64,000 nucleotides of DNA, from positions 124,001-188,000 of the forward strand of contig NZ_CP059221.1 in assembly GCF_014252375.1 (NCBI RefSeq). The letters are read 5' to 3'. Shown one piece after another: positions 1-64,000 of this stretch. Below the pieces are notes generated by a model that did not search any database, was not told the origin of the DNA, and saw nothing but the letters and a program-made list of their open reading frames with translations. This DNA is from Blattabacterium cuenoti. GTDB taxonomy: Bacteria > Bacteroidota > Bacteroidia > Flavobacteriales > Blattabacteriaceae. How positions within the stretch are numbered: the first letter of the stretch is position 1; the number at the start of each line of letters is the position of its first letter. Position numbers and translations under genes: made by a program.

Positions 1-466
1 ATCTAATTACGTTAGAATTAAAAATATACGTTTTAATATTACATAATATAACTAAACAAAATTTAATAGATTCTGCTACCCTTAGTATAGCTCCTATATT
101 ACCAGGTTTTTCTAATCCATCTAATACAAGTATAAAAATATTTTTATTAATTTTATTATAGTTAACGTCTTTTATTTTATTAATTTTTTTTTCTTTAAAT
201 AAAGTAATTATTCCATCATAATTATCTCTATATGCTAATTTTTTAAATATTTTTTTTTTTATTATATAAATATTATTATATTTTTTAATTATACCAAATT
301 TTGAAAAAATATTTTTACAAATAAATATTTCTAAAGGACTAAAACCACCTTTAATTGCCATATTAAATTCTCTTAATCCCTCTACAATAAAAAAATTTCT
401 TTTTATTTTTTTTTTTAAATTCTTTATTTTAGTATTATTAATACTGTATATTTTTTTGTAAATCAT
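1..466 (-). CDS. TrmH/SpoU-family RNA 2'-O-methyltransferase (partial, runs off left edge)
   Basis: I translated the minus strand from an ATG at 466 and it stays open for 155 codons to the window edge. The N-terminal part (EGLREFN near residue 28) resembles the substrate-binding lobe of SpoU enzymes. It is followed by the family signature LDGLEKPGNIGAILR, which opens the SAM-binding knotted domain. The family methylates ribose 2'-O groups in rRNA or tRNA; the exact target cannot be told from this fragment. The C-terminal catalytic knot lies outside the window. Its start codon is only 12 bases from that of the divergent deaminase gene, so the two promoters must lie inside each other's coding sequence. 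Family assignment is firm; specificity is open. Confidence 0.8.
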   Translation of the reverse strand, partial: MIYKKIYSINNTKIKNLKKKIKRNFFIVEGLREFNMAIKGGFSPLEIFICKNIFSKFGIIKKYNNIYIIKKKIFKKLAYRDNYDGIITLFKEKKINKIKDVNYNKINKNIFILVLDGLEKPGNIGAILRVAESIKFCLVILCNIKTYIFNSNVIR

Positions 467-478
467 GGATCCAAATAT

Positions 479-912
479 ATGAACATAAATAAAAAAAATG
501 ATATAGTTTATATGAAATTAGCGATTGAACAATCAAAATTTTCTTTTTGTAAAAAAAAAAAGTAGGAGCTATTATAGTTAATAATGGAAAAATAATATCT
601 AGTGGATACAATAAAAATCCAATTAATAATGAGTATGATTGTGAAGATTTAAATGGAAATACTAAATGGTATATTATACATGCTGAAGCTAATGCAATAT
701 TAAAATTAACATATTCTTCATCTTTTTTTTCATGTGAAAATTCATCAATTTATATAACACATTCTCCATGTAAAGAATGTAGTAAACTTATTTATTTATC
801 TAAAATTAAAAAAGTTATATTTATAAATATATCAAATGATAATGATGGTATAAAATTTTTAAAAAAAAAATCATTATATATTAAATGTATATATAAATAC
901 TTTAATAAATAA
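479..912 (+). pseudogene. dCMP deaminase (ComEB-like), frameshifted in a poly(A) tract
   Basis: An ATG at 479 opens a frame that ends after 28 codons at a TAG (563-565). It stops directly after an 11-A run (551-561). Moving one frame over, the protein continues without interruption to TAA at 910-912. The joined product has the zinc deaminase motifs HAEANAI (about 680-700) and PCKEC (about 769-783), and it reads CKKKKVGAII across the junction if the run had 12 A. dCMP deaminase converts dCMP to dUMP, the substrate of thymidylate synthase, which is encoded at 6107-6901. Every family residue I can recognise outside the run is intact, so the gene may still be expressed by slippage at the A tract. 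A sequencing error would look the same. Confidence 0.8.
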
Positions 913-918
913 AAGTTT

Positions 919-1005
919 ACCCAAGTGGCGAAATCATGGTATACGCGTTGGACTCAAAATCCAATGACTTTCTATGTCATGCGGGTTCGAATCCCGCCTT
1001 GGGTA
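919..1005 (+). tRNA. tRNA-Leu (anticodon CAA)
   Basis: The acceptor arms ACCCAAG (919-925) and CTTGGGT (998-1004) pair perfectly and are followed by discriminator A1005. The anticodon stem TTGGA/TCCAA (948-952 and 960-964) encloses a seven-base loop with CAA at 955-957, reading UUG leucine codons. A long variable arm (about 965-980) marks a class II tRNA, as expected for leucine. The T arm is GCGGG-TTCGAAT-CCCGC (981-997). CCA is not encoded, so the 3' end must be added by a CCA-adding enzyme such as the one at 39340-40770. It starts just after the deaminase stop codon. Confidence 0.96.
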
Positions 1006-1008
1006 TTT

Positions 1009-2715
1009 TTAAAATAAAAAATATTTTTGAGTTAATGGTAAAATTTTAGATGGAAAAGATTCTATTTTATTTCCATCAATATAAACTGAATAATTTTTTG
1101 GATCCACTTCTATATTAGGTGTTTCTCCATTTAAAATCATGTCTTTTTTAGATAAATTTCTACATCCTTTTATTAATTTTATTTTTTTTTTTATATCATT
1201 TTTATAAAAAAAATCATTATTTAAAGAACATGATGGAACAAAAATATTACTCAATTTAGGATTAAAGTAACCAAACATTTTTCTATACATAAATGGTTGT
1301 GGAGTAGGTATAGTAGCATTAGGATCCCCTACACATGCATATACAATCATTCCACCTTTTATTACTAATTCAGGTTTTACCCCAAAAAAAGATGGCTTCC
1401 ATAAAACTAAATCAGCCATTTTTCCTATTTCTATTGAACCTACATATTCAGAAATACCATGAGTTATGGCAGGATTAATTGTGTATTTAGAAATATATCG
1501 TTTTACTTTAAAATTATCATTATTTTTTTCTGAAGAAGTATTTACTAGTCCTTGTTCTTTCATTTTATCTGCAGTTTGCCAAGTTCTTTTTACTATTTCT
1601 CCTATTCTCCCCATTGCTTGGGAATCTGAACTTACCATACTTATAGCCCCCATATCATGTAGAACACCTTCTGCACTAATAGTTTCAGATCTTATTCTAG
1701 ATCTTGCAAAAGATACATCTTCAGGAATATTAGAGTCTAAGTTATGACATATCATTAACATATCTAAATGTTCATCAATTGTATTATAACTATATGGAAT
1801 AGTTGGGCTTGTAGATGATGGTAATACATTTTTATTAGAAATAACTTTTAATAAATCTGGAGCATGTCCACCTCCCGCACCTTCAGTATGATAAGTATGA
1901 ATAACTCTATTATTAAATATTTTTATTGTATCTTCTATATACCCAGATTCATTTAATGAATCTGTATGAATATTTACTTGTATATCTAATTTATCTGATA
2001 CATTTAAACATTGGTTAATTACACTTGGTGTACTTCCCCAATCTTCGTGTATTTTTAATCCACCAGCACCAGATTCTACTTGTTCAATTATAGCTTTAGG
2101 GTTAGAACTATTTCCACTTGCAAGAATAATAAAATTAATAGGAACATAATCTATACTTTTTATAATATTTTGTATATTCCATACTCCTGATGTACAATTA
2201 GTTGCTATAGTCCCGGTTGTAGGGCCAGATCCTCCACCAATAATAGTAGTAGTTCCATTTTCTAATGCCACTTTAAACAATTGTGGACAAATATAATGAA
2301 CATGACTATCTACACTTCCTGATGTAATAATTAGATTTTCTGAAGAAATAACTTCAGTTCCTGCTCCTATATACATATTGGAATCTACTCCATCCATAAA
2401 ATATGGATTACCTGATTTTCCTATTCCTACGATAATTCCATTTTTTATTCCAATATCTGCTTTTACAATCCCCCAAAAATCTATAATAACTGCATTAGTA
2501 ATTACTAAATCTAGTATTCCATCATTTTTTGTAGCCATAGGATGTTGTCCCATTCCATCTCTAATTACTTTTCCGCTTCCAAAAATACATTCATCTCCAT
2601 AAGTTGTATAATCTTTTTCTATTTCTATCCACAATGATGTATCTCCCAAACGAATTTTATCTCCTTTAGTTGGTCCATACATACTGGCATAAATTTTTCT
2701 ATCAACTTTTTTCAT
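1009..2715 (-). CDS. ureC: Urease subunit alpha
   Basis: This is the catalytic subunit of urease, which hydrolyses urea to ammonia and carbamate in the cytoplasm. Its 568 residues match the usual length of about 567. All active-site residues are present at a constant +4 offset from the Klebsiella enzyme: nickel ligands H138 and H140, the carboxylated lysine K221 in [11 protein letters not shown]250 and H276 as nickel ligands, D364 in SSDSQAMGR, and the flap C323-H324. The usual second histidine after the flap pair is asparagine (CHN instead of CHH). The gene lies 14 bases downstream of ureAB on the same strand, so the two are probably co-transcribed. No accessory genes (ureD, E, F, G) are in the window, although nickel loading needs them. 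Confidence 0.97.
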
Positions 2716-2729
2716 GTTTTCATAATATT

Positions 2730-3344
2730 TTATTTTCCTGAGAATCCGAAAATTTTTTTACTTCCTCCTATTTCTATTAAATTAATTTCTATAGTTTCTC
2801 CTGGCTCAAATCTAATTGATCTTCCTGAAAGTATATCTAAACGATATCCTATCGTACCTCTTCTCTCAAATAGAAGAGAAGAATTACTTTCATAAAAATG
2901 AAAATGTGATCCTATTTGAATTGGTTTAGTTCCAATATTTTTAACTATTCTTTTTATACGATTTCTTTTCGGAAGAATATTAATTTTTTCTTTAAGAAGA
3001 TTATATTCTCCAGGAACTAAACTAGATTTTAGTTTTATTTTTTTTTTAATTGGATTATGTATTGTTACTAATTTTGTCCCATCAGGAAATGTAGCTTCTA
3101 CTTGTACATTTTCTAATAATTCAGGAATACCATCCATAACTTGATTATCCTCAAGTATATTAGAAGCTTCAACAACAAGATCTTTTACAGTTTTACCATC
3201 ACGAGCACCTTCCATAATATAATTAGTTATTAAGGCTAAAGATTCAGGATAATTTAATTTTAATCCTCTATTTAAACGATTTTTTGCTAATTCTCCTGCC
3301 ATATATAAGAGAATTTTTTCCTTTTCATAAGAAGTTAAATGCAT
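2730..3344 (-). CDS. ureAB: Urease gamma/beta fusion subunit
   Basis: One 204-residue protein carries both small urease subunits. Residues 1 to about 100 are the gamma subunit (the [15 protein letters not shown] start and the EGARDGKTV and MDGIPELL motifs). Residues about 110 to 204 are the beta subunit ([26 protein letters not shown]). The beta part ends soon after GGSKKIFGF, so its C-terminal tail is shorter than in free UreB. Fusion of these subunits is known from several lineages, including Blattabacterium and Helicobacter. It precedes ureC in the same transcription unit. About 255 bases separate it from the divergent thrA gene. No recognisable nickel- or nitrogen-responsive operator was found there. 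Confidence 0.95.
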
Positions 3345-3547
3345 AAGTATTCCTAAAATTTTATTGTTAATAAATAAATTAAATAGTTTTTATTAAAAAA
3401 ATATATAATAATACTTTATATATAATTCAACAATTTAATTTAAAAAAATTAATTGTTAAAATTAACATAAGTAATTACATGAATAATGTAGTTTTATTAT
3501 ATTATATATCTATATAAAAGATGTATCGTCTCTACACAAATTATCAT

Positions 3548-3555
3548 TATTTTTG
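3548..3555 (+). promoter_or_regulatory. Likely -7 promoter element of thrA (TATTTTTG)
   Basis: TATTTTTG matches the Bacteroidetes -7 consensus TAnnTTTG exactly and lies 44 bases before the chosen thrA start. No clear TTG -33 partner is visible. The same octamer, correctly oriented, precedes prs, dedA, dapD and ilvE. The rest of the ureAB-thrA gap (3345-3547) is AT-rich with no structure I can name. Confidence 0.45.
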
Positions 3556-3599
3556 TTATTGTTTTGAATAATGAAAAAATTGTAAAAAAAATAGTAAAA

Positions 3600-6050
3600 A
3601 TGCAAGTTCTAAAATTTGGAGGAAGTTCAATGGCATATTCTAGTTCTATAAAAAAAATTTGTTCTTTATTAATTAAAAAACCAAAGGGTAAAAAGTATAT
3701 AATTATAGTATCAGCAATTGGAAATACAACTGATCAATTAATAAAATGTGGTTTATATGCTTTTAAAAGAAAAAAAAGTTTATATAAAAATATATTAGAA
3801 AATATAGAAAGATTACACATAGATCTTATTAAAGAATTATTTCCTATTATATATAGAAATAATTTAATTAATAATATTAAAAAAAATATTTCTAATATAG
3901 AAAATTTATGTAATAGTATTTTTCAATTAAAAGAACTTTCAAAGCGTTCTTTAGATAAAATAATGAGTTTTGGAGAATTAAATTCTTCTTTTTTAATTTC
4001 TGAAAAATTAAAAGAATGCGGTTTAAACGTTATATGTAAAGATAGTAGAGATTTAATTATAACTGATTCTCAGTTTGGATGTGCACAAGTAAATTTTATA
4101 AAAAGTAATAATAGAATTATTAATTTTTTTAAAAATATTAATTCGGAATGGATAGTAATTCCAGGATTTATAGGTTCTAATATTAATAATGAAACAACTA
4201 CCCTAGGAAGGGGTGGATCAGATTATACTGCTTCTATAATAGCAGCTGCTATATCTGCTAATATACTTGAAATATGGACTGATGTTAGTGGGATGATGAC
4301 TGCAAATCCAAAAATAGTAAGTCAAGCTTTTCCAATTAAAAGAATATCTTATGAAGAAGCTATGGAATTATCACATTTTGGAGCAAAGGTTATTTATCCT
4401 CCTACAATTCAGCCAGCTATGAAAAAAAATATTCCTATACAAATTAAAAATACTTTTTCACCTTTGGATTTTGGTACTCTTATTTATATTAACAAAAACA
4501 TTAATATTAGTCAACCAGTTACTGGAATTTCTGGAATTAAAAATATGTCTTTACTAACATTAGAAGGTAGTGGAATGATAGGTATTCCTGGTTATTCTAA
4601 ACGTTTATTTGAAGCATTATCAAAAGAGAAAATAAATGTAATATTTATTACTCAAAGTTCATCAGAACATTCTATTACAACTGTTATTAATGACATAGAT
4701 TCTATTAAAGCTAAAAATTCTATAGATAATGAATTTAAAAAAGAAATATATCAAAAACGTATAGATCCAATAATTATAGAAAAAAATTTATGTATTATAG
4801 CAGTAGTTGGAGATAATATGAAGAATCTTCATGGAACAAGTGGAAAAATGTTTTATTCACTTGGAAAAAATAGTATAAATGTTAGAGCAATTGCACAAGG
4901 TTCAACAGAAAAAAATATATCAGCAGTTATAAAAAAAAAAGATTTTAAAAAAGCATTAAACACGTTACATGAAGTGTTTTTTGAAAGTCCACCAAAACAA
5001 ATAAATCTTTTTATTTGTGGGATAGGAAAAGTAGGAAGTAAATTATTGGAACAAATAAATCAACAAAAAAATTATTTATTAAAAAAATTAAAACTACAAG
5101 TTAGGATTGTAGGTATAGCTAATAGTAAAAATATGTATTTTAATAATCATGGAATTAACTTATTAAGTTGGAATAAACACATAAAAAATGGAGATAAAAT
5201 GGATATATATTTATTTATAAAAAAAATTAATAAATTTAATTTAAGAAATAGTTTATTTGTTGATAATACAGATAGTAAAGAAATGGCAATGATTTATGAT
5301 AAGTTTCTTAAAAATGGAATTGGTGTTATTACTTGTAATAAAATTGCTTGTTCATCTGATTATAATCATTATAAAAAATTAAAAATATTATCTAGACATT
5401 TCAATGCTCCATTCTTATTTGAAACAAATGTAGGAGCTAGTTTGCCTGTAATAAGTACACTTAATGATTTAATAAATAGTGGAGATAAAATTAATAGAAT
5501 AGAGGCTGTTTTATCAGGAAGTTTAAATTTTATATTCAATAATTTTACAAAAAAAAATTCATTTTTAGAAATAGTAAAGAAAGCACAATTAAAAGGATTT
5601 ACTGAACCAGATCCTAGAATTGATTTAAGTGGATTAGATGTTATGAGAAAAATACTTATTTTAGCCAGAGAATGTGGTTCTAAACTTGAATTAAAAGATG
5701 TTAAACAAAAACATTTCCTACCAAAAAGCTGTTTTTATTCTTATTCTTTAGAAAGTTTTTATAAAGAATTAAATAAACATAATGATTATTTTTTTAGAAT
5801 AATAAATAAAGCTGAAAATAATAATAATAGATTACGTTTTATTGCAAAATATGAAAACAAAAAAGCCTTTGTTGGATTAAAATCAATTAATAATAATCAT
5901 CCATTTTTTCAATTGGAAGGTAAAGACAATATGGTTTTATATTATACATATCGTTATTCTGAACAACCTCTTATTATAAAAGGTGCTGGTGCTGGAGCAG
6001 ATGTAACTGCATCTGGGGTATTTTCAGATATTATTAAAGCAACTAGGTAA
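3600..6050 (+). CDS. thrA: Bifunctional aspartokinase / homoserine dehydrogenase
   Basis: This enzyme catalyses the first and third steps from aspartate toward threonine, methionine and lysine. The N-terminal kinase opens with KFGGSSMA. Two ACT-type regulatory repeats follow at about 310-450. The dehydrogenase half starts at a Rossmann motif (GIGKVGS) and carries VGASLPVISTLNDL, VLSGSLNFI, GFTEPDPRIDLSG and the terminal GAGAGADVTASGVF. I chose the ATG at 3600 (MQVLKFGG, 816 residues), matching family N-termini. A TTG at 3564 in the same frame would add 12 residues of low-complexity sequence. ACT domains suggest feedback control by an amino acid, but the effector cannot be read from sequence. 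It faces thyA convergently. Confidence 0.95.
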   Translation: MQVLKFGGSSMAYSSSIKKICSLLIKKPKGKKYIIIVSAIGNTTDQLIKCGLYAFKRKKSLYKNILENIERLHIDLIKELFPIIYRNNLINNIKKNISNIENLCNSIFQLKELSKRSLDKIMSFGELNSSFLISEKLKECGLNVICKDSRDLIITDSQFGCAQVNFIKSNNRIINFFKNINSEWIVIPGFIGSNINNETTTLGRGGSDYTASIIAAAISANILEIWTDVSGMMTANPKIVSQAFPIKRISYEEAMELSHFGAKVIYPPTIQPAMKKNIPIQIKNTFSPLDFGTLIYINKNINISQPVTGISGIKNMSLLTLEGSGMIGIPGYSKRLFEALSKEKINVIFITQSSSEHSITTVINDIDSIKAKNSIDNEFKKEIYQKRIDPIIIEKNLCIIAVVGDNMKNLHGTSGKMFYSLGKNSINVRAIAQGSTEKNISAVIKKKDFKKALNTLHEVFFESPPKQINLFICGIGKVGSKLLEQINQQKNYLLKKLKLQVRIVGIANSKNMYFNNHGINLLSWNKHIKNGDKMDIYLFIKKINKFNLRNSLFVDNTDSKEMAMIYDKFLKNGIGVITCNKIACSSDYNHYKKLKILSRHFNAPFLFETNVGASLPVISTLNDLINSGDKINRIEAVLSGSLNFIFNNFTKKNSFLEIVKKAQLKGFTEPDPRIDLSGLDVMRKILILARECGSKLELKDVKQKHFLPKSCFYSYSLESFYKELNKHNDYFFRIINKAENNNNRLRFIAKYENKKAFVGLKSINNNHPFFQLEGKDNMVLYYTYRYSEQPLIIKGAGAGADVTASGVFSDIIKATR

Positions 6051-6106
6051 AATATTTTTTTACTTAAAAAAGTAAATTTAAAATGATTTTAAATATATAA
6101 AAAAAA

Positions 6107-6901
6107 TTATATAGCTATATCTCCTTTTATATGAGGATATGGATTATAATTTTTTATTAAAAAATCTTTAAAAGAAAATTTGAATATATTTTTAACTAAT
6201 GGATTAAGTATAATAATTGGAAGTTTTTTAGGAACTCTATTTATTTGCAAATTAACTTGATTTATATGATTATTATAAATATGTGCATCACCTATAGTAT
6301 GAACCAGAGTTTTTGCTTTCAAATTAAGTGTATTTGCTAACATTTTAAGTAAAAATGAATAAGAAGCTATATTAAATGGTAATCCTAAAAAAATATCAGC
6401 ACTTCTTTGATACAATAATATAGATAATTCTTTATTTAAAACATAAGCTTGAAATAATACATGACACGGAGGTAAAGCCATATAATCAATCATTCCCACA
6501 TTCCATGATGATACAATCAAACGTCTTGAATTAGAATTATATTTTATTTCTTTTATTAGATTATTTATTTGATCAATTGAATCATTTTTATACGATGGCC
6601 ATTTTCTCCATTGGAATCCGTATATTGGACCAAGATCTCCGTTATCATCAGCCCATTCATCCCAAATTTTAACTTTGTTTTTTTTTAAATACTTTACATT
6701 AGTATATCCTTTTAAAAACCATAATAATTCGTAGATAATTGATCTTACATTTAATTTTTTTGTAGTAAGAAGTGGAAATCCTTTTTCTAAATCAAATTTC
6801 ATTTGATATCCAAATATACTTATTGTTCCTATACCAGTTCTATCTTTTTTATTTTTTCCATTTTTTAATACATATTTTAAAAGACCTATATATTGTTTCA
6901 T
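6107..6901 (-). CDS. thyA: Thymidylate synthase
   Basis: This enzyme methylates dUMP to dTMP with methylenetetrahydrofolate. The 264 residues equal the E. coli length. The nucleophile is C146 in LPPCHVLFQ. Other family motifs present are RTGIGT (21-26), [20 protein letters not shown] and HIYNNH. Its folate product is recycled by dihydrofolate reductase, encoded at 60910-61401, and its substrate would come from the frameshifted dCMP deaminase at 479-912. It is transcribed away from prs; their start codons are 52 bases apart. It is a normal, complete gene. Confidence 0.97.
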
Positions 6902-6933
6902 AATAAATTTAATTTTAATTTTAATTTAAAAAG

Positions 6934-6941
6934 TATTTTTG
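6934..6941 (+). promoter_or_regulatory. Likely -7 promoter element of prs (TATTTTTG)
   Basis: An exact TAnnTTTG match lies 12 bases before the ATG chosen for prs. It overlaps a possible upstream TTG start (6939), which argues against that longer reading. The 5' leader would be very short. Confidence 0.45.
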
Positions 6942-6953
6942 CATAAAAAAAAT

Positions 6954-7898
6954 ATGACTATGAGTCAAAATATTATATTTTTTTCTACAAAAAGTGGTTT
7001 AGAATTATCAAAAAGTATAGCATTCCATTATGGAAAGTATTTAGGAAAAGTTAAATTTTTAAAATTTAGTGATGGTGAATATATTCCACGTTTTGAACAA
7101 TCTGTTAGAGGTAGTAAAGTTTTTTTAATAGGATCAACATTTTCTCCAGTTGATAATTTAATGGAACTTTTATTAATGTGTGATGCAGCTAAAAGAGCGT
7201 CAGCTTATAGTATTACTTTAGTAATTCCATATTTTGGATGGGCTAGGCAAGATCATAAAGATAAACCAAGAACTCCTATAGCCGCTAAACTTATAGCAAA
7301 TTTAATAACTGCATCTGGAGCATCTAGAGTAATGACTATGGATCTACATACAGATCAAATTCAAGGATTTTTTGATATACCTGTAGACCATTTATATGGT
7401 TCTAGAATATTTATTAATTATATTAAAAAATTAAATATAGATCAATTAACTATTGCTTCTCCAGACATGGGAGGGGCAAAAAGGGCTAGAAGCTATGCTG
7501 GATATCTTGGAACAGATGTAGTAATCTGTTATAAAGAAAGAAAAAATGCTAATAAAATAGAATTTATGAATCTTATAGGAAATGTTGATGAAAAAAATAT
7601 CATACTTATAGATGATATGGTAGATACAGCAGGAACTTTAACAGAAGCAGCTAACTTGATAAAAAAATTAGGGGCAAAAAGTGTACGTGCGATAGCTACC
7701 CATCCAGTATTATCTGGAAATTCATATGAAAAAATTTATAATTCATCTATAAAAGAATTATTAGTAACAGATAGTATACCAATAAAATTAAAAAGTGACA
7801 ACAATAAAATAAAAGTATTATCTTGTGCACCACTATTTGCAGAAGTAATGAAGTCAATGAAAAATGATGAGTCGATTAGCAGTAAATTTTTAATTTAA
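6954..7898 (+). CDS. prs: Ribose-phosphate pyrophosphokinase (PRPP synthetase)
   Basis: This enzyme makes PRPP from ribose-5-phosphate and ATP, feeding purine, pyrimidine, histidine and NAD synthesis. From the ATG at 6954 it has 314 residues, the usual size. Recognisable motifs are FSDGEYIPRF near the N-terminus, PYFGWARQDHK, the PRPP-binding loop IDDMVDTAGT, and DLHTDQIQGFF. A TTG at 6939 would add five residues but overlaps a probable promoter element. L25 (rplY) follows eight bases downstream on the same strand, so the two are probably co-transcribed. Its product is the substrate of PurF in the purine block further along. Confidence 0.96.
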   Translation: MTMSQNIIFFSTKSGLELSKSIAFHYGKYLGKVKFLKFSDGEYIPRFEQSVRGSKVFLIGSTFSPVDNLMELLLMCDAAKRASAYSITLVIPYFGWARQDHKDKPRTPIAAKLIANLITASGASRVMTMDLHTDQIQGFFDIPVDHLYGSRIFINYIKKLNIDQLTIASPDMGGAKRARSYAGYLGTDVVICYKERKNANKIEFMNLIGNVDEKNIILIDDMVDTAGTLTEAANLIKKLGAKSVRAIATHPVLSGNSYEKIYNSSIKELLVTDSIPIKLKSDNNKIKVLSCAPLFAEVMKSMKNDESISSKFLI

Positions 7899-7905
7899 AA
7901 AAACA

Positions 7906-8529
7906 ATGGATTTTATAAAAATATGTGGAAAAATAAGAAAAAAAATAGAAATTGGTAATAAAAAATGTAATAATTTTTTTAGAAAAAATAAAAAAATACC
8001 ATGTATCATATATGGTAAAAATCTAAATATACCATTTTATGCTACAGTAGATGAATTAAATAAAATAATGATTCATAATAAAAAATGTGGAGTTTTTATA
8101 AAATTAGAAGATAATAAATACATAAAAGCAATACAAAAAGAAATACAATACGATTCAGTAAAAGATACAATAATACATGTTGATTTTTATAAAATAGAGG
8201 ACTCTAGTCCTATTATATTAAATATTCCTATTGAATTTATAGGAAGACCTATTGGTGTTATTAAAGGTGGAGAATGTAATTACTTTATTAAAAAATTGAT
8301 TATAAAATCTATTGCAAAAAATATGCCAGAATGTATAAGAATAAACATACATAATTTAGATGTAGGAGATAAAATAGTAGTAAAAAATTTAAAAATAAAT
8401 AAGTATATAATATTAAATTCAGATGATGAATTAATTGTAAAAATTAAAATTCCACGTGTTATACGTACTTCTAAAGAAGAAAATAAAAAAGAAGAAAATA
8501 AAAAAGAAGAAAATAAAATTAATAATTAA
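7906..8529 (+). CDS. rplY: 50S ribosomal protein L25 (TL5/CTC type)
   Basis: The protein binds 5S rRNA in the large subunit. The N-terminal L25 domain (about 1-90) includes IPCIIYGKN and VDFYKI. The C-terminal CTC domain (about 95-185) includes PIEFIGRPIGVIKGG. The order prs-rplY is common in bacteria. The C-terminus ends in a lysine/glutamate-rich tail made of three exact copies of KEENK, encoded by a 15-bp tandem repeat at 8473-8517. Length (207) is within the normal range for the two-domain form. Confidence 0.92.
   Translation: MDFIKICGKIRKKIEIGNKKCNNFFRKNKKIPCIIYGKNLNIPFYATVDELNKIMIHNKKCGVFIKLEDNKYIKAIQKEIQYDSVKDTIIHVDFYKIEDSSPIILNIPIEFIGRPIGVIKGGECNYFIKKLIIKSIAKNMPECIRINIHNLDVGDKIVVKNLKINKYIILNSDDELIVKIKIPRVIRTSKEENKKEENKKEENKINN
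8473..8517 (+). repeat. 15-bp tandem repeat, three copies, in the L25 tail
   Basis: The unit AAAGAAGAAAATAAA is repeated exactly three times, at 8473-8487, 8488-8502 and 8503-8517. It encodes KEENK each time. The repeat keeps frame, so copy number could change by slippage without breaking the gene. Confidence 0.9.
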
Positions 8530-8542
8530 TCACTGTGGATTT

Positions 8543-8992
8543 ATGTCTTTTAAAGATATTCATTTTATGAAAATAGCAATAAAAGAAGCTATAATCGCTT
8601 TAAAAAATAATGAAATCCCAATAGGTGCTGTAATTACTTATAATAATTTTGTTATAGCAAAAACTCATAACTTAACAGAAAGTTTAAATAATTCCACTGC
8701 ACATGCAGAAATTTTAGCTATTAATATAGCATCTAATTTTTTAGGAAAAAAAATAAGAAAGTGTGTAATGTATATTACATTAGAACCATGCCTAATGTGC
8801 ATAGGTGCTATCTTATGTTCAAGAATTGAAAAAATTGTATTTGGCGCAAGTAATACTAAAGGATTTTTACTTAATAAAATAAAATTACATACAAAAATTA
8901 TATTTGTATCAGGAATTATGAAAAATAAATGCGAATCTTTAATACAAGATTTTTTTTTATCAAAAAGAATTAAATATAAAAAAAATATTTAA
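8543..8992 (+). CDS. tadA: tRNA-specific adenosine deaminase
   Basis: TadA converts A34 to inosine in the tRNA-Arg wobble position. Zinc ligands and catalytic glutamate are present: H54 and E56 in TAHAEI, and C83 and C86 in EPCLMC. I chose the ATG at 8543 (149 residues, normal size). The frame is open upstream to 8456, but that extension is only the lysine-rich out-of-frame reading of the L25 tail repeat. It follows rplY by 13 bases and ends convergently with the dedA-like gene, overlapping it by four bases. Confidence 0.93.
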   Translation: MSFKDIHFMKIAIKEAIIALKNNEIPIGAVITYNNFVIAKTHNLTESLNNSTAHAEILAINIASNFLGKKIRKCVMYITLEPCLMCIGAILCSRIEKIVFGASNTKGFLLNKIKLHTKIIFVSGIMKNKCESLIQDFFLSKRIKYKKNI

Positions 8993-9687
8993 ATAATTAT
9001 TTTATTATTTTTTTTTAATTTTAATATTATTGGTAAAGTTGTTGTAATAATAATTAATAATATCATCCATTCAAGATTATTTTTTAATTTAGGAAAATTT
9101 TTATCTAAATAATGACCAGCTAACATTATAGATGATGTCCATATTATTGCACCTATTATATTATATATCATAAATTTTTTAAAATTTACTTTAATAGCAC
9201 CTGCCACAATAGGAGCAAAAGAACGAAACATTGGAAGAAATCTACTTATTATTAAAGCAGTAGTTCTATATTTATTGTAGAATGATTTTGCTAATATTAA
9301 ATGTTTTTTTTTAAAGAAAAAAGAATCTTTCTTTTTATATAATAGTTTTCCTGATTTATATCCTAACCAATAACCTTGTATATTTCCTAGAATTGCTACT
9401 AATGCTACAATTAAAATTATTACAAAAAAAGGTACATTATAAAAATTTTTACATAAATCATTTCCAAATATTCCTGCCGTAAAAAGTAAAGAATCACCAG
9501 GAAGAAGAAATCCAATAAAAAAACCAGTTTCTGCAAATACAATTGCCAAAATAATAAATAAAGCAGTATTTCCAAAATATATAAAAATCCATCTAGGATT
9601 AAATAAATGATGAAAAAAATCCCAAAAATCCCAAAAATTTGACATTAAATGAATATCGTGATAGAATGAAAAATTAAATATTTCCAT
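8989..9687 (-). CDS. DedA-family membrane protein
   Basis: DedA proteins are polytopic inner-membrane proteins, now thought to be lipid flippase-like, needed for envelope homeostasis. The signature GFFIGFLLPGDSLLF (about 55-70) is clear. A second conserved stretch is SRFLPMFRSFAPIVAGA (about 145-160). Several hydrophobic segments flank these, including one at the extreme C-terminus. The first ATG gives 232 residues; a second in-frame ATG 14 codons later is also possible. The 3' end overlaps tadA by four bases. Confidence 0.9.
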   Translation of the reverse strand: MEIFNFSFYHDIHLMSNFWDFWDFFHHLFNPRWIFIYFGNTALFIILAIVFAETGFFIGFLLPGDSLLFTAGIFGNDLCKNFYNVPFFVIILIVALVAILGNIQGYWLGYKSGKLLYKKKDSFFFKKKHLILAKSFYNKYRTTALIISRFLPMFRSFAPIVAGAIKVNFKKFMIYNIIGAIIWTSSIMLAGHYLDKNFPKLKNNLEWMILLIIITTTLPIILKLKKNNKIII

Positions 9688-9703
9688 TTTTTTACTTATT
9701 TTT

Positions 9704-9711
9704 CAAAAATA
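9704..9711 (-). promoter_or_regulatory. Likely -7 promoter element of the dedA-like gene (TATTTTTG)
   Basis: On the minus strand this reads TATTTTTG, 16 bases upstream of the dedA-like start. It overlaps the first copy of the 22-bp tandem repeat. No clear -33 partner is seen. Confidence 0.4.
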
Positions 9712-9751
9712 ATTAAATAATATTACATTAATAATTAAATAATATTACATT
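9708..9751. repeat. 22-bp perfect tandem duplication
   Basis: The 22-bp unit at 9708-9729, beginning AATAATTAAATAATATTA, is repeated exactly at 9730-9751. It lies in the divergent gap between the dedA-like gene and the small plus-strand frame before aroB. Composition is almost wholly A and T, so it may be a recent slippage product or may duplicate a binding site. Confidence 0.85.
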
Positions 9752-9756
9752 ATTAT

Positions 9757-9876
9757 ATGGATTATATTGTCAAATTTATTAATATTTTAGTATGGATTCC
9801 TAATATATTTTTTATTATTATAGGTTTTATTTTTATAATTTTCTGGTTATATAAAATATTTAATTTTAAAGATTAA
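9757..9876 (+). CDS. Small membrane protein candidate, 39 residues
   Basis: An ATG at 9757 opens a 39-codon frame ending in TAA at 9876. The product is one hydrophobic helix (IPNIFFIIIGFIFIIFWLYK, about 14-33) preceded by a short polar start and followed by FNFKD. The shape recalls small single-helix proteins of flavobacteria of the DUF6341 kind, which share a hydrophobic helix ending in YW; this is from memory and weak. It lies 24 bases (to the TTG) or 33 bases (to the ATG) before aroB on the same strand and could share its transcript. It could also be chance, since AT-rich DNA readily encodes I/F-rich helices. Confidence 0.4.
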   Translation: MDYIVKFINILVWIPNIFFIIIGFIFIIFWLYKIFNFKD

Positions 9877-9909
9877 CTTATCAACAAAAGTAACATTTTT
9901 TTGAATATA

Positions 9910-10992
9910 ATGAATAATGTAAAAGCAAATGATTTAATTTTATTTGATGAAGAAGCTTATGATAAATTAAAAAGATATTTAATTTACAATGTTTCTTCCA
10001 TAGAAGAAATATTTATTTTAGTAGATAGTATTACTAAAAAATATTGTTTACCTATATTACTTAAGTATTTATTTTTTATAAAAAAACCTAATGTAATTAC
10101 AATTAATTCTGGAGAAACAGAAAAAAATATATATACATGTATAAAAATATGTAAAGAAATAGAAATAAAAAAAGGTACAAGAGATAGTATCCTAATAAAC
10201 TTAGGAGGAGGAGTACTAACAGATATAGGAGGATTTGTAGCTTCTATATTTAAACGAGGGATTAGATTTATAAATATTCCAACTACTTTATTAGGTATGG
10301 TTGATGCATCAATAGGATATAAAAATGGAATTAATTTAGGATCTATAAAAAATGAAATAGGATCATTTTATATACCTGAATTATTGATTATAGATATTAA
10401 TTTTTTGAAAACACTTGATGATAAAGAAATAATATCTGGAATGTCTGAAATGTTTAAATATGGATTAATAAGAGATAAAGAATTTTGGATAGATATGAAA
10501 AAATATTATACATATATAAAAAATAAAAAAATAGAAGAAAAAAAATTTAAATGTTTAATTAAAAAATCCATTATGATAAAACAGGAAATAGTGGAAAAAG
10601 ATCCTAAAGAAAATGGATTAAGAAAAATTTTAAATTTTGGTCATACTATAGGACATTCTTTAGAAAGTTTTTTTATGAAAGATATTAATAAAAAAATTAT
10701 TCATGGAATAGCTGTTGCAAATGGAATGATATATGAATCATGGATTTCATATCAACTTAATATGTTATCAAATATAGATTATAAAGAAATTAAATCAACA
10801 TTATTATATTTATATCCAATAACAAATAAATTCTCTAATAAAGAAATAGAATACATGTTTAAAATTATGCAATATGATAAGAAAAATAAAAATAATAAAA
10901 TTCAATTTTCATTAATAAAAAAAATAGGAAATTGTTCTTATAATTGTATAGTTTCAAATAGTTTAATAAAAAAAAGTTTTATAAAATTTTAA
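9910..10992 (+). CDS. aroB: 3-dehydroquinate synthase
   Basis: AroB performs the second step of the shikimate pathway, turning DAHP into 3-dehydroquinate with NAD and a metal ion. Motifs include GGGVLTDIGGFVASIF with RGIRFINIPTTLLGMVDASIG (about 98-140), the metal-site KYGLIRD region, and GHTIGHSLES (about 245-255). I start it at the ATG at 9910 (360 residues); a TTG at 9901 in frame would add three residues. Length is normal. It precedes gyrA by 27 bases on the same strand. Confidence 0.94.
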   Translation: MNNVKANDLILFDEEAYDKLKRYLIYNVSSIEEIFILVDSITKKYCLPILLKYLFFIKKPNVITINSGETEKNIYTCIKICKEIEIKKGTRDSILINLGGGVLTDIGGFVASIFKRGIRFINIPTTLLGMVDASIGYKNGINLGSIKNEIGSFYIPELLIIDINFLKTLDDKEIISGMSEMFKYGLIRDKEFWIDMKKYYTYIKNKKIEEKKFKCLIKKSIMIKQEIVEKDPKENGLRKILNFGHTIGHSLESFFMKDINKKIIHGIAVANGMIYESWISYQLNMLSNIDYKEIKSTLLYLYPITNKFSNKEIEYMFKIMQYDKKNKNNKIQFSLIKKIGNCSYNCIVSNSLIKKSFIKF

Positions 10993-11019
10993 AAAATTAA
11001 AAATATTAACATAAAAAAA

Positions 11020-13482
11020 ATGATAGAAGGAGAAAAACTCATTTCAATTAATATTGAAGATGAAATGAAATCATCTTACATAGATTATTCTATGTCAGTT
11101 ATTGTTTCAAGAGCACTGCCTGATGTTAGAGACGGATTAAAACCTGTACATAGAAGGGTATTATATGGAATGTATAAACTAAATATATTTTCCAATAATT
11201 CTTATAAAAAATCTGCACGTATTGTAGGAGAAGTATTAGGTAAATATCATCCTCATGGAGATATTTCTGTTTATGATACTATGGTTAGAATGGCTCAAAA
11301 ATGGATTAGTCGTTATCCACTTATAGATGGACAAGGAAATTTTGGATCATTAGATTCAGATCCTCCAGCTGCTATGCGTTATACAGAAGTTAAAATGAAA
11401 AAGATTTCGGAAGAAATGTTATTAGATATAAATAAAAATACTGTAGATATGAAGTTGAATTTTGATGATTCATTAGAAGAACCTACAGTACTTCCAACTA
11501 GAATACCAAACTTATTAATTAACGGCTCTTCTGGCATCGCTGTTGGTATGGCTACTAATATACCTCCTCATAATTTGAAAGAGACTATAGAAGCCATTTG
11601 TGCTTATATAGATAGTAATAATAGTTTATCTATAGAACAAATAATAAAATATATTAAAGCCCCTGATTTTCCTACAGGTGGAATTATTTATGGATATAGT
11701 GGAATAAAAAATTATTTTTTAACAGGAAAAGGTCGTATTATTTTAAGAGCTAAAATTCATTTAGAAGAAATACAAGGAAGAAAATCAATTGTTGTTGATG
11801 AAATACCGTATCAGGTTAATAAATCAGAAATGATATCTAAAACTATAGGATTAATAAAAAATGGTAAAATAGATGGTGTTTATCAAGTTCGTGATGAATC
11901 AGATAGAAATGGATTACGAATTGTTTACTTTCTTAAACAAAATACTAATCCTGAAATTTTATTAAATAAATTATTTCAATATACATCTTTACAAACTTAT
12001 TTTAATGTTAATGTAATTGCTTTAGTAAAAGGGAAACCTTCTCAACTAAACATAAAAGATATAATTAAAAATTTTTTAGAACATAGACATGACATAATAA
12101 TTCGTCGTACAAAATATGAATTAAAAAAATGTAAAAATCGTATTCATATTTTAGAAGGATTTTTAAATATATTGAATAATTTAAATGAAATGATTCAATT
12201 TATTAAAAATTCAAAAAATAAGAATGATGCTAATAAAAAATTAATAAAAGAATTTAACTTATCAGAAAATCAATCAAAATCTATTCTAGATTTACGTTTA
12301 CAAAGTCTTACTTCTATGGAACAAAAAAAAATAAAAGAAGAACATGATGAATTAATAAAAAAAAACTTTTTTTTAGAAAATATTTTATCTAAATATTATA
12401 TTAGAACAGATCTTATTAAAAAAGAACTTTTAGAAATAAAAAGAAAATATTCTGATTCACGACGTACACAAATAGATTACTCTGGTAATGAAGGAAAAAT
12501 TAAAATAGAAGATTTAATTGAAGATATACAAGTAGTTCTTACTATATCTCAGGCAGGATATATAAAAAGAACTTCTTTGTCAGAATATAAACGTCAAGGT
12601 AGAGGAGGAATAGGTAACAGGGGAGCTACTGCAAGAGAATCTGATTTTTTTAAGCATTTATTAATAGCAACTAATCATCAATATTTACTTTTATTTACAA
12701 AAAATGGAAAATGTTTTTGGTTAAGAGTATATGAAATTCCAGAAGGATCAAAAATTTCTAAGGGTAGAGCAATACAAAATATTATTGACCTCAAAAAAGA
12801 TGATAAAGTAAATGCTTATGTTTTAATAAATGATCTAACTGATAAAAAATATGTAAAAAATCATTATGTTATTATGGTTACTAAAAAGGGAATTGTAAAA
12901 AAAACGTCTTTGTACCATTATTCTCGTCCTAGAAAATATGGAATAAATGCTATTGTTATTAGAAAAGATGATTCTTTATTAGAGGCCTTTTTAACAAAAG
13001 GAAATAGTCATGTTTTTATTGCATTAAAAAGCGGGAGAATTATTCGTTTTTCTGAAAAAAATGTTCGTCCTACTGGAAGAAATTCTTTTGGAGTTATAGG
13101 TATAACTCGTTCAAATGAAAAAGACGAGGTCATTGGGATGATATGTGTAGAAAATATTGTAAAAAAAATAGGATATTTATTAGTAGTTTCTAAAAATGGT
13201 TTTGGTAAAAGATCTAAAATAGAAAATTATAGATTAACTAATCGTGGAGGTAAAGGTATAAAAACTATAAATACTACGAAAAAAGTAGGTCATTTACTTT
13301 CCATTAAATACGTAAAAGAAGAAGATGATTTAATGATAATAAAAAAATCAGGTATTATTATAAGAATTTCAATATCAGAGATAAGAGTTATGGGTAGAAA
13401 TACTCAAGGAGTTAGACTAATAAATATAAAAAATAATGATGCTATAGCAGATGTAGCAAAAGTATACAAAAATGTTAATTGA
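11020..13482 (+). CDS. gyrA: DNA gyrase subunit A
   Basis: GyrA is the breakage-reunion subunit of gyrase. It starts with the canonical [20 protein letters not shown] (20-39). The catalytic tyrosine is Y121 in AMRYTEVKM. The C-terminal beta-pinwheel carries the GyrA box QGRGGIG near 525 and repeated VVxKxG-type blades, so it is gyrase rather than topoisomerase IV. Length is 820. The region corresponding to the quinolone-resistance-determining stretch reads [10 protein letters not shown], with isoleucine (I82) where E. coli has S83, while the aspartate matching D87 is kept (D86). Confidence 0.96.
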
Positions 13483-13527
13483 ATAAAATTATTTTAATTG
13501 TATTTAACAATTTTAAGTTTTTTTTTA

Positions 13528-14328
13528 ATGAAAAAAAAGCCAATTATTTTAGTAACAAATGACGACAGTATAAGTGCACCTGGAATTAGAGCTCTTATTC
13601 ACATGATGAATTCTTTAGGAGAAGTATATGTCGTTGCACCAAATAAAGAAAAATCAGGAATATCTCATGCAATAACTATGGACACTATTTTATATTGTAA
13701 TTCAATAAAAATTGATAATGGTACACAAAAAGAATGGGAGTGTTCTGGAACACCTGTTGATTGTGTAAAATTAGCTATAAATAATATTCTTCCTAAAAAA
13801 CCTGATATTTGTGTATCAGGAATTAATCATGGATCAAATTCTTCTATAAATATTGTATATTCTGGAACAATGTCCGCAGTAATTGAAGCTAGTATAGAAG
13901 GAATTCCTTCTGTTGGATTTTCTTTATTAGATGTAAAATTTAACGCAGATTTTTATTCTTCAAAAGAATATATATGTAGAATTGTTAAAAAAGTTCTTAA
14001 TAATTCTATTCCAGATAATGTAATTAGTCTTAATGTTAATATTCCAAAATTAAGAAAAAATCAAATAAAAGGAATAAAAATATGTAAACAAGCTAAATCT
14101 AAATGGAAAGAATGTTTTGAAAAACGTTATAATCCTTCTGGAAAACATTATTATTGGTTATTTGGAAGTTTTATTAGTAATAAAAAGATTATAGATACTG
14201 ACGAATGGGCTTTAAAAAATGGATATATTTCAATTGTTCCTGTACAATTTGATTTTACAAATTATTCTATATTAAATACGTTAAATTCATGGACTTTTAT
14301 TTTTCTATTTATTTATCCATTTATTTAA
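13528..14328 (+). CDS. surE: 5'-nucleotidase SurE
   Basis: SurE is a metal-dependent nucleoside monophosphate phosphatase. The hallmark DD is in LVTNDDSISAPGI at the N-terminus, and SGINHGSN with YSGTMSAVIEA follows in the middle. The ATG at 13528 gives MKKKPIILVTNDD, the usual family start (266 residues). The frame is open to a TTG at 13498, but those ten residues are hydrophobic filler. The gene lies between gyrA and ruvB with gaps of 45 and 7 bases. Confidence 0.92.
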   Translation: MKKKPIILVTNDDSISAPGIRALIHMMNSLGEVYVVAPNKEKSGISHAITMDTILYCNSIKIDNGTQKEWECSGTPVDCVKLAINNILPKKPDICVSGINHGSNSSINIVYSGTMSAVIEASIEGIPSVGFSLLDVKFNADFYSSKEYICRIVKKVLNNSIPDNVISLNVNIPKLRKNQIKGIKICKQAKSKWKECFEKRYNPSGKHYYWLFGSFISNKKIIDTDEWALKNGYISIVPVQFDFTNYSILNTLNSWTFIFLFIYPFI

Positions 14329-14335
14329 TAATATT

Positions 14336-15283
14336 GTGAATATAAATCCAAATAAAATACAAGATTTTCTTGGTCAACGTGATATTATAGAACCTTTGAA
14401 TATTTTTATTCAAGCTGCTAAAAATAGAAATGAAGCTTTAGATCATGTTTTATTCCATGGACCTCCAGGTCTAGGAAAAACTACTTTAGCCAATATAGTA
14501 GCTAAAGAATTAAATGTTAATATAACAATTACGTCTGGATCAATTTTATATAAACCCTGTGATTTAGCTGGATTACTTATTCATTTGAAAAAAAATGATG
14601 TAATATTTATTGATGAAATTCATAGATTATCTACTGTTGTTGAAGAATATTTATATTCTGCAATGGAAAACTACAAAATAGATGTAATTATTGATTCTGG
14701 ATCTAATGCAAGATCTGTACAAATAGATCTATCTCCATTTACTTTAATAGGTGCAACTACTAGGTATGGATTAATTACATCTCCAATGAGATCTAGATTT
14801 GGAATAAATTTTCGTATGGATTTTTATGAAAAAAGTATACTAAAAAATATTATATTTAATAATGCAAAAATATTAAAAATTCCTATTACAAAAGAAGCAT
14901 TATGTGAAATTTCTAATAGAAGTAGAGGTACTCCACGTATAGCTAATTCATTACTTAGAAGAATAAGAGATTTTGCTCAAATAAAAGGAAATGGAATTAT
15001 TGATAATAAAATATGTAATATCGGATTAAAAGCACTAAATGTAGATAAAAATGGATTAGACGAAATAGATAATAAAATTTTACTATTTATTATTAAGTAT
15101 TTTAAAGGAGGACCAGTTGGAATTAATTCTATAGCATCCGGTATAAATGAAAATACAGATACACTAGAAGAAGTTCATGAACCATTTCTTATTAAAGAAG
15201 GATATCTAATAAGAACACCTAGAGGACGTAAAACTACTGAATTAGCATATAAACACATAAAAAACTTTTTTATAAAAAACTAA
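14336..15283 (+). CDS. ruvB: Holliday junction branch-migration helicase RuvB
   Basis: RuvB is the hexameric AAA+ motor of the RuvAB complex. Visible are the Walker A HGPPGLGKTT, Walker B IFIDEIHRL, the sensor I/arginine-finger region GATTRYGLITSPMRSRFG, and the winged-helix end GYLIRTPRGR. It starts at GTG 14336 and reaches the conserved DFLGQ after only ten residues, so the N-terminus is about 15-20 residues shorter than usual; total is 315. No upstream ATG is available because surE ends seven bases earlier. Confidence 0.95.
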   Translation: MNINPNKIQDFLGQRDIIEPLNIFIQAAKNRNEALDHVLFHGPPGLGKTTLANIVAKELNVNITITSGSILYKPCDLAGLLIHLKKNDVIFIDEIHRLSTVVEEYLYSAMENYKIDVIIDSGSNARSVQIDLSPFTLIGATTRYGLITSPMRSRFGINFRMDFYEKSILKNIIFNNAKILKIPITKEALCEISNRSRGTPRIANSLLRRIRDFAQIKGNGIIDNKICNIGLKALNVDKNGLDEIDNKILLFIIKYFKGGPVGINSIASGINENTDTLEEVHEPFLIKEGYLIRTPRGRKTTELAYKHIKNFFIKN

Positions 15284-15339
15284 AAAATTAAAATATATTT
15301 AAAATAACTTTATAACTTTAAATATTAAAATATTATATC

Positions 15340-16653
15340 ATGCCTTCAAATGTTATTGTTGGACTCCAATGGGGTGATGAAGGAAAGGGAAAAATTACAG
15401 ATTTTCTTTCCAAGAATTCTGATTATGTTATTCGTTATCAAGGTGGAAATAATTCAGGTCATTCTATTCATATTGAAAATAATTACTTCATTCTTCATTT
15501 AATACCATCTGGTATTGTTTATCCTAATGTAAAATGTATAATTGGTCCTGGAATGGTAGTAGATCCAAAATTTTTAATTAAAGAATTAATTAACCTTAAA
15601 TCAATGGGAATTAACGTTGATAATATATTTATAGCAAAAAGATCTCATATAATTATGCCTTATCACATACTTTTAGACAAATATAAGGAAGAATATTTAG
15701 GAAAAAATTTTATAGGAACTACAAATAAAGGTATTGGGCCAGCTTATGAAGACAAAATATCACGAATTGGTATTCGTATGTTAGATTTTTTTTATCCAGA
15801 TATTTTTTATAAAAAGTTAAAAAATAATATAGAACTTAAAAATATAATTTTTAAAAAAATTTATAAAAAACCAACTATTTCAGTTGAAATTATTTATAAA
15901 AAATATATGGAATATGCAAAAATTCTTTCATCTAGAATTATAGATGCTGTATATGAAATTCATATTGCATTAAATAAAAATAAAAGAATTTTATTTGAAG
16001 GTGCTCAAGCAATGTTATTAGATATAGATTACGGAACATATCCATTTGTTACTACATCTTCTTCTACTACTGGTGGAGTATGTGTTGGTTCCGGAATACC
16101 TCCAGTTGGATTTGATAATTTTTTTGGAGTCATAAAATCATATTGTACACGAGTAGGAAATGGTCCTTTTCCAACAGAAATAATCAAAACTAAATTAGTA
16201 AATTATTTAAGAAATAAAGGAAATGAATATGGTTCTACAACAAAACGTCCTAGACGTTGTGGATGGTTAGATTTAGTTGCTATTAAATATTCCTGTAAAA
16301 TAAATGGAATAAATTATTTAATAATGACAAAATTAGATGTATTAAACGGATTAAATTATATAAAAATATGTATAAAATATGAAATTGATGGATTGGAAGT
16401 AAATTACTTTACTCCAGATATAGGAAATAATAAAATAAATTGTATTTATAAAAAATTTAAAGGATGGAATCAAAATATTTGTGATATTAAAGAATATGAA
16501 AATTTACCAATAAATTGTAAAAAATATATTAATTTTATTGAAGAATATATAGGATTAAAAATTATATTGATATCTATTGGATCAGAAAGAAATAAAAATA
16601 TAATTAAATATAAACATTTATTTTATAAAATTTTTTCTAGTGAAAAAATATGA
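15340..16653 (+). CDS. purA: Adenylosuccinate synthetase
   Basis: PurA condenses IMP with aspartate using GTP, the first step from IMP to AMP. The nucleotide loop GLQWGDEGKGKITD holds the catalytic D13, and NNSGHS holds H41. GTTNKGIGPAYEDK, TTSSSTTGGVC and the GSTTKRPRRCGW region are typical. At 437 residues it is of normal length. It is the first gene of the eleven-gene purine block. Its stop codon overlaps the start of purB by 14 bases, suggesting translational coupling. Confidence 0.96.
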   Translation: MPSNVIVGLQWGDEGKGKITDFLSKNSDYVIRYQGGNNSGHSIHIENNYFILHLIPSGIVYPNVKCIIGPGMVVDPKFLIKELINLKSMGINVDNIFIAKRSHIIMPYHILLDKYKEEYLGKNFIGTTNKGIGPAYEDKISRIGIRMLDFFYPDIFYKKLKNNIELKNIIFKKIYKKPTISVEIIYKKYMEYAKILSSRIIDAVYEIHIALNKNKRILFEGAQAMLLDIDYGTYPFVTTSSSTTGGVCVGSGIPPVGFDNFFGVIKSYCTRVGNGPFPTEIIKTKLVNYLRNKGNEYGSTTKRPRRCGWLDLVAIKYSCKINGINYLIMTKLDVLNGLNYIKICIKYEIDGLEVNYFTPDIGNNKINCIYKKFKGWNQNICDIKEYENLPINCKKYINFIEEYIGLKIILISIGSERNKNIIKYKHLFYKIFSSEKI

Positions 16654-18073
16654 AAATCCATTAGTGGAAAAATACGGAAGTAAAGAAATGTCATATAATT
16701 TTTCTCCAGAAAAAAAAATTATTATATGGAGAAAATTATGGCTAAATTTAGCAAAAATACAAAAAGAATTAGGATTAAATATAAGTAATGAACAAATAAA
16801 TGATCTAGAAAATAATTTATATAATATTGATTGGGATAAAATTAATTTTTTTGAAAAGAAATTTCATCATGATGTAATGGCTAATTTATATGCTTTTGGA
16901 GAAAAAGCTATAATAGCAAAACCAATTTTACATTTAGGAGTTACAAGTGCATTTTTAGGAGATAATACAGATATTATACTTATTAAAAATGGATTAAAAA
17001 TATTATTAAAAAAATTAATAAATATAATATTTCGTTTAAGAAATTTTACTATAGAATATTATAAAACTCCGACTTTAGCATATACTCATTACCAACCAGC
17101 ACAATTAACTACTGTAGGAAAACGTTCTTCATTATGGATGCAAAGTTTACTTTTTGATATTGAAGAATTAGAATTTAGATTAAAAAATTTACCGTTTAGA
17201 GGAGTAAAAGGTACAGTAGGTACTGCTGCTAGTTTTAAAGATTTATTTAATGGTGATTTAAATAAATTAAAAATTTTAGAAAAAAAATTATCAAATAAAT
17301 TCGGATTTAAAAATATATGTCCAATAACTGGACAAACTTATGATAGAAAAATAGATTCACAAATATTAAATTTATTATCTAATATATCTCAGTCTTCTCA
17401 TAAGTTTAGTAACGATATACGTTTATTGCAAAATTTAAAAGAAATTGAAGAACCTTTTGATGAAAATCAAATAGGATCTAGTGCTATGGCTTATAAGAGA
17501 AATCCAATTCTAAGTGAAAGGATTTCTTCCATATCAAAATATGTTATATCAATTTCTAACAGTTCTGCAACAGTTGCTGCAAATCAATGGTTAGAACGTA
17601 CTTTAGATGATTCGGCGAATAGAAGACTAGTAATTAGTCAATCATTTTTATCTGTTGATGCAATTTTAATAATATGGAATTATATTTTAGAAAAAATTTA
17701 TGTATATCCTAAAATGATTGAAAAAAATATTAATGAAGAATTACCATTTTTAATAACAGAATCTATTATAATAAAATGTGTAAAAAAAGGATGTGATAGA
17801 CAAGAAATACACGATAGAATTAGAATTCATTCTATGAAAACATGTTTAGAAATAAAATTGAATGGTTTAAAAAATAATTTTATTGACAGAATTTTAAAGG
17901 ATGAAAAAATTCCAATATGTAAAAATGAAATAGATAAATTACTTAATCCTAAAAATTTTATAGGATTTTCTCCAGAACAGTCATTGGACTTTGTGGAAAA
18001 AAAAATTAATCCTATATTGGAAAAATATTATAGTTTAATTGATTTAAATTCTTCATCGTCTTATATTAAATAA
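16640..18073 (+). CDS. purB: Adenylosuccinate lyase
   Basis: PurB acts twice: it cleaves SAICAR to AICAR and adenylosuccinate to AMP. The fumarase/aspartase-superfamily signature GSSAMAYKRNP is near residue 280. THYQPAQLTTVGKR and GVKGTVGTAASF are also characteristic. It starts at GTG 16640 inside the end of purA; no ATG in the frame would give a complete N-terminus. The total is 477 residues, as in the longer, eukaryote-like class of this family. It is followed four bases later by purL. Confidence 0.94.
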   Translation: MKKYENPLVEKYGSKEMSYNFSPEKKIIIWRKLWLNLAKIQKELGLNISNEQINDLENNLYNIDWDKINFFEKKFHHDVMANLYAFGEKAIIAKPILHLGVTSAFLGDNTDIILIKNGLKILLKKLINIIFRLRNFTIEYYKTPTLAYTHYQPAQLTTVGKRSSLWMQSLLFDIEELEFRLKNLPFRGVKGTVGTAASFKDLFNGDLNKLKILEKKLSNKFGFKNICPITGQTYDRKIDSQILNLLSNISQSSHKFSNDIRLLQNLKEIEEPFDENQIGSSAMAYKRNPILSERISSISKYVISISNSSATVAANQWLERTLDDSANRRLVISQSFLSVDAILIIWNYILEKIYVYPKMIEKNINEELPFLITESIIIKCVKKGCDRQEIHDRIRIHSMKTCLEIKLNGLKNNFIDRILKDEKIPICKNEIDKLLNPKNFIGFSPEQSLDFVEKKINPILEKYYSLIDLNSSSSYIK

Positions 18074-18077
18074 AAAA

Positions 18078-21000
18078 ATGATTTTTTTATCAAAAAAAAA
18101 AAATTATAGGATTTATATAAAAAAAAAATCAATATTTGATATAGATTCTTTATTATTATACAAAAAATTAAAAAAGTTAAATATACCAATAAATAAAATT
18201 GTTATATATAATATGTATGATTTTTTTAAAATAAGTAAAAATTTACTTATTGAATTTTTAAATAAAGTACTTTTAGATCCTGTAACAGATATTATGTATT
18301 TTAAAAAAAATTTTAAAAATCCATTTTTTGAATGTTATTTAAATAATGGTGATGACCGTGAAAATGCAGCAATACAATGTATTAAAGCATTTAATCCAAA
18401 TGAGTCTAAAAATGTATCTATAAAATTTAAATTATTAATAGAATTTATAGGAATAAAATATTACGATATAAATAAAATAAAAGAATTTATTAAAAATGAT
18501 TATTCTTACATTTTTTTAGATAAAATAAATAACAAAAAAATAAATAAAAAAGTTAATGTTAATATTAACAATTTCATTAACTGTAATAGTAATAGATTAA
18601 TAGAAATACATAAAAATTTAAATTTATCTATAGATTTAAAAGATTTATCTTTTATTAAAAAATATTTTAATAAAGAAGAAAAAAGGAATCCTACAGAAGA
18701 GGAGATAAAAATTTTAAATACTTATTGGTCTGATCACTGCAGACATATAACTTTTTTTACACAATTAGAAAAAATTTCTTTTAACGGAGTATTAAAAAAA
18801 ATATATAAAAACGTATTTGATAAATATTTAAATGATAGAAAAAAAATAGGAAAATCAAAAAATCCTATAAGTTTAATGGATTTAACTAAAATACCATACA
18901 AAATATTTATTAAAAAAAAAAAAATAAATATCATTAGTGAAGAAAATAATGCTTGTATAATTATGATAGATGTTCTTTTTTCAAAAGAAAAAAAAATAGA
19001 AAAATGGTATTTATGTTTTAAAAACGAAACTCATAATCATCCTACAGAAATAGATCCGTTTAATGGAGCCTATACTTGTATAGGTGGCGCTATTAGAGAC
19101 CCGTTATCTATAAGATCATTCGTATATCAAAGTTTAAGATTAAGTGGTATTGCAGATCCTAGATGTTCAAAAATAATAAATGGAAAATTATCGCAAGATA
19201 AAATTTGTATAGAATCTGCTAATGGGTTTAGTTCATATGGAAATCAAATAGGATTATCAACTACTCATGTAAATGAAATTTATCATGAAGGATATAGAGC
19301 AAAAAAAATGGAGGTTGGTATGACAATTGGAGCTACTCCAGTTAATTTTATAAAATGGGGGATACCTGAAAATGGAGATATAGTATTACTAATAGGAGGA
19401 ATTACAAAAAAAGAAGGTATAGGAGATGCAAATGATTCATCAAGAATAATTAATAATTATGAATATATTAGAAAAAAACGAATGGGAAATCCTATAATAG
19501 AAAGAAAAATTCAAAGACTTTTTAGAAAAAAGGAAATTACTTCTTTGATAAAAAAATGTAATGATCTTGGTGCTGGAGGTTTAGCAATAGCTTTGAGTGA
19601 AATACATGATAGTATAGAAATTTATTTAGATAAAGTTCCGTTAAAAAAAAATGATAATTTAAATCCTATAGAAATCGCTCTTTCTGAATCGCAAGAAAGA
19701 ATGGTAATAGTTACAGATCCTATAAACATAAAAAAAATTATTAAATTATCTAAAGAAGAAAATTTAATAGCTACTCCTATAGCTAAAATAACTGGAAATA
19801 AACGAATTATTTTTTTTCATAAAAAAAGAAAAATTTTTGATATAAAAAATTCGTTTTTAAATACAAAAGGAGCTAAAAAGAAAAATAAAGTTATTGTAGA
19901 ATCTCCTAGTTATATTTCACCTTTTAAAAAGTCAAAAAAATATGTTTTTAATAAGAAAAATTTCTTAAAATTTCTTTCTAAATTAAATATAACTTCTCAA
20001 TTAAGTATAGTTGAAATGTTTGATAGTACAGTAGGAGGAACTACTGTATTAATGCCATTTGGTGGGAAATATCAAATGACTCCTTCTGAAGGAAGCGTAC
20101 AAAAAATACCAGTATTACATGGAAGTACAGATACTGTAAGTATCGCATGTTGGGGATTTCATCCTGAGATATCTACATGGAGCCCATTTCATGGTGGAGC
20201 TTATGCTATATTAGAATGTATCTCTAAAATAGTTGCAATAGGAGGTAATTATAAAAAGACATATCTTAGTTTTCAAGAATATTATCAAAAATTAGGAAAA
20301 AATCCTATAAATTGGGGTAAACCTTTTTCATCATTGTTAGGTGCATATCATGCACAAATGTCTCTAGGAATAGTTTGTCTTGGAGGAAAAGATTCAATGT
20401 CTGGAACGTATAAAAACAAACATGTACCTCCTACTTTAATATCTTTTGGAATAACTACTGAATTATGTTCAAATATAATATCTCCAGAATTTAAAAAAGT
20501 AGGTAATAAAATATATTTATATCATCATTTTCCTGATAAAAATGAAATGCCAAATTTTGATTCAATAAAAAATGCATATAATAAAATATATAATGGAATT
20601 TGTGATAAAAAAATTTTTTCTGTAAAAACTATAAAAGATGGTGGAATTGCTATTGCAATTTCAAAAATGTCTTTTGGAAATAAATTAGGAGTTAAAATAA
20701 ATTATGAAAAAAATTTATTAGAAACTCATATTGGATCATTAATTATAGAATCTTCGTCTTCATTATCAAATGAATTTATCCTAATAGGAAAAGTTACAGG
20801 ATCAAAATATTTAGAATTTAACGGAGTACGAATTAGTATAGATTCAGCTATAAAAAGCTGGTCTTCAACGTTGTATAATATAATTTCCAATTATTATCCT
20901 TGTAAAAATAAAAATAAAGATTATTTAAATATTAATATTTATAAATCAAAAAATAATTCAAAAGAAAATAGAAAGTATTATTATAAGTTTAAAAAAATAT

Positions 21001-21797
21001 GTAAACCTAACGTATTTATTCCTATATTTCCAGGAACTAATGGTGAATTTGAATCTATAAGAGCTTTTGAGCATTTTGGAGCAAAAGTTAATAGTTTTGT
21101 TTTTAAAAATTTAAATTATAATGGAATTTTAGAATCTATACATTATATAAAAAAAATTATAAGGTCTGTACAAATTATTATGATTTGTGGAGGATTTAGT
21201 GCTGGAGATGAACCAGATGGATCTGCAAAATTAATTATATCCATATTACAAAATTCATACATAAAGGATTCTATTGAAAATTTTCTTAATAAAGATGGAT
21301 TGATACTAGGAGTTTGTAACGGATTTCAAGCATTAATAAAATCAGGTTTATTACCATACGGAAAAATTTGTTTGAGAAATAAAAAATCTCCAGCTTTAAT
21401 TTTAAATAAGATAAAAAAACACGTATCACAATGTGTTCATATAAAAATTATTTCTGATTATTCTCCATGGTTAAACGGTATGAAAAATAAAATATATACA
21501 TTTCCTATTTCTCATGGAGAAGGCAGATTTTATGCTGAAAAAAATATTACAAATAATTTATTTAAAAAAAATCAAGTAGCAGCTCAATATGTTAATTTAG
21601 ATGGTATTCCTAGTTTAGAAAAAAGATATAATCCTAATGGATCAATTGAATCTATTGAAAGTTTATTAAGTAATAATGGTAAAATTTATGGTAGAATGAC
21701 TCATCCAGAACGTATTTTTGATAGTGGAATATTGAAAAATATACCTCGTAATAAAGAAGATTCTATTTTTATGAATGCAATAAAATATTTCTTATAA
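18078..21797 (+). CDS. purL: Phosphoribosylformylglycinamidine synthase, single-chain
   Basis: This large enzyme amidates FGAR to FGAM using glutamine and ATP. At 1239 residues it is the single-chain type also found in enterobacteria, not the PurLQS complex. An early conserved motif is YWSDHCRHITF (about 215). The ATP site includes NETHNHPTEIDPF. The C-terminal glutaminase domain carries the nucleophile in GVCNGFQAL (about 1075) and the histidine and glutamate in MTHPERIFD. A 13-A run at 18912-18924 remains in frame. It lies within the purine block, 13 bases before purE. Confidence 0.96.
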   Translation: MIFLSKKKNYRIYIKKKSIFDIDSLLLYKKLKKLNIPINKIVIYNMYDFFKISKNLLIEFLNKVLLDPVTDIMYFKKNFKNPFFECYLNNGDDRENAAIQCIKAFNPNESKNVSIKFKLLIEFIGIKYYDINKIKEFIKNDYSYIFLDKINNKKINKKVNVNINNFINCNSNRLIEIHKNLNLSIDLKDLSFIKKYFNKEEKRNPTEEEIKILNTYWSDHCRHITFFTQLEKISFNGVLKKIYKNVFDKYLNDRKKIGKSKNPISLMDLTKIPYKIFIKKKKINIISEENNACIIMIDVLFSKEKKIEKWYLCFKNETHNHPTEIDPFNGAYTCIGGAIRDPLSIRSFVYQSLRLSGIADPRCSKIINGKLSQDKICIESANGFSSYGNQIGLSTTHVNEIYHEGYRAKKMEVGMTIGATPVNFIKWGIPENGDIVLLIGGITKKEGIGDANDSSRIINNYEYIRKKRMGNPIIERKIQRLFRKKEITSLIKKCNDLGAGGLAIALSEIHDSIEIYLDKVPLKKNDNLNPIEIALSESQERMVIVTDPINIKKIIKLSKEENLIATPIAKITGNKRIIFFHKKRKIFDIKNSFLNTKGAKKKNKVIVESPSYISPFKKSKKYVFNKKNFLKFLSKLNITSQLSIVEMFDSTVGGTTVLMPFGGKYQMTPSEGSVQKIPVLHGSTDTVSIACWGFHPEISTWSPFHGGAYAILECISKIVAIGGNYKKTYLSFQEYYQKLGKNPINWGKPFSSLLGAYHAQMSLGIVCLGGKDSMSGTYKNKHVPPTLISFGITTELCSNIISPEFKKVGNKIYLYHHFPDKNEMPNFDSIKNAYNKIYNGICDKKIFSVKTIKDGGIAIAISKMSFGNKLGVKINYEKNLLETHIGSLIIESSSSLSNEFILIGKVTGSKYLEFNGVRISIDSAIKSWSSTLYNIISNYYPCKNKNKDYLNINIYKSKNNSKENRKYYYKFKKICKPNVFIPIFPGTNGEFESIRAFEHFGAKVNSFVFKNLNYNGILESIHYIKKIIRSVQIIMICGGFSAGDEPDGSAKLIISILQNSYIKDSIENFLNKDGLILGVCNGFQALIKSGLLPYGKICLRNKKSPALILNKIKKHVSQCVHIKIISDYSPWLNGMKNKIYTFPISHGEGRFYAEKNITNNLFKKNQVAAQYVNLDGIPSLEKRYNPNGSIESIESLLSNNGKIYGRMTHPERIFDSGILKNIPRNKEDSIFMNAIKYFL

Positions 21798-21810
21798 AAA
21801 TTTTTATACT

Positions 21811-22296
21811 ATGAAAGTATCTATATTTATTGGTAGTATTTCTGACATATCAATTATGAAAAATTCTTCTGAATTATTAAAAAAATTTAAAATAAATTAT
21901 AAATGTTATATAATTTCAGCACATAGATTACCAAATATTTTATTAAATACCATAAAAAAAATAGAGAATGAAAATACAGAATTAATTATTGCTGGAGCTG
22001 GATTATCAGCTCATTTACCAGGAATTATATCGTCTCAAACAATAATACCAGTTATAGGTGTTCCTATATATAATCCAAATAATAGTACATTAGGTGGTAT
22101 TGATGCTCTTTTTTCCATAACACAAATGCCAAAGGGAATACCAATTGCTACTGTAGGAATAAATAATTCTTATAATGCTGCTATGATGGCAGTACATATT
22201 TTATCTTTAAAATATGATTGTTTAAAAAAATTATTGATAAAATTTAGAGAAAATATTAAAAAAAAATTAGAAAATGAAATAGAACAATATTTATAA
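21811..22296 (+). CDS. purE: N5-carboxyaminoimidazole ribonucleotide mutase
   Basis: PurE moves the carboxyl group of N5-CAIR to give CAIR. The first motif FIGSISDISIMK corresponds to the phosphate-binding GSxSDxxxM loop, and SAHRLPN carries the catalytic histidine. AGLSAHLPG and ALFSITQMPKGIP complete the class I pattern. The 161 residues match class I enzymes, which normally need PurK to make N5-CAIR. No purK is in this window, although most other steps are clustered here. It is followed four bases later by purC. Confidence 0.95.
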   Translation: MKVSIFIGSISDISIMKNSSELLKKFKINYKCYIISAHRLPNILLNTIKKIENENTELIIAGAGLSAHLPGIISSQTIIPVIGVPIYNPNNSTLGGIDALFSITQMPKGIPIATVGINNSYNAAMMAVHILSLKYDCLKKLLIKFRENIKKKLENEIEQYL

Positions 22297-22300
22297 AATT

Positions 22301-23038
22301 ATGAATAATAATAGTTTTATTATAAAAAAAAATGTTTTAATAGAAGGAAAAACTAAAAAAATATATTTAACTAACGATCCTTTTAAAGTAATTCTTCATC
22401 ATAAAGACAATTTAACGGCTTTAAATGGATTGAAAAAAATTTTTTTATTAGATAAAGGAGTATTAAACAATGAAATTACTACATTAATATTTAAATTTCT
22501 TAATTCATCTGGAATAAAAACTCATTTTATTCAAAAAATAAATAATAGAGAACAATTATGTCATAAAATACAAACAATTCCTTTAGAATTTGTAATAAGA
22601 AATGTTGTTACTGGAAGTTTATCTAATCGTTTAGGAATTAAAGAAGAAAAAAAAATACCAAATGGTATAATAGAAATTTTTTATAAAAATGATACTTTAG
22701 AAGATCCATTAATAAATGATAATCATGCAGTATTCTTAGGAATTATTTCTTATGAAGAATTAAATCGTATTTATTCAATTTTAAAAAAAATAAATAATTT
22801 ATTAAAAATATATTTTTTAAATAAGAATATTATATTAGTAGATTTTAAAATTGAATTTGGTAGAAATAATAAAAATGAAATATTATTATCTGATGAGATA
22901 AGTCCTGATACTTGTAGATTTTGGGATAAGGAAACAATGAAAAAATTAGATAAAGATTTATTTAGGCTAGAATCACAAAAAAAAGAAAAAATATTTGATT
23001 CATATATGGAAATATTAAAAAGATTAAATCAAGAATAA
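22301..23038 (+). CDS. purC: SAICAR synthetase
   Basis: PurC joins CAIR and aspartate with ATP to make SAICAR. The N-terminal LIEGKTKKIY loop is diagnostic. VIRNVVTGSLSNRLG and the C-terminal LSDEISPDTCRFWD complete the family pattern. The length of 245 residues is typical of short bacterial enzymes. The start is the ATG at 22301, four bases after purE. A 61-base AT-rich gap separates it from purF, one of the largest in the block, so a second promoter there is possible, although I found no clear consensus element. Confidence 0.95.
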   Translation: MNNNSFIIKKNVLIEGKTKKIYLTNDPFKVILHHKDNLTALNGLKKIFLLDKGVLNNEITTLIFKFLNSSGIKTHFIQKINNREQLCHKIQTIPLEFVIRNVVTGSLSNRLGIKEEKKIPNGIIEIFYKNDTLEDPLINDNHAVFLGIISYEELNRIYSILKKINNLLKIYFLNKNIILVDFKIEFGRNNKNEILLSDEISPDTCRFWDKETMKKLDKDLFRLESQKKEKIFDSYMEILKRLNQE

Positions 23039-23099
23039 ATTTATTAAAATTTATTTTAACTTTTAACAAAAAAAACATTAAATCTAATAAATAATTTTT

Positions 23100-24479
23100 T
23101 TGGATAAATTTCATGAAGAATGTGGGGTATTTGGAATATACTCAACACTAAAAATAGATATTTTCTCGTTTATTCAATCCGGCTTATTTTCTTTGCAACA
23201 CAGAGGTCAAGAAGCATGTGGTTTTTCTATATTAAAAAATGGATTTATTTTTACTTATAAAAGCGAAGGATTAGTTTTAGATTTTTTTCAAAAAATATCA
23301 AATTATAAAAGATATTGTATTGGAAATGCAGTTGTTGGACATACTCGTTATTCAACAGAAGGAGGACAGAATAAAAAGAATATTCAACCATTTTTTGGAA
23401 AAAGTTCATGTGGAAAAACTATTATATCTATAGTTCATAATGGAAATATAATTAATGCAAAAAATATAAGAAAGAAATTAGAGTATAAAGGAATTAATTT
23501 TTTTTCTGAATACTCAGATTCAGAAGTAATATTACGTTTAATTCAAAAAAATTTATTAGAAAATAATAATAATTTAGAAGAATCTATAAAAAAAACAACC
23601 TTTAATATTAAAGGAGCATATTCAGTAATTGTATTAATGGATAACAAAATGGCAGCATTTAGAGATCCTAATGGAATTAGACCTTTATGTTATGGATTTT
23701 TAGACGAAAAAACTTATATTTTTAGTTCTGAAACATGTGGAATAGATGCGGTGGGAGGTACTTATGTTAGAGATTTATTTCCAGGAGAACTTATAATAGT
23801 TGATGATAATTCAATTAAATTTTCAATGATAAGTAAAACAGAAAATATAAAAAATAGAATATGTTCTTTTGAATACATTTATTTTTCTAGACCAGATTCT
23901 GTAATTGAAAACTTAAATGTTTATAAAATTCGTGAAAAAAGTGGAGAAAAATTATACGAACAATATCCTGTAAAAGCTGACGTTGTTATCGGAGTACCAG
24001 ATTCAGGAGTACCTGCTTCTATAGGGTATTCAAAAGCATCTGGGATACCTTTTAAGCCTATATTAATAAAAAATAAATATATAGGTAGATCTTTTATTTT
24101 ACCTAAACAAGAAATTCGTGAAAAAATGGTTAATTTAAAATTAAACCCAATTTTACATGAAATAAGAAGTAAACGTGTTGTTATTGTTGATGATTCTATT
24201 GTTCGTGGAACTACTAGTAAAAAACTAATTGACATTTTAAAAAAATCAGGGGCTAAAGAAATTCATTTTCGTAGTGCTTCACCTCCAATAATTGCCCCTT
24301 GTTATCTTGGAGTAAATACTCCAATTAAAAAAGATTTATTTTCATATAATTATAAAAATAATATAAAAAAAATATTAGATGTAGATAGTCTAGAATTCCT
24401 AAGTATGGATAATTTAATAGAAATTTTAGGAGGAAAAAATTATTGTTTTGGATGTTTTACTGAAGAATATCCAATTTAA
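23100..24479 (+). CDS. purF: Amidophosphoribosyltransferase, iron-sulfur type
   Basis: PurF commits PRPP to purine synthesis by adding ammonia from glutamine. The catalytic cysteine is C8 in EECGVFG, so a seven-residue propeptide must be removed, as in the Bacillus enzyme. Four cysteines match the [4Fe-4S] ligands of that class: one in RICSFEYIYF, one in APCYLGV, and two in the C-terminal CFGC. The PRPP loop is VIVDDSIVRGTTS. The start is TTG at 23100, since the next upstream codons run into a stop without an ATG. Length is 459 residues. Confidence 0.94.
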   Translation: MDKFHEECGVFGIYSTLKIDIFSFIQSGLFSLQHRGQEACGFSILKNGFIFTYKSEGLVLDFFQKISNYKRYCIGNAVVGHTRYSTEGGQNKKNIQPFFGKSSCGKTIISIVHNGNIINAKNIRKKLEYKGINFFSEYSDSEVILRLIQKNLLENNNNLEESIKKTTFNIKGAYSVIVLMDNKMAAFRDPNGIRPLCYGFLDEKTYIFSSETCGIDAVGGTYVRDLFPGELIIVDDNSIKFSMISKTENIKNRICSFEYIYFSRPDSVIENLNVYKIREKSGEKLYEQYPVKADVVIGVPDSGVPASIGYSKASGIPFKPILIKNKYIGRSFILPKQEIREKMVNLKLNPILHEIRSKRVVIVDDSIVRGTTSKKLIDILKKSGAKEIHFRSASPPIIAPCYLGVNTPIKKDLFSYNYKNNIKKILDVDSLEFLSMDNLIEILGGKNYCFGCFTEEYPI

Positions 24480-24526
24480 TAAAATTATTTTACTTATTTC
24501 ATAAAATGAAAATACATTAATTACTT

Positions 24527-25510
24527 ATGAAAGTAAAGAATAATATAACATATAAAATTAATAAAATTTTAAAAAAAACTTATACAAAAAAAGTATTAAG
24601 TAATTTGGATCATTTTTCAGGATTTTATAAAATATATAATAAATATAAAAATCCTATTCTTGTTTCTGGAACAGATGGAGTTGGTACAAAAATTTGTTTA
24701 TCTATAAATTTTAAAAAATATGATCTAATTGGAATAGATTGTTTTGCTATGTGTATAAATGATATTTTATGTCATGGTGCAGAACCTATGTTTTTTTTGG
24801 ATTATTTAGCATGTAATAAAATTAATTCTTTTATTATAGAAAATATTATAAAAGGTATAGCTTGCTCATGTAAAGAAAATAATACATGTTTTATTGGTGG
24901 AGAAACCGCGGAAATGCCTGGATTTTATCCTAAAAATGGATATGACATTGCAGGATTCTGTGTTGGTATAGTTGATCAAGACAATCTTATTGATGGAAAA
25001 AAATTAATTAAAGAAAATGATGTTATAATAGGATTTGAATCATCAGGAATTCACAGTAATGGTTTTTCTGTTATTAGAAATATTTTTTCAGAAAATGATT
25101 TAAAAAAAGGTTTTTTTGACAAAAAACCTTTTTATGAAATACTTTTAATACCAACTAAAATTTATTATAATTTAATTAGTTATTTATTAAAAAAAATTTC
25201 TATACACGGAATTGCACATATTACTGGAGGAGGAATTTTAGATAATTTATCTAGAATTATTCCTGAAAATTTATCTGCTGTAATAGATAAAAAAAAAATT
25301 CCTATTAAATCTATTTTTAATTTTATACAGAAAAAAGGAAATTTATCTGAAGAATTAATGTGGAAAACATTTAATATGGGATTAGGTATGATTATTATCA
25401 TTTCTTCAAAAGAAAAAGATTTTCTATTAAAAAAAATTAAAATTAAAGAAAAACCATATGTTATAGGTTCTATTGTAAAAAGAAAAAATAAAGAAATTAA
25501 TTTAATATGA
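24527..25510 (+). CDS. purM: Phosphoribosylformylglycinamidine cyclo-ligase (AIR synthetase)
   Basis: PurM closes the imidazole ring of FGAM using ATP. SGTDGVGTKI, GIDCFAMCINDILCHGAEP and GGETAEMPGFY are all present, in family order. HITGGGILDNL in the C-terminal half is also conserved. The length of 327 residues is normal. Its stop overlaps the purN start by four bases (ATGA), a usual sign of coupled translation. It follows purF with a 47-base gap. Confidence 0.96.
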   Translation: MKVKNNITYKINKILKKTYTKKVLSNLDHFSGFYKIYNKYKNPILVSGTDGVGTKICLSINFKKYDLIGIDCFAMCINDILCHGAEPMFFLDYLACNKINSFIIENIIKGIACSCKENNTCFIGGETAEMPGFYPKNGYDIAGFCVGIVDQDNLIDGKKLIKENDVIIGFESSGIHSNGFSVIRNIFSENDLKKGFFDKKPFYEILLIPTKIYYNLISYLLKKISIHGIAHITGGGILDNLSRIIPENLSAVIDKKKIPIKSIFNFIQKKGNLSEELMWKTFNMGLGMIIIISSKEKDFLLKKIKIKEKPYVIGSIVKRKNKEINLI

Positions 25511-26064
25511 AAAAAATAATATTCTTAGTATCTGGAAATGGAACTAATATGATGCATATTTTAAATGCTATTAATAATAAAATTTTATATAATTTCGAAA
25601 TAATATCAGTAATTTCTGATAGAAATTGCAAAGCTATAGAATATGCTAGTAATAACAATATTAGATTTTTTTCTTTAAAAAGAAATAAATTTTTATCCAA
25701 AAAAATAGATATTTTACTCGTTAAATATAAACCAAATATTATAATATTATCTGGATTTCTTTCTATACTTAATAAAGAAATTTGTAAAAAATGGTATGGA
25801 AAAATTATAAATATACATCCTTCTATTTTGCCTAAATATGGTGGTAAAGGTATGTATGGGGAAAAAGTTCATGAATTAGTTATAAAAAATAAAGATAAAA
25901 TATCAGGAGCTACAATACATTTTGTTACAGAAAAAATAGATTCTGGTAATATTATAATTAACGGAAAATGTAAAATATCTAATAATGAAGATGTTAATTC
26001 TTTATCAAAAAAAATTTCCAATATTGAAAAAAAAATTTTAATAGAATCATTAAAAATTTTATGA
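25507..26064 (+). CDS. purN: Phosphoribosylglycinamide formyltransferase
   Basis: PurN transfers a formyl group from 10-formyltetrahydrofolate to GAR. The active-site triad is visible: asparagine and histidine in IINIHPSILP and aspartate in EKIDSGNI. The N-terminus VSGNGTNM binds the substrate phosphate. At 185 residues it is slightly shorter than the 200 or so usual elsewhere. It overlaps purM by four bases and purH by four bases. Confidence 0.95.
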   Translation: MKKIIFLVSGNGTNMMHILNAINNKILYNFEIISVISDRNCKAIEYASNNNIRFFSLKRNKFLSKKIDILLVKYKPNIIILSGFLSILNKEICKKWYGKIINIHPSILPKYGGKGMYGEKVHELVIKNKDKISGATIHFVTEKIDSGNIIINGKCKISNNEDVNSLSKKISNIEKKILIESLKIL

Positions 26065-27599
26065 AAAGAGCTTTAATTAGTGTTTATAAAAAAAATAAGG
26101 AATTATTAGATTTTTCTTTTTTTTTGAAAAAAAAAAAATATGAAATTATATCAACTGGAGGTACTTATGAATTTTTAAAAAAAAACGGATTATATCCAAT
26201 AAATATTTCAGATGTTACATCTTTTTCTGAAATTTTGGATGGAAGAATTAAATCTATACATCCTAATATATATGCTGGAATTCTAGCTAATCGTTCTATC
26301 AATAAACATTTAGAATCAATTAAAAATAATAATATTAAATTGATTGATATTGTATTAATAAATTTTTATCCATTTAATGAAAAAAAAAGTAATAAATCTA
26401 TTAAAATGAAATCTTTATTAGAATTTATAGATATTGGAGGACCTTCTTTAATTAGAGCAGCAGCTAAAAATTTTCATTATGTTACACCAATTATAGATAG
26501 TAATGATTATGAATCAGTAAAAAAAGAAATTAATTATAATGGATTTACATCTTTAATTTTAAGACAAAAATTAGCAGGAAAAGCATTTAACTTTACTTCT
26601 AATTATGATTATATTATTTCTAAATACTTTTTAAAATTAAAAGTAGAAAAATTTCCAAAAAAAATAAACCTTTTTTATGAAAAAAAAATGAATCTTCCAT
26701 ATGGAGAAAATCCACATCAAAAAGCTTCATTTTACGTTGACAACATAAATAAAAAAGGTTCTATGTATAATTTTAGCCAAATTCATGGAAAAAAAATTTC
26801 TTTTAATAACATAAGGGATATAGATATAGCTTGGAAAATTGTAAATCAATTTTATAAACCTACTTGTTGTATTATAAAACATTCTACTCCATGTGGAGTC
26901 GCATGTGGTAATAATAATGTTGAAGCATTTAAAAAAGCTTATAGTGCAGATCATATTTCTTCTTTTGGAGGAATAGCAGCATTTAATACAAAAATTTCAT
27001 ATGAATTGGCAATAAAAATTAATAATTTGTTTCTAGAGGTAATTATTGGGCCATCATATGATGATGATAGTCTTTCTATTTTAAAATCAAAAAAAAATTT
27101 AAGAATTATTAGTATAAATAATCCTATTTCAAATAAGATGGATTATGTACAAGTTGATGGTGGATTATTAGTTCAAGAATCAGATTATAGTAATAAAAAT
27201 GATAATTATAAAATAGTTACAAAAAGAAATTTTTCTAATCAAGAAATAAAATCCATTTTTTTTGCACAAAAAGTAGTAAAATTTGTAAAATCTAATGCTA
27301 TTGTAGTTGCTAGTGGAATGCAAACAGTAGGAATATCTGGGGGACAGACAAATAGAATATGGGCAGCACGCCAAGCTATAAGTAGAGCATTGGAATTAAA
27401 AAAAAATAAAAAAAAATTAGTTCTAGTATCTGATGCATTTTTTCCTTTTAAAGATATAATAGATGAAGTTGCAAACTCTAAATTAATATATGCGATTTTA
27501 CAACCTGGTGGTTCTATAAGAGATTCAGAATCTATTAATGCTTGTAATAATTATGGAATAGCAATGGCTTTTACTGGAAAAAGATATTTTAAACATTAA
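26061..27599 (+). CDS. purH: Bifunctional AICAR transformylase / IMP cyclohydrolase
   Basis: PurH performs the last two steps to IMP. The N-terminal methylglyoxal-synthase-like cyclohydrolase domain (about 1-190) has STGGTYEFL and SEILDGRIKSIHP. The transformylase domain (about 200-512) has LPYGENPHQKA, KHSTPCGVACG, SSFGGIAAFN and SGGQTNRIWAAR. Length is 512, as expected. Overlap of four bases with purN suggests coupled translation, and purD follows seven bases after its stop. Confidence 0.96.
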   Translation: MKRALISVYKKNKELLDFSFFLKKKKYEIISTGGTYEFLKKNGLYPINISDVTSFSEILDGRIKSIHPNIYAGILANRSINKHLESIKNNNIKLIDIVLINFYPFNEKKSNKSIKMKSLLEFIDIGGPSLIRAAAKNFHYVTPIIDSNDYESVKKEINYNGFTSLILRQKLAGKAFNFTSNYDYIISKYFLKLKVEKFPKKINLFYEKKMNLPYGENPHQKASFYVDNINKKGSMYNFSQIHGKKISFNNIRDIDIAWKIVNQFYKPTCCIIKHSTPCGVACGNNNVEAFKKAYSADHISSFGGIAAFNTKISYELAIKINNLFLEVIIGPSYDDDSLSILKSKKNLRIISINNPISNKMDYVQVDGGLLVQESDYSNKNDNYKIVTKRNFSNQEIKSIFFAQKVVKFVKSNAIVVASGMQTVGISGGQTNRIWAARQAISRALELKKNKKKLVLVSDAFFPFKDIIDEVANSKLIYAILQPGGSIRDSESINACNNYGIAMAFTGKRYFKH

Positions 27600-27606
27600 A
27601 AAAATT

Positions 27607-28842
27607 ATGAAAATTTTAATTCTTGGAGAAGGAGGTAGAGAACACGCTATTGGAAAAAAATTATTAGAAGATAATTTTGATATAAATTTATATTTTTATC
27701 CTGGAAATGGTGGTACAAAATTAATAGGCCATAATATAGAAAAAAAATGTTCTATTTTAGATTTAGTAAATTTTTCTAAAAAAAACAATATAAGTCTTAC
27801 AATAGTTGGATCAGAAATTTTTCTTATGAAAAAAGTTGTTGATTTATTTCAATTTCATAAATTGAATATAATTGGACCAAATTATAATTCTTCTAAATTA
27901 GAAGGAGATAGAATTTTTGCAAAATCTTTTATGAAAAAATATGGAATAAGAACTCCTAAATATGAAACTTTTTATTCATATGATAAAGCTAAAAACTTTT
28001 CTAAACAAAAAACTTCATTAGTAATTAAATCTAATGGTATTGCTTCAGGAAAAGGAGTTATTATTTCCCATAATAAAAATGAATATCAAAAAGCATTAAA
28101 AAGTATTATGGTAGAAAAAAAATTTGGAAAATCTGGAGAAAAAATAATAGTAGAAGAATATTTAAATGGAAAAGAAGTTTCTATATTATCAATTTTAAAC
28201 AATAATAGAATTATTCCTTTTATATCTTCTAAAGATTATAAAAAAATAGGAAATAATAATTTAGGTTTAAATACAGGAGGAATGGGGGCTATTAGTCCAA
28301 ATCCATATATGAAAAATCATATATGGAAAGATTTCAATGAAAATATATTAGAACCTACTATTGAAGGTTTAATTTCAGAAAAATTAACTTTTCTAGGATT
28401 TTTATATTTTGGATTAATGATTTATAATAATAAAATTTATTTATTAGAATACAATACTAGATTAGGAGATCCAGAAACACAATCCATACTTCCATTAATG
28501 AAAAATAACTTTCTTAACATGTTAAAATCTTTTTTTTACGAAGATAAAATAAATATTTCATGGAAAAATTATTGTTCATGTTGTATAGTATTATCTTCTT
28601 TAGGATATCCAGAAAAATATAATATAGGTTATATAATAAATAATTTTAATAAATTAGAAGAACCTTTTTATATTGCTGGAGCAATGAGAAAAAAAGGAAA
28701 ATGGATTACTTCTAGTGGAAGAGTATTGAATATTATAGGAATTGATACAAATATCAAATATGCAAGAAAAAATGCATATGAAAAAATCAATAAAATTAAA
28801 TGTAATAATCTTTATTATAGAAAAGATATAGGTTTATATTAA
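27607..28842 (+). CDS. purD: Phosphoribosylamine-glycine ligase
   Basis: PurD joins phosphoribosylamine and glycine with ATP, the second step of the pathway. LGEGGREHAIGKKL opens the N-terminal domain. The ATP-grasp fold is shown by KSNGIASGKGV and the metal-binding LEYNTRLGDPETQ. LNTGGMGAISPNPY is also characteristic. Length is 411 residues. It is placed late in the operon, one base before guaA. Confidence 0.95.
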   Translation: MKILILGEGGREHAIGKKLLEDNFDINLYFYPGNGGTKLIGHNIEKKCSILDLVNFSKKNNISLTIVGSEIFLMKKVVDLFQFHKLNIIGPNYNSSKLEGDRIFAKSFMKKYGIRTPKYETFYSYDKAKNFSKQKTSLVIKSNGIASGKGVIISHNKNEYQKALKSIMVEKKFGKSGEKIIVEEYLNGKEVSILSILNNNRIIPFISSKDYKKIGNNNLGLNTGGMGAISPNPYMKNHIWKDFNENILEPTIEGLISEKLTFLGFLYFGLMIYNNKIYLLEYNTRLGDPETQSILPLMKNNFLNMLKSFFYEDKINISWKNYCSCCIVLSSLGYPEKYNIGYIINNFNKLEEPFYIAGAMRKKGKWITSSGRVLNIIGIDTNIKYARKNAYEKINKIKCNNLYYRKDIGLY

Positions 28843-28843
28843 T

Positions 28844-30394
28844 ATGAAAATTGGAGAATTAATTATTGTATTAGATTTTGGATCACAATATAGTAATATA
28901 ATTGTAAGAAGAATTAGGCATTTAGGTGTACATACTATATTATGCTCACATAATATTTCTATATATAATATTTTATCTAAAAAACCTAAAGGAATTATTT
29001 TATCAGGTGGGCCATTTTCTGTATATAATAATAATGCTCCATTAATATATAAAAATATTTTAGAATTAAATATTCCAATATTAGGTATTTGTTATGGAAT
29101 GCAGTTAATTTCTTTTTTATTTGGAGGAAAAATAGAATCATCAAAAAATAAAGAATATGGAAAATCTTATTTAAAAATAATAGATGAAAAAAATCCATTA
29201 TTTTTAGGAATCCCAAAAAAATCTATAATTGTTTGGATGAGTCATTCTGATGAGACTAAAGAAATTTCAGAAGAGTTTAAAGTCATAGGAAAAACTACCT
29301 CTTGTTCAATTGCTGCATTTTGTCATAAAAAAAAAAATATTTATGCTCTTCAATTTCATCCAGAAGTAAGTCATACAGAATTTGGAATGTTAATCATTAA
29401 AAACTTTATTTTAAAAATTTGTAAATGTAATGCTAATTTTAAATTAAAAAATATTATAAAAAAAAGTATTGATAATATAACTAAAATAGTTTCCAAAAAA
29501 AAAGTAATATTAGGAATATCTGGTGGATTAGATTCTTTTGTTGCAGCTTCATTAATTTATAAAGCAATAGGAGATTCTTTACACTGTATTTTTGTTAATA
29601 ATGGACTTCTTTTAGAAGAAGAAGAAAAATCTATTGATAAAATTTGTAGTATAGTTAAATTTCCAATTAATATAATAAACGCTAAAAATCAATTTTTATC
29701 TAAATTGACTGGAATTATTGATCCAGAAAAAAAAAGAAAAATTATAGGTGAAGAATTTATTAAAATATTTGAAAAAGAATCAAAAAAAATAAAAAATGTA
29801 GAATTTCTAGCTCAAGGAACGATTTATTCAGATGTTATTGAATCTTCTAAAGATTCTTCAAAATTATCAGTTAATCCAATTAAGTCCCATCATAACGTTG
29901 GAGGATTACCGAAAACTATAAATTTAAAACTACTTGAGCCACTAAAAAAATTTTTTAAAGATGAAGTTATTGAAATTGGATATATACTAGGATTACCTAA
30001 ATATTTATTATATAAACATCCATTTCCTGGCCCTGGAATAAGTATACGTATTATTGGAGAAATAAATGAAAAAAAAATTTCTATTTTAAGAAAAGCAGAA
30101 AATATTTTATTTCAAGAATTAAACAATTATAAATTATATACAAAGCTTAATCAAGCTTTTATAATTTTATTACCAATAAAATCTGTTGGAATAATGGGTG
30201 ATAAAAGATCATATGAATATACCGCTATATTACGTTCAATTAATACAAAAGACTTTATGACTGCTACTTTTTCAAATTTATCTTATGAATTTTTAGAAAA
30301 AGTGTCAAATAGAATAATAAATGAAGTAGATGGAATAAATAGAATGTTGTATGACATTTCATCTAAACCTCCTTCTACTATTGAATGGGAATAG
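28844..30394 (+). CDS. guaA: GMP synthase (glutamine-hydrolysing)
   Basis: GuaA converts XMP to GMP. The N-terminal glutaminase domain carries the nucleophile in GICYGMQL (about residue 82) and the partner histidine and glutamate in QFHPEVSHT. The ATP pyrophosphatase domain has the P-loop GISGGLDSF near 226. The C-terminal dimerisation domain ends in KPPSTIEWE, the usual terminus. Length is 516. It is the last gene of the purine block, and its end lies four bases from the convergent accD. GuaB, needed to make XMP, is not in the window. Confidence 0.96.
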   Translation: MKIGELIIVLDFGSQYSNIIVRRIRHLGVHTILCSHNISIYNILSKKPKGIILSGGPFSVYNNNAPLIYKNILELNIPILGICYGMQLISFLFGGKIESSKNKEYGKSYLKIIDEKNPLFLGIPKKSIIVWMSHSDETKEISEEFKVIGKTTSCSIAAFCHKKKNIYALQFHPEVSHTEFGMLIIKNFILKICKCNANFKLKNIIKKSIDNITKIVSKKKVILGISGGLDSFVAASLIYKAIGDSLHCIFVNNGLLLEEEEKSIDKICSIVKFPINIINAKNQFLSKLTGIIDPEKKRKIIGEEFIKIFEKESKKIKNVEFLAQGTIYSDVIESSKDSSKLSVNPIKSHHNVGGLPKTINLKLLEPLKKFFKDEVIEIGYILGLPKYLLYKHPFPGPGISIRIIGEINEKKISILRKAENILFQELNNYKLYTKLNQAFIILLPIKSVGIMGDKRSYEYTAILRSINTKDFMTATFSNLSYEFLEKVSNRIINEVDGINRMLYDISSKPPSTIEWE

Positions 30395-30398
30395 TAAA

Positions 30399-31238
30399 TT
30401 ATATAATCATATTAATTAATTTATACAAAGTTTTTTTCAATTCTGTTCTTGGAGATATTATGTCTATAAATCCATGATCTATTAGAAATTCTGAGGTTTG
30501 AAATCCTTTTGGTAAATCTTTTCCTATTATTTCTTTTATAACTCTTGGACCAGCAAATCCTATTAATGCTCCAGGTTCTGCTATATTTATATCTCCTAAT
30601 AAAGCATAAGAAGCACTTACTCCTCCCATAGTAGGATCAGTTAATATAGAAATATATGGAATTTTACAATTTTTCAATTGAGTTAATCTTGCTATAGTCT
30701 TAGCCATTTGCATTAACGAAAAAGAAGATTCCATAATTCTTGCTCCACCTGATTTAGATATAATAATGTATGGATATTTTTTTTCTATACAATATTTTAT
30801 TGCTCTAGATATTTTTTCTCCAACAACTGATCCCATAGATCCTCCTATAAAAGAAAAATCCATACAAGATATTACTATTTTTATTCCTCCTATTTTTCCT
30901 ATTCCAGTTCTAATAGCGTCATATAAATTTGTTTTTTTATTAGCTTCTATTATTCTATTAGAATATTTTTTATAATCTTTCCATCCTATTGGATCTTTAC
31001 TTGTAATTTTACTATTTATTTCTAAAAATTTTTTATTATCAAATAAAATATCGAAATATTCTTTGCTATGTATCCTTACGTGATATCCATCTTCTGGACT
31101 AACATAAGCATTTTTTCTTAAAATATCTGTATCAACTATATTTCCACTAGGTGTCTTATACCATAAACCTTTAGGTAATGGTTTCCTATCATCTATAGAT
31201 GTAATAATATTTTTTTTTTTTCTTAGAAACCAATTCAT
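30399..31238 (-). CDS. accD: Acetyl-CoA carboxylase carboxyltransferase subunit beta
   Basis: AccD is half of the carboxyltransferase that makes malonyl-CoA for fatty acid synthesis. The crotonase-type core is clear: SGGARIMESSFSLMQMAK, DPTMGGVSASYALLGD and EPGALIGFAGPRVI. The N-terminal zinc-finger cysteines found in E. coli are missing; the region reads GLWYKTPSG and YVSPEDGYHV. I recall this as usual in flavobacteria. It is 279 residues long. It lies 17 bases downstream of the aldolase gene on the same strand. Confidence 0.94.
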   Translation of the reverse strand: MNWFLRKKKNIITSIDDRKPLPKGLWYKTPSGNIVDTDILRKNAYVSPEDGYHVRIHSKEYFDILFDNKKFLEINSKITSKDPIGWKDYKKYSNRIIEANKKTNLYDAIRTGIGKIGGIKIVISCMDFSFIGGSMGSVVGEKISRAIKYCIEKKYPYIIISKSGGARIMESSFSLMQMAKTIARLTQLKNCKIPYISILTDPTMGGVSASYALLGDINIAEPGALIGFAGPRVIKEIIGKDLPKGFQTSEFLIDHGFIDIISPRTELKKTLYKLINMII

Positions 31239-31255
31239 AAATTTATAATTTTTTA

Positions 31256-32329
31256 TTATAAAGTATTAATATTATTCATTATTATGAAATATTTTTTTAA
31301 TAGATTTTTAAAACTTTTTTCTCCTTCTCTTAACCAAATTCTAGGATCATAATATTTTTTATTTGGAATATATTCTCCATCTGGATTTCCTATTTGTTTT
31401 TTTATATATTCTTTGTTTTTATTCATATAATTTCTTATACCACAAGTAAAGGCATATTGGAGATCCGTATCTACATTCATTTTTACTACTCCATATTTAA
31501 TAGATTCTTTAATTTCTTTTTCAGAGGAACCAGATCCACCATGAAAAACAAAAGATATAGGTTTTTCATTTGTATTAAATTTATTTTTTATGTATTCCTG
31601 AGAATTTTTTAATATTTTTGGACGAAGAATAACGTTACCAGGTTTATAAACACCATGAACATTTCCAAAAGAAGCAGCTATAATAAAATTATTACCAATA
31701 TTTTTTAGCATTTTATAGGCATATAATATATCTTTTGGTTGTGTATAAAGTTTTTTATTTTCAATATTAGAATTATCTACACCATCTTCTTCACCTCCTG
31801 TTACACCTAATTCTATTTCTATAGAAATATTCATTTTATTCATTTTTTCGAAATATTTACTACAAATTTTTATGTTTTCTTTCAAAGGTTCTTGAGATAA
31901 ATCTAACATATGTGAACTAAATAATGTCTTTCCATTTTTTTTATAAAAATCTTTGTTTGCCTTTATTAATCCATCTATCCATGTAAGATTTAGTTTAGAG
32001 CAATGATCAGTATGTAATATTACTGTTGATTTATAATGTTTAGCTAATGTATGAACATGCATAGCACATGCTATTGCTCCTTTTATTGCAGATTCTTGTT
32101 TATTTTTATTTTTAATAGAACCTAATCCAGCATTAAAAATAGATCCTCCATGAGATAATTGTATAATAATGGGTGAATTAATTAATGCAGCAGTTTCCAT
32201 GGCAGTATTTATTGTATTGGATCCAATAACATTTACAGCTGGAATAGAAAAAGAATTATTTTTTGCATAATCAAAAAGTTCTTTTACAAGATTACCAGTA
32301 ATTACTCCATAAGGAAATTTTCTATACAT
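31256..32329 (-). CDS. fbaA: Fructose-bisphosphate aldolase, class II
   Basis: The enzyme interconverts fructose-1,6-bisphosphate with dihydroxyacetone phosphate and glyceraldehyde-3-phosphate, with zinc. LHTDHCSKLNLTWIDG includes zinc-site residues and SSHMLDLSQEP follows. IELGVTGGEEDGVDN marks class IIA. NVHGVYKPGNV and VFHGGSGS are present in the C-terminal half. Length is 357, normal for this class. In a symbiont with glycerol genes it probably also works in the gluconeogenic direction; that is inference. Confidence 0.95.
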   Translation of the reverse strand: MYRKFPYGVITGNLVKELFDYAKNNSFSIPAVNVIGSNTINTAMETAALINSPIIIQLSHGGSIFNAGLGSIKNKNKQESAIKGAIACAMHVHTLAKHYKSTVILHTDHCSKLNLTWIDGLIKANKDFYKKNGKTLFSSHMLDLSQEPLKENIKICSKYFEKMNKMNISIEIELGVTGGEEDGVDNSNIENKKLYTQPKDILYAYKMLKNIGNNFIIAASFGNVHGVYKPGNVILRPKILKNSQEYIKNKFNTNEKPISFVFHGGSGSSEKEIKESIKYGVVKMNVDTDLQYAFTCGIRNYMNKNKEYIKKQIGNPDGEYIPNKKYYDPRIWLREGEKSFKNLLKKYFIIMNNINTL

Positions 32330-32354
32330 AATTATTTTAATTTTAAAGGATAAA

Positions 32355-32362
32355 CAAATGTA
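32355..32362 (-). promoter_or_regulatory. Possible -7 promoter element of fbaA-accD (TACATTTG)
   Basis: Read on the minus strand this is TACATTTG, a match to TAnnTTTG, 25 bases before the aldolase start. No TTG element is seen at the expected distance. Confidence 0.35.
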
Positions 32363-32425
32363 AAAAAACTATTATAATTAAATTATTATATATATGTTTA
32401 TTAAATTTTTTTAATAAAACTTTAT

Positions 32426-35011
32426 ATGTTAGATTTAGGAATTTTAAAAATATATAATGCTTCAGCTGGATCAGGGAAAACTTCTTTTTTAATAAAAAAT
32501 TATTTATACATTGTTTTGACAAACAATGATCCCTTAATATTTAAAAATATATTAATTCTAACTTTCAATAAAAAATCTTCAGAAGATATAAAAAATAATA
32601 TTTTAGAATGTATTAAAGATTTTTCTAAAAAAAATATTAGAAGAAAATATAATTTATTTTTTAATTATGTTATAGATAAATCTAATCTTAAAAAAAATGA
32701 TTTATATAAACGTTCTAAAAAAGTATTAAATGAAATAATTTACGATTTTAATACATATATAGATAATATAAGTACAATAGATAAATTTACTTATCGTATT
32801 ATATCTTCATTTCTACCTAATTTTTCATTAGAAATGAATACAAATAAATTTGTATATAAAATTATAAAAAATATTACATATAAATTAAAAAATTGTAAAA
32901 CATTTAATAAATATTATTATCAATTTTTTATTGATATAATTAAAGATGGAAAAATTTGGAATTTAGACAAAGACTTTTATAAAATTACTACTTTAATGAT
33001 AAATGAAAATTATTATCCTTACATTAAAGAATTAAAAAAATTATCATCAAAAGATTTCATAAATCTAAAATATATTTTAATTAAAAGGATTAATAAATTT
33101 GAAGAAATATGTAAAATACAAGGAAACAAGTTTTATAAGTTTATAACAAGTAAAAATATAGATAAAAAATCATTTATATACTCAGATGTCCCTAATTTTT
33201 TTAGAAAATTTTATATGAAAAATATTTTAATTAATCCATTTAAAAATAGGATTGAAAATAATATTAAAAAGAAAAATATTTTTTCTAAAGAAAATAAAAA
33301 AAATGATGTTTTTATAAAAGAAATAAATTTTCTATATAATCAAACAAAATTTTTATATAAAAAATATATATCTTGTTATACTATAGACAAACTTATATTA
33401 AATAATATAAATTTATTTTCCATTATTAATAATATAAATAAAGAATTTTTATTTTTAAAAAATGAAGAAAAAATTCTTCTTAATGAAGAAATTAATCAAA
33501 TTCTTTATAATAAAATTAATAAGTCTTTACCAAAAATTTATGAAAAAATTGGATCTCAATATAAATATTATTTAATAGATGAATTTCAAGATATATCAAT
33601 AATGCAATGGAAAAATATTGAATTTTTGATTGAGAATTCTTTATCAGAAAATGGATTAGCTATAATAGTAGGAGATCCAAAACAATCTATTTATAGATGG
33701 AGAGGTGGAGATTCTAAAAAACTTATTGAGTTAATTTATTATAAAAATTCTGTATATAAAAAAGAATTAAAATTTTTAAAAACAAATTTTCGTAGTTATA
33801 TGGAAATTATAAAGTTCAATAATTTGTTTTATTCGTCAGTTTCTAAAAAATTCAATTGTCCAATATATAAAAATATATATAAAAACTCTATACAAAAAAT
33901 ATATCATAAAGATTACGAAGGATACGTTGAGTTAAATTTTATTGACTCAATAAGTATAAAAAAAGATAATTATAGAAAATGTATATATAATAATATAACA
34001 AAAAAATTAAAAGATTTATTAAAACAAAAATATTCATTATCTGATATAGCTATTTTAGTAAGAACAAATGAAGAAGGAAATTATTTATCAGAAATGTTGA
34101 TAAAAAAAAAAATAAATGTCAATACATCTGTTTTTTTATTAATGAAGAATTGTTATGAAATAAAAATTATTATAAATTTTTTTTATATATTATCTAATAA
34201 TTTTTCTTATAAAGAAAGAATATATTTAATTTTTTTATTAATAGATAATGATAAAATAAATATATCAAAAAAATATATACATAATTTTATTTATAAAACA
34301 ATTTCATTATCAGTAGATTTATTTATAAGAGAAATTTCTAAAATAATTAAAAAAAAAAATTTATTTACATTAAATAAATTATATAATAAATCTATATATG
34401 ATATATCAGAAAACATAATTGATTTTTTTGATTTATTAAATAATAAAAATATGTTATACATTTATTCTTTTTTAGATTTCGTTTATAGATCTATAAAAAA
34501 AGTTGGAAATTCTATTATAGATTTTTTAAAACATTGGGAATATGAAAAAGATAAAGAAAATGTTACAATTAATAATAATTTAAAAAAATCTATAAATATT
34601 ATGACTATTCATAAATCTAAAGGATTACAGTTTCCAGTAGTAATTCTTCCTTTTGCTGATTGGAATATTTTTCTAAATAATGAAAAAATAAAATGGATTA
34701 AGATAAATCCTAATTTATATAATGGATTAAATCACTTTTATTTAGAAATAAAATCTTTTTATAAATATGTTAATAATAATGAAATAAATAATATGTATGA
34801 ACAAACGTTATCTAATGCATTATTTGATAATATTAATTTATTATATGTAGCAACTACTAGACCTATACAACAACTAATCATTTTTTCTAAGCTAGAAAAT
34901 AAAAAATTATCTATATCATATTATATGAAAAAATTTTTATGTAATAATGGTATATGGAATAATAAAAAAAATAAATATACTTTTGGAAAAAAGAAAAATA
35001 ATATTATTTGA
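32426..35011 (+). CDS. UvrD/RecB-type DNA helicase lacking its C-terminal nuclease domain
   Basis: This is a superfamily 1 helicase of the RecB/AddA kind, likely from double-strand-break processing. Motif I is SAGSGKT (13-19), motif II LIDEFQDIS (about 382), motif III GDPKQSIYRWRGGD (about 416), motif V TIHKSKGLQFPVV (about 727) and motif VI LLYVATTRP (about 806). Flavobacterial relatives are, from memory, about 1040 residues or more and end in a PD-(D/E)XK nuclease. This one stops at 861, just past motif VI. Translation beyond the stop runs into lipA, which it overlaps by eight bases, so there is no room for the missing domain. It may work as a helicase only, or be decaying. Confidence 0.88.
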   Translation: MLDLGILKIYNASAGSGKTSFLIKNYLYIVLTNNDPLIFKNILILTFNKKSSEDIKNNILECIKDFSKKNIRRKYNLFFNYVIDKSNLKKNDLYKRSKKVLNEIIYDFNTYIDNISTIDKFTYRIISSFLPNFSLEMNTNKFVYKIIKNITYKLKNCKTFNKYYYQFFIDIIKDGKIWNLDKDFYKITTLMINENYYPYIKELKKLSSKDFINLKYILIKRINKFEEICKIQGNKFYKFITSKNIDKKSFIYSDVPNFFRKFYMKNILINPFKNRIENNIKKKNIFSKENKKNDVFIKEINFLYNQTKFLYKKYISCYTIDKLILNNINLFSIINNINKEFLFLKNEEKILLNEEINQILYNKINKSLPKIYEKIGSQYKYYLIDEFQDISIMQWKNIEFLIENSLSENGLAIIVGDPKQSIYRWRGGDSKKLIELIYYKNSVYKKELKFLKTNFRSYMEIIKFNNLFYSSVSKKFNCPIYKNIYKNSIQKIYHKDYEGYVELNFIDSISIKKDNYRKCIYNNITKKLKDLLKQKYSLSDIAILVRTNEEGNYLSEMLIKKKINVNTSVFLLMKNCYEIKIIINFFYILSNNFSYKERIYLIFLLIDNDKINISKKYIHNFIYKTISLSVDLFIREISKIIKKKNLFTLNKLYNKSIYDISENIIDFFDLLNNKNMLYIYSFLDFVYRSIKKVGNSIIDFLKHWEYEKDKENVTINNNLKKSINIMTIHKSKGLQFPVVILPFADWNIFLNNEKIKWIKINPNLYNGLNHFYLEIKSFYKYVNNNEINNMYEQTLSNALFDNINLLYVATTRPIQQLIIFSKLENKKLSISYYMKKFLCNNGIWNNKKNKYTFGKKKNNII

Positions 35012-35852
35012 CATGTTTATCAGCTCTATATGATGATCTAACTAAAGGGCCACTTTCAACATATAAAAATCCCATTTTTAATCCTATTTTTTTTAAATAT
35101 TCAAAATAATATGGTTTTATAAACTTATGTACTGGATAATGTTTCAAAGATGGTTGTAAATATTGTCCTATTGTTAGTATATCTACATTAGATTTTTTTA
35201 TGTCTATCATTGCTTCTATTACTTCATTTTTTGTTTCACCTAATCCTAACATTATACCAGTTTTAGTTCTTATTTTATTATTCTCATTCTTAATATATTT
35301 AAGTACTTGAAGACTTCTATCATATTTTGCTTGTACTCTAACTTTTTTTGTTAATCTATGTACTGTTTCTACATTATGAGATATAACTTCAGGTTCTACA
35401 TTAATAATTTTTTTTATTATATTTTTATCACCTTTAAAATCTGGAATTAAAGTTTCTATTGTTATTGAATTATTTAAATTTCTTATTTCTTTTATTGTTT
35501 TTATCCACATGTAAGATCCCATATCTTTTAAATCATCTCTATTTACAGAAGTTAATACAACATGTTTTATTTTTAATATTTTTATAGATTTTGCTATTTT
35601 TTTTGGTTCTTCAAAATCTAATTCTCCTGGTTTTCCCTTATTTATTCCACAAAATTTACAAGATCTTGTACATATATTCCCTAATATCATAAAAGTTGCT
35701 ACTCCATTTCCCCAACATTCACCTATATTAGGACAACTAGCACTTTTACAAACTGTATTTAATCCGTATATATTTGTTAAGTATTGTATTTTTTTATAAT
35801 TTTTTCCTAAAGGAAGTTTTACTTTTATCCATTTTGGTTTTTTTTTTATCAT
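35004..35852 (-). CDS. lipA: Lipoyl synthase
   Basis: LipA inserts two sulfur atoms into octanoyl groups on lipoyl domains, by radical SAM chemistry. Both iron-sulfur sites are complete: C35, C40 and C46 in CKSASCPNIGEC for the auxiliary cluster, and C61, C65 and C68 in CTRSCKFC for the SAM cluster. The C-terminal RSSYRADK supplies the serine ligand. The length of 282 residues is normal. Its product activates 2-oxoacid dehydrogenase complexes, whose E1 parts are encoded at 53849-56272 and 62115-63098. Confidence 0.96.
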   Translation of the reverse strand: MIKKKPKWIKVKLPLGKNYKKIQYLTNIYGLNTVCKSASCPNIGECWGNGVATFMILGNICTRSCKFCGINKGKPGELDFEEPKKIAKSIKILKIKHVVLTSVNRDDLKDMGSYMWIKTIKEIRNLNNSITIETLIPDFKGDKNIIKKIINVEPEVISHNVETVHRLTKKVRVQAKYDRSLQVLKYIKNENNKIRTKTGIMLGLGETKNEVIEAMIDIKKSNVDILTIGQYLQPSLKHYPVHKFIKPYYFEYLKKIGLKMGFLYVESGPLVRSSYRADKHVK

Positions 35853-35904
35853 ATATTTTAATATTTTATATTTATCAAAAATCGATTTTATTTTTTATTT
35901 ATTT

Positions 35905-37008
35905 ATGAAAATATTTGCGAAAGATATTATTATAAAATTAGAAAAATTAGCTCCAAAAGAATATTCAGAATATTATGATAATGTAGGATTAATAATTGGA
36001 TGTAAAGAACAGGAAATAAAAAATATATTATTAACGTTAGATTTAACTGAAAAAGTTATTGAAGAAGCAATTAAAAAAAATTGTAATTTTATAATAACTT
36101 TTCATCCAATTATTTTTTATCCAATAAAAAAAATTAATGGAGATAATTTTACAGAAAGAATTTTAATTAATGCGTTAAAAAATGATATATTAATTTATAG
36201 TATTCATACTAATTTAGATTATTCATGGAATGGTATTTCATCATATATTACAAACATATTAGGAATTAATAAAGAAAAAGTTCTAATTCCAAAAAAAAAT
36301 ATAATGAAAAAACTTTATACATATGTTCCAATTGATTATACTAAAAAGGTTAGAGATGCTCTTTTTAAAGCAGGTGCTGGAGAAATATCTAACTATAGTC
36401 ATTGTAGTTATAGCTATAATGGAATAGGAAGTTATATGGGAAATAAATTTTCTAAACCATTTATTGGTGATAAGAATAAATTTTGTATTGAAAAAGAGAC
36501 ATGTATTAGCGTTATTTTCCCATCATTTAAATTGAAAAATATTAAAAAATCTCTTTTTGATAATCATCCTTATGAAGAAATTTCTTATGAAATTCATAAT
36601 ATAGAAAATATAAATCCTCATATAGGAATAGGTATTGTAGGAGATCTTTACAAAGAGATAAATGAATATAATTTTCTTTCTTTATTAAAAGATAAAATGA
36701 ATTTATCATATATTAAACATTCTAAATTTATTAATAGAAATATTAAAAGAGTATCTATTATAAATGGATCTGGAAGATTTGGAATAGAACAATCAATAAA
36801 AGAATCATCTGATGCTTTTATTACTTCAGATTTAAAATATCACGATTTTTTTAAATCTGAAGACAAAATATTAATTATAGAAATAGATCATTACGAATCT
36901 GAAATATTTTTTAAAAAATTGATAAAAACTTTTTTGGAAAAAGATTTTAATTCTATTTTTATTTATGAATCTAAAATAAATACTAATCCCATTAAATATT
37001 TTTCATGA
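35905..37008 (+). CDS. Nif3-like dinuclear metal-centre protein
   Basis: The family (NIF3/DUF34) binds two metal ions; its biochemical role is still unclear, and the label GTP cyclohydrolase I type 2 is doubtful. The N-terminal half has DNVGLIIG and ITFHPIIF. SIHTNLDYSWNGIS follows at about 98-112. The middle insert (about 125-230) is the PII-like domain of long Nif3 proteins (YVPIDYTKKVRDALFKAGAG, HPYEEISYEI). The C-terminal half has TSDLKYHDF and IEIDHYESE. Length is 367. It overlaps the next gene by four bases, the usual flavobacterial neighbour. Confidence 0.88.
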   Translation: MKIFAKDIIIKLEKLAPKEYSEYYDNVGLIIGCKEQEIKNILLTLDLTEKVIEEAIKKNCNFIITFHPIIFYPIKKINGDNFTERILINALKNDILIYSIHTNLDYSWNGISSYITNILGINKEKVLIPKKNIMKKLYTYVPIDYTKKVRDALFKAGAGEISNYSHCSYSYNGIGSYMGNKFSKPFIGDKNKFCIEKETCISVIFPSFKLKNIKKSLFDNHPYEEISYEIHNIENINPHIGIGIVGDLYKEINEYNFLSLLKDKMNLSYIKHSKFINRNIKRVSIINGSGRFGIEQSIKESSDAFITSDLKYHDFFKSEDKILIIEIDHYESEIFFKKLIKTFLEKDFNSIFIYESKINTNPIKYFS

Positions 37009-37784
37009 CTAATTTAGATAAAATTAACTATACAGTAGAAAAATTAAAATTATTATATCATGTTCAATTAATAGATACTCGTATAGATGAAATAATAAAA
37101 TTTCGTAATAATGTTCCTATAGAATTAAAAAATTTAGATAAAGAATTACAAAATACAAAAGATGATTTAAAAAATATTAAAAATAATATTTTATCTATAA
37201 AAAATGATATAGAAAACAAAAATAACAATATTAAAAAATATGAAATAATTATTAAAAATTATACATATAAAAAAAATGAAATAAACAATAATAATAAAGA
37301 ATTATATTTATTTGATAAAGAAATTGATTATAAAAAATTAGAAATTAAATTATTAACAAAAAAAATTAAAGAATTAAATGATAATTTAAAAATTTTGAAT
37401 AATATTTTAGAAAAAAAAGAATCTTTATTAAATAAAAAGAAGAAACATATTTCATTTAAAAAAAAAGAATTAAAAAATATTTTATTAGAAAATTATAAAG
37501 AAGAAAAAAAATTAGATAAAAAAATGTTAATTTTTTACAAAAAATTAGATAAAAAAATTTTAAATTTTTATAAAAAAATAAGAAAAAGAGTTAAAAATGG
37601 AATAGCTATTGCTCCAGTAAAAAGAGGTGCCCCGTTAGGATCATATTTATCTATAACACCTCAAAAATATTATGAACTGATACAAAGAAATAAATTATTA
37701 ATAGATGAACATAGTGGTAGAATACTAATAGATTCTGAATTAGCTGAAGAAGAAAGAAAAAAATCTATTATAAATAAAAAATAA
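37005..37784 (+). CDS. Coiled-coil protein of the zinc-ribbon (C4-type) family, without cysteines
   Basis: Residues about 25 to 195 form a long lysine/glutamate/asparagine-rich coiled coil. A conserved C-terminal module follows (NGIAIAPVKRGAPLGSY and DEHSGRILIDSELAEEE). In relatives from other phyla this module is a C4 zinc ribbon, but here it has no cysteine at all. The cellular role is unknown. Its position directly after the Nif3-like gene, with a four-base overlap, is a conserved pair that suggests a joint function. Confidence 0.8.
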   Translation: MTNLDKINYTVEKLKLLYHVQLIDTRIDEIIKFRNNVPIELKNLDKELQNTKDDLKNIKNNILSIKNDIENKNNNIKKYEIIIKNYTYKKNEINNNNKELYLFDKEIDYKKLEIKLLTKKIKELNDNLKILNNILEKKESLLNKKKKHISFKKKELKNILLENYKEEKKLDKKMLIFYKKLDKKILNFYKKIRKRVKNGIAIAPVKRGAPLGSYLSITPQKYYELIQRNKLLIDEHSGRILIDSELAEEERKKSIINKK

Positions 37785-37790
37785 ATAATT

Positions 37791-38348
37791 ATGGTAAAAA
37801 CTTATTCCTCAAATAATAATAATATTCTTATAAAAGATTTTTCTTTATTAGAAGTAATATCTTATAAAAAAAAATCTTTTAACGATTTTTTTTCTATAAA
37901 AGCTAACGTAATTATGTTTATATGTAACCATTGTCCATATGTAAAACATATTAATAAAGAATTAGTTAATTTGACTAATGATTTTATTAATGAAGGAATA
38001 GCTTTTTTAGCTATAAATTCAAATGATGTAGAAAAATATCCTGAGGATTCTCCAGAAAATATGAAAAAAATATCTATTAAATATAATTATCCATTTCCTT
38101 ATTTTTTCGATGAAAAACAAGAAGTAGCTAAATATTATGATGCAAGATGTACTCCAGAATTTTTTGTTTTTAAAAAAGACGGAAAATTATGTTATCATGG
38201 ACAATTAGATGATTCAAGACCAAATAATAAAATACCTGTTACTGGAAAAGATATTAGAATTATATTAAAAGATATATTAAAAGGAAAAATTTTTTATAAT
38301 GCTATTATAAAAAAAAGTTATGGATGTAATATAAAATGGAAAAATTAA
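37791..38348 (+). CDS. Thioredoxin-fold redox protein (AhpC/TSA or Redoxin-like)
   Basis: The 185-residue protein has a thioredoxin-type active site, FICNHCPYVKH (about 42-52), with a CxxC pair. PYFFDEKQEVAKYYDARCTPEFFVF follows the cis-proline pattern (CTPEF). There is no signal peptide, so it is probably cytoplasmic. It resembles the thioredoxin-family proteins that bacterial annotation calls redoxin-domain proteins; the substrate is unknown. It starts six bases after the coiled-coil protein and ends four bases from the convergent nrnA. Confidence 0.82.
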   Translation: MVKTYSSNNNNILIKDFSLLEVISYKKKSFNDFFSIKANVIMFICNHCPYVKHINKELVNLTNDFINEGIAFLAINSNDVEKYPEDSPENMKKISIKYNYPFPYFFDEKQEVAKYYDARCTPEFFVFKKDGKLCYHGQLDDSRPNNKIPVTGKDIRIILKDILKGKIFYNAIIKKSYGCNIKWKN

Positions 38349-38352
38349 TATT

Positions 38353-39330
38353 TTATATATTAAAATCTTTATATACAATATTTAAGAAATATTTAATAGT
38401 TTCAGATAAACTTTTTTCTATTATACCACCAGCTGCATTTTTATGTCCTCCTCCTGAGAAATATTTCCTAGAAAATAAATTAACATCAAATTTACCTTTT
38501 GAACGAAGTGAAATTTTGATAGGACTATTTTTTTTTTCTTCAAAAAAAAATACAGAAAAAATAATGTTTTTAACATTTAATCCATAATTAATAATACCAT
38601 CTACGTCTCCTTGCTTATAAGAATAAAAAATTTCTGATGATTTTATATATGTATACGATATATTATATTCTTTTATAATTTTTAAATTTTTTAAAGCTAT
38701 AGATAATAATTTTAACTTATTTTCATTATAATTTTCTTGTAAATGATTATAAATATAATATATATTAATTCCTTTTTTAATTAATGATCCAGCAATAAAA
38801 TGAGTTTCTGAATCAATTGTTGGAAAACGAAAATATCCTGTATCTGTCATTAACCCTACATATAAACATGTAGCTATATCTTTATCTATCTTATTTAGAT
38901 TATTCATATCTGATATTAATCTAAATACAATAATACTTGTAGCTGGAGCTTTAGAATCATGAAACATGATATCAAAATTTAATGGACATGGATGATGATC
39001 TATTAATACTTTTTTTGATTTAGAATTTTTAATAAATTTTTTTAATTCTCCAATTCTAGAAAAGTTATTTAAATCTATAAAAAAAATATAATCAGAATCT
39101 AAAATTATTTTTTCAATAAAAAATTTATTATTATTTGATAATACAATAATACTTTTTATTCCTGGCAGCCAAGAATAATATTCTGAATAATTTGTTGGAG
39201 ATATTAAATTTACATTATAGTTTAATTTTCTTAAATAAATCATTAATCCTAAAGAGGATCCTAAAGCATCTCCATCAGGATTTTTATGTATTATTAATGT
39301 TATCTTATTTTTTTTTTTTAAAAAAAACAT
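38353..39330 (-). CDS. nrnA: DHH-family phosphoesterase, NrnA-type nanoRNase/pAp phosphatase
   Basis: NrnA proteins degrade very short RNAs and dephosphorylate pAp. The DHH-family motifs are IHKNPDGDALGSSLG at the N-terminus, IDLNNFSRIGE, and the DHH itself in LIDHHPCPL. DTGYFRFPT and the C-terminal DHHA1 domain with FSGGGHKNAAGG are present. Length is 325. The N-terminus is slightly short because cca ends nine bases upstream. Several DHH proteins differ only in substrate, so the exact activity is inferred. Confidence 0.88.
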   Translation of the reverse strand: MFFLKKKNKITLIIHKNPDGDALGSSLGLMIYLRKLNYNVNLISPTNYSEYYSWLPGIKSIIVLSNNNKFFIEKIILDSDYIFFIDLNNFSRIGELKKFIKNSKSKKVLIDHHPCPLNFDIMFHDSKAPATSIIVFRLISDMNNLNKIDKDIATCLYVGLMTDTGYFRFPTIDSETHFIAGSLIKKGINIYYIYNHLQENYNENKLKLLSIALKNLKIIKEYNISYTYIKSSEIFYSYKQGDVDGIINYGLNVKNIIFSVFFFEEKKNSPIKISLRSKGKFDVNLFSRKYFSGGGHKNAAGGIIEKSLSETIKYFLNIVYKDFNI

Positions 39331-39339
39331 AATAATATA

Positions 39340-40770
39340 TTATTTTCTTATTTTTAATCCTAATTCTTTTCCTTTTTTTAACATAACAGAATATGCAGAA
39401 AAAAAATTATTTTTTATTTTTCCTTCTAAAATAGCATCTTTTATATAATTTTTTATAGTACCAATTTTTTTACATGAATTAATATTAAATGTTTTCATAA
39501 TATGAAATCCTGATATTGGAGATTTCCAATTCATGATACGATCTTTTTCTTCTAATTTTTTTATCTTTTTTAAAAGAGAAAAAATATTTTTTTTATATAA
39601 ATTCTTCTTTATACTATCATTAGTAGTAATATCTGATAAACATAAATTTATTAAATCTTCCAAATCATCTCCAATATCAAATATAAATCTTCTTATTGCA
39701 GAATCACTAACATTATTCCCTATTAAAGAAATAGGTCTAGAACTATATTTAACCATTTTTTTTACATATTTTAATATTTTACCCTTTGGTAACTTTAAAC
39801 GATTAAATATATTAGATATCATTTTACTTCCTATATATTCATGTGAATGAAAAGTCCAACCTATTTCTGGTATAAATCTTTTAGAACTAGTTTTTCCTAT
39901 ATCATGAAGTAATCCTGACCATCTTAACCATATAGAATTATATTTTTCTTTACTTAAATTATCAACAACTTGTAAAGTATGATAAAAATTATTTTTGTGT
40001 TTAAATCCATTTTTTTCTTCTACTTTTTCTAATAAAGTAACTTCAGGTAATAAAATAGATAATAATCCTGATTTATATAATAAAAGTAATCCAGTAGAAG
40101 GTTTGTTAGATAATAAAATTTTATTAAATTCTTCTATTATTCTTTCTTTTGATACAATATTTATCCTATCTTTATTTTTTATTATAGATTCAAACGAATT
40201 TTTATCAATATTAAATCTTAATTTAGTAGCAAACCTTATAGCTCTCATCATTCTAAGAGGATCATCAGAATAAGTAATATTTGAATTTAATGGTGTTCTT
40301 AATATTTTTTTACTTATATCCAATAATCCTTTAAATGGATCTATTAGTTTACCATAATTTTTACTATTAAGGCTAATCGCTAATGTATTTATTGTGAAAT
40401 CTCTTCTATTTTGATCATCTTGTAATGAACCCTTACTTATAATAGGATTTCTACTATTTACATTTTTATATGATTCTTTTCTAGAACCTACAAATTCTAT
40501 TTTGTAATTATTATATTCCAACATTGCTGTCCCATACCGTTTAAATATTATAATTTTAATTGGATTAATATTAGAAATTATTTTAGATACTTCCTTTGCT
40601 AGTAATATACCTTCTCCTATAGTTAGGATATCCAAGTCCTTGGACTCTACATTTCTCAATAAGAAATCTCTAACATATCCACCTATTACATAACTATCTT
40701 GATTAATTCTTCTAGAAGAAAAACTAATGATTTTAAATATATTTTTATAAATAGCACATGATAAATTCAT
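39340..40770 (-). CDS. cca: tRNA CCA nucleotidyltransferase with HD domain
   Basis: The N-terminal nucleotidyltransferase shows VIGGYVRDFLL and the metal-binding DLDIL (about 27-47), then QDDQNRRDFTINTLA and DPLRMMRAIRFA. A central HD domain has the metal-binding LLHDIGKT (about 290) and HSHEYIG. Class II enzymes of this layout either add CCA or poly(A). The tRNA-Leu in this window lacks an encoded CCA, which supports a CCA-adding role. It lies four bases after the frameshifted tsaC gene, whose transcript it probably shares. Length is 476. Confidence 0.9.
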   Translation of the reverse strand: MNLSCAIYKNIFKIISFSSRRINQDSYVIGGYVRDFLLRNVESKDLDILTIGEGILLAKEVSKIISNINPIKIIIFKRYGTAMLEYNNYKIEFVGSRKESYKNVNSRNPIISKGSLQDDQNRRDFTINTLAISLNSKNYGKLIDPFKGLLDISKKILRTPLNSNITYSDDPLRMMRAIRFATKLRFNIDKNSFESIIKNKDRINIVSKERIIEEFNKILLSNKPSTGLLLLYKSGLLSILLPEVTLLEKVEEKNGFKHKNNFYHTLQVVDNLSKEKYNSIWLRWSGLLHDIGKTSSKRFIPEIGWTFHSHEYIGSKMISNIFNRLKLPKGKILKYVKKMVKYSSRPISLIGNNVSDSAIRRFIFDIGDDLEDLINLCLSDITTNDSIKKNLYKKNIFSLLKKIKKLEEKDRIMNWKSPISGFHIMKTFNINSCKKIGTIKNYIKDAILEGKIKNNFFSAYSVMLKKGKELGLKIRK

Positions 40771-40774
40771 TTTT

Positions 40775-41340
40775 TTAAAAACGTAAAATTTTTATTTTAT
40801 TTGAAATAATTTTTATTATTATAGAATTATCATAAATAGATTTTTTTTTTCTACGAAAATTTACTATATAATCTACATTTTTTAAAATTTGTGGATTTAT
40901 TTCAGAAAATGATTTAGGAGTTTTAAATCCTGATATATTGGCAGAAGTTGAAATAATAGGTTTATCTAATTCTCTAATTAAAGAACTACAAAATTTATCA
41001 CTTGTTAAACGAATTGCTAAAGTTTTATAATTTAATATAAAATTGTTTTTTAATCTATATATTATTGTAATAGGTTTTTTTTTTTTTTTAAATTTTTTAA
41101 TATAATTTTTTTTGTAAAATCTGATATTTTACCTACTAACTTTTGTAAACGATCTATATTTTCTACTAAAAAAATCATAGGTTTAAAACTATTTCTTTTT
41201 TTTATTTTATATATTTTTTTTATAGCATTTATGTTAAAAGCATCACACCCTAATCCCCAAACAGTATCTGTAGGATATAATAAAATTTTTCCTTTTTTAA
41301 GAAAATTTACGCTTTTTTTTACTTCTATTTTAAAAGACAT
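40775..41340 (-). pseudogene. tsaC: Threonylcarbamoyl-AMP synthase (Sua5/TsaC family), frameshifted in a poly(A) tract
   Basis: The minus-strand frame from ATG 41340 encodes YPTDTVWGLGCDAF and KIKKRNSFKPMIFLV, then stops at 41062-41064 after 92 residues. The frame is lost at a 15-A run (plus-strand T at 41075-41089). In the next frame the rest of the protein is intact to a stop at 40775, including LAIRLTSDKF and IISTSANISG. One extra A would give a normal 188-residue enzyme. TsaC starts synthesis of the t6A37 tRNA modification, which is essential or nearly so in most bacteria. Both halves look conserved, so expression by slippage is plausible. Its start abuts the dapD stop. Confidence 0.85.
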
Positions 41341-42159
41341 TTATATTGATAAATTATGAGTTCTTAATGCATCATTTAATGATGTTTTTTTATTAGTACT
41401 TTCTTTTCTTTTTCCTATAATCAATGCACATGGAACATAATATATTCCAGCAGGAAATTTTTTTGGATAAGATCCAGGAATAACTACAGAATATTTAGGA
41501 ATAAATCCTTTTATTTCGGTTGAATTTTGATTTGTTACATCAAAAATTTTAGTGGAAGATGTTATTACAACATTTGATCCTAAAACAGCTCCTTTTTTTA
41601 TAATAATTCCTTCAACTAAAATACATCTAGAACCTATAAAAACATCATCTTCAATTATTACAGGGTAAGCTAGTAAAGGTTCTAATACACCTCCTATCCC
41701 TACTCCTCCACTTATATGGACTCGTTTACCAATTTGAGCACAACTTCCTATTGTAGCCCAAGTATCAATCATGGTTTCTTCTCCTATGTATGCCCCTATA
41801 TTAACGTAAGATGGCATAAGTACAACTCCAGGAGATATATATGAACCATAACGAGCTATAGCATGAGGAACTACACGTATTCCTTTTTCTTTAAACTTAT
41901 TTTTTATAGGTATTTTATCATAAAATTCCAATGGACCTAGTTCAATTTTATTCATTTTTTGAATAGAAAAATACATAATAATTGCTTTCTTTATCCATTC
42001 ATTTACAATCCATTTATTATATGATAATTCACATACTCTTATTAATCCCTTCTCAATATTTTCAATTACTTTTATAACTGAATTTTTAATATTTTTATCA
42101 ATTAACCATATATTTTTTTTATTCCAATAATTTTCTATTTTTAATTTTAAATTATTCAC
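41341..42159 (-). CDS. dapD: Tetrahydrodipicolinate N-succinyltransferase
   Basis: DapD succinylates tetrahydrodipicolinate in lysine and diaminopimelate synthesis. The left-handed beta-helix hexapeptides are obvious across the middle (VVLMPSYVNIGAYIGEETMI, GIGGVLEPLLAYPVIIEDDV). GIRVVPHAIARYGSYI precedes them. Length is 272, close to the E. coli protein. It is the first gene of a probable dapD-tsaC-cca-nrnA transcription unit on the minus strand, with gaps of 0, 4 and 9 bases. Confidence 0.96.
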   Translation of the reverse strand: MNNLKLKIENYWNKKNIWLIDKNIKNSVIKVIENIEKGLIRVCELSYNKWIVNEWIKKAIIMYFSIQKMNKIELGPLEFYDKIPIKNKFKEKGIRVVPHAIARYGSYISPGVVLMPSYVNIGAYIGEETMIDTWATIGSCAQIGKRVHISGGVGIGGVLEPLLAYPVIIEDDVFIGSRCILVEGIIIKKGAVLGSNVVITSSTKIFDVTNQNSTEIKGFIPKYSVVIPGSYPKKFPAGIYYVPCALIIGKRKESTNKKTSLNDALRTHNLSI

Positions 42160-42193
42160 TTTAATTTATATTAATATCTACTAAACTAATAAA

Positions 42194-42201
42194 CAAAAAT
42201 A
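42194..42201 (-). promoter_or_regulatory. Likely -7 promoter element of dapD (TATTTTTG)
   Basis: Read on the minus strand this is TATTTTTG, an exact TAnnTTTG match, 34 bases before the dapD start. No clear -33 TTG is present. Confidence 0.45.
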
Positions 42202-42258
42202 ATAATAAAAAATATAAACTTAATTGTGTATGATTACTTTTTTATAAAAAATATATTT

Positions 42259-43212
42259 ATGAGTAAAATATTAGGTATAGATTATGGTAAAATAATGACT
42301 GGATTGTCTATAACAGACAAAAATAAAATATTTGCATTTGGATTAAAATCAATTTTAACTAAAGATTTAATGTTTTTTTTAAAATCTATTATTTATAATG
42401 AAAAAATAGAAAAATTGGTAATTGGACTTCCTAAAAAACTTAATAATAAAATTGAATTATTATTAGAAAAAAAAATTAAGAAATTTATTAAAGAATTTAA
42501 AAAATTATATCCTTCAATATCTATATCTAGAATAGATGAAAGACTAACATCAAAAATATCTATTCAATATATGATATTAATGAAATTAAAATCAAAGAAA
42601 AAAAAAAAAAACAGAATAAAAAAAGGTAGAGTGACAACAGCCATGTTAAATAGTATTTTATGGGATAGAAATATATCCAAAGAAACTAAATTACATATAG
42701 TATTTTATGGAAATCCTATTCTAAGAAAAAAATGTTTAGATATTAATTTTTCTAATTATAAAAAAAAATATATTATTAGATTAATAGAAAATATGTTCGA
42801 AACAATAAATAAAGTAAAAGGAATAGGTTTAGCTGCACCTCAAATAGGGAAAAATATAAAATTATTTATAGTAGATACTCCTTTATTATTAAACAAAAAT
42901 AATGAAGATAATTATAGAGAAATTTTTATTAATGCTAAATTATTAAAAATCTTTGGTAAAGAATATAAATTTAATGAAGGATGTTTAAGTTTTCCAGGAA
43001 TTTATGGTTATGTAAAAAGAAAATCTAATATAATTATTGAATACCATAACCAATATGGAGAGAAAAAAATTAAATATTTTACAGGAATAAAAGCTAGAAT
43101 TATACTACATGAATATGACCATATAGAAGGAAAATTATTTATAGATTATTTTTCTTTAAAAAAAAGAATATTAATAAAAAAATTATTTAGTAAAAATATT
43201 ATTAAAAGTTAA
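42259..43212 (+). CDS. Fused RuvX (YqgF) / peptide deformylase
   Basis: One frame holds two enzymes. Residues 1 to about 140 are the YqgF/RuvX nuclease fold used in 16S rRNA maturation (ILGIDYGKIMTGLSI, IGLPK, IDERLTS). Residues about 145 to 317 are peptide deformylase, which removes formyl groups from new proteins. All three metal-site motifs are there: GIGLAAPQIG (188-197), EGCLS (240-244) and HEYDH (284-288). No stop, and no ATG, GTG or TTG near the domain boundary, separates them. In other flavobacteria, from memory, the two are adjacent separate genes. I chose ATG 42259; a GTG at 42226 would add eleven residues. Confidence 0.88.
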   Translation: MSKILGIDYGKIMTGLSITDKNKIFAFGLKSILTKDLMFFLKSIIYNEKIEKLVIGLPKKLNNKIELLLEKKIKKFIKEFKKLYPSISISRIDERLTSKISIQYMILMKLKSKKKKKNRIKKGRVTTAMLNSILWDRNISKETKLHIVFYGNPILRKKCLDINFSNYKKKYIIRLIENMFETINKVKGIGLAAPQIGKNIKLFIVDTPLLLNKNNEDNYREIFINAKLLKIFGKEYKFNEGCLSFPGIYGYVKRKSNIIIEYHNQYGEKKIKYFTGIKARIILHEYDHIEGKLFIDYFSLKKRILIKKLFSKNIIKS

Positions 43213-43550
43213 ATAATTGTTATTAGTTTTTTAAAACTTATAGGATCATTCATTGAAATATCAGAAAGAACTTTACGATTTATTTTTATATTTTTATCAT
43301 ATAATTTTTTTATAAATCTTGAATAAGATATTCCATACTTTCTAGATCCAGCATTAATTCTTTGTATCCATAATGATCTAAAATCTCTTTTTCTTTTTTT
43401 TCTTCCATAAAAAGAATACAGAAATGATTTTTCTACAGCATTTTTTGCAACAGTATAAATTCTATTTCTTGAACCGTAAAATCCTTTAGCTAATTTAATT
43501 ATCTTTTTTCTTCTTTTTCTAGAAGAAACTGAATTTTTTGATCTTGGCAT
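43209..43550 (-). CDS. rplT: 50S ribosomal protein L20
   Basis: L20 binds 23S rRNA early in large-subunit assembly. The basic N-terminal arm (SRKRRKKIIKLAKGFYGSRN) and the RSLWIQRINAG motif identify it. Length is 113, just below the usual 114-118. It ends the thrS-infC-rpmI-rplT series conserved across bacteria, three bases after rpmI. Its 3' end overlaps the convergent ruvX-def gene by four bases. Confidence 0.97.
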   Translation of the reverse strand: MPRSKNSVSSRKRRKKIIKLAKGFYGSRNRIYTVAKNAVEKSFLYSFYGRKKRKRDFRSLWIQRINAGSRKYGISYSRFIKKLYDKNIKINRKVLSDISMNDPISFKKLITII

Positions 43551-43553
43551 AAT

Positions 43554-43742
43554 CTATATTTGTTTTTTAATATTCTTTTTATCTGATTTTTTTACCAAAA
43601 AAAAATTTCTTAATCGTCTTTTTCTTTTTTTAGATTTTTTAGTTAATAAATGATTCTTAAATGAACATTTTTTTTTTATATGTCCACTGCATGTTTTTTT
43701 AAATCTTTTTTTTGATCCTGATTTAGTTTTTAATTTAGGCAT
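43554..43742 (-). CDS. rpmI: 50S ribosomal protein L35
   Basis: This 62-residue, strongly basic protein starts with the typical [15 protein letters not shown]. The internal [15 protein letters not shown] segment is also family-like. It sits between infC and rplT, as in most bacteria, with gaps of four and three bases. L35 is a late-assembly ribosomal protein of the large subunit. Confidence 0.96.
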
Positions 43743-43746
43743 ATAA

Positions 43747-44268
43747 TTAAAATTTTTTTGGAGATATAATCATATACATTCTTTTACCCTCCATAATTGG
43801 CATTTGTTCTACTTTTCCATATTTTTCAATATCTTCTGCAAACTTTAATAATTTTATTTTACCTTGTTCTTTATATACAATAGAACGTCCTTTAAAAAAA
43901 ACAAACACTTTTACTTTATCACCACGCATTAAAAATTTTTCAGCACTTTTTAGTTTAACTTTTCCATCATGATCTCCTATTTGTGGTCCAAATCTAATTT
44001 CTTTTGTATTAACTTTTACTTGTTTTGCTTTAAATTGTTTTTTTCTTTTTTTCTGTTCATATAAATATTTTTTATAGTCTAATATTTTACAAACTGGAGG
44101 TATTAATTTTGGATTTATTTCAACCAAATCCATTTCTCTTTCTTTTGCTAAAGAAAGAATATCTTTAGTTTTATATATTCCATTTTTAATAGATTTATCT
44201 CCAACTAAACGAATCATATTAGAATAAATTTTATTGTTAATACGATGAAATTCTTTTTTTTTTATAAT
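43747..44268 (-). CDS. infC: Translation initiation factor IF-3, AUU start
   Basis: IF-3 checks the start codon and keeps subunits apart. The core is clear: [51 protein letters not shown]. The first ATG (44217) would begin inside the conserved N-terminal domain at MIRLVGD. Upstream codons in frame continue the family sequence ([12 protein letters not shown]), so the true start must be earlier. No ATG, GTG or TTG fits. An ATT at 44266-44268 lies 12 bases after a full AAGGAGG. infC starts with AUU in E. coli, where it permits self-repression. This start gives 173 residues. Confidence 0.85.
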
Positions 44269-44280
44269 TGGCTTGTAAAC

Positions 44281-44287
44281 CCTCCTT
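44281..44287 (-). promoter_or_regulatory. Strong Shine-Dalgarno sequence of infC (AAGGAGG)
   Basis: On the minus strand this reads AAGGAGG, a perfect anti-SD complement, 12 bases before the ATT start. I saw nothing comparable at the other starts I inspected, consistent with the rarity of SD sites in Bacteroidetes. It is the main evidence placing the infC start. Confidence 0.7.
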
Positions 44288-44332
44288 TTCTTGTTTATTC
44301 TTGAAAATTTTTTTTTTATAATTATAAAATTT

Positions 44333-45577
44333 TTAAAATTTATATAAATTTATTTTATTTAAAATTTTTTTTATTCCATCAATATAATAGAATTTTCCTA
44401 TATTTCCTAATTTATGACATCTTATTGATATCAAATTTTCTTTTTCTTCTTTCTCTCCTAAAATAATCATATAAGGAATTTTATCACTTTCAGAATCCCT
44501 GATTTTTTTATTAATTTTTTCATTTCTTTTGTCAATAAAAGATCTAATATTATAATTTAAAATTAAATTTAAAATTTTTTTTGCATAAATTATGTTCTTA
44601 TTACTAATAGGCAAAATTGCTACATGATAAGGTACCATCCACAATGGTAAATCTCCTTTTGTATGTTCTATCATTATTGCAATAATTCTTTCTAATGAAC
44701 CAAATGGTGCTCTATGAATCATTACAGGTCTATACTTTTTATTATCACTACCTCTATAATATAAATCAAATCTTTCAGGTAAATTGTAATCTATTTGAAT
44801 AGTACCTAATTGCCAACTTCTTCCTAAAGAATCTTTTATCAAAAAATCTAATTTAGGACCATAAAATGCTGCTTCTCCATAATTAATAATAGCTTTTATA
44901 TTTTTATTTTTAACTGATTCTAGTATTGATTCTTCTGCTTTTTTCCAATTTTCATCTGATCCTATATAATTTCCAATTTTATTGGGATCTCTTAATGAAA
45001 TTCTAATTATATAATCTGTAAATCCTAAAAATTTAAAGATATAAAATACTAAGTTAATAACGTTATCAAATTCTACTAATAATTGATTATATGTACAAAA
45101 TATGTGTGCATCATCTTGAGTAAAAGATCTAACCCTTATTAATCCATAAAGTTCTCCACTTTTTTCATATCTATAGACTGTACCAAACTCAGCAAATCGT
45201 TTAGGTAAATCCTTATATGACCATTCTTGTGAACGATAAATTTCACAATGATGTGGACAATTCATTGGTTTTAGTATAAATTCATCATTACTTGGTGTTT
45301 TAATAGGCTTAAAACTGTCTTTTCCATATTTATTCCAATGTCCACTTTTAATATACAATTTTTTGTTTCCAATATGAGGAGTTATTACCATTTCATATCC
45401 TGATCTTTTTTGTATTTTTATTAAAAATTTTTCTAAATTATTTCTAATAATTGTTCCTTTAGGTAACCATAATGGTAATCCGGATCCAACTTTATCTGAA
45501 AAAATAAAAAACTTTAATTTTTTACCAATTTTTCTATGATCTCTATCATTAGAATAAATGAAATCTTTTTCTTCCAT
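44333..45577 (-). CDS. thrS: Threonyl-tRNA synthetase lacking TGS and editing domains
   Basis: The protein has only 414 residues against about 640 normally. It begins at the linker helix (NDRDHRKIGKKLKFF) and contains the complete class II catalytic core and the anticodon-binding domain. The zinc ligands are C107, H158 and H289, matching E. coli C334, H385 and H511 at offsets of 227, 227 and 222. Motif 2 (FGTVYRYEKSG) and motif 3 (HRAPFGSLERI) are intact. The N-terminal TGS domain and the editing domain that clears Ser-tRNA(Thr) are absent, and glpF ends only 24 bases upstream, so they were deleted rather than frameshifted. It heads the usual infC-rpmI-rplT series. Confidence 0.95.
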   Translation of the reverse strand: MEEKDFIYSNDRDHRKIGKKLKFFIFSDKVGSGLPLWLPKGTIIRNNLEKFLIKIQKRSGYEMVITPHIGNKKLYIKSGHWNKYGKDSFKPIKTPSNDEFILKPMNCPHHCEIYRSQEWSYKDLPKRFAEFGTVYRYEKSGELYGLIRVRSFTQDDAHIFCTYNQLLVEFDNVINLVFYIFKFLGFTDYIIRISLRDPNKIGNYIGSDENWKKAEESILESVKNKNIKAIINYGEAAFYGPKLDFLIKDSLGRSWQLGTIQIDYNLPERFDLYYRGSDNKKYRPVMIHRAPFGSLERIIAIMIEHTKGDLPLWMVPYHVAILPISNKNIIYAKKILNLILNYNIRSFIDKRNEKINKKIRDSESDKIPYMIILGEKEEKENLISIRCHKLGNIGKFYYIDGIKKILNKINLYKF

Positions 45578-45601
45578 ATAAAATATTAAAAATATTACTT
45601 T

Positions 45602-46348
45602 TTATGATAAAAATAAATATAATTTTGCAGCCATTATACTTCCTATAATAGGACCTATTATAGGAATAATGGCATAATCCCAATTACTACTTCCTTTTCC
45701 TGGAATGAATAAAATACTATGAACAATTCTAGGACCTAAATCACGAGCAGGATTTATTGCAGGCCCTGTTATACCACCTAAAGATATGATAATTACTAAT
45801 ATTAATAATGAAGTTGGTAAGTATTCTAATGCTCCTAATTCTACTACTTCGTAGTCATCATTATTTAAAATTTCTCTACTAGATGAAATAAATAAAGAAG
45901 TGAATATAAAGATAAAAGTAGATAAAATCTCACTAAATAAATTAGAAAAGAAATTTTTTATATTAGGAATTGTAACAAAAACTGATAATTTATCTTTTTC
46001 ACTTTTTGTTAATAAAAAATAATCTTTATAAAAAATATAAACAATAGTAGATCCTAAAATTGATCCAATTAATTGAGATAAAATATAAAAAGGTACTAAT
46101 ATCCAATTGAATTTTCCTACTAGAGCAAGACTTATTGTAACACAAGGATTTAAATGTGCCCCACTGTATGGAGCTGAAACAGTTACCCCAGTAAAAACAG
46201 CCAAAGACCAACCTATTGCAATTATTAACCATCCTTTATTTTTATCATTATCATTATTTTTCTTAGCTAAAAGAACATTAGCAGTTACCCCGTTTCCCAA
46301 TAAAACTAAAATAGTTGTTCCTATTATTTCTGCACATATTTTTGTCAT
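45602..46348 (-). CDS. glpF: Glycerol facilitator (aquaglyceroporin)
   Basis: This inner-membrane channel of the MIP family lets glycerol diffuse into the cell. The first pore motif is SGAHLNPCV (NPC at 67-69, where most members have NPA). The second is the standard GPAINPARDLGPR, with the aspartate after NPAR that marks glycerol facilitators. Six hydrophobic segments fit the 248-residue length. It follows glpK by 12 bases on the same strand, in the order glpD-glpK-glpF. Confidence 0.94.
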   Translation of the reverse strand: MTKICAEIIGTTILVLLGNGVTANVLLAKKNNDNDKNKGWLIIAIGWSLAVFTGVTVSAPYSGAHLNPCVTISLALVGKFNWILVPFYILSQLIGSILGSTIVYIFYKDYFLLTKSEKDKLSVFVTIPNIKNFFSNLFSEILSTFIFIFTSLFISSSREILNNDDYEVVELGALEYLPTSLLILVIIISLGGITGPAINPARDLGPRIVHSILFIPGKGSSNWDYAIIPIIGPIIGSIMAAKLYLFLS

Positions 46349-46360
46349 AATTTTTTTAAT

Positions 46361-47857
46361 TTATTCCATAGACGACCAAGTACGAGTTGTTTTAATAGCT
46401 TTTTCCCATCCTTTAATTATTTCTACACGTCCAATAATTTTTTTAGGATTAAAAATAATTTTTTTCATTTTCCATTTACTTTTAATATCTTCTAATCCAC
46501 TCCAATAATTAACAGCTAATCCAGATAAATACGCTGCCCCAGCAGCAGTTAATTCAGATATTCCATATTTTACTACTCTTACGTTTAAGATATCTGATTG
46601 AAATTGCATTAATAATTTATTAACTGTTGCACCTCCGTCTACTCTAAGCTCTTTAATAGAAATACCAGAATCTGCTTCCATAGATTTAATAACGTCCATA
46701 TTTTGAAAAGCAATGCTTTCCAATGAAGCACGAACAAAATGAGCAGATGATGTCCCTCTTGTTATTCCTACAATCACTCCTCTTGCTCTATTATCCCAAT
46801 ACGGAGCACCTAAACCAGAAAAAGCTGGTACTATATATAAACCCCCCGTATCATTTACTGATGATGCAATCTTTTCTACTTCATTTGAAGATGATATAAT
46901 TTTTAATCCATCTCTAAGCCATTGAATTACAGCTCCTGCAATAAAGACACTTCCTTCTAATGCATATTGAACTTTGTTATTAACTTTCCACGCAATAGTA
47001 GTTATTAAATTATTTTTAGAAAAAATAGGTATATTTCCAATATTCATTAACATAAAACATCCCGTTCCATAAGTATTTTTAACCATTCCTACTTTTGTAC
47101 ACATTTGTCCAAAAAGAGATGCCTGTTGATCTCCCGCAATTCCTGATATAGGAATATTTTTAGAAATAATATTACCTGTTGTATATCCAAATATCTCACT
47201 AGATGATTTAACTTCTGGTAACATATTTTTTGGAATATTAAACAAATTAATTAATTCACTATCCCAATTTAATGTATGAATATTAAATAACATAGTTCTA
47301 GAAGCATTAGTTACATCCGTAACATGTATTTTTTTACCAGTTAGATTCCAAATTAACCATGTGTCTATAGTACCAAATGCTAAAATACCTAAATACGCTT
47401 TTTTTCTAGCACCTGGAATGTTATCTAATATCCATTTAATTTTAGTTGCAGAAAAATAAGGATCTATTATTAATCCTGTTTTTTTTCTAATCATTCCAGT
47501 TAATCCTTCTTTTTTAATTTGATCACAATATTTAGATGTTCTTCTATCTTGCCAAACTATAGCATTAAAGATCGGTTTCCCAGTAATTTTATCCCATACT
47601 ACTGTAGTCTCTCTTTGATTTGTTATTCCTATTGATACAATATTTTTTCCATTTAAATCTGCTTTTAACATTGCTTCTAAAGCAACAGAAGCTTGTGTAG
47701 ACCATATTTCTTCTGCATTATGCTCTACCCATCCAGGATAAGGATATATTTGGGTAAATTCTTTTTGAGCTATAGATATTATATTTCCAATGTTATCGAA
47801 AATTATAGCTCTAGAACTTGTAGTACCTTGATCTAAAGATAGCACATATTTATTCAT
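46361..47857 (-). CDS. glpK: Glycerol kinase
   Basis: GlpK phosphorylates glycerol, trapping it after entry by GlpF. The FGGY-family motifs are present: [14 protein letters not shown] at the N-terminus, [24 protein letters not shown], and [18 protein letters not shown] chose the ATG at 47857 ([13 protein letters not shown], 498 residues), close to the E. coli 502. An upstream ATG at 47881 adds eight hydrophobic residues and is less likely. It lies between glpD and glpF. Confidence 0.95.
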
Positions 47858-47886
47858 AAATAAATGAATTAAAACAACCATTCTAC

Positions 47887-49491
47887 TTAATTTTCTTTAT
47901 TATCCTTTGGGTAATAATACCGCATAGCTAGTTGTTTAAAAGATGCTATTTGTAATTTTTCCCATTTCTCATCACGAGAAAGTTCTTTAGCCATTAAAGA
48001 CGCTACTTTTGGGGCTATATCTATTGATTTTCTTGCATTTAAAAACAACAAACGAAATCTTCTTGCTAAAATATCTTCAACAGTTCTTGCCATTTCATGA
48101 CGTACCATCCATATTACTTCTGCTTCAGTGAAAGAATATGTTTTATTATCATAAAATAATTTTTTTCTTAAAATAGGATTATTTTTTATTAATTTTTTAA
48201 TATTAAGTTTATCTTCTCCATATCTATCCAAATAAGAAGATTCATTATTATCTAATTCATAATTAGATCCATGAATTTTTAAATTTTTTGTTATAGAGGG
48301 TTTTCTTATTAATCTTCCTATTTCAATAGCTTTATTAACGGCATCTTCTCCCATTTTTCTATATGTAGTCCACTTACCTCCTATTATATTAATTAATCCA
48401 GATGGATTAACTATAATTTTATGAGATCTAGAAATATCTTTAGTTTTTTTTTTATTTTTTTTAGGATAAAAAAGAGGACGAAGTCCAGAAAATGCACTTA
48501 ATATATCGCTTTTTTTAGGTTTAGTAATAAAATATTTTCTAAAATTATTTAAAATAAAATCAATCTCTTCTTCTAAAGGTAACGGATCAAGACTACTTTT
48601 AGTTAAAAGAGTATCAGTTGTTCCTATTAAAATATGGTTATACCATGGAACACAAAATAATACTCTTCCATCCGTGGTTTTAGGTATTACTAAAGCATTT
48701 TTACTACTAAAAAAAGATTTATTTAGAACAATATGTGTTCCCTGACTAGGTCTAATTGATATATTAGATTCAAGTTCATCCATTTTTGAAATGGAATCAG
48801 AAAAAACTCCTGTTGCATTAATAACTACTTTAGAAGAAAGAGAGTATTCTTTTTTATTTTCAATATCTACAGCTATAACTCCAGATATTTTTCCATTTTC
48901 TTTTTTTAATTTATTAACTCTGAAATAATTTAGTAATACTCCTTTATAATTTACACAAGTTTGTGCTATATTTATAATTAAACGAGAATCATCAAATTGA
49001 CCATCATAGTATAATATTCCACCTTTTAATTTATTGTTTCTAATTTCAGGAAAATTATTAATTATATCATTTTTAGACAAAAAAATAGATTTTCCAAAAC
49101 TTAAAGAACCTGATAACCATTCATATAACTTTAATCCTGCCCAATAAATAAATCCTGTTCCAATATTAAAAATTGGTATAACAAATTTTTTTTTCTTTAC
49201 CAAATGAGGTGCATTTTTTAATAAAAATCCTCTTTCTTTTAATGCTTCACAAACTAATTTTATATTTCCTTGAGCTAAATATCTTATTCCTCCATGAATT
49301 AATTTAGTGCTTCTACTAGAAGTCCCCTTAGAAAAATCTTCTTGTTCTAAAAGAAGAGTTTTATATCCTCTAGATGAAGAATCTAGAGCTATACCAACAC
49401 CAGTCGCTCCACCTCCTATAATAATTATATCCCAAACATCAACATTTTTTAAAACGTTTAAGAATTTTTTTCTATTTAAAAAATGTTTCAT
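47887..49491 (-). CDS. glpD: Glycerol-3-phosphate dehydrogenase (FAD-dependent)
   Basis: GlpD oxidises glycerol-3-phosphate to dihydroxyacetone phosphate and passes electrons to quinone at the inner membrane. The FAD-binding motif is [20 protein letters not shown] near the N-terminus. [16 protein letters not shown] and the C-terminal domain ([18 protein letters not shown]) are typical. I start it at the ATG at 49491 (534 residues); an ATG at 49515 would add eight residues. It leads the glpD-glpK-glpF unit, which feeds the aldolase and triose pool. A palindromic repeat precedes it. Confidence 0.94.
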
Positions 49492-49561
49492 AATATTCAA
49501 CAGTGGGAATTTCAATATTAATTTTCATAATTATTTGATTTATTGAAAAAGAATTAACTAA

Positions 49562-49569
49562 CAAAATTA
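49562..49569 (-). promoter_or_regulatory. Possible -7 promoter element of glpD-glpK-glpF (TAATTTTG)
   Basis: Minus-strand TAATTTTG matches TAnnTTTG and lies 70 bases before the chosen glpD ATG (46 before the upstream ATG). The palindromic cluster at 49576-49615 sits just upstream, over the -33 region. Confidence 0.35.
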
Positions 49570-49575
49570 AAAATA

Positions 49576-49615
49576 TTTTCATTTAAAATGAAATTTTTAA
49601 ATTAAATTTCATTTT
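49576..49615. repeat. Inverted-repeat cluster between ffh and glpD
   Basis: Three alternating copies of TTTCATTT/AAATGAAA occur at 49577-49584, 49586-49593 and 49607-49614. The outer two copies form a perfect 12-bp inverted repeat (AAAATGAAATTT at 49585-49596, AAATTTCATTTT at 49604-49615) with a seven-base loop. The inner pair forms a 17-bp palindrome. It could be an operator for the glycerol genes, or a weak terminator after ffh, whose stop codon it touches. Confidence 0.6.
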
Positions 49616-50955
49616 TATTTTTTGTTAATTTTTGACAAGAAATCTTCTATAATACTTTTGTTTGAATTAACATTAATTTTTTTAATCATTTTGTTCATAT
49701 TATTAAACTGTTTTAGTAATTTATCTATTTCATTAAAAGAACGCCCAGAGCCTTTAGAAATTCTATTTTTTCTACTAATACCAGTTTCTGAATAAAAAAC
49801 TTCAGGATTTTTTTTTTCATAAGAAGTCATAGATAAAATTATAGATTCAATTTTTTCAAAAGACATTTTATTATCGTTATCAAAAAAATTTTTATTAATT
49901 CCTGGAATCATAGATATGATATTTTTTATATTACCAATCTTTTTTATCCTGTTTATTTGATCTAATAAATCATAAAAATTAAATTTATTTTTTAATATTT
50001 TTCTATGAATATTTTTAGCTATTTTTTCATCAAATTGTTCTTGAACTTTTTCTACAAAAGAAATAACATCTCCCATACCTAAAATTCTATTTGCCATTCT
50101 GTCTGGATGAAATATTTCTATGTTATCTATTTTTTCCCCATTACTAATAAATTTAATTGGTTTTTTTACTATATTAGAAATTGTTATAGCTACTCCTCCT
50201 TTATTATCACCATCTAATTTTGTTAATACAAGACCATCTATATTTAATGTTTTTAAAAATAATTTTGCGCTATTTATAGCATCTTGTCCAATCATTGAAT
50301 CTACTATAAATAAAGTTTCAGATGGATTAATATTTTTACTAATTTCACTTATTTCTTTCATCATAAAATCATCTATGGCTAATCTACCAGCTGTATCAAT
50401 AATAATTATATTTCTATTTTTATTTTTGGAATATATAATAGATTGATTTACAATATCTAAAACATTTTTATTATTTTTTAAATAAAAAACAGGTACATTT
50501 ATTTTATTTGCTAATGAATTTAATTGATCTATAGCTGCTGGACGATAAACATCTGCAGCTACTAAAAGTGGATAATATCCCTTTTTTTTTAAAAAAAAAG
50601 ATAATTTAGATGAAAAGGATGTTTTTCCACTACCTTGTAATCCACAAATTAATATTATTGAAGGATTTTTAGATAAGTTTAGATCTATTTTTTTACCCCC
50701 CATTAGTTTAACTAATTCATCATAAACAAATTTTATTATTAATTGTTTTGGATTTAAAGATTTTAATACTTTTTTACCAATAGATTTTTTTTTTATTTTT
50801 TTTATAAATTTTATTACAATTTCATGATTAACATCTGAATCTATAAGGGCTTTACCTATTTCTTTTAAAACAACAGATACGTTAATTTCTGTTATTTTAT
50901 TTTCTTTTAAAATATTAAAAGATTTATCAATTTTTTCTTTTAAATTTTTGAACAT
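49615..50955 (-). CDS. ffh: Signal recognition particle protein Ffh
   Basis: Ffh is the GTPase of the bacterial SRP; it binds 4.5S RNA and signal sequences. The N domain is followed by the G domain with GLQGSGKTSFSSKL (about 108-121), ADVYRPAAIDQL, IDTAGRL, and TKLDGD. The methionine-rich M domain ends in GSGRSFNEIDKLLKQFNN. The length of 446 is normal. It lies 22 bases after argS on the same strand. Confidence 0.96.
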   Translation of the reverse strand: MFKNLKEKIDKSFNILKENKITEINVSVVLKEIGKALIDSDVNHEIVIKFIKKIKKKSIGKKVLKSLNPKQLIIKFVYDELVKLMGGKKIDLNLSKNPSIILICGLQGSGKTSFSSKLSFFLKKKGYYPLLVAADVYRPAAIDQLNSLANKINVPVFYLKNNKNVLDIVNQSIIYSKNKNRNIIIIDTAGRLAIDDFMMKEISEISKNINPSETLFIVDSMIGQDAINSAKLFLKTLNIDGLVLTKLDGDNKGGVAITISNIVKKPIKFISNGEKIDNIEIFHPDRMANRILGMGDVISFVEKVQEQFDEKIAKNIHRKILKNKFNFYDLLDQINRIKKIGNIKNIISMIPGINKNFFDNDNKMSFEKIESIILSMTSYEKKNPEVFYSETGISRKNRISKGSGRSFNEIDKLLKQFNNMNKMIKKINVNSNKSIIEDFLSKINKK

Positions 50956-50977
50956 ATAATTTTTTATTAAAATAAAT

Positions 50978-52744
50978 CTACATTATATCTATCATATCTA
51001 TTCCAAGTAAATTCATACCAGATTTTATAATATTTCCTGTTATATGAATTATATTAATATAAATATTGCTATAAATAATATTTTTACAATCTATTAATTT
51101 TTTTTTTTGATAAAGACGATTAAATGTTCTAGAAATTTCATAAATATAATTTGCTAATAAAGACGGATCAAAATTATTGGATGATTTTATTAATACAAAT
51201 GGATATTTATTAATAATTTTAATTATATTTTTTTCATACAAATCAAATATAATATTATTCCAACAGTTATTTATTAAATAACAACTTTTTAAAAAATTTC
51301 GTTCTAAAGAACGAATTCTTGAATAAGTGTATTGAATATATACACCAGTATTTCCTTTAAAATTTATAGATTTTAAAGGATCAAAAATAATTTTTTTTTT
51401 AGGATCCATTTTAAGAAAAAAATATTTAAGAGCACTTAATCCTATTTTTTCATAAGAAATTATATCATCTTTTTTATAATTTTTTATTAATCTTTTTTTA
51501 TTAAAATTTTTTTTTGCTATTGATATCATTTTTGATATTATATAATCTATATTTATAACATTTCCAACTCTAGATTGCATTCTTCCAGTTGGAAGAAATA
51601 CCATTTCATATGAAAAATGAAATAATTTATTTACCCATAAATATCCAAGACTTTTTAAAATTCTAAAAAGAATTTTAAAATGATTTTCTTGTTCTTTTCC
51701 AACAACATAAATCATACGATCTATATTAAACTCTTTTAAACGTTTTATGGCATTTCCAATATCTTGGGTTATATATACTGAAGTTTTATCAGATCTTAAT
51801 AGAAGTTTTGGATCATATCCCTTTTTATTAAAATCAATCCAAACAGATCCATCTTTTTTCTTGAAAAAGATTCCTTTTTTTAAGCCTTCTTTTATAATTT
51901 CTTTTCCAATATTATATATATTACTTTCATATTCTGTTATATCAAAATTTATTCCCAATTTATCGTAAGTTTCTTTAAATCCATCATATACCCAATTATT
52001 CATTTTTTTCCATATATCTATAGTTTTTTTATCTCCATTTTCCCATTTTTTTAATAATATTCTTGCACATTTTAATATAGGAGTTTCCTTATTTTTATAT
52101 TTGTTTAATTCTTCATTATAAATTTTTTCAAAAAAACTATAATATTTACCAACAAAATGATCTCCTTTAATATTTTGTTTAATTGGAGTGATACCATTAC
52201 CAAATTTTTTCCATGCAATTATAGACTTACATACATGTATTCCTCTATCATTAATTATTTGTACTTGTATTACATCATGTCCAATCATTTTAAGTATTTT
52301 TGACATAGACGATCCAATAAGAATATTTCTTAAATGACCTAAATGAAGAGGTTTATTTGCATTGGGAGATGAATACTCTATTATTATTTTTTTTTTTTTT
52401 AAAAAAAAATTTTTTTTTATATTATAAAAAAAATTTGAATTAGACATCTCTCTAAGAAGAGATAAATAATAATTATCTTTAAAAATAAAATTTAAAAATC
52501 CTTTTAAAATTGAAAATTTAACATCATTGTTAAATTCGTTATTAACATAATTTCCTATATTTTCTCCTATTTCTTTTATAGGTTTATTTAAAGTATTGGA
52601 TAACGAAAATAATACTAAAGAAATATCTCCAAAATCATTATTTTTTGGATATTGAAAATCTAATTTTATAATTTTTTTCTTATAAATTGAATATATAGCT
52701 TTTTTAATAATTTTTTCTATAGGTTGAAAATAATTTTTATTCAT
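50978..52744 (-). CDS. argS: Arginyl-tRNA synthetase
   Basis: Class I enzyme. The HIGH-type motif is SSPNANKPLHLGHLRN. The KMSK-equivalent loop reads GRMQSRVGNVI, so the final lysine of the classical motif is arginine, as in many ArgRS. The N-terminal domain and the C-terminal DALR anticodon domain (SRIRSLERNFL and after) are present. I use the ATG at 52744, which overlaps the ilvE stop by one base (TAATG) and gives 588 residues. An ATG at 52774 would add ten residues inside ilvE. Confidence 0.94.
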   Translation of the reverse strand: MNKNYFQPIEKIIKKAIYSIYKKKIIKLDFQYPKNNDFGDISLVLFSLSNTLNKPIKEIGENIGNYVNNEFNNDVKFSILKGFLNFIFKDNYYLSLLREMSNSNFFYNIKKNFFLKKKKIIIEYSSPNANKPLHLGHLRNILIGSSMSKILKMIGHDVIQVQIINDRGIHVCKSIIAWKKFGNGITPIKQNIKGDHFVGKYYSFFEKIYNEELNKYKNKETPILKCARILLKKWENGDKKTIDIWKKMNNWVYDGFKETYDKLGINFDITEYESNIYNIGKEIIKEGLKKGIFFKKKDGSVWIDFNKKGYDPKLLLRSDKTSVYITQDIGNAIKRLKEFNIDRMIYVVGKEQENHFKILFRILKSLGYLWVNKLFHFSYEMVFLPTGRMQSRVGNVINIDYIISKMISIAKKNFNKKRLIKNYKKDDIISYEKIGLSALKYFFLKMDPKKKIIFDPLKSINFKGNTGVYIQYTYSRIRSLERNFLKSCYLINNCWNNIIFDLYEKNIIKIINKYPFVLIKSSNNFDPSLLANYIYEISRTFNRLYQKKKLIDCKNIIYSNIYINIIHITGNIIKSGMNLLGIDMIDIM

Positions 52745-53805
52745 TATATATTTTTTTTTAACAAAATTCTCCAACCAAAAGTATCTTCTGATAAATTATG
52801 TTGTATATCTAATAATTTTTTTTTTAATAACAGTGATAATCTATCTGATTTAGGTAAATCAGGAAGATAAAAATTATTTCCTTTATAATTAATAGTTTTA
52901 AAAAAATTTATAACTGCAGCTGTTCCACACCCAAAAGCTTCTTTTAATTCACCTTTTTTTATTCCTTCTATGATTTCTTTAACATTTAAATTTCTTTCTT
53001 CTACTATTATTTTTTCTTTTTTTGCTATAGACAAAATGCTATTACACGTAATTCCTCTTAATATTCTATCATTAGCTTTTGGTGTTATTAATTTATCTTT
53101 AAACCAAAAAATTACATTCATAGTTCCCAATTCTTCTATTTTAGTATGTGTATAAGAATCAGTCCAAAGAATTTGATCAAATCCTTCATTATTTGCTATT
53201 CTAGTTGGATAAAATGAAGAAGCATAATTACCTGCAGCTTTTGTAAAACCAACCCCTCCTTTTGTTGATCTACTATATTTATCTTCTATTTTTACTTTTA
53301 AAGGATTATTATAATAAGAATCAACTGGAGTTGATACAATAATAAACATATAATCATTAGATGGTTTTGCGGATAAAATCGTACTTGTTGCTATTAAAAA
53401 AGGACGAATATATAAAGATTTTCCATAACTTTTTGGTATCCAATCTCTATCTATATCTATAAGTTTTCTTAATCCATTCATAAATATGTCTTCAGGTATA
53501 GGAGGCATTTCTAAGCGAATAGCAGATTTATTAATTCTTTTAAAGTTTTCTTTTGGACGAAATAAAAAAACTTTATTATCTTTATCCTTATAAGCTTTCA
53601 TACCTTCAAAAACTGCTTGTCCATAATGAAAAACTAATGATATAGGAGATAATAATATTTTTCCAAATGGTTTAATTATAGAATTAATCCATTTTCCATT
53701 TTTAAATTCTGAACTAAACATATGATCAGAATAATATTTTCCAAAAGAAATATTATTAAAATTTATATTTTTTATTCTTGAATATATAGTTTTTTCTACT
53801 TTCAT
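52744..53805 (-). CDS. ilvE: Branched-chain amino acid aminotransferase
   Basis: IlvE transfers amino groups to the 2-oxo acids of leucine, isoleucine and valine with PLP. The PLP lysine is in GVGFTKAAGNYASS. IKPFGKILLSPISLVFHYGQ, the KIEELGTMNVIFWF segment and AFGCGTAAVI are typical of fold type IV aminotransferases of about 355 residues. Its stop overlaps the argS start by one base, so the two are likely coupled. Confidence 0.95.
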   Translation of the reverse strand: MKVEKTIYSRIKNINFNNISFGKYYSDHMFSSEFKNGKWINSIIKPFGKILLSPISLVFHYGQAVFEGMKAYKDKDNKVFLFRPKENFKRINKSAIRLEMPPIPEDIFMNGLRKLIDIDRDWIPKSYGKSLYIRPFLIATSTILSAKPSNDYMFIIVSTPVDSYYNNPLKVKIEDKYSRSTKGGVGFTKAAGNYASSFYPTRIANNEGFDQILWTDSYTHTKIEELGTMNVIFWFKDKLITPKANDRILRGITCNSILSIAKKEKIIVEERNLNVKEIIEGIKKGELKEAFGCGTAAVINFFKTINYKGNNFYLPDLPKSDRLSLLLKKKLLDIQHNLSEDTFGWRILLKKNI

Positions 53806-53826
53806 ACATAAATCATTTTTTTATAA

Positions 53827-53834
53827 CAAAAATA
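53827..53834 (-). promoter_or_regulatory. Likely -7 promoter element of ilvE-argS-ffh (TATTTTTG)
   Basis: Minus-strand TATTTTTG, an exact TAnnTTTG match, lies 21 bases before the ilvE start in the 43-base gap after the E1 gene. Confidence 0.45.
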
Positions 53835-53848
53835 AAATTATTTATTTT

Positions 53849-56272
53849 TTAATTTTCATTAATTTTTATTACTTTTTCTATAACATCTTCTATAGAAGGT
53901 TTAGAAAAATAATCACCATCCGATCCATAAGATGGTCTGTGTTCTTTTGCGGTTAGTGTCTTAGGAGAACTATCTAAATAATAATATCCATTTTGATCTT
54001 CTAATATTCTTTGCATTATATATGCAGAAGCTCCACCTGGAACATCTTCATCTACAATCAATAGTTTATTTGTTTTTTTTAAACTTTTTACTATATCTTT
54101 TTGTAAATCAAAAGGAAGTAAAGATTGGACATCAATAATTTCACTGCTTATATTGAATTTTAATAATTCTTTAGCTGCTTCACTTACAATTTTCCATGTT
54201 GATCCATAAGTAACAATAGTAATGTCTTTTCCTTTCCTTGTTTTTTCTACTATTCCTATAGGTGTTTTAAAAAGACCTAAATTATTAGGTAATTTTTCTT
54301 TAATTCTATATCCATTTAGACATTCTATTACCAATGCTGGATCATCTGAAGATAATAACGTATTATAAAAACCGGCGGCTTTAACCATATTTCTAGGTAC
54401 AAGGACTAACACACCTCTTATATAATTTATAATTCCACCTATAGGTGATCCAGAATGCCATATACCTTCTAAACGATGACCTCTTGTTCTAATAATTAAA
54501 GGAGACTTTTGTCCTCCTTTAGTTCTATATTGTAAACAAGCAAGATCATCACTAATAATTTGTAATGCATATAAAATATAATCTATATATTGTATTTCAA
54601 CTATTGGACGTAATCCTCTCATTGCCATACCTATCCCTTGTCCTATAATAGTAGATTCTCTTATTCCAGTATCAAAAATACGAGTTTTACCATATTTTTT
54701 TTGTAAACCTTCTAACCCTTTATTTACATCACCAATTTTTCCAACATCTTCTCCAAAGATTAGTAAATCTGGATATAATTTAAACAACTTATCGAAGTTA
54801 TCTCTTAAAATAATTCTTCCATCAACTTTTTCAGATGTCGAATTATACGTTGGAAAAATTTCTAAAATATTTTTGAAAGAATATTTAGAATTACTATATA
54901 AATGTGAAGAATAATTATTAATTTCTTTATTGTATTTTTTTTTCATCCATTTTATTAAAGTATTTTTTGAATTTGAATTAATAAATGAATTAGATTTTAT
55001 TTGATTTAATGAAAATAATAATTTTCTTATTGGAGAAAATATAGATTTTTTAGTTATTATATTTTCATCATATAAATTGCTTACATAATTTTTAATCCAA
55101 TTACAATTAGGATGTTCTTTTTGTATATTTTTTATTATTTTTAATGCATCATCTCTTATTGAAGAGATAGACTTTTTGAAGTCAATCCATGCTTCTTTTT
55201 GTTTTTTTATGACATATTTTTTTGATTCTAAATCTATTTTATTTAAACAATCATTATTTTTTACTATTTTTATTCCATTAAATTTAAAATCTAAAATCCA
55301 TTTTCTAAATACATTTAATCCATCATTTTTTATTTCCCATTTTAAACGATTTTTAGATTTATAATTTTCATGAGATGAAGAAGTAGAATGTCCTTGAGGT
55401 TGAGTCAAATTTTTAACATGTATTATAACAGGAACATATTTATTACGAGCTATTTTATCTGCTTTAAAATATGTTTCTATAAGATTGATATAATCATATC
55501 CATTTACTTGAATAATTTCTATTCCTTTTTCTTTTTTATTTCTATTAAATCCTAGTAATAAATCACTAATATTTTTTTTTGAAAAATGATATTTATTAGG
55601 TACTGATATTCCATATTCGTCATCCCATATTGATATTATTATTGGAATCTGCAATACTGATGCTGCATTTAAAGATTCCCAAAATAAACCTTCAGCAATA
55701 CTTGCGTTACCAATTGTTCCAAAAGCGACCTCGTTTCCATTATTAGAAAATTTTTTATGTGTTTTTTTTAAATTTTTTAATTTTCTATATATTTTTGATG
55801 CTTGAGCTAATCCCAATAATCTAGGCATTTGAGATGCTGTAGGTGATGTATCAGCACTAGAATTTTTTTGTTTATATATATTTTTCCAAAATCCATAATT
55901 ATTTAAAGATCTTGTACTAAAATGTGATGTCATCATTCTTCCTGAAGAAGAAGGTTCAAATTTTACATTTGAATGTGCATAAAGTTGTGAAAAAAAATTT
56001 TTTACGGTTAAAATTCCAATAGCCATCATAAAAGTTTGATCTCTATAATATCCAGATCTAAAATCTCCATCTCTAAATACCTTAGACATAGCTAATTGAG
56101 GTATTTCTTTGCCATCCCCAAAAATACCAAATTTAGCTCTTCCATTAAGAACTTCTTTTCGTCCTAAAATACTAGTTTCACGACTTATTATAGCTAATTT
56201 ATAATCTTTTAATACCATTTTTTTAAATGAGTCAAAAGACGATTTTTTTAACAAATCGTAAAATCTTTTCAT
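53849..56272 (-). CDS. 2-oxoacid dehydrogenase E1, fused alpha and beta subunits
   Basis: This 807-residue, thiamine-dependent E1 joins an alpha part (about 1-450) and a beta part (about 480-807). The alpha half has FGDGKEIPQLAMS, SGYYRDQTFMM and HGHSTSSSHENYK-like context (QPQGHSTSSSHE). The beta half has LLIFGEDVGKIGDVNKG, FDTGIRESTIIGQGIGMA and VDEDVPGGASAY. It probably belongs to a branched-chain or related complex. The thiamine motif is unusual: GNASIAEG and WDDEYGIS where the classical pattern is GDG with a later asparagine pair. No E2 or E3 gene is nearby. Confidence 0.88.
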   Translation of the reverse strand: MKRFYDLLKKSSFDSFKKMVLKDYKLAIISRETSILGRKEVLNGRAKFGIFGDGKEIPQLAMSKVFRDGDFRSGYYRDQTFMMAIGILTVKNFFSQLYAHSNVKFEPSSSGRMMTSHFSTRSLNNYGFWKNIYKQKNSSADTSPTASQMPRLLGLAQASKIYRKLKNLKKTHKKFSNNGNEVAFGTIGNASIAEGLFWESLNAASVLQIPIIISIWDDEYGISVPNKYHFSKKNISDLLLGFNRNKKEKGIEIIQVNGYDYINLIETYFKADKIARNKYVPVIIHVKNLTQPQGHSTSSSHENYKSKNRLKWEIKNDGLNVFRKWILDFKFNGIKIVKNNDCLNKIDLESKKYVIKKQKEAWIDFKKSISSIRDDALKIIKNIQKEHPNCNWIKNYVSNLYDENIITKKSIFSPIRKLLFSLNQIKSNSFINSNSKNTLIKWMKKKYNKEINNYSSHLYSNSKYSFKNILEIFPTYNSTSEKVDGRIILRDNFDKLFKLYPDLLIFGEDVGKIGDVNKGLEGLQKKYGKTRIFDTGIRESTIIGQGIGMAMRGLRPIVEIQYIDYILYALQIISDDLACLQYRTKGGQKSPLIIRTRGHRLEGIWHSGSPIGGIINYIRGVLVLVPRNMVKAAGFYNTLLSSDDPALVIECLNGYRIKEKLPNNLGLFKTPIGIVEKTRKGKDITIVTYGSTWKIVSEAAKELLKFNISSEIIDVQSLLPFDLQKDIVKSLKKTNKLLIVDEDVPGGASAYIMQRILEDQNGYYYLDSSPKTLTAKEHRPSYGSDGDYFSKPSIEDVIEKVIKINEN

Positions 56273-56324
56273 TATATTTAATTTTTATTGAAAAAAAGAA
56301 TTTTTATTATATAAATTTCTTTTT

Positions 56325-56332
56325 TAATTTTG
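56325..56332 (+). promoter_or_regulatory. Possible -7 promoter element of ndk (TAATTTTG)
   Basis: TAATTTTG matches TAnnTTTG and lies 22 bases before the ndk ATG in the divergent gap. The -33 element is not evident. Confidence 0.35.
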
Positions 56333-56354
56333 GAAAAAATAAATTTAGTATTTT

Positions 56355-56789
56355 ATGATACGAAATTACTATGGTAATATAACTCTTTCTATCATAAAAC
56401 CAGATGCAATAAAAAATGGATATACATTACCAATATTAATTATGATATTTAAAGCAGGATTTAATATAAAATCAATAAAAACAATGAAAATATCCAAAAG
56501 ATTGGCAATAAAGTTTTATAACGAACATAAAAATAAATATTTTTTTAATAATTTGATAGATTTTATTACTTCTGGACCTATTTTATCAATGATTTTAAAT
56601 AAAAAAAATGCAGTAGAAGATTTTAGAAAATTAATAGGAAATACAAATCCAGTAGTGGCAAAAAAAGGTACAATACGAAATTTATATGCTACGTCTTTAA
56701 AAATGAATGCTATCCATGGTTCTGATTCTAATGATAGCGCAATCAAAGAATCTTTATTTCTTTTTTCTGATTCTTCAGTTTTATTATAA
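56355..56789 (+). CDS. ndk: Nucleoside diphosphate kinase
   Basis: Ndk transfers the gamma phosphate of ATP to nucleoside diphosphates through a phosphohistidine. LSIIKPDAIKNG is the N-terminal motif. NAIHGSDSNDSA carries the active-site histidine (about 116). The length of 144 residues is typical. It is divergent from the fused E1 gene and precedes lemA by seven bases on the same strand. Confidence 0.96.
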   Translation: MIRNYYGNITLSIIKPDAIKNGYTLPILIMIFKAGFNIKSIKTMKISKRLAIKFYNEHKNKYFFNNLIDFITSGPILSMILNKKNAVEDFRKLIGNTNPVVAKKGTIRNLYATSLKMNAIHGSDSNDSAIKESLFLFSDSSVLL

Positions 56790-56796
56790 ATATATT

Positions 56797-57396
56797 ATGA
56801 AAAAATTTTTTTTAACAATTACAATCTCTTTTTTCTCATTATTGTTTATTATTGGATTATGGAGTATTAATATATACAATAATTTGATTGAACTTAATGA
56901 AAAAGTAAAAAATCAATGGGGACAAGTTGAAAATGTTTATCAAAGAAAATTGGATTTAATTCCAAACTTAGTAAATACAGTAAAAGGGTCATCATTTTTT
57001 GAAAATAAAACTTTAAATCAAATTGTAGAAGCTAGATCAAAAGCTACTAATATACAATTAAATTCTAATGAGTTAAATCAAAAACAAATAGATAATTTTC
57101 AAAAAACGCAAGAAAATTTAAATAATTATGTAGGAAAATTATTAGTTATACTAGAAAATTATCCTAATATAAAATCTACAGAAAATTTTTATGAATTACA
57201 ACATCAGTTAGAAGGCACTGAAAATAGAATAAATGTAGAAAGAAATAAATTTAATAATGAAGTAAATAATTTTAATATTTATCGTAATAAATTTCCAAGA
57301 ATATTAATAGCAAATTTTTTTAAAATATTTAAAGAAAAAGGTTATTTTAAATCTATTAGAAATAAATTTTCAATTGTAGATTTTTCTAATTTATAA
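56797..57396 (+). CDS. LemA-family membrane protein
   Basis: The protein has one N-terminal membrane helix (about 3-25) followed by a helical domain with NEKVKNQWGQVENVYQRK and LDLIPNLVNTVKG, the family hallmark. NRINVERNKFNNEVNNFN is the second conserved stretch. The role of LemA is not settled. It precedes a TPM-domain gene, a conserved pairing. The ATG at 56797 gives 199 residues; the frame is open further upstream only through ndk. Confidence 0.9.
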   Translation: MKKFFLTITISFFSLLFIIGLWSINIYNNLIELNEKVKNQWGQVENVYQRKLDLIPNLVNTVKGSSFFENKTLNQIVEARSKATNIQLNSNELNQKQIDNFQKTQENLNNYVGKLLVILENYPNIKSTENFYELQHQLEGTENRINVERNKFNNEVNNFNIYRNKFPRILIANFFKIFKEKGYFKSIRNKFSIVDFSNL

Positions 57397-57438
57397 ATTC
57401 TTTTTTTTAACTAAATTGGAAAAATAATAAATCGTAAT

Positions 57439-58203
57439 ATGAGAATTGTTATAAGAAAAATATTATTTACATTATTGGTTTTTTTTATTAATTTTATTTC
57501 AATAATTCCAATAATTGCTGGCAATTTTCATATACCTAATCCTCCTGATAAAATATATCCAATTCAGGATTATGCAAAAGTTTTATCAAAAAAACAAATA
57601 CAAAATTTAAATAAAAATATTATTTCATATTCTAAAAAAACATCTACAGAAATTTTAGTATCTATTATTAAAAATACTAATCAAAATGATCCAAATTTTA
57701 TAGCCCAAAAATGGGGTGAAAAATGGAAAATAGGAAAATCAAAAAAAAATAATGGAATAGTAATTCTATTATCAATAGAAGAAAAAAAAATATCTATACA
57801 GAATGGATATGGAATAGAACCTTATATAACTGATATTTTATCAAATAAAATAATACACAAAATAAAACCTTTTTTAGAAAAAAAAATGTATTATAATTCC
57901 ATAGATTTTTGTACAAAAGAAATATATAAAACATTAAAAAATAACTTTAAAAAAGAAAAAGAAAAATATTATAAAAAAAATTTTTCATTTATTATTACGA
58001 TGATTTTTATTGTAATTATTTTTATAATTATGTTTATACTACCTCGTACTTATACAAGGCATGAGGATTTATTATTTAATATATTTATAATAACAAATTT
58101 TTTAAAAAGTAATAATAATAATAATATTAATGATGATGATTTTTTTGAGGGTTTTGGGCATGGGGGTCATTTTGGAGGAGGAGGATCTGATGAGTCTTGG
58201 TAA
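57439..58203 (+). CDS. TPM-domain (YgcG-like) membrane protein
   Basis: A signal peptide (about 1-28) leads into a TPM domain (about 40-165) with DYAKVLSKKQIQNL, KNNGIVILLSIEEKK and QNGYGIEPYITD. One or two membrane segments follow (about 180-200). The C-terminus is glycine-rich (GHFGGGGSDESW), as in YgcG relatives. The pairing with LemA is conserved in bacteria, but function is unknown; a link to photosystem repair applies only to plant homologues. Its stop codon overlaps a hairpin terminator and the 3' end of valS. Confidence 0.88.
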   Translation: MRIVIRKILFTLLVFFINFISIIPIIAGNFHIPNPPDKIYPIQDYAKVLSKKQIQNLNKNIISYSKKTSTEILVSIIKNTNQNDPNFIAQKWGEKWKIGKSKKNNGIVILLSIEEKKISIQNGYGIEPYITDILSNKIIHKIKPFLEKKMYYNSIDFCTKEIYKTLKNNFKKEKEKYYKKNFSFIITMIFIVIIFIIMFILPRTYTRHEDLLFNIFIITNFLKSNNNNNINDDDFFEGFGHGGHFGGGGSDESW

Positions 58204-60869
58204 GACTCACTTTTTTTTATAGATTTTAGATATTCTTCTAAAGAATTTATTTTTTTTATTGTATCTATTTCTTTCTTACGTTCTTTTAAAAGAATTTTTT
58301 TTGGAACACATGATAAAAAATTTTTATTTAATAAATTATCTCTTATTTTATATAAAAATTTATTAAGATTTTTAATATTATTTTTTATATTATTTATATT
58401 TTTTTTATTTAATTTTGTATAATTTTTTTTAGAAAAAAATAAAAAGAATTTTTCAGAATCTAATAAAAAAAAATGAAAATATGAATAATTTTTTGGTTCC
58501 TTAGATAAATATATGACTTTTGATATATTTGCTAGTTTTTTTAGTATATAAAAATATTCTTTATTTTCTTTTTTCATTGAGAATAATACACAATTTGCAT
58601 CTTTACTTATAGAATTTTCATTTTTTATTTTTCGTGTTAATGATATTATTTTAATTATTCTTTTGAAAGAAGAAATTATTTTAATATCATAATTTTTATT
58701 CTTAGGCCAAGAAGATATCATTAATACATTATAATTTTTTACAGAATTAATAATATTCCATATTTTTTCGGAAATAAATGGAATATATGGATGTAATAAT
58801 TTTAATATTTTCTTAAAATATTTAATTATAAAATTATACACTTTTTTTGAAATGTATTTTTCTTTATAAGGTTTAATTACTTCTAGAAAGATAGAACAAA
58901 AATCATTTAAAAAAAATTTATATAAAATCATTAATGATTCGTTTAATTTATATTTTGATATTTGTTTATTAAAAATATTTAGAATATAATAAAAACGATT
59001 TTTTATCCAATTTATAACACAATGTGGAGGTATATATTCTTCATTTTTTTTTAAAAAATCTGTTTTTTTTAAACTATTAATTAATCTAAAAGCATTCCAA
59101 ACTTTGTTAATAAAATTTCTTCCTTGTAAACACATTTTTTCTTCAAAAAAGAAATCTTTCCCCGGAGTAGTTTTTAAAATAACTCCAAATCTTACAGAAT
59201 CTGCTCCATATTTATCAATTAAATATGTATAATCTGGAGAGTTATTTAATGATTTTGATATTTTTTTATTATTTGAATCCCTAACAATACCAGTAAAAAA
59301 AACTTTATTAAAAGGTTTTTTATTTCTTAATAAAAAACCAGACATAATCATTCTTGAAATCCAAAAAAATAATATATCTGAACCTGTTACCATATCTTCT
59401 AATGGATAGTAATATTTGATTTCATTATTATATGGATTTATTATTCCATCAAATACAGATATAGGAAGTAACCAAGATGAAAACCATGTATCTAAAACAT
59501 CTGGATCTTGTTTTATATCATCTATAGTAATATTACTATTTTTAACTTTATTTTTTATCTCTTTCATAGCATCATCTATATTTTCTGCTATTACAAAATC
59601 ATTAATACCATTTCCATAAAAAAACGCAGGAATACGATGTCCCCACCATAACTGTCTAGATATATTCCAATCTCTAATTTTTTTCATCCATTTAAAATAA
59701 ATTTTTTTATATTTTTCTGGATAAAATAATATCTCTTTATTTTTAACAGCTTCAAAAGATTTTTTTGATATTTTATTCATTTTTAAAAACCATTGAATAG
59801 ATGGAATATATTCAATCTCTGATAAAGTTCGTTCTGAAAATCCTATTTTTTGTTTTAATTTTTCTACTTTTAATAAAAATCCTAAACTCTTTAATTCTTC
59901 AACTATTTTTTTTCTAACAAAAAATCTATCCATATTTTTATAATGAAGTCCTTTTTCATTTATAGTAGCATTTTTATTAAAAATATTTATTACATCTAAT
60001 TTATGTTTTTCTGATAAATATTTATCACGTATATCATGTGCTGGAGTTACTTTAAAACATCCAGTACCAAAATTTATATCAGCACATGAATCTTTTATTA
60101 TAGGTATTGATTTATTTATGATTGGAACTATTACTCTTTTATCATTTAAATGATAAAAACGATTATCATTTGGATTAAAACAAATTGCAGTATCACCAAA
60201 TATAGTTTCAGGTCTCGTTGTTGCAACAACAACATATTTATTATCATTTTCTATTTTATATTTTATATAATATAAACATCTAGTTTTATTTTTATATACT
60301 ATTTCTTCATCTGATATTGTTGTCCTAGATTTAGGATCCCAGTTTACTATTCTATATCCTCTATATATGTACCCTTTTTTATATAAATCAATAAAAACTT
60401 TTATAACAGATTTATACAATTTTTTATCCATAGTAAACTTCAAACGATTCCAATCACAAGAACATCCTAATATTTTTATTTGATTTAAAATTATTTCTTT
60501 ATGATACTTAACCCATTTTAATACATATGATAAAAATTTTTTTCTACCTAAACTATTTTTAGATTTTCCTTTTTTAATTAATTTTTCTACTACTTTTGCT
60601 TCTGTTGCAATAGATGCATGATCCAATCCAGGAACCCAACAAACATTATATCCATTCATTCTTGCATGTCTTGCTAAGACATCTTGTATAGTATTATTTA
60701 AAGCATGTCCTATATGTAATTTTCCTGTTACATTTGGAGGTGGCATAATAATAGTATAAGGAGTACGATTATCTGGATAAGAAGAAAAATAATTTCCTTT
60801 TATCCATTTTTCATATATTTTTCGTTCAATAAGTTTATGATCGTATTTTTTTGGTATTTCAAAATCCAT
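58167..60869 (-). CDS. valS: Valyl-tRNA synthetase
   Basis: Class I enzyme of 900 residues. The HIGH motif is in PPPNVTGKLHIGHALNN (about 43-59) and the KMSKS-type motif in KKISKSLNN (about 535). The editing domain region (VVVATTRPETIFGDTA, GTGCFKVTPAHD) is intact, unlike threonyl-tRNA synthetase in this window. The C-terminal coiled-coil tail ends with about twelve extra residues (SYQDSSDPPPPK) that come from reading the complement of the TPM gene's glycine-rich end. The two genes overlap by 37 bases. Confidence 0.95.
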   Translation of the reverse strand: MDFEIPKKYDHKLIERKIYEKWIKGNYFSSYPDNRTPYTIIMPPPNVTGKLHIGHALNNTIQDVLARHARMNGYNVCWVPGLDHASIATEAKVVEKLIKKGKSKNSLGRKKFLSYVLKWVKYHKEIILNQIKILGCSCDWNRLKFTMDKKLYKSVIKVFIDLYKKGYIYRGYRIVNWDPKSRTTISDEEIVYKNKTRCLYYIKYKIENDNKYVVVATTRPETIFGDTAICFNPNDNRFYHLNDKRVIVPIINKSIPIIKDSCADINFGTGCFKVTPAHDIRDKYLSEKHKLDVINIFNKNATINEKGLHYKNMDRFFVRKKIVEELKSLGFLLKVEKLKQKIGFSERTLSEIEYIPSIQWFLKMNKISKKSFEAVKNKEILFYPEKYKKIYFKWMKKIRDWNISRQLWWGHRIPAFFYGNGINDFVIAENIDDAMKEIKNKVKNSNITIDDIKQDPDVLDTWFSSWLLPISVFDGIINPYNNEIKYYYPLEDMVTGSDILFFWISRMIMSGFLLRNKKPFNKVFFTGIVRDSNNKKISKSLNNSPDYTYLIDKYGADSVRFGVILKTTPGKDFFFEEKMCLQGRNFINKVWNAFRLINSLKKTDFLKKNEEYIPPHCVINWIKNRFYYILNIFNKQISKYKLNESLMILYKFFLNDFCSIFLEVIKPYKEKYISKKVYNFIIKYFKKILKLLHPYIPFISEKIWNIINSVKNYNVLMISSWPKNKNYDIKIISSFKRIIKIISLTRKIKNENSISKDANCVLFSMKKENKEYFYILKKLANISKVIYLSKEPKNYSYFHFFLLDSEKFFLFFSKKNYTKLNKKNINNIKNNIKNLNKFLYKIRDNLLNKNFLSCVPKKILLKERKKEIDTIKKINSLEEYLKSIKKSESYQDSSDPPPPK
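58191..58218 (+). terminator. Intrinsic terminator after the TPM-domain gene
   Basis: An eight-base perfect stem, TGAGTCTT (58191-58198) and AAGACTCA (58202-58209), encloses the loop GGT and is followed by C and eight T (58211-58218). It acts on plus-strand transcripts; the minus strand has no T run on its side. It overlaps the last codons and stop of the TPM gene, and also encodes part of the valS C-terminus on the other strand. Confidence 0.75.
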
Positions 60870-60909
60870 AAATTAAATATATGTATAAATTATAAATTAT
60901 TAATTTATT

Positions 60910-61401
60910 ATGAAAATAACATTAATTGCGTCAGTTTCAAAAAATGGATTTATAGGAAAAGAAAATAAATTAATGTGGAATTTTCCTAATGATTTAAATA
61001 GGTTTAGAAAATTAACTTTAGGAAAACCTATTATTATGGGAAGAAAAACTTTTGATTCAATTGGAAAAATTCTTCCTGGAAGAAAAAATATTGTATTAAC
61101 AAGAAATAAAAGTTCAAAATTAAAAAAAATAAAAAAAATAAAAATAATTCATTCTGAAAATGAAATTAATAAACTTCCTTATAAAGATATATTTATTATT
61201 GGAGGAGAAGAAGTATATCATAAAATGATTAAAACAGCGAATTTAATAGAACTAACTTTAATTCATAAAAATTTTAATGGAGACTCAAAATTTCCTAAAA
61301 TTAATGTAAAATATTGGAAAATAATAAAAGAATATTTTTATAAAAAAGATAAAAAACATTTTTATGATTATAGTTTTATAACATTAAAAAGAATAAAATA
61401 A
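60910..61401 (+). CDS. folA: Dihydrofolate reductase
   Basis: FolA reduces dihydrofolate to tetrahydrofolate with NADPH. LIASVSKNGFIGKENKLMW and NFPNDLNRFRKLT (with the catalytic aspartate) are followed by PIIMGRKTFDSIG, LPGRKNIVLTRN and FIIGGEEVY. Length is 163. It complements thymidylate synthase at 6107-6901, which produces dihydrofolate. It is divergent from valS across a 40-base gap. Confidence 0.95.
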   Translation: MKITLIASVSKNGFIGKENKLMWNFPNDLNRFRKLTLGKPIIMGRKTFDSIGKILPGRKNIVLTRNKSSKLKKIKKIKIIHSENEINKLPYKDIFIIGGEEVYHKMIKTANLIELTLIHKNFNGDSKFPKINVKYWKIIKEYFYKKDKKHFYDYSFITLKRIK

Positions 61402-61469
61402 ATTATTAAATTTCAAGAGTGTAAGTTTTAATTTATTAAATTTTAAATATTTTTTTTATATTTATACAA

Positions 61470-62090
61470 ATGAATATTACTAAACGTTGTCGTTGTATCA
61501 CCAAAATTTTACTATTATTATTGTTTACAGTTATATCATGTAACGATAAAGTTTTTGCACTTGATAAGGATAGTGATTCTGTTGTACCTAAGGTAATGTA
61601 TCATAATTCAAAAGAATATAATAATGATATATCAGAAAATGATGGTGAATTGGATTATGAATATTTATATAACAAAATGATAGATTTAGAAAAAATAATA
61701 ATAAGTATAACAGAAAATGATAAGTATAAAAATACTAATACTCTTATATATAATGATATGGTTGATGTTCAAAGAGAAATTTCAAAAGAAAGAAAAAGAA
61801 TAATAAAATTTACAATGGATAAAAAAGTTGGTATAAAAAAACATAAAATATCCGTTAAAGACTTAAGAAATAATTCTAAATTTGAAGAAAAAATATCAAA
61901 ATTAATTAGAATTATACATAAAAATGATTTCATTATCAGTTTTATTAATTTAATAGATGATATGAAAAAAGAAAAAAATTTAATAAAAATAAAAAGAAAA
62001 AAAGAAAAACTTTTTGATATTCAAAATAGACCACGATCAGAAATAATTTATTATTACAATTATTATAAAATTATTATAACTGAATATTAA
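61470..62090 (+). CDS. Putative lipoprotein of unknown function
   Basis: I do not recognise this 206-residue protein. It begins with basic residues, then a hydrophobic run (ILLLLLFTVIS, about 13-23) ending in cysteine C24, a lipobox-like VISC. The mature part is highly charged, with predicted helices rich in lysine, glutamate and isoleucine, and an acidic region near 35-65. The tail is tyrosine-rich. It has no motif I can name. It sits 24 bases before pdhB and 68 bases after folA. It may be a symbiont-specific surface or periplasmic protein. A cytoplasmic location cannot be excluded. Confidence 0.65.
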   Translation: MNITKRCRCITKILLLLLFTVISCNDKVFALDKDSDSVVPKVMYHNSKEYNNDISENDGELDYEYLYNKMIDLEKIIISITENDKYKNTNTLIYNDMVDVQREISKERKRIIKFTMDKKVGIKKHKISVKDLRNNSKFEEKISKLIRIIHKNDFIISFINLIDDMKKEKNLIKIKRKKEKLFDIQNRPRSEIIYYYNYYKIIITEY

Positions 62091-62114
62091 ATATATTTCG
62101 TTATTTTTTTTGTT

Positions 62115-63098
62115 ATGAAAAAAAGGGAAATAACTTTTAGAGAGGCAATTTCAGAAGCAATGAGTGAAGAAATGAGAAGAGATAAATCAATATATCTTAT
62201 GGGAGAAGAAGTTGCTCAGTATAATGGAGCTTATAAAGCTTCAAAAGGTATGTTGAAAGAATTTGGATCAAAAAGAATTATTGATACACCAATATCAGAA
62301 TTAGGATTTTCCGGGATAGGTATTGGTTCTGCTATGAATGGATGTAGACCTATTATAGAATTTATGACATTTAATTTTTCTTTAATAGCTATGGATCAAA
62401 TAATTAATAATGCTGCTAAAATATTTTATATGAGTGGTGGACAATGGAATATACCAATAGTATTTAGAGGTCCAACTGGATCTGCTGGTCAATTAGGTGC
62501 AACACATTCTCAATCTTTCGAAAGTTGGTTTGCTAGTTGTCCAGGATTAAAAGTAGTTATTCCATGTAATCCTTATGATGCAAAAGGATTATTAAAATCA
62601 TCTATTAGAGATAATAATCCAGTAATTTTTATGGAATCAGAACAAATGTATGGAGATAAAATGGTTCTTCCAGAAGAAGAATATTTGCTACCAATTGGTA
62701 AAGCAAGTATAAAAAAAAAGGGAAATGATGTAAGCTTGGTATCATTTGGAAAAATGATGAAAATAGCTATTAATGCAGCAAAAAAATTAAATGAAGACAA
62801 TATTAGTGTAGAAGTAATAGATCTTCAAACTATAAGACCATTAGATTATAATTCTATAATTATTTCCGTAAAAAAAACTAATCGTCTAGTAATATTAGAA
62901 GAATCATGGCCATTTTCATCTATTTCGTCTGAAATATCATTTTTTGTTCAAAAAAATGCATTTGATTATTTAGATGCTCCAATTAATAGAGTTACTTTAT
63001 TAGATACGCCTGCACCTTATGCTTCAAATTTAATGTCTGAATGGTTTCCGGACGAAAAAAAAGTAATTAAATCTATAAAAGAAACCCTTTACATTTAA
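62115..63098 (+). CDS. pdhB: Pyruvate dehydrogenase E1 component subunit beta
   Basis: This subunit binds thiamine diphosphate with PdhA and decarboxylates pyruvate. TFREAISEAMSEEMRRD, IYLMGEEVAQYNGAYKAS, RIIDTPISELGFSGIGIG and GPTGSAGQLGATHSQSFE are typical, as is DLQTIRPLDYNSI near the C-terminus. Length is 327. PdhA is not beside it and is not in the window. Its 3' end overlaps the convergent metF gene by four bases. Confidence 0.94.
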   Translation: MKKREITFREAISEAMSEEMRRDKSIYLMGEEVAQYNGAYKASKGMLKEFGSKRIIDTPISELGFSGIGIGSAMNGCRPIIEFMTFNFSLIAMDQIINNAAKIFYMSGGQWNIPIVFRGPTGSAGQLGATHSQSFESWFASCPGLKVVIPCNPYDAKGLLKSSIRDNNPVIFMESEQMYGDKMVLPEEEYLLPIGKASIKKKGNDVSLVSFGKMMKIAINAAKKLNEDNISVEVIDLQTIRPLDYNSIIISVKKTNRLVILEESWPFSSISSEISFFVQKNAFDYLDAPINRVTLLDTPAPYASNLMSEWFPDEKKVIKSIKETLYI

Positions 63099-64000
63099 AA
63101 AACATATTTTAATATTTTATATATATTTTCGGGTTTATCCATTGTATAGTAATGGATAATTTTAGTTCCATAATTTTTTAATTCTTTAGATTGATGTATA
63201 GCCCATTCTATTCCTATATCATATATATTTTTTTTGTTTTTAGTTTTTTTTATTTCTTTAACTAATTCATTAGGTATACTTAAATAAAATTTAGAAGGTA
63301 AACTATTAAGTTGTTTTTTAGAAGAAATTGGTTTTATTCCTGGAATTATAGGTATATGTATTCCCTCAATCCTACATTTTTTTACAAAAGAAAAATATTT
63401 TTTATTATCAAAAAACATTTGAGTTATGATATAATTAGCTCCTGATTCTACTTTTTTTTTTAAAAAAAATAAGTCACTTTCAATATTAGGAGATTCTATA
63501 TGTTTTTCAGGATATCCAGCTACACCAATACAAAAATCAGATATAGGATAATTTTTTTTAATATTTAAATTATTAACTAGTTTAACTAAATCATATGCAT
63601 ATTTGTATTTATTTTTTTTTGGAAAAAATTTTTCTCCATATTTCAAATTATCTCCTCTAAGTAATAATATATTATTAATTCCTAAAAAATTTAAGTCTAT
63701 TAAAATATTTTCTACAATTTTTTTATTTAAATTTTTACATATTATATGTGGAACTACATCTAATTGATATTTATCAATAATAGTGGCACATATACTTATA
63801 GTTCCTGGACGTTTTGATATTTTTTTTAATTTTAACAATCCATTTTTTTGTTTTAAAAAAATAAATTCTTTATTATGATAGGTGACATTAATAAAGGATG
63901 GTTTAAATTCCATAAGTCTATCTAAATTAAAAAAAGTATTTTTAATATTTTTTCCTATTAAAGGCGGTAAAATCTCAAAAGAAAATAAACTATTTTTTTT
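63095..64000 (-). CDS. metF: 5,10-methylenetetrahydrofolate reductase (partial, runs off right edge)
   Basis: MetF reduces methylenetetrahydrofolate to methyltetrahydrofolate for methionine synthesis. An ATG at 63913 is not the real start. The frame stays open for 29 more codons to the window edge and encodes the conserved N-terminal strand SLFSFEILPPL, which holds the catalytic glutamate. ILLRGDNLKYGEKFF, CIGVAGYPEKHIESPN, ANYIITQMFFDN and IPIIPGIKPI follow in family order. The start codon lies beyond 64000. With ThyA and FolA it completes much of one-carbon metabolism in this window. Confidence 0.93.
   Translation of the reverse strand, partial: KKNSLFSFEILPPLIGKNIKNTFFNLDRLMEFKPSFINVTYHNKEFIFLKQKNGLLKLKKISKRPGTISICATIIDKYQLDVVPHIICKNLNKKIVENILIDLNFLGINNILLLRGDNLKYGEKFFPKKNKYKYAYDLVKLVNNLNIKKNYPISDFCIGVAGYPEKHIESPNIESDLFFLKKKVESGANYIITQMFFDNKKYFSFVKKCRIEGIHIPIIPGIKPISSKKQLNSLPSKFYLSIPNELVKEIKKTKNKKNIYDIGIEWAIHQSKELKNYGTKIIHYYTMDKPENIYKILKYVF

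Follow-up and report, generated by a model that had tools for sequence, protein, structure and literature searches.

The tsaC gene of this Blattabacterium genome (handle G000; chromosome 570,862 bp, whole genome 574,182 bases) is frameshifted at a run of 15 A. When intact it codes for L-threonylcarbamoyladenylate synthase, the enzyme of the first step toward t6A, a tRNA modification that is nearly universal. Blattabacterium is a flavobacterium that lives as an obligate endosymbiont in cockroaches and their relatives. We tentatively lean, at a little short of an even chance, to the reading that the frameshift is real and that TsaC is still partly made through slippage by RNA polymerase or the ribosome. 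The competing readings are weighed below against the behavior of other long A runs, the pattern of decay and the state of the t6A pathway in related bacteria.

The lesion in tsaC

The window, that is, the whole stretch of 64,000 nucleotides analyzed, corresponds to bases 124001-188000 of contig 1 and has a GC content of 18-26%. At 41075-41089 its plus strand carries exactly 15 T, which form an A15 tract on the coding (minus) strand of tsaC. The 0-frame ORF starts at 41340, runs for 92 codons ending in ...ILKNLKKKKNLLQ*, and closes with a stop codon (41064-41062) that starts 10 nt past the tract. The other 99 codons (PITIIY...STSANISG...ILRF; 40775-41074 including the stop at 40777-40775) lie open in a different frame. 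The features of the locus are:

41341..42159, minus strand: dapD-like gene directly upstream of tsaC, intact (named from sequence, no family-library run)
41062..41340, minus strand: N-terminal part of tsaC, 92-aa 0-frame ORF with KxR (PF01300 profile 2-69); past the tract the residues are out of frame up to the TAA stop (41062-41064)
41075..41089, minus strand: A15 tract where the frame is lost, encoding a lysine-rich loop whose length varies in relatives (from sequence and relatives)
41074..41080, minus strand: A AAA AAC heptamer in 0-frame phase at the 3' end of the tract, where a -1 ribosomal shift would lead into the frame of the C-terminal half (read from sequence)
40775..41074, minus strand: C-terminal part of tsaC, 99 codons plus stop in the shifted frame, with STSAN (SxN) (PF01300 profile 63-176)
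39340..40770, minus strand: CCA-adding-enzyme-like gene (476 aa), starting 4 nt past the tsaC stop, intact (named from sequence, no family-library run)

PF01300 matched the N-terminal half with 68.7 bits (profile positions 2-69) and the C-terminal half with 61.7 bits (63-176 of 178), both above the cut-off. With TIGR00057 the halves taken separately scored 77.1 and 56.2 bits, each below the cut-off of 123.2. A check of the reading frames of both halves revealed no lesion other than the A15 tract; the damage is thus one frameshift lying within a coding-strand A tract, longer than the roughly 9 A that mark the slippage-corrected poly(A) genes of insect symbionts. An earlier note had named the gene tsaC, placed the break in a 15-A tract, described both halves as conserved and stated that one added A would restore a 188-residue enzyme. 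Each of these points held up: the intact orthologue from the relative G009 passes the TIGR00057 cut-off with 130.5 bits, one extra A does join the halves into 188 aa, and 13 A would be in frame as well as 16, with 15 out of frame. The note had also proposed a search for a second tsaC, and a profile search of the whole G000 genome found none, with PF01300 matching only the two halves, making this a single-copy gene.

The KxR/SxN tetrad, the single-domain form and a Thr/Ser signature serve as criteria for TsaC (PMC10321239). The gene has the single-domain form with the Thr/Ser signature and no SUA5 domain; KxR (KIKKRN; KKR) lies in the N-terminal half, and SxN (STSAN) and the TsaC-type threonine in the C-terminal half. 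With these motifs divided between the halves, neither fragment should be active alone. The two halves, both of which are open, could in principle be made as separate proteins that then assemble, an idea we consider very improbable: KxR and SxN belong to one active site of one small domain, and the C-terminal frame contains no ATG, GTG or TTG from the tract to its last few codons.

Among 49 Blattabacterium genomes, tsaC is in one frame in 47, the exceptions being G000 and G003. The nearest relative found to G000 is G009, whose DapD differs by 4.4%, and its intact tsaC has 9 A at the site of the A15 tract; the frameshift is not common to it. None of the intact genes examined has more than 10 A in a row in this loop. 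The loop lies directly before P(I/V)T and is lysine-rich and variable in length among relatives, so that one lysine more or fewer is probably harmless.

Long A runs in G000 and its relatives

A 15-A run is difficult to count, and the tract may be a miscount (PCR stutter or homopolymer undercall) or a consensus across symbiont genomes of differing tract length, the true or majority tract being in frame and tsaC working normally. We regard this as unlikely overall, although it carries real weight. In its favor, published Illumina genomes of Blattabacterium give genes such as gltX, dnaN and metG as pseudogenes (PMC6039017). We surveyed 68 runs of at least 11 A in G000, a set that excludes about 15 reverse-strand runs of this length beyond base 371,513. 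Of these, 61 fell within ORFs of at least 140 aa, and the others in tsaC, in a small gene, at gene ends, or in stretches that are unassigned or intergenic; tsaC was the sole identified gene out of frame. The ORFs spanning four 14-A runs (50113, 76689, 176387 and 308811) and one 16-A run (249194) were open across the run, as were nearly all those at runs of 12-13 A. These in-frame runs argue against a general miscount in the assembly; a miscount at the one A15 tract is quite possible, though not the rule.

Three further candidates for A-run frameshifts, one at the 3' end of a trpA-like gene (202414), one at an rpmB-like gene (108506) and one where a polA-exonuclease-like ORF ends (293382), were discarded when they proved to be in frame or at gene ends. 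The last of these (L053, G000:C1:293382) is a polA-like ORF of about 350 aa that comprises only the 5'-3' exonuclease-like part and terminates at a run of 14 A.

A fifth 14-A run, in ruvX-def, could not be used for the in-frame tally. There ruvX runs into def (peptide deformylase) in a single open frame (window 42226-43212, plus strand; junction 42598-42704) in which, after the A14, about 93 nt replace the start of def and the RuvX ending that relatives have (ISATIILQSYL...). No match of appreciable length to these 93 nt was found in the genome itself or in related ones, and they may be an insertion, a host-derived stretch or a misassembly. Since this junction reads as one long ORF, the ORF-spanning survey was insufficient alone, and a gene-by-gene comparison of 173 G009 proteins with 184 kb of G000 was added. 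Four breaks were detected: tsaC at its A15, and ilvD, ilvB and a cystathionine gamma-synthase-like (metB-like) gene (L228:1724, L228:4403 and L227:12372), all three with small indels outside homopolymers. The lack of any other homopolymer break in these 184 kb speaks against an artefact and, together with the intact 9-A gene of G009, indicates that the tsaC break is not due to chance.

Other unusual runs were noted on the way. At the rpsF (S6)/rpsR (S18) junction of G000 (G000:C1:280584-280683, L052), A79 and A20 on the coding strand read as a long poly-lysine, in the position of a tandem repeat of 9 bases (SKE units) in G009; the G000 runs may be a real expansion or an assembly artefact. In G009 itself, folK (at A14, L230:16745) and thiamine diphosphokinase (at A10, L231:2943) appear split.

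The second exception, G003, has its tsaC split in the same loop at an 11-A run, with the shift in the same direction as in G000. In that assembly nadE, a 427-aa frame, nadD, prmC and a ComEB-like deaminase (L144, L154, L172, L173, L183) are also split at A11-12, and all these splits need correction in the same direction as its tsaC; of the 62 runs of 11 A or more surveyed in G003, most are in frame. Either long runs come out a base short in this assembly, or such frameshifts are widely tolerated by the lineage. With at least 4 other genes carrying breaks of the same sign, we dropped G003 as an independent confirmation of the tsaC split. The pattern also counts in favor of a miscount in G000, as at least 5 genes of G003, several of them normally essential (nadE, nadD, prmC, tsaC), are all one base short, which is what undercalling predicts. 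A dnaX-like gene of G003 (L146, G003:C1:28003) is also split at an A11 and needs the opposite shift to the other split genes, possibly reflecting the usual dnaX slippage.

Decay, gene loss and the t6A pathway

A genuine and recent loss would make tsaC a newly arisen pseudogene, one more in a genome where gene loss continues, with t6A lost or supplied in another way. We hold this to be unlikely, though only slightly less probable than a miscount or mixture. The freshly broken ilvD, ilvB and cystathionine gamma-synthase-like gene, which are amino-acid biosynthesis pseudogenes of recent origin, give it support, as does the state of the t6A pathway in the family, described below. Conversely, tsaC is intact in nearly all of the genus, tsaD and tsaB are still intact in G000, and the sole lesion is of the kind that slippage can correct, no second one having accumulated.

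Signs of decay were sought in the protein. G000 TsaC keeps all 48 residues that are invariant in the 47 intact orthologues (19/19 in the N-terminal and 29/29 in the C-terminal half) and all 72 near-invariant ones. Lineage-specific changes in G000 versus G009 amount to 2 versus 6 in the N-terminal half and 6 versus 7 in the C-terminal half. The mean distance of the C-terminal half is 0.365 for G000 and 0.398 for G009 and is not raised, and its C/N ratio, 1.20, is inside the range of the genus. For the pair G000 and G009, dN/dS (NG86) is 0.67 in the C-terminal half, above the 0.17 of the N-terminal one; as the intact genes of G009 and G016 also give 0.53 versus 0.15, the contrast seems to characterize the clade.

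The part of tsaC downstream of the tract evolves, then, no faster than in intact relatives, a result that the ilvD/ilvB control makes non-discriminating. These two genes are 82-94% identical to G009 over their full length and show no further break, though their indels are beyond repair by slippage. We therefore dropped conservation as proof of TsaC function, the broken ilvD, ilvB and metB-like gene being equally undecayed; in light of this control, the lack of decay in tsaC tells us no more than that its break is either recent or corrected.

The earlier note had also proposed a check of tsaB, tsaD and tsaE, and its outcome was mixed: tsaB and tsaD are intact in G000, whereas in none of the 49 Blattabacterium genomes, which have TsaC, TsaD and TsaB, does TsaE reach the family cut-off. 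In seven relatives of the same order TsaE was found at E < 1e-33. Wider searches of the family (G061-G079) revealed 18 small-genome members with no PF01300 match, 7 of them at least 90% complete, and most of the 18 keep TsaD. Genus g14 has TsaD and TsaE and no TsaC; several genera with genomes of 200-300 kb have TsaD without TsaC or TsaE; and g17 has none of the three. Thus t6A synthesis is reduced in differing ways in this family, and the 18 members without PF01300, most with TsaD, mean that loss of tsaC is not unprecedented. The claim of the note that real loss of tsaC would be remarkable is for these reasons not supported, and the same facts, with the absence of TsaE across Blattabacterium, count in favor of a recent loss in G000.

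Slippage at the tract and comparison with known systems

Bacterial RNA polymerase slips on A tracts from about 9 A (PMC6260861, PMC1088944), and ribosomes slide on A11 (PMC4363877). Under the reading we prefer, partial production of TsaC through slippage, the DNA would truly carry an out-of-frame A15 in the lysine-rich, length-tolerant loop of the only tsaC. RNA polymerase would add or drop A in this slippery tract, giving messages with 13 or 16 A and from them a viable enzyme. On the AAA codons ribosomes may likewise slip or slide, and viable TsaC would also result from a -1 shift. The cost of the A15 may be modest, since in-frame DNA of 15-16 A would itself give mixed products. This reading infers a frameshift genuinely present in the population, slippage at tsaC and a sufficient yield of TsaC.

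By analogy with other systems, such rescue is plausible. It is favored by two open and conserved halves in a single-copy gene, by intact tsaB and tsaD, by the lack of acceleration relative to G009, and by a lesion confined to 15 A, well above the slippage threshold of about 9 A. It is weakened by the absence of the frameshift in G009, by the quite possible one-base miscount and by the control genes, which suggest that conservation may only mean recency. A slippery heptamer, A AAA AAC, is present in 0-frame phase at 41080-41074 (minus strand); no stimulatory RNA structure was found downstream of it (folding z-scores 0.11 and -0.17), which also weighs against rescue.

A self-correcting loop can be imagined in which a shortage of TsaC would leave tRNA-Lys (AAA) without t6A, provoke more slipping on the AAA run of tsaC and thereby raise full-length TsaC. 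We give it hardly any credence. A core tRNA modification would then regulate its own first enzyme via a frameshift tract, a highly improbable arrangement with no direct support here, and the same-sign breaks in unrelated genes of G003 speak against the specificity of such a loop.

If real, the break would leave G000 with a copy that either depends on slippage or is dying, of a gene thought necessary almost everywhere, within a family that has taken t6A synthesis apart in various ways. It would provide a direct test of how far an endosymbiont tolerates t6A loss, and of the role of the retained TsaD where TsaC is gone. It is a good test case, not proof that t6A has been lost or made dependent on errors.

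Erosion of t6A synthesis has been described in other reduced genomes, with loss of TsaB/TsaE in Mollicutes (PMC4014445) and absence of YeaZ and YjeE in Sulcia (PMC3695523). The likeness to Blattabacterium, already without TsaE, lies in the stepwise dismantling of the pathway in host-restricted bacteria. The difference is that in Mollicutes these papers describe TsaC and TsaD as resistant to loss, whereas in G000 TsaC itself is broken, by a potentially correctable lesion.

With programmed -1 frameshifting on A-rich heptamers (dnaX-type) the G000 gene shares the in-phase A AAA AAC that closes the tract; a -1 shift on it would bring the halves together. Unlike programmed sites, it is without a stimulatory structure, is not conserved across species and has no known benefit from the truncated product.

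The closest counterparts are the poly(A) frameshifts of Buchnera and Blochmannia (Tamas 2008, Wernegreen 2010, as cited in PMC3017870 and PMC5009743). According to the latter source, 12-50% of the transcripts of such genes in these aphid and ant endosymbionts are corrected. In Blochmannia vafer eight genes carry such frameshifts, among them dnaG and pth as information-transfer candidates (PMC3017870). The G000 tsaC resembles these cases in its setting, an AT-rich obligate insect symbiont, and in its form, a single lesion in a long A tract of a gene that is otherwise intact and not accelerated. It differs from them in a frameshift that is absent from the nearest relative, in a longer tract (15 A) and in the gene affected. 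Such events have precedents in Buchnera and Blochmannia; the gene, tsaC, is new among them.

Follow-up and report, generated by a model that had tools for sequence, protein, structure and literature searches.

A probable weak AUA or AUU start codon for infC just past the thrS stop in Blattabacterium cuenoti

The infC locus and its neighbours

The window analyzed here is a stretch of 64,000 nucleotides from Blattabacterium cuenoti. The genome carrying it comprises 574 kb on two contigs, and its congeners all have genomes of 0.5–0.6 Mb. On the minus strand of the window, infC lies between thrS and rpmI (Table 1), the same gene order as thrS-infC-rpmI-rplT in E. coli. The infC product was identified as IF-3 by its IF3_N and IF3_C domains, both above the curated cut-off in a profile search (PF00707, E=3.9e-31; PF05198, E=1.2e-24), and it also matches IF-3 structures in the PDB (best E=7.9e-37). 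Alignment with E. coli IF-3 shows that the key residues Y70, Y75, K110, and R133 are retained in the Blattabacterium protein. R112, R116, R131, R147, and R168 are replaced by lysine, and R99 and Y107 align with glycine at two positions where the alignment is uncertain.

The analysis covered the 5' region of infC in 37 genomes of the genus. One of them, G007, was excluded for its broken frame, leaving 36 rows with the own genome included. In G007, infC is split over several frames, with breaks apparently located at poly-A runs; errors in assembly, gene decay, or slippage-mediated rescue by the polymerase may account for them.

Table 1. Features at the infC locus, in window coordinates
Feature	Coordinates	Strand	Remarks
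thrS (threonyl-tRNA synthetase) ORF	44333..45577	-	Upstream neighbour; stop 44335-44333; from ORF list and terminal alignment
AUU alternative start	44320..44322	-	Directly upstream of AUA 44319
AUA candidate start	44317..44319	-	5' limit of the invariant peptide; slightly preferred
infC, IF-3	43747..44319	-	190 aa if begun at AUA 44319
Conserved basic N-terminal extension KKKFSRINKKRRVYKP	44269..44316	-	Upstream of ATT 44268; pN/pS 0.26, 27 genomes
AAGGAGG	44281..44287	-	Codons for Lys-Arg-Arg; alignment columns 11-13 are K/R, K/N/R, and R/K
ATT 44268	44266..44268	-	Internal Ile codon; column 18: Leu 15, Ile 6, Phe 4, Val 2 (27 genomes)
rpmI (bL35)	43554..43742	-	Next operon gene; ATG start, read from sequence

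The N-terminal extension and the AAGGAGG motif

Conserved IF-3 codons extend upstream of the first ATG (44217), as the original prediction had pointed out, and the AAGGAGG motif and the in-frame ATT that it proposed as Shine-Dalgarno (SD) site and start codon are both present. The ATT at 44268 had been regarded as the only sensible start. However, the frame is open further upstream (200 codons), and the conserved peptide reaches ATA 44319/ATT 44322. A basic N-terminus with the consensus (ATA)KKKFSRGNKKKRIFRPLPQKKEEHRIN is common to all 36 genus genomes and starts 17 codons upstream of ATT 44268. The span from this ATA to RIN ranges from 23 to 28 codons, with indels always of whole codons. Computed on the 27 rows without indels, pN/pS for codons 2–17 (44316-44269) is 0.26, with substitutions clustered at third positions, and the other two reading frames of the same stretch give 1.19 and 0.65. 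Upstream of ATA/ATT, pN/pS is 1.25 in the nearest eight codons and 1.06 in the preceding eight, compared with 0.26 inside, indicating that coding constraint begins at ATA/ATT and not at 44268. By the coding alignment, the start region lies 51–54 nt further upstream than the AUU first proposed. Start calling based on ATG drops 34 (AUA) or 35 (AUU) residues of infC, instead of the 17 originally estimated.

Judged from this alignment, AAGGAGG is part of the conserved N-terminus of IF-3 and not a ribosome-binding site. A start at AUU 44268 driven by AAGGAGG as an SD site is highly improbable. The motif has a predicted pairing energy of -9.1 kcal/mol with the altered 16S tail of the own genome (through G-U pairs) and of -12.3 kcal/mol with the canonical tail, ranking in the strongest 0.5% of random 20-mers, and motif and ATT occur together here and in G009, the closest relative, which shows 90% identity across 240 nt. 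However, purifying selection acts on this stretch as coding sequence, a gap of 12 nt between AAGGAGG and ATT is long, and the pair is not conserved, being absent in G016 (77% identical) and in nearly all other genomes. The original prediction had itself named loss of both elements in close relatives as a refuting outcome, and this outcome is observed. The motif was also thought to be rare; eight copies occur in the window, although it holds that no other copy immediately precedes the start of an ORF in the list. Genome-wide, AAGGAGG occurs 47 times, fewer than a reversed control string (108).

The 16S rRNA 3' end, whose inspection the original prediction had proposed, reads GGCTGGAACATCTCTTTTTT, where the usual form is GGATCACCTCCTTT. 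The altered core is the same in all 30 genus genomes read, each of which lacks CCUCC, and the tail without CCUCC, GAACATCTCTTTTTT, is nearly invariant across these genomes. That Blattabacterium has lost the CCUCCU anti-SD is already on record (PMC6107228). As the sole disproof of pairing, the loss of CCUCC is insufficient, since the altered tail still pairs at the predicted -9.1 kcal/mol. Pairing is weakened, not abolished; the 16S tail backs the coding evidence and would not suffice alone. None of the 39 ATG-started ORFs in the window has an SD with either the own or the canonical tail, which also speaks against an SD-driven start at 44268, and the 20 nt upstream of ATT/ATA (44322/44319) show no pairing with either tail. 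The infC gene was not counted as SD-led, because its start has no upstream SD and AAGGAGG lies inside the coding sequence.

SD use in Flavobacteriales has been described as limited to rpsU (PMC9976891). The rpsU gene (bS21) of the own genome has no SD, unlike that of many Flavobacteriales, suggesting that the self-regulation of rpsU described for F. johnsoniae has been lost along with the anti-SD.

Start codons of infC in the genus and in Flavobacteriales

No ATG, GTG, or TTG was found between the upstream in-frame stop, which lies 2 to 13 codons upstream of ATA, and ATA itself in any of the 36 genus genomes. A weak codon is present at the conserved 5' limit instead, and infC was classified as a weak-start gene on this basis. 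Codon 44319 is ATA in 35 genomes and ATC in one, with a purine at -3 in all 36. Codon 44322 is ATT in 25 genomes, ATC in four, ATA in one, and implausible as a start in six. The AUA is present throughout with near-zero synonymous change, and the small number of further conserved Ile columns are slightly more variable. Free-living relatives open with (start)-Ala-Ile/Leu-Arg/Lys, which makes 44319 equivalent to their Ile, and provided that ATA 44319 corresponds to the Ile in (M)A-I-R-R, AUU 44322 aligns with the free-living ATA/ATC/CTG start. Also in favour of AUU 44322, two other members of the family have the infC 5' ends ATC GCG TTA CAA AAA AAA TTT (G275, 1.3 Mb) and ATT GCT TTA AAA AAA AAA (G276, 0.3 Mb). 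Among four congeners read later, three agree with the pattern; in the fourth, G213, codon 44322 is ATG. Conservation favours AUA, and the free-living (M)AIRR alignment together with the ATG of G213 favours AUU. We hold AUA 44319 to be the start with roughly even confidence, and AUU 44322 with rather less than even confidence.

Two forms of IF-3, with a long product initiated at 44319/44322 and a shorter, minor product initiated at the internal AUU 44268 or AUG 44217, would be conceivable from the internal purine-rich site and the internal ATG, and codon 14 or 18 is ATG or TTG in several congeners. The position of these internal start-like codons, however, differs by species and tracks amino-acid identity, and we consider a second form improbable.

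A comparison set of 83 Flavobacteriales genomes outside the genus, representing 45 genera, was examined. Starts were called as a weak codon followed by GCN, as CTG followed by AGG, AGA, or AGT, or as ATA followed by GTA. With this rule, which was fitted to the same data and on which the exact counts depend, the conserved 5' limit of infC is ATA in 42, CTG in 19, and ATC in 14 genomes (75 of 83). Without recourse to the rule, 70 of the 83 genomes lack any ATG, GTG, or TTG in the stretch that runs from the in-frame stop upstream to the conserved core. The eight uncalled genomes comprise two with ATG, one with GTG, one that is probably frame-broken, and four with a weak codon or unresolved. A purine is found at -3 in 72 of the 75 weak starts, and only four have a strong match of SD type (-7 kcal/mol or better with the canonical tail). 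The triplet before the weak start is strikingly uniform outside the genus, being GCC, GTC, ACA, or ACC in 51 of the 75. Across infC of the Flavobacteriales compared, the identity of the codon shifts and the weak class stays. Elsewhere in the phylum, TTG or ATG is found in some lineages and ATC or ATA in others.

Several highly reduced symbionts of the family (G273, G274, G277, G288, and G289) have ATG or TTG available at infC. The ATG or TTG in G213 and several small-genome family members indicates that certain lineages can do without the weak start, and suggests its repeated loss under extreme reduction in the family. Through its ATG, G213 lends itself naturally to a test for lost IF-3 autocontrol. 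These exceptions, together with an AT bias that favours ATA and ATT, could also mean that the weak start is real but a mutational relic or neutral feature rather than a regulatory device. This is unlikely: free-living Flavobacteriales with large genomes share the weak class, their codons include CTG, a codon that AT bias would not yield, and the neighbouring control gene rpmI has an ATG start in all 56 loci.

Proposed control of infC and comparison with known systems

IF-3 makes initiation unstable on any codon outside the set AUG, GUG, and UUG. Plentiful IF-3 would reject the near-cognate AUA/AUU, so that IF-3 may hold its own level. The distance from the thrS stop is 13 nt to AUA 44319 and 10 nt to AUU 44322. 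In 35 of the 36 genus genomes the thrS stop lies -4 to +25 nt from ATA, with a 4-nt overlap, ATAA, in 12, and this closeness makes coupling to thrS translation plausible. Most ribosomes would probably come to the infC start from thrS, through translational coupling or re-initiation. From these sequence features we infer both thrS coupling and IF-3 autocontrol for Blattabacterium infC. It is likely that infC begins at AUA 44319 or AUU 44322 just past the thrS stop, lacks an SD, and is under IF-3 autocontrol, probably coupled to thrS. A codon that varies while its weak class stays fixed would be the outcome expected from selection for IF-3 sensitivity; conservation of the codon class alone is no proof of autoregulation. 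The original idea that IF-3 self-control of its rare start codon has been kept fits the conserved weak class, but its SD component does not hold. The expectation of a weak non-AUG infC start missed by ATG/GTG/TTG-based callers is partly supported, and was right in kind; the retained weak start has broader support than was first claimed.

Weak infC starts are already known from E. coli, Streptomyces, and S. aureus; Flavobacteriales and Blattabacterium add a new lineage. The E. coli infC has an autoregulated AUU start, according to work by Butler, Springer, and Grunberg-Manago as cited in PMC5472188. Both genes encode IF-3 and have a start codon of the class that IF-3 discriminates against, whereas in Blattabacterium the codon is AUA or AUU, an SD is absent, the 16S tail lacks CCUCC, and autocontrol is our inference. 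In S. aureus, an AUA start of infC has been mapped by ribosome profiling (PMC13009471); the codon is the same, but that start is directed by an extended SD and Blattabacterium has none. The ATC start of Streptomyces infC (PMC5472188) is likewise non-canonical and commonly misannotated, with a different codon and lineage. Flavobacterium rpsU, autoregulated through an extended SD (PMC9976891), comes from the same order and likewise encodes part of the translation machinery; its self-control resembles that proposed for infC but depends on an SD, which Blattabacterium infC lacks. A literature search of mainly open-access reach found no report on infC start codons in Bacteroidetes, which is weak evidence of novelty.

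On balance, we lean slightly towards an order-wide, SD-independent autocontrol of IF-3 through a weak start (AUA/AUC/CUG/AUU), which would have persisted in Blattabacterium after loss of the anti-SD and would be coupled to the thrS stop. Standard start calling probably truncates infC across the whole order, and surveys of start context anchored on truncated infC starts examine the wrong place for this gene. The fixed weak class with a shifting codon provides a natural experiment on IF-3 feedback in non-SD bacteria. If the order-wide reading is true, feedback through start-codon discrimination by IF-3 would be independent of SD pairing.
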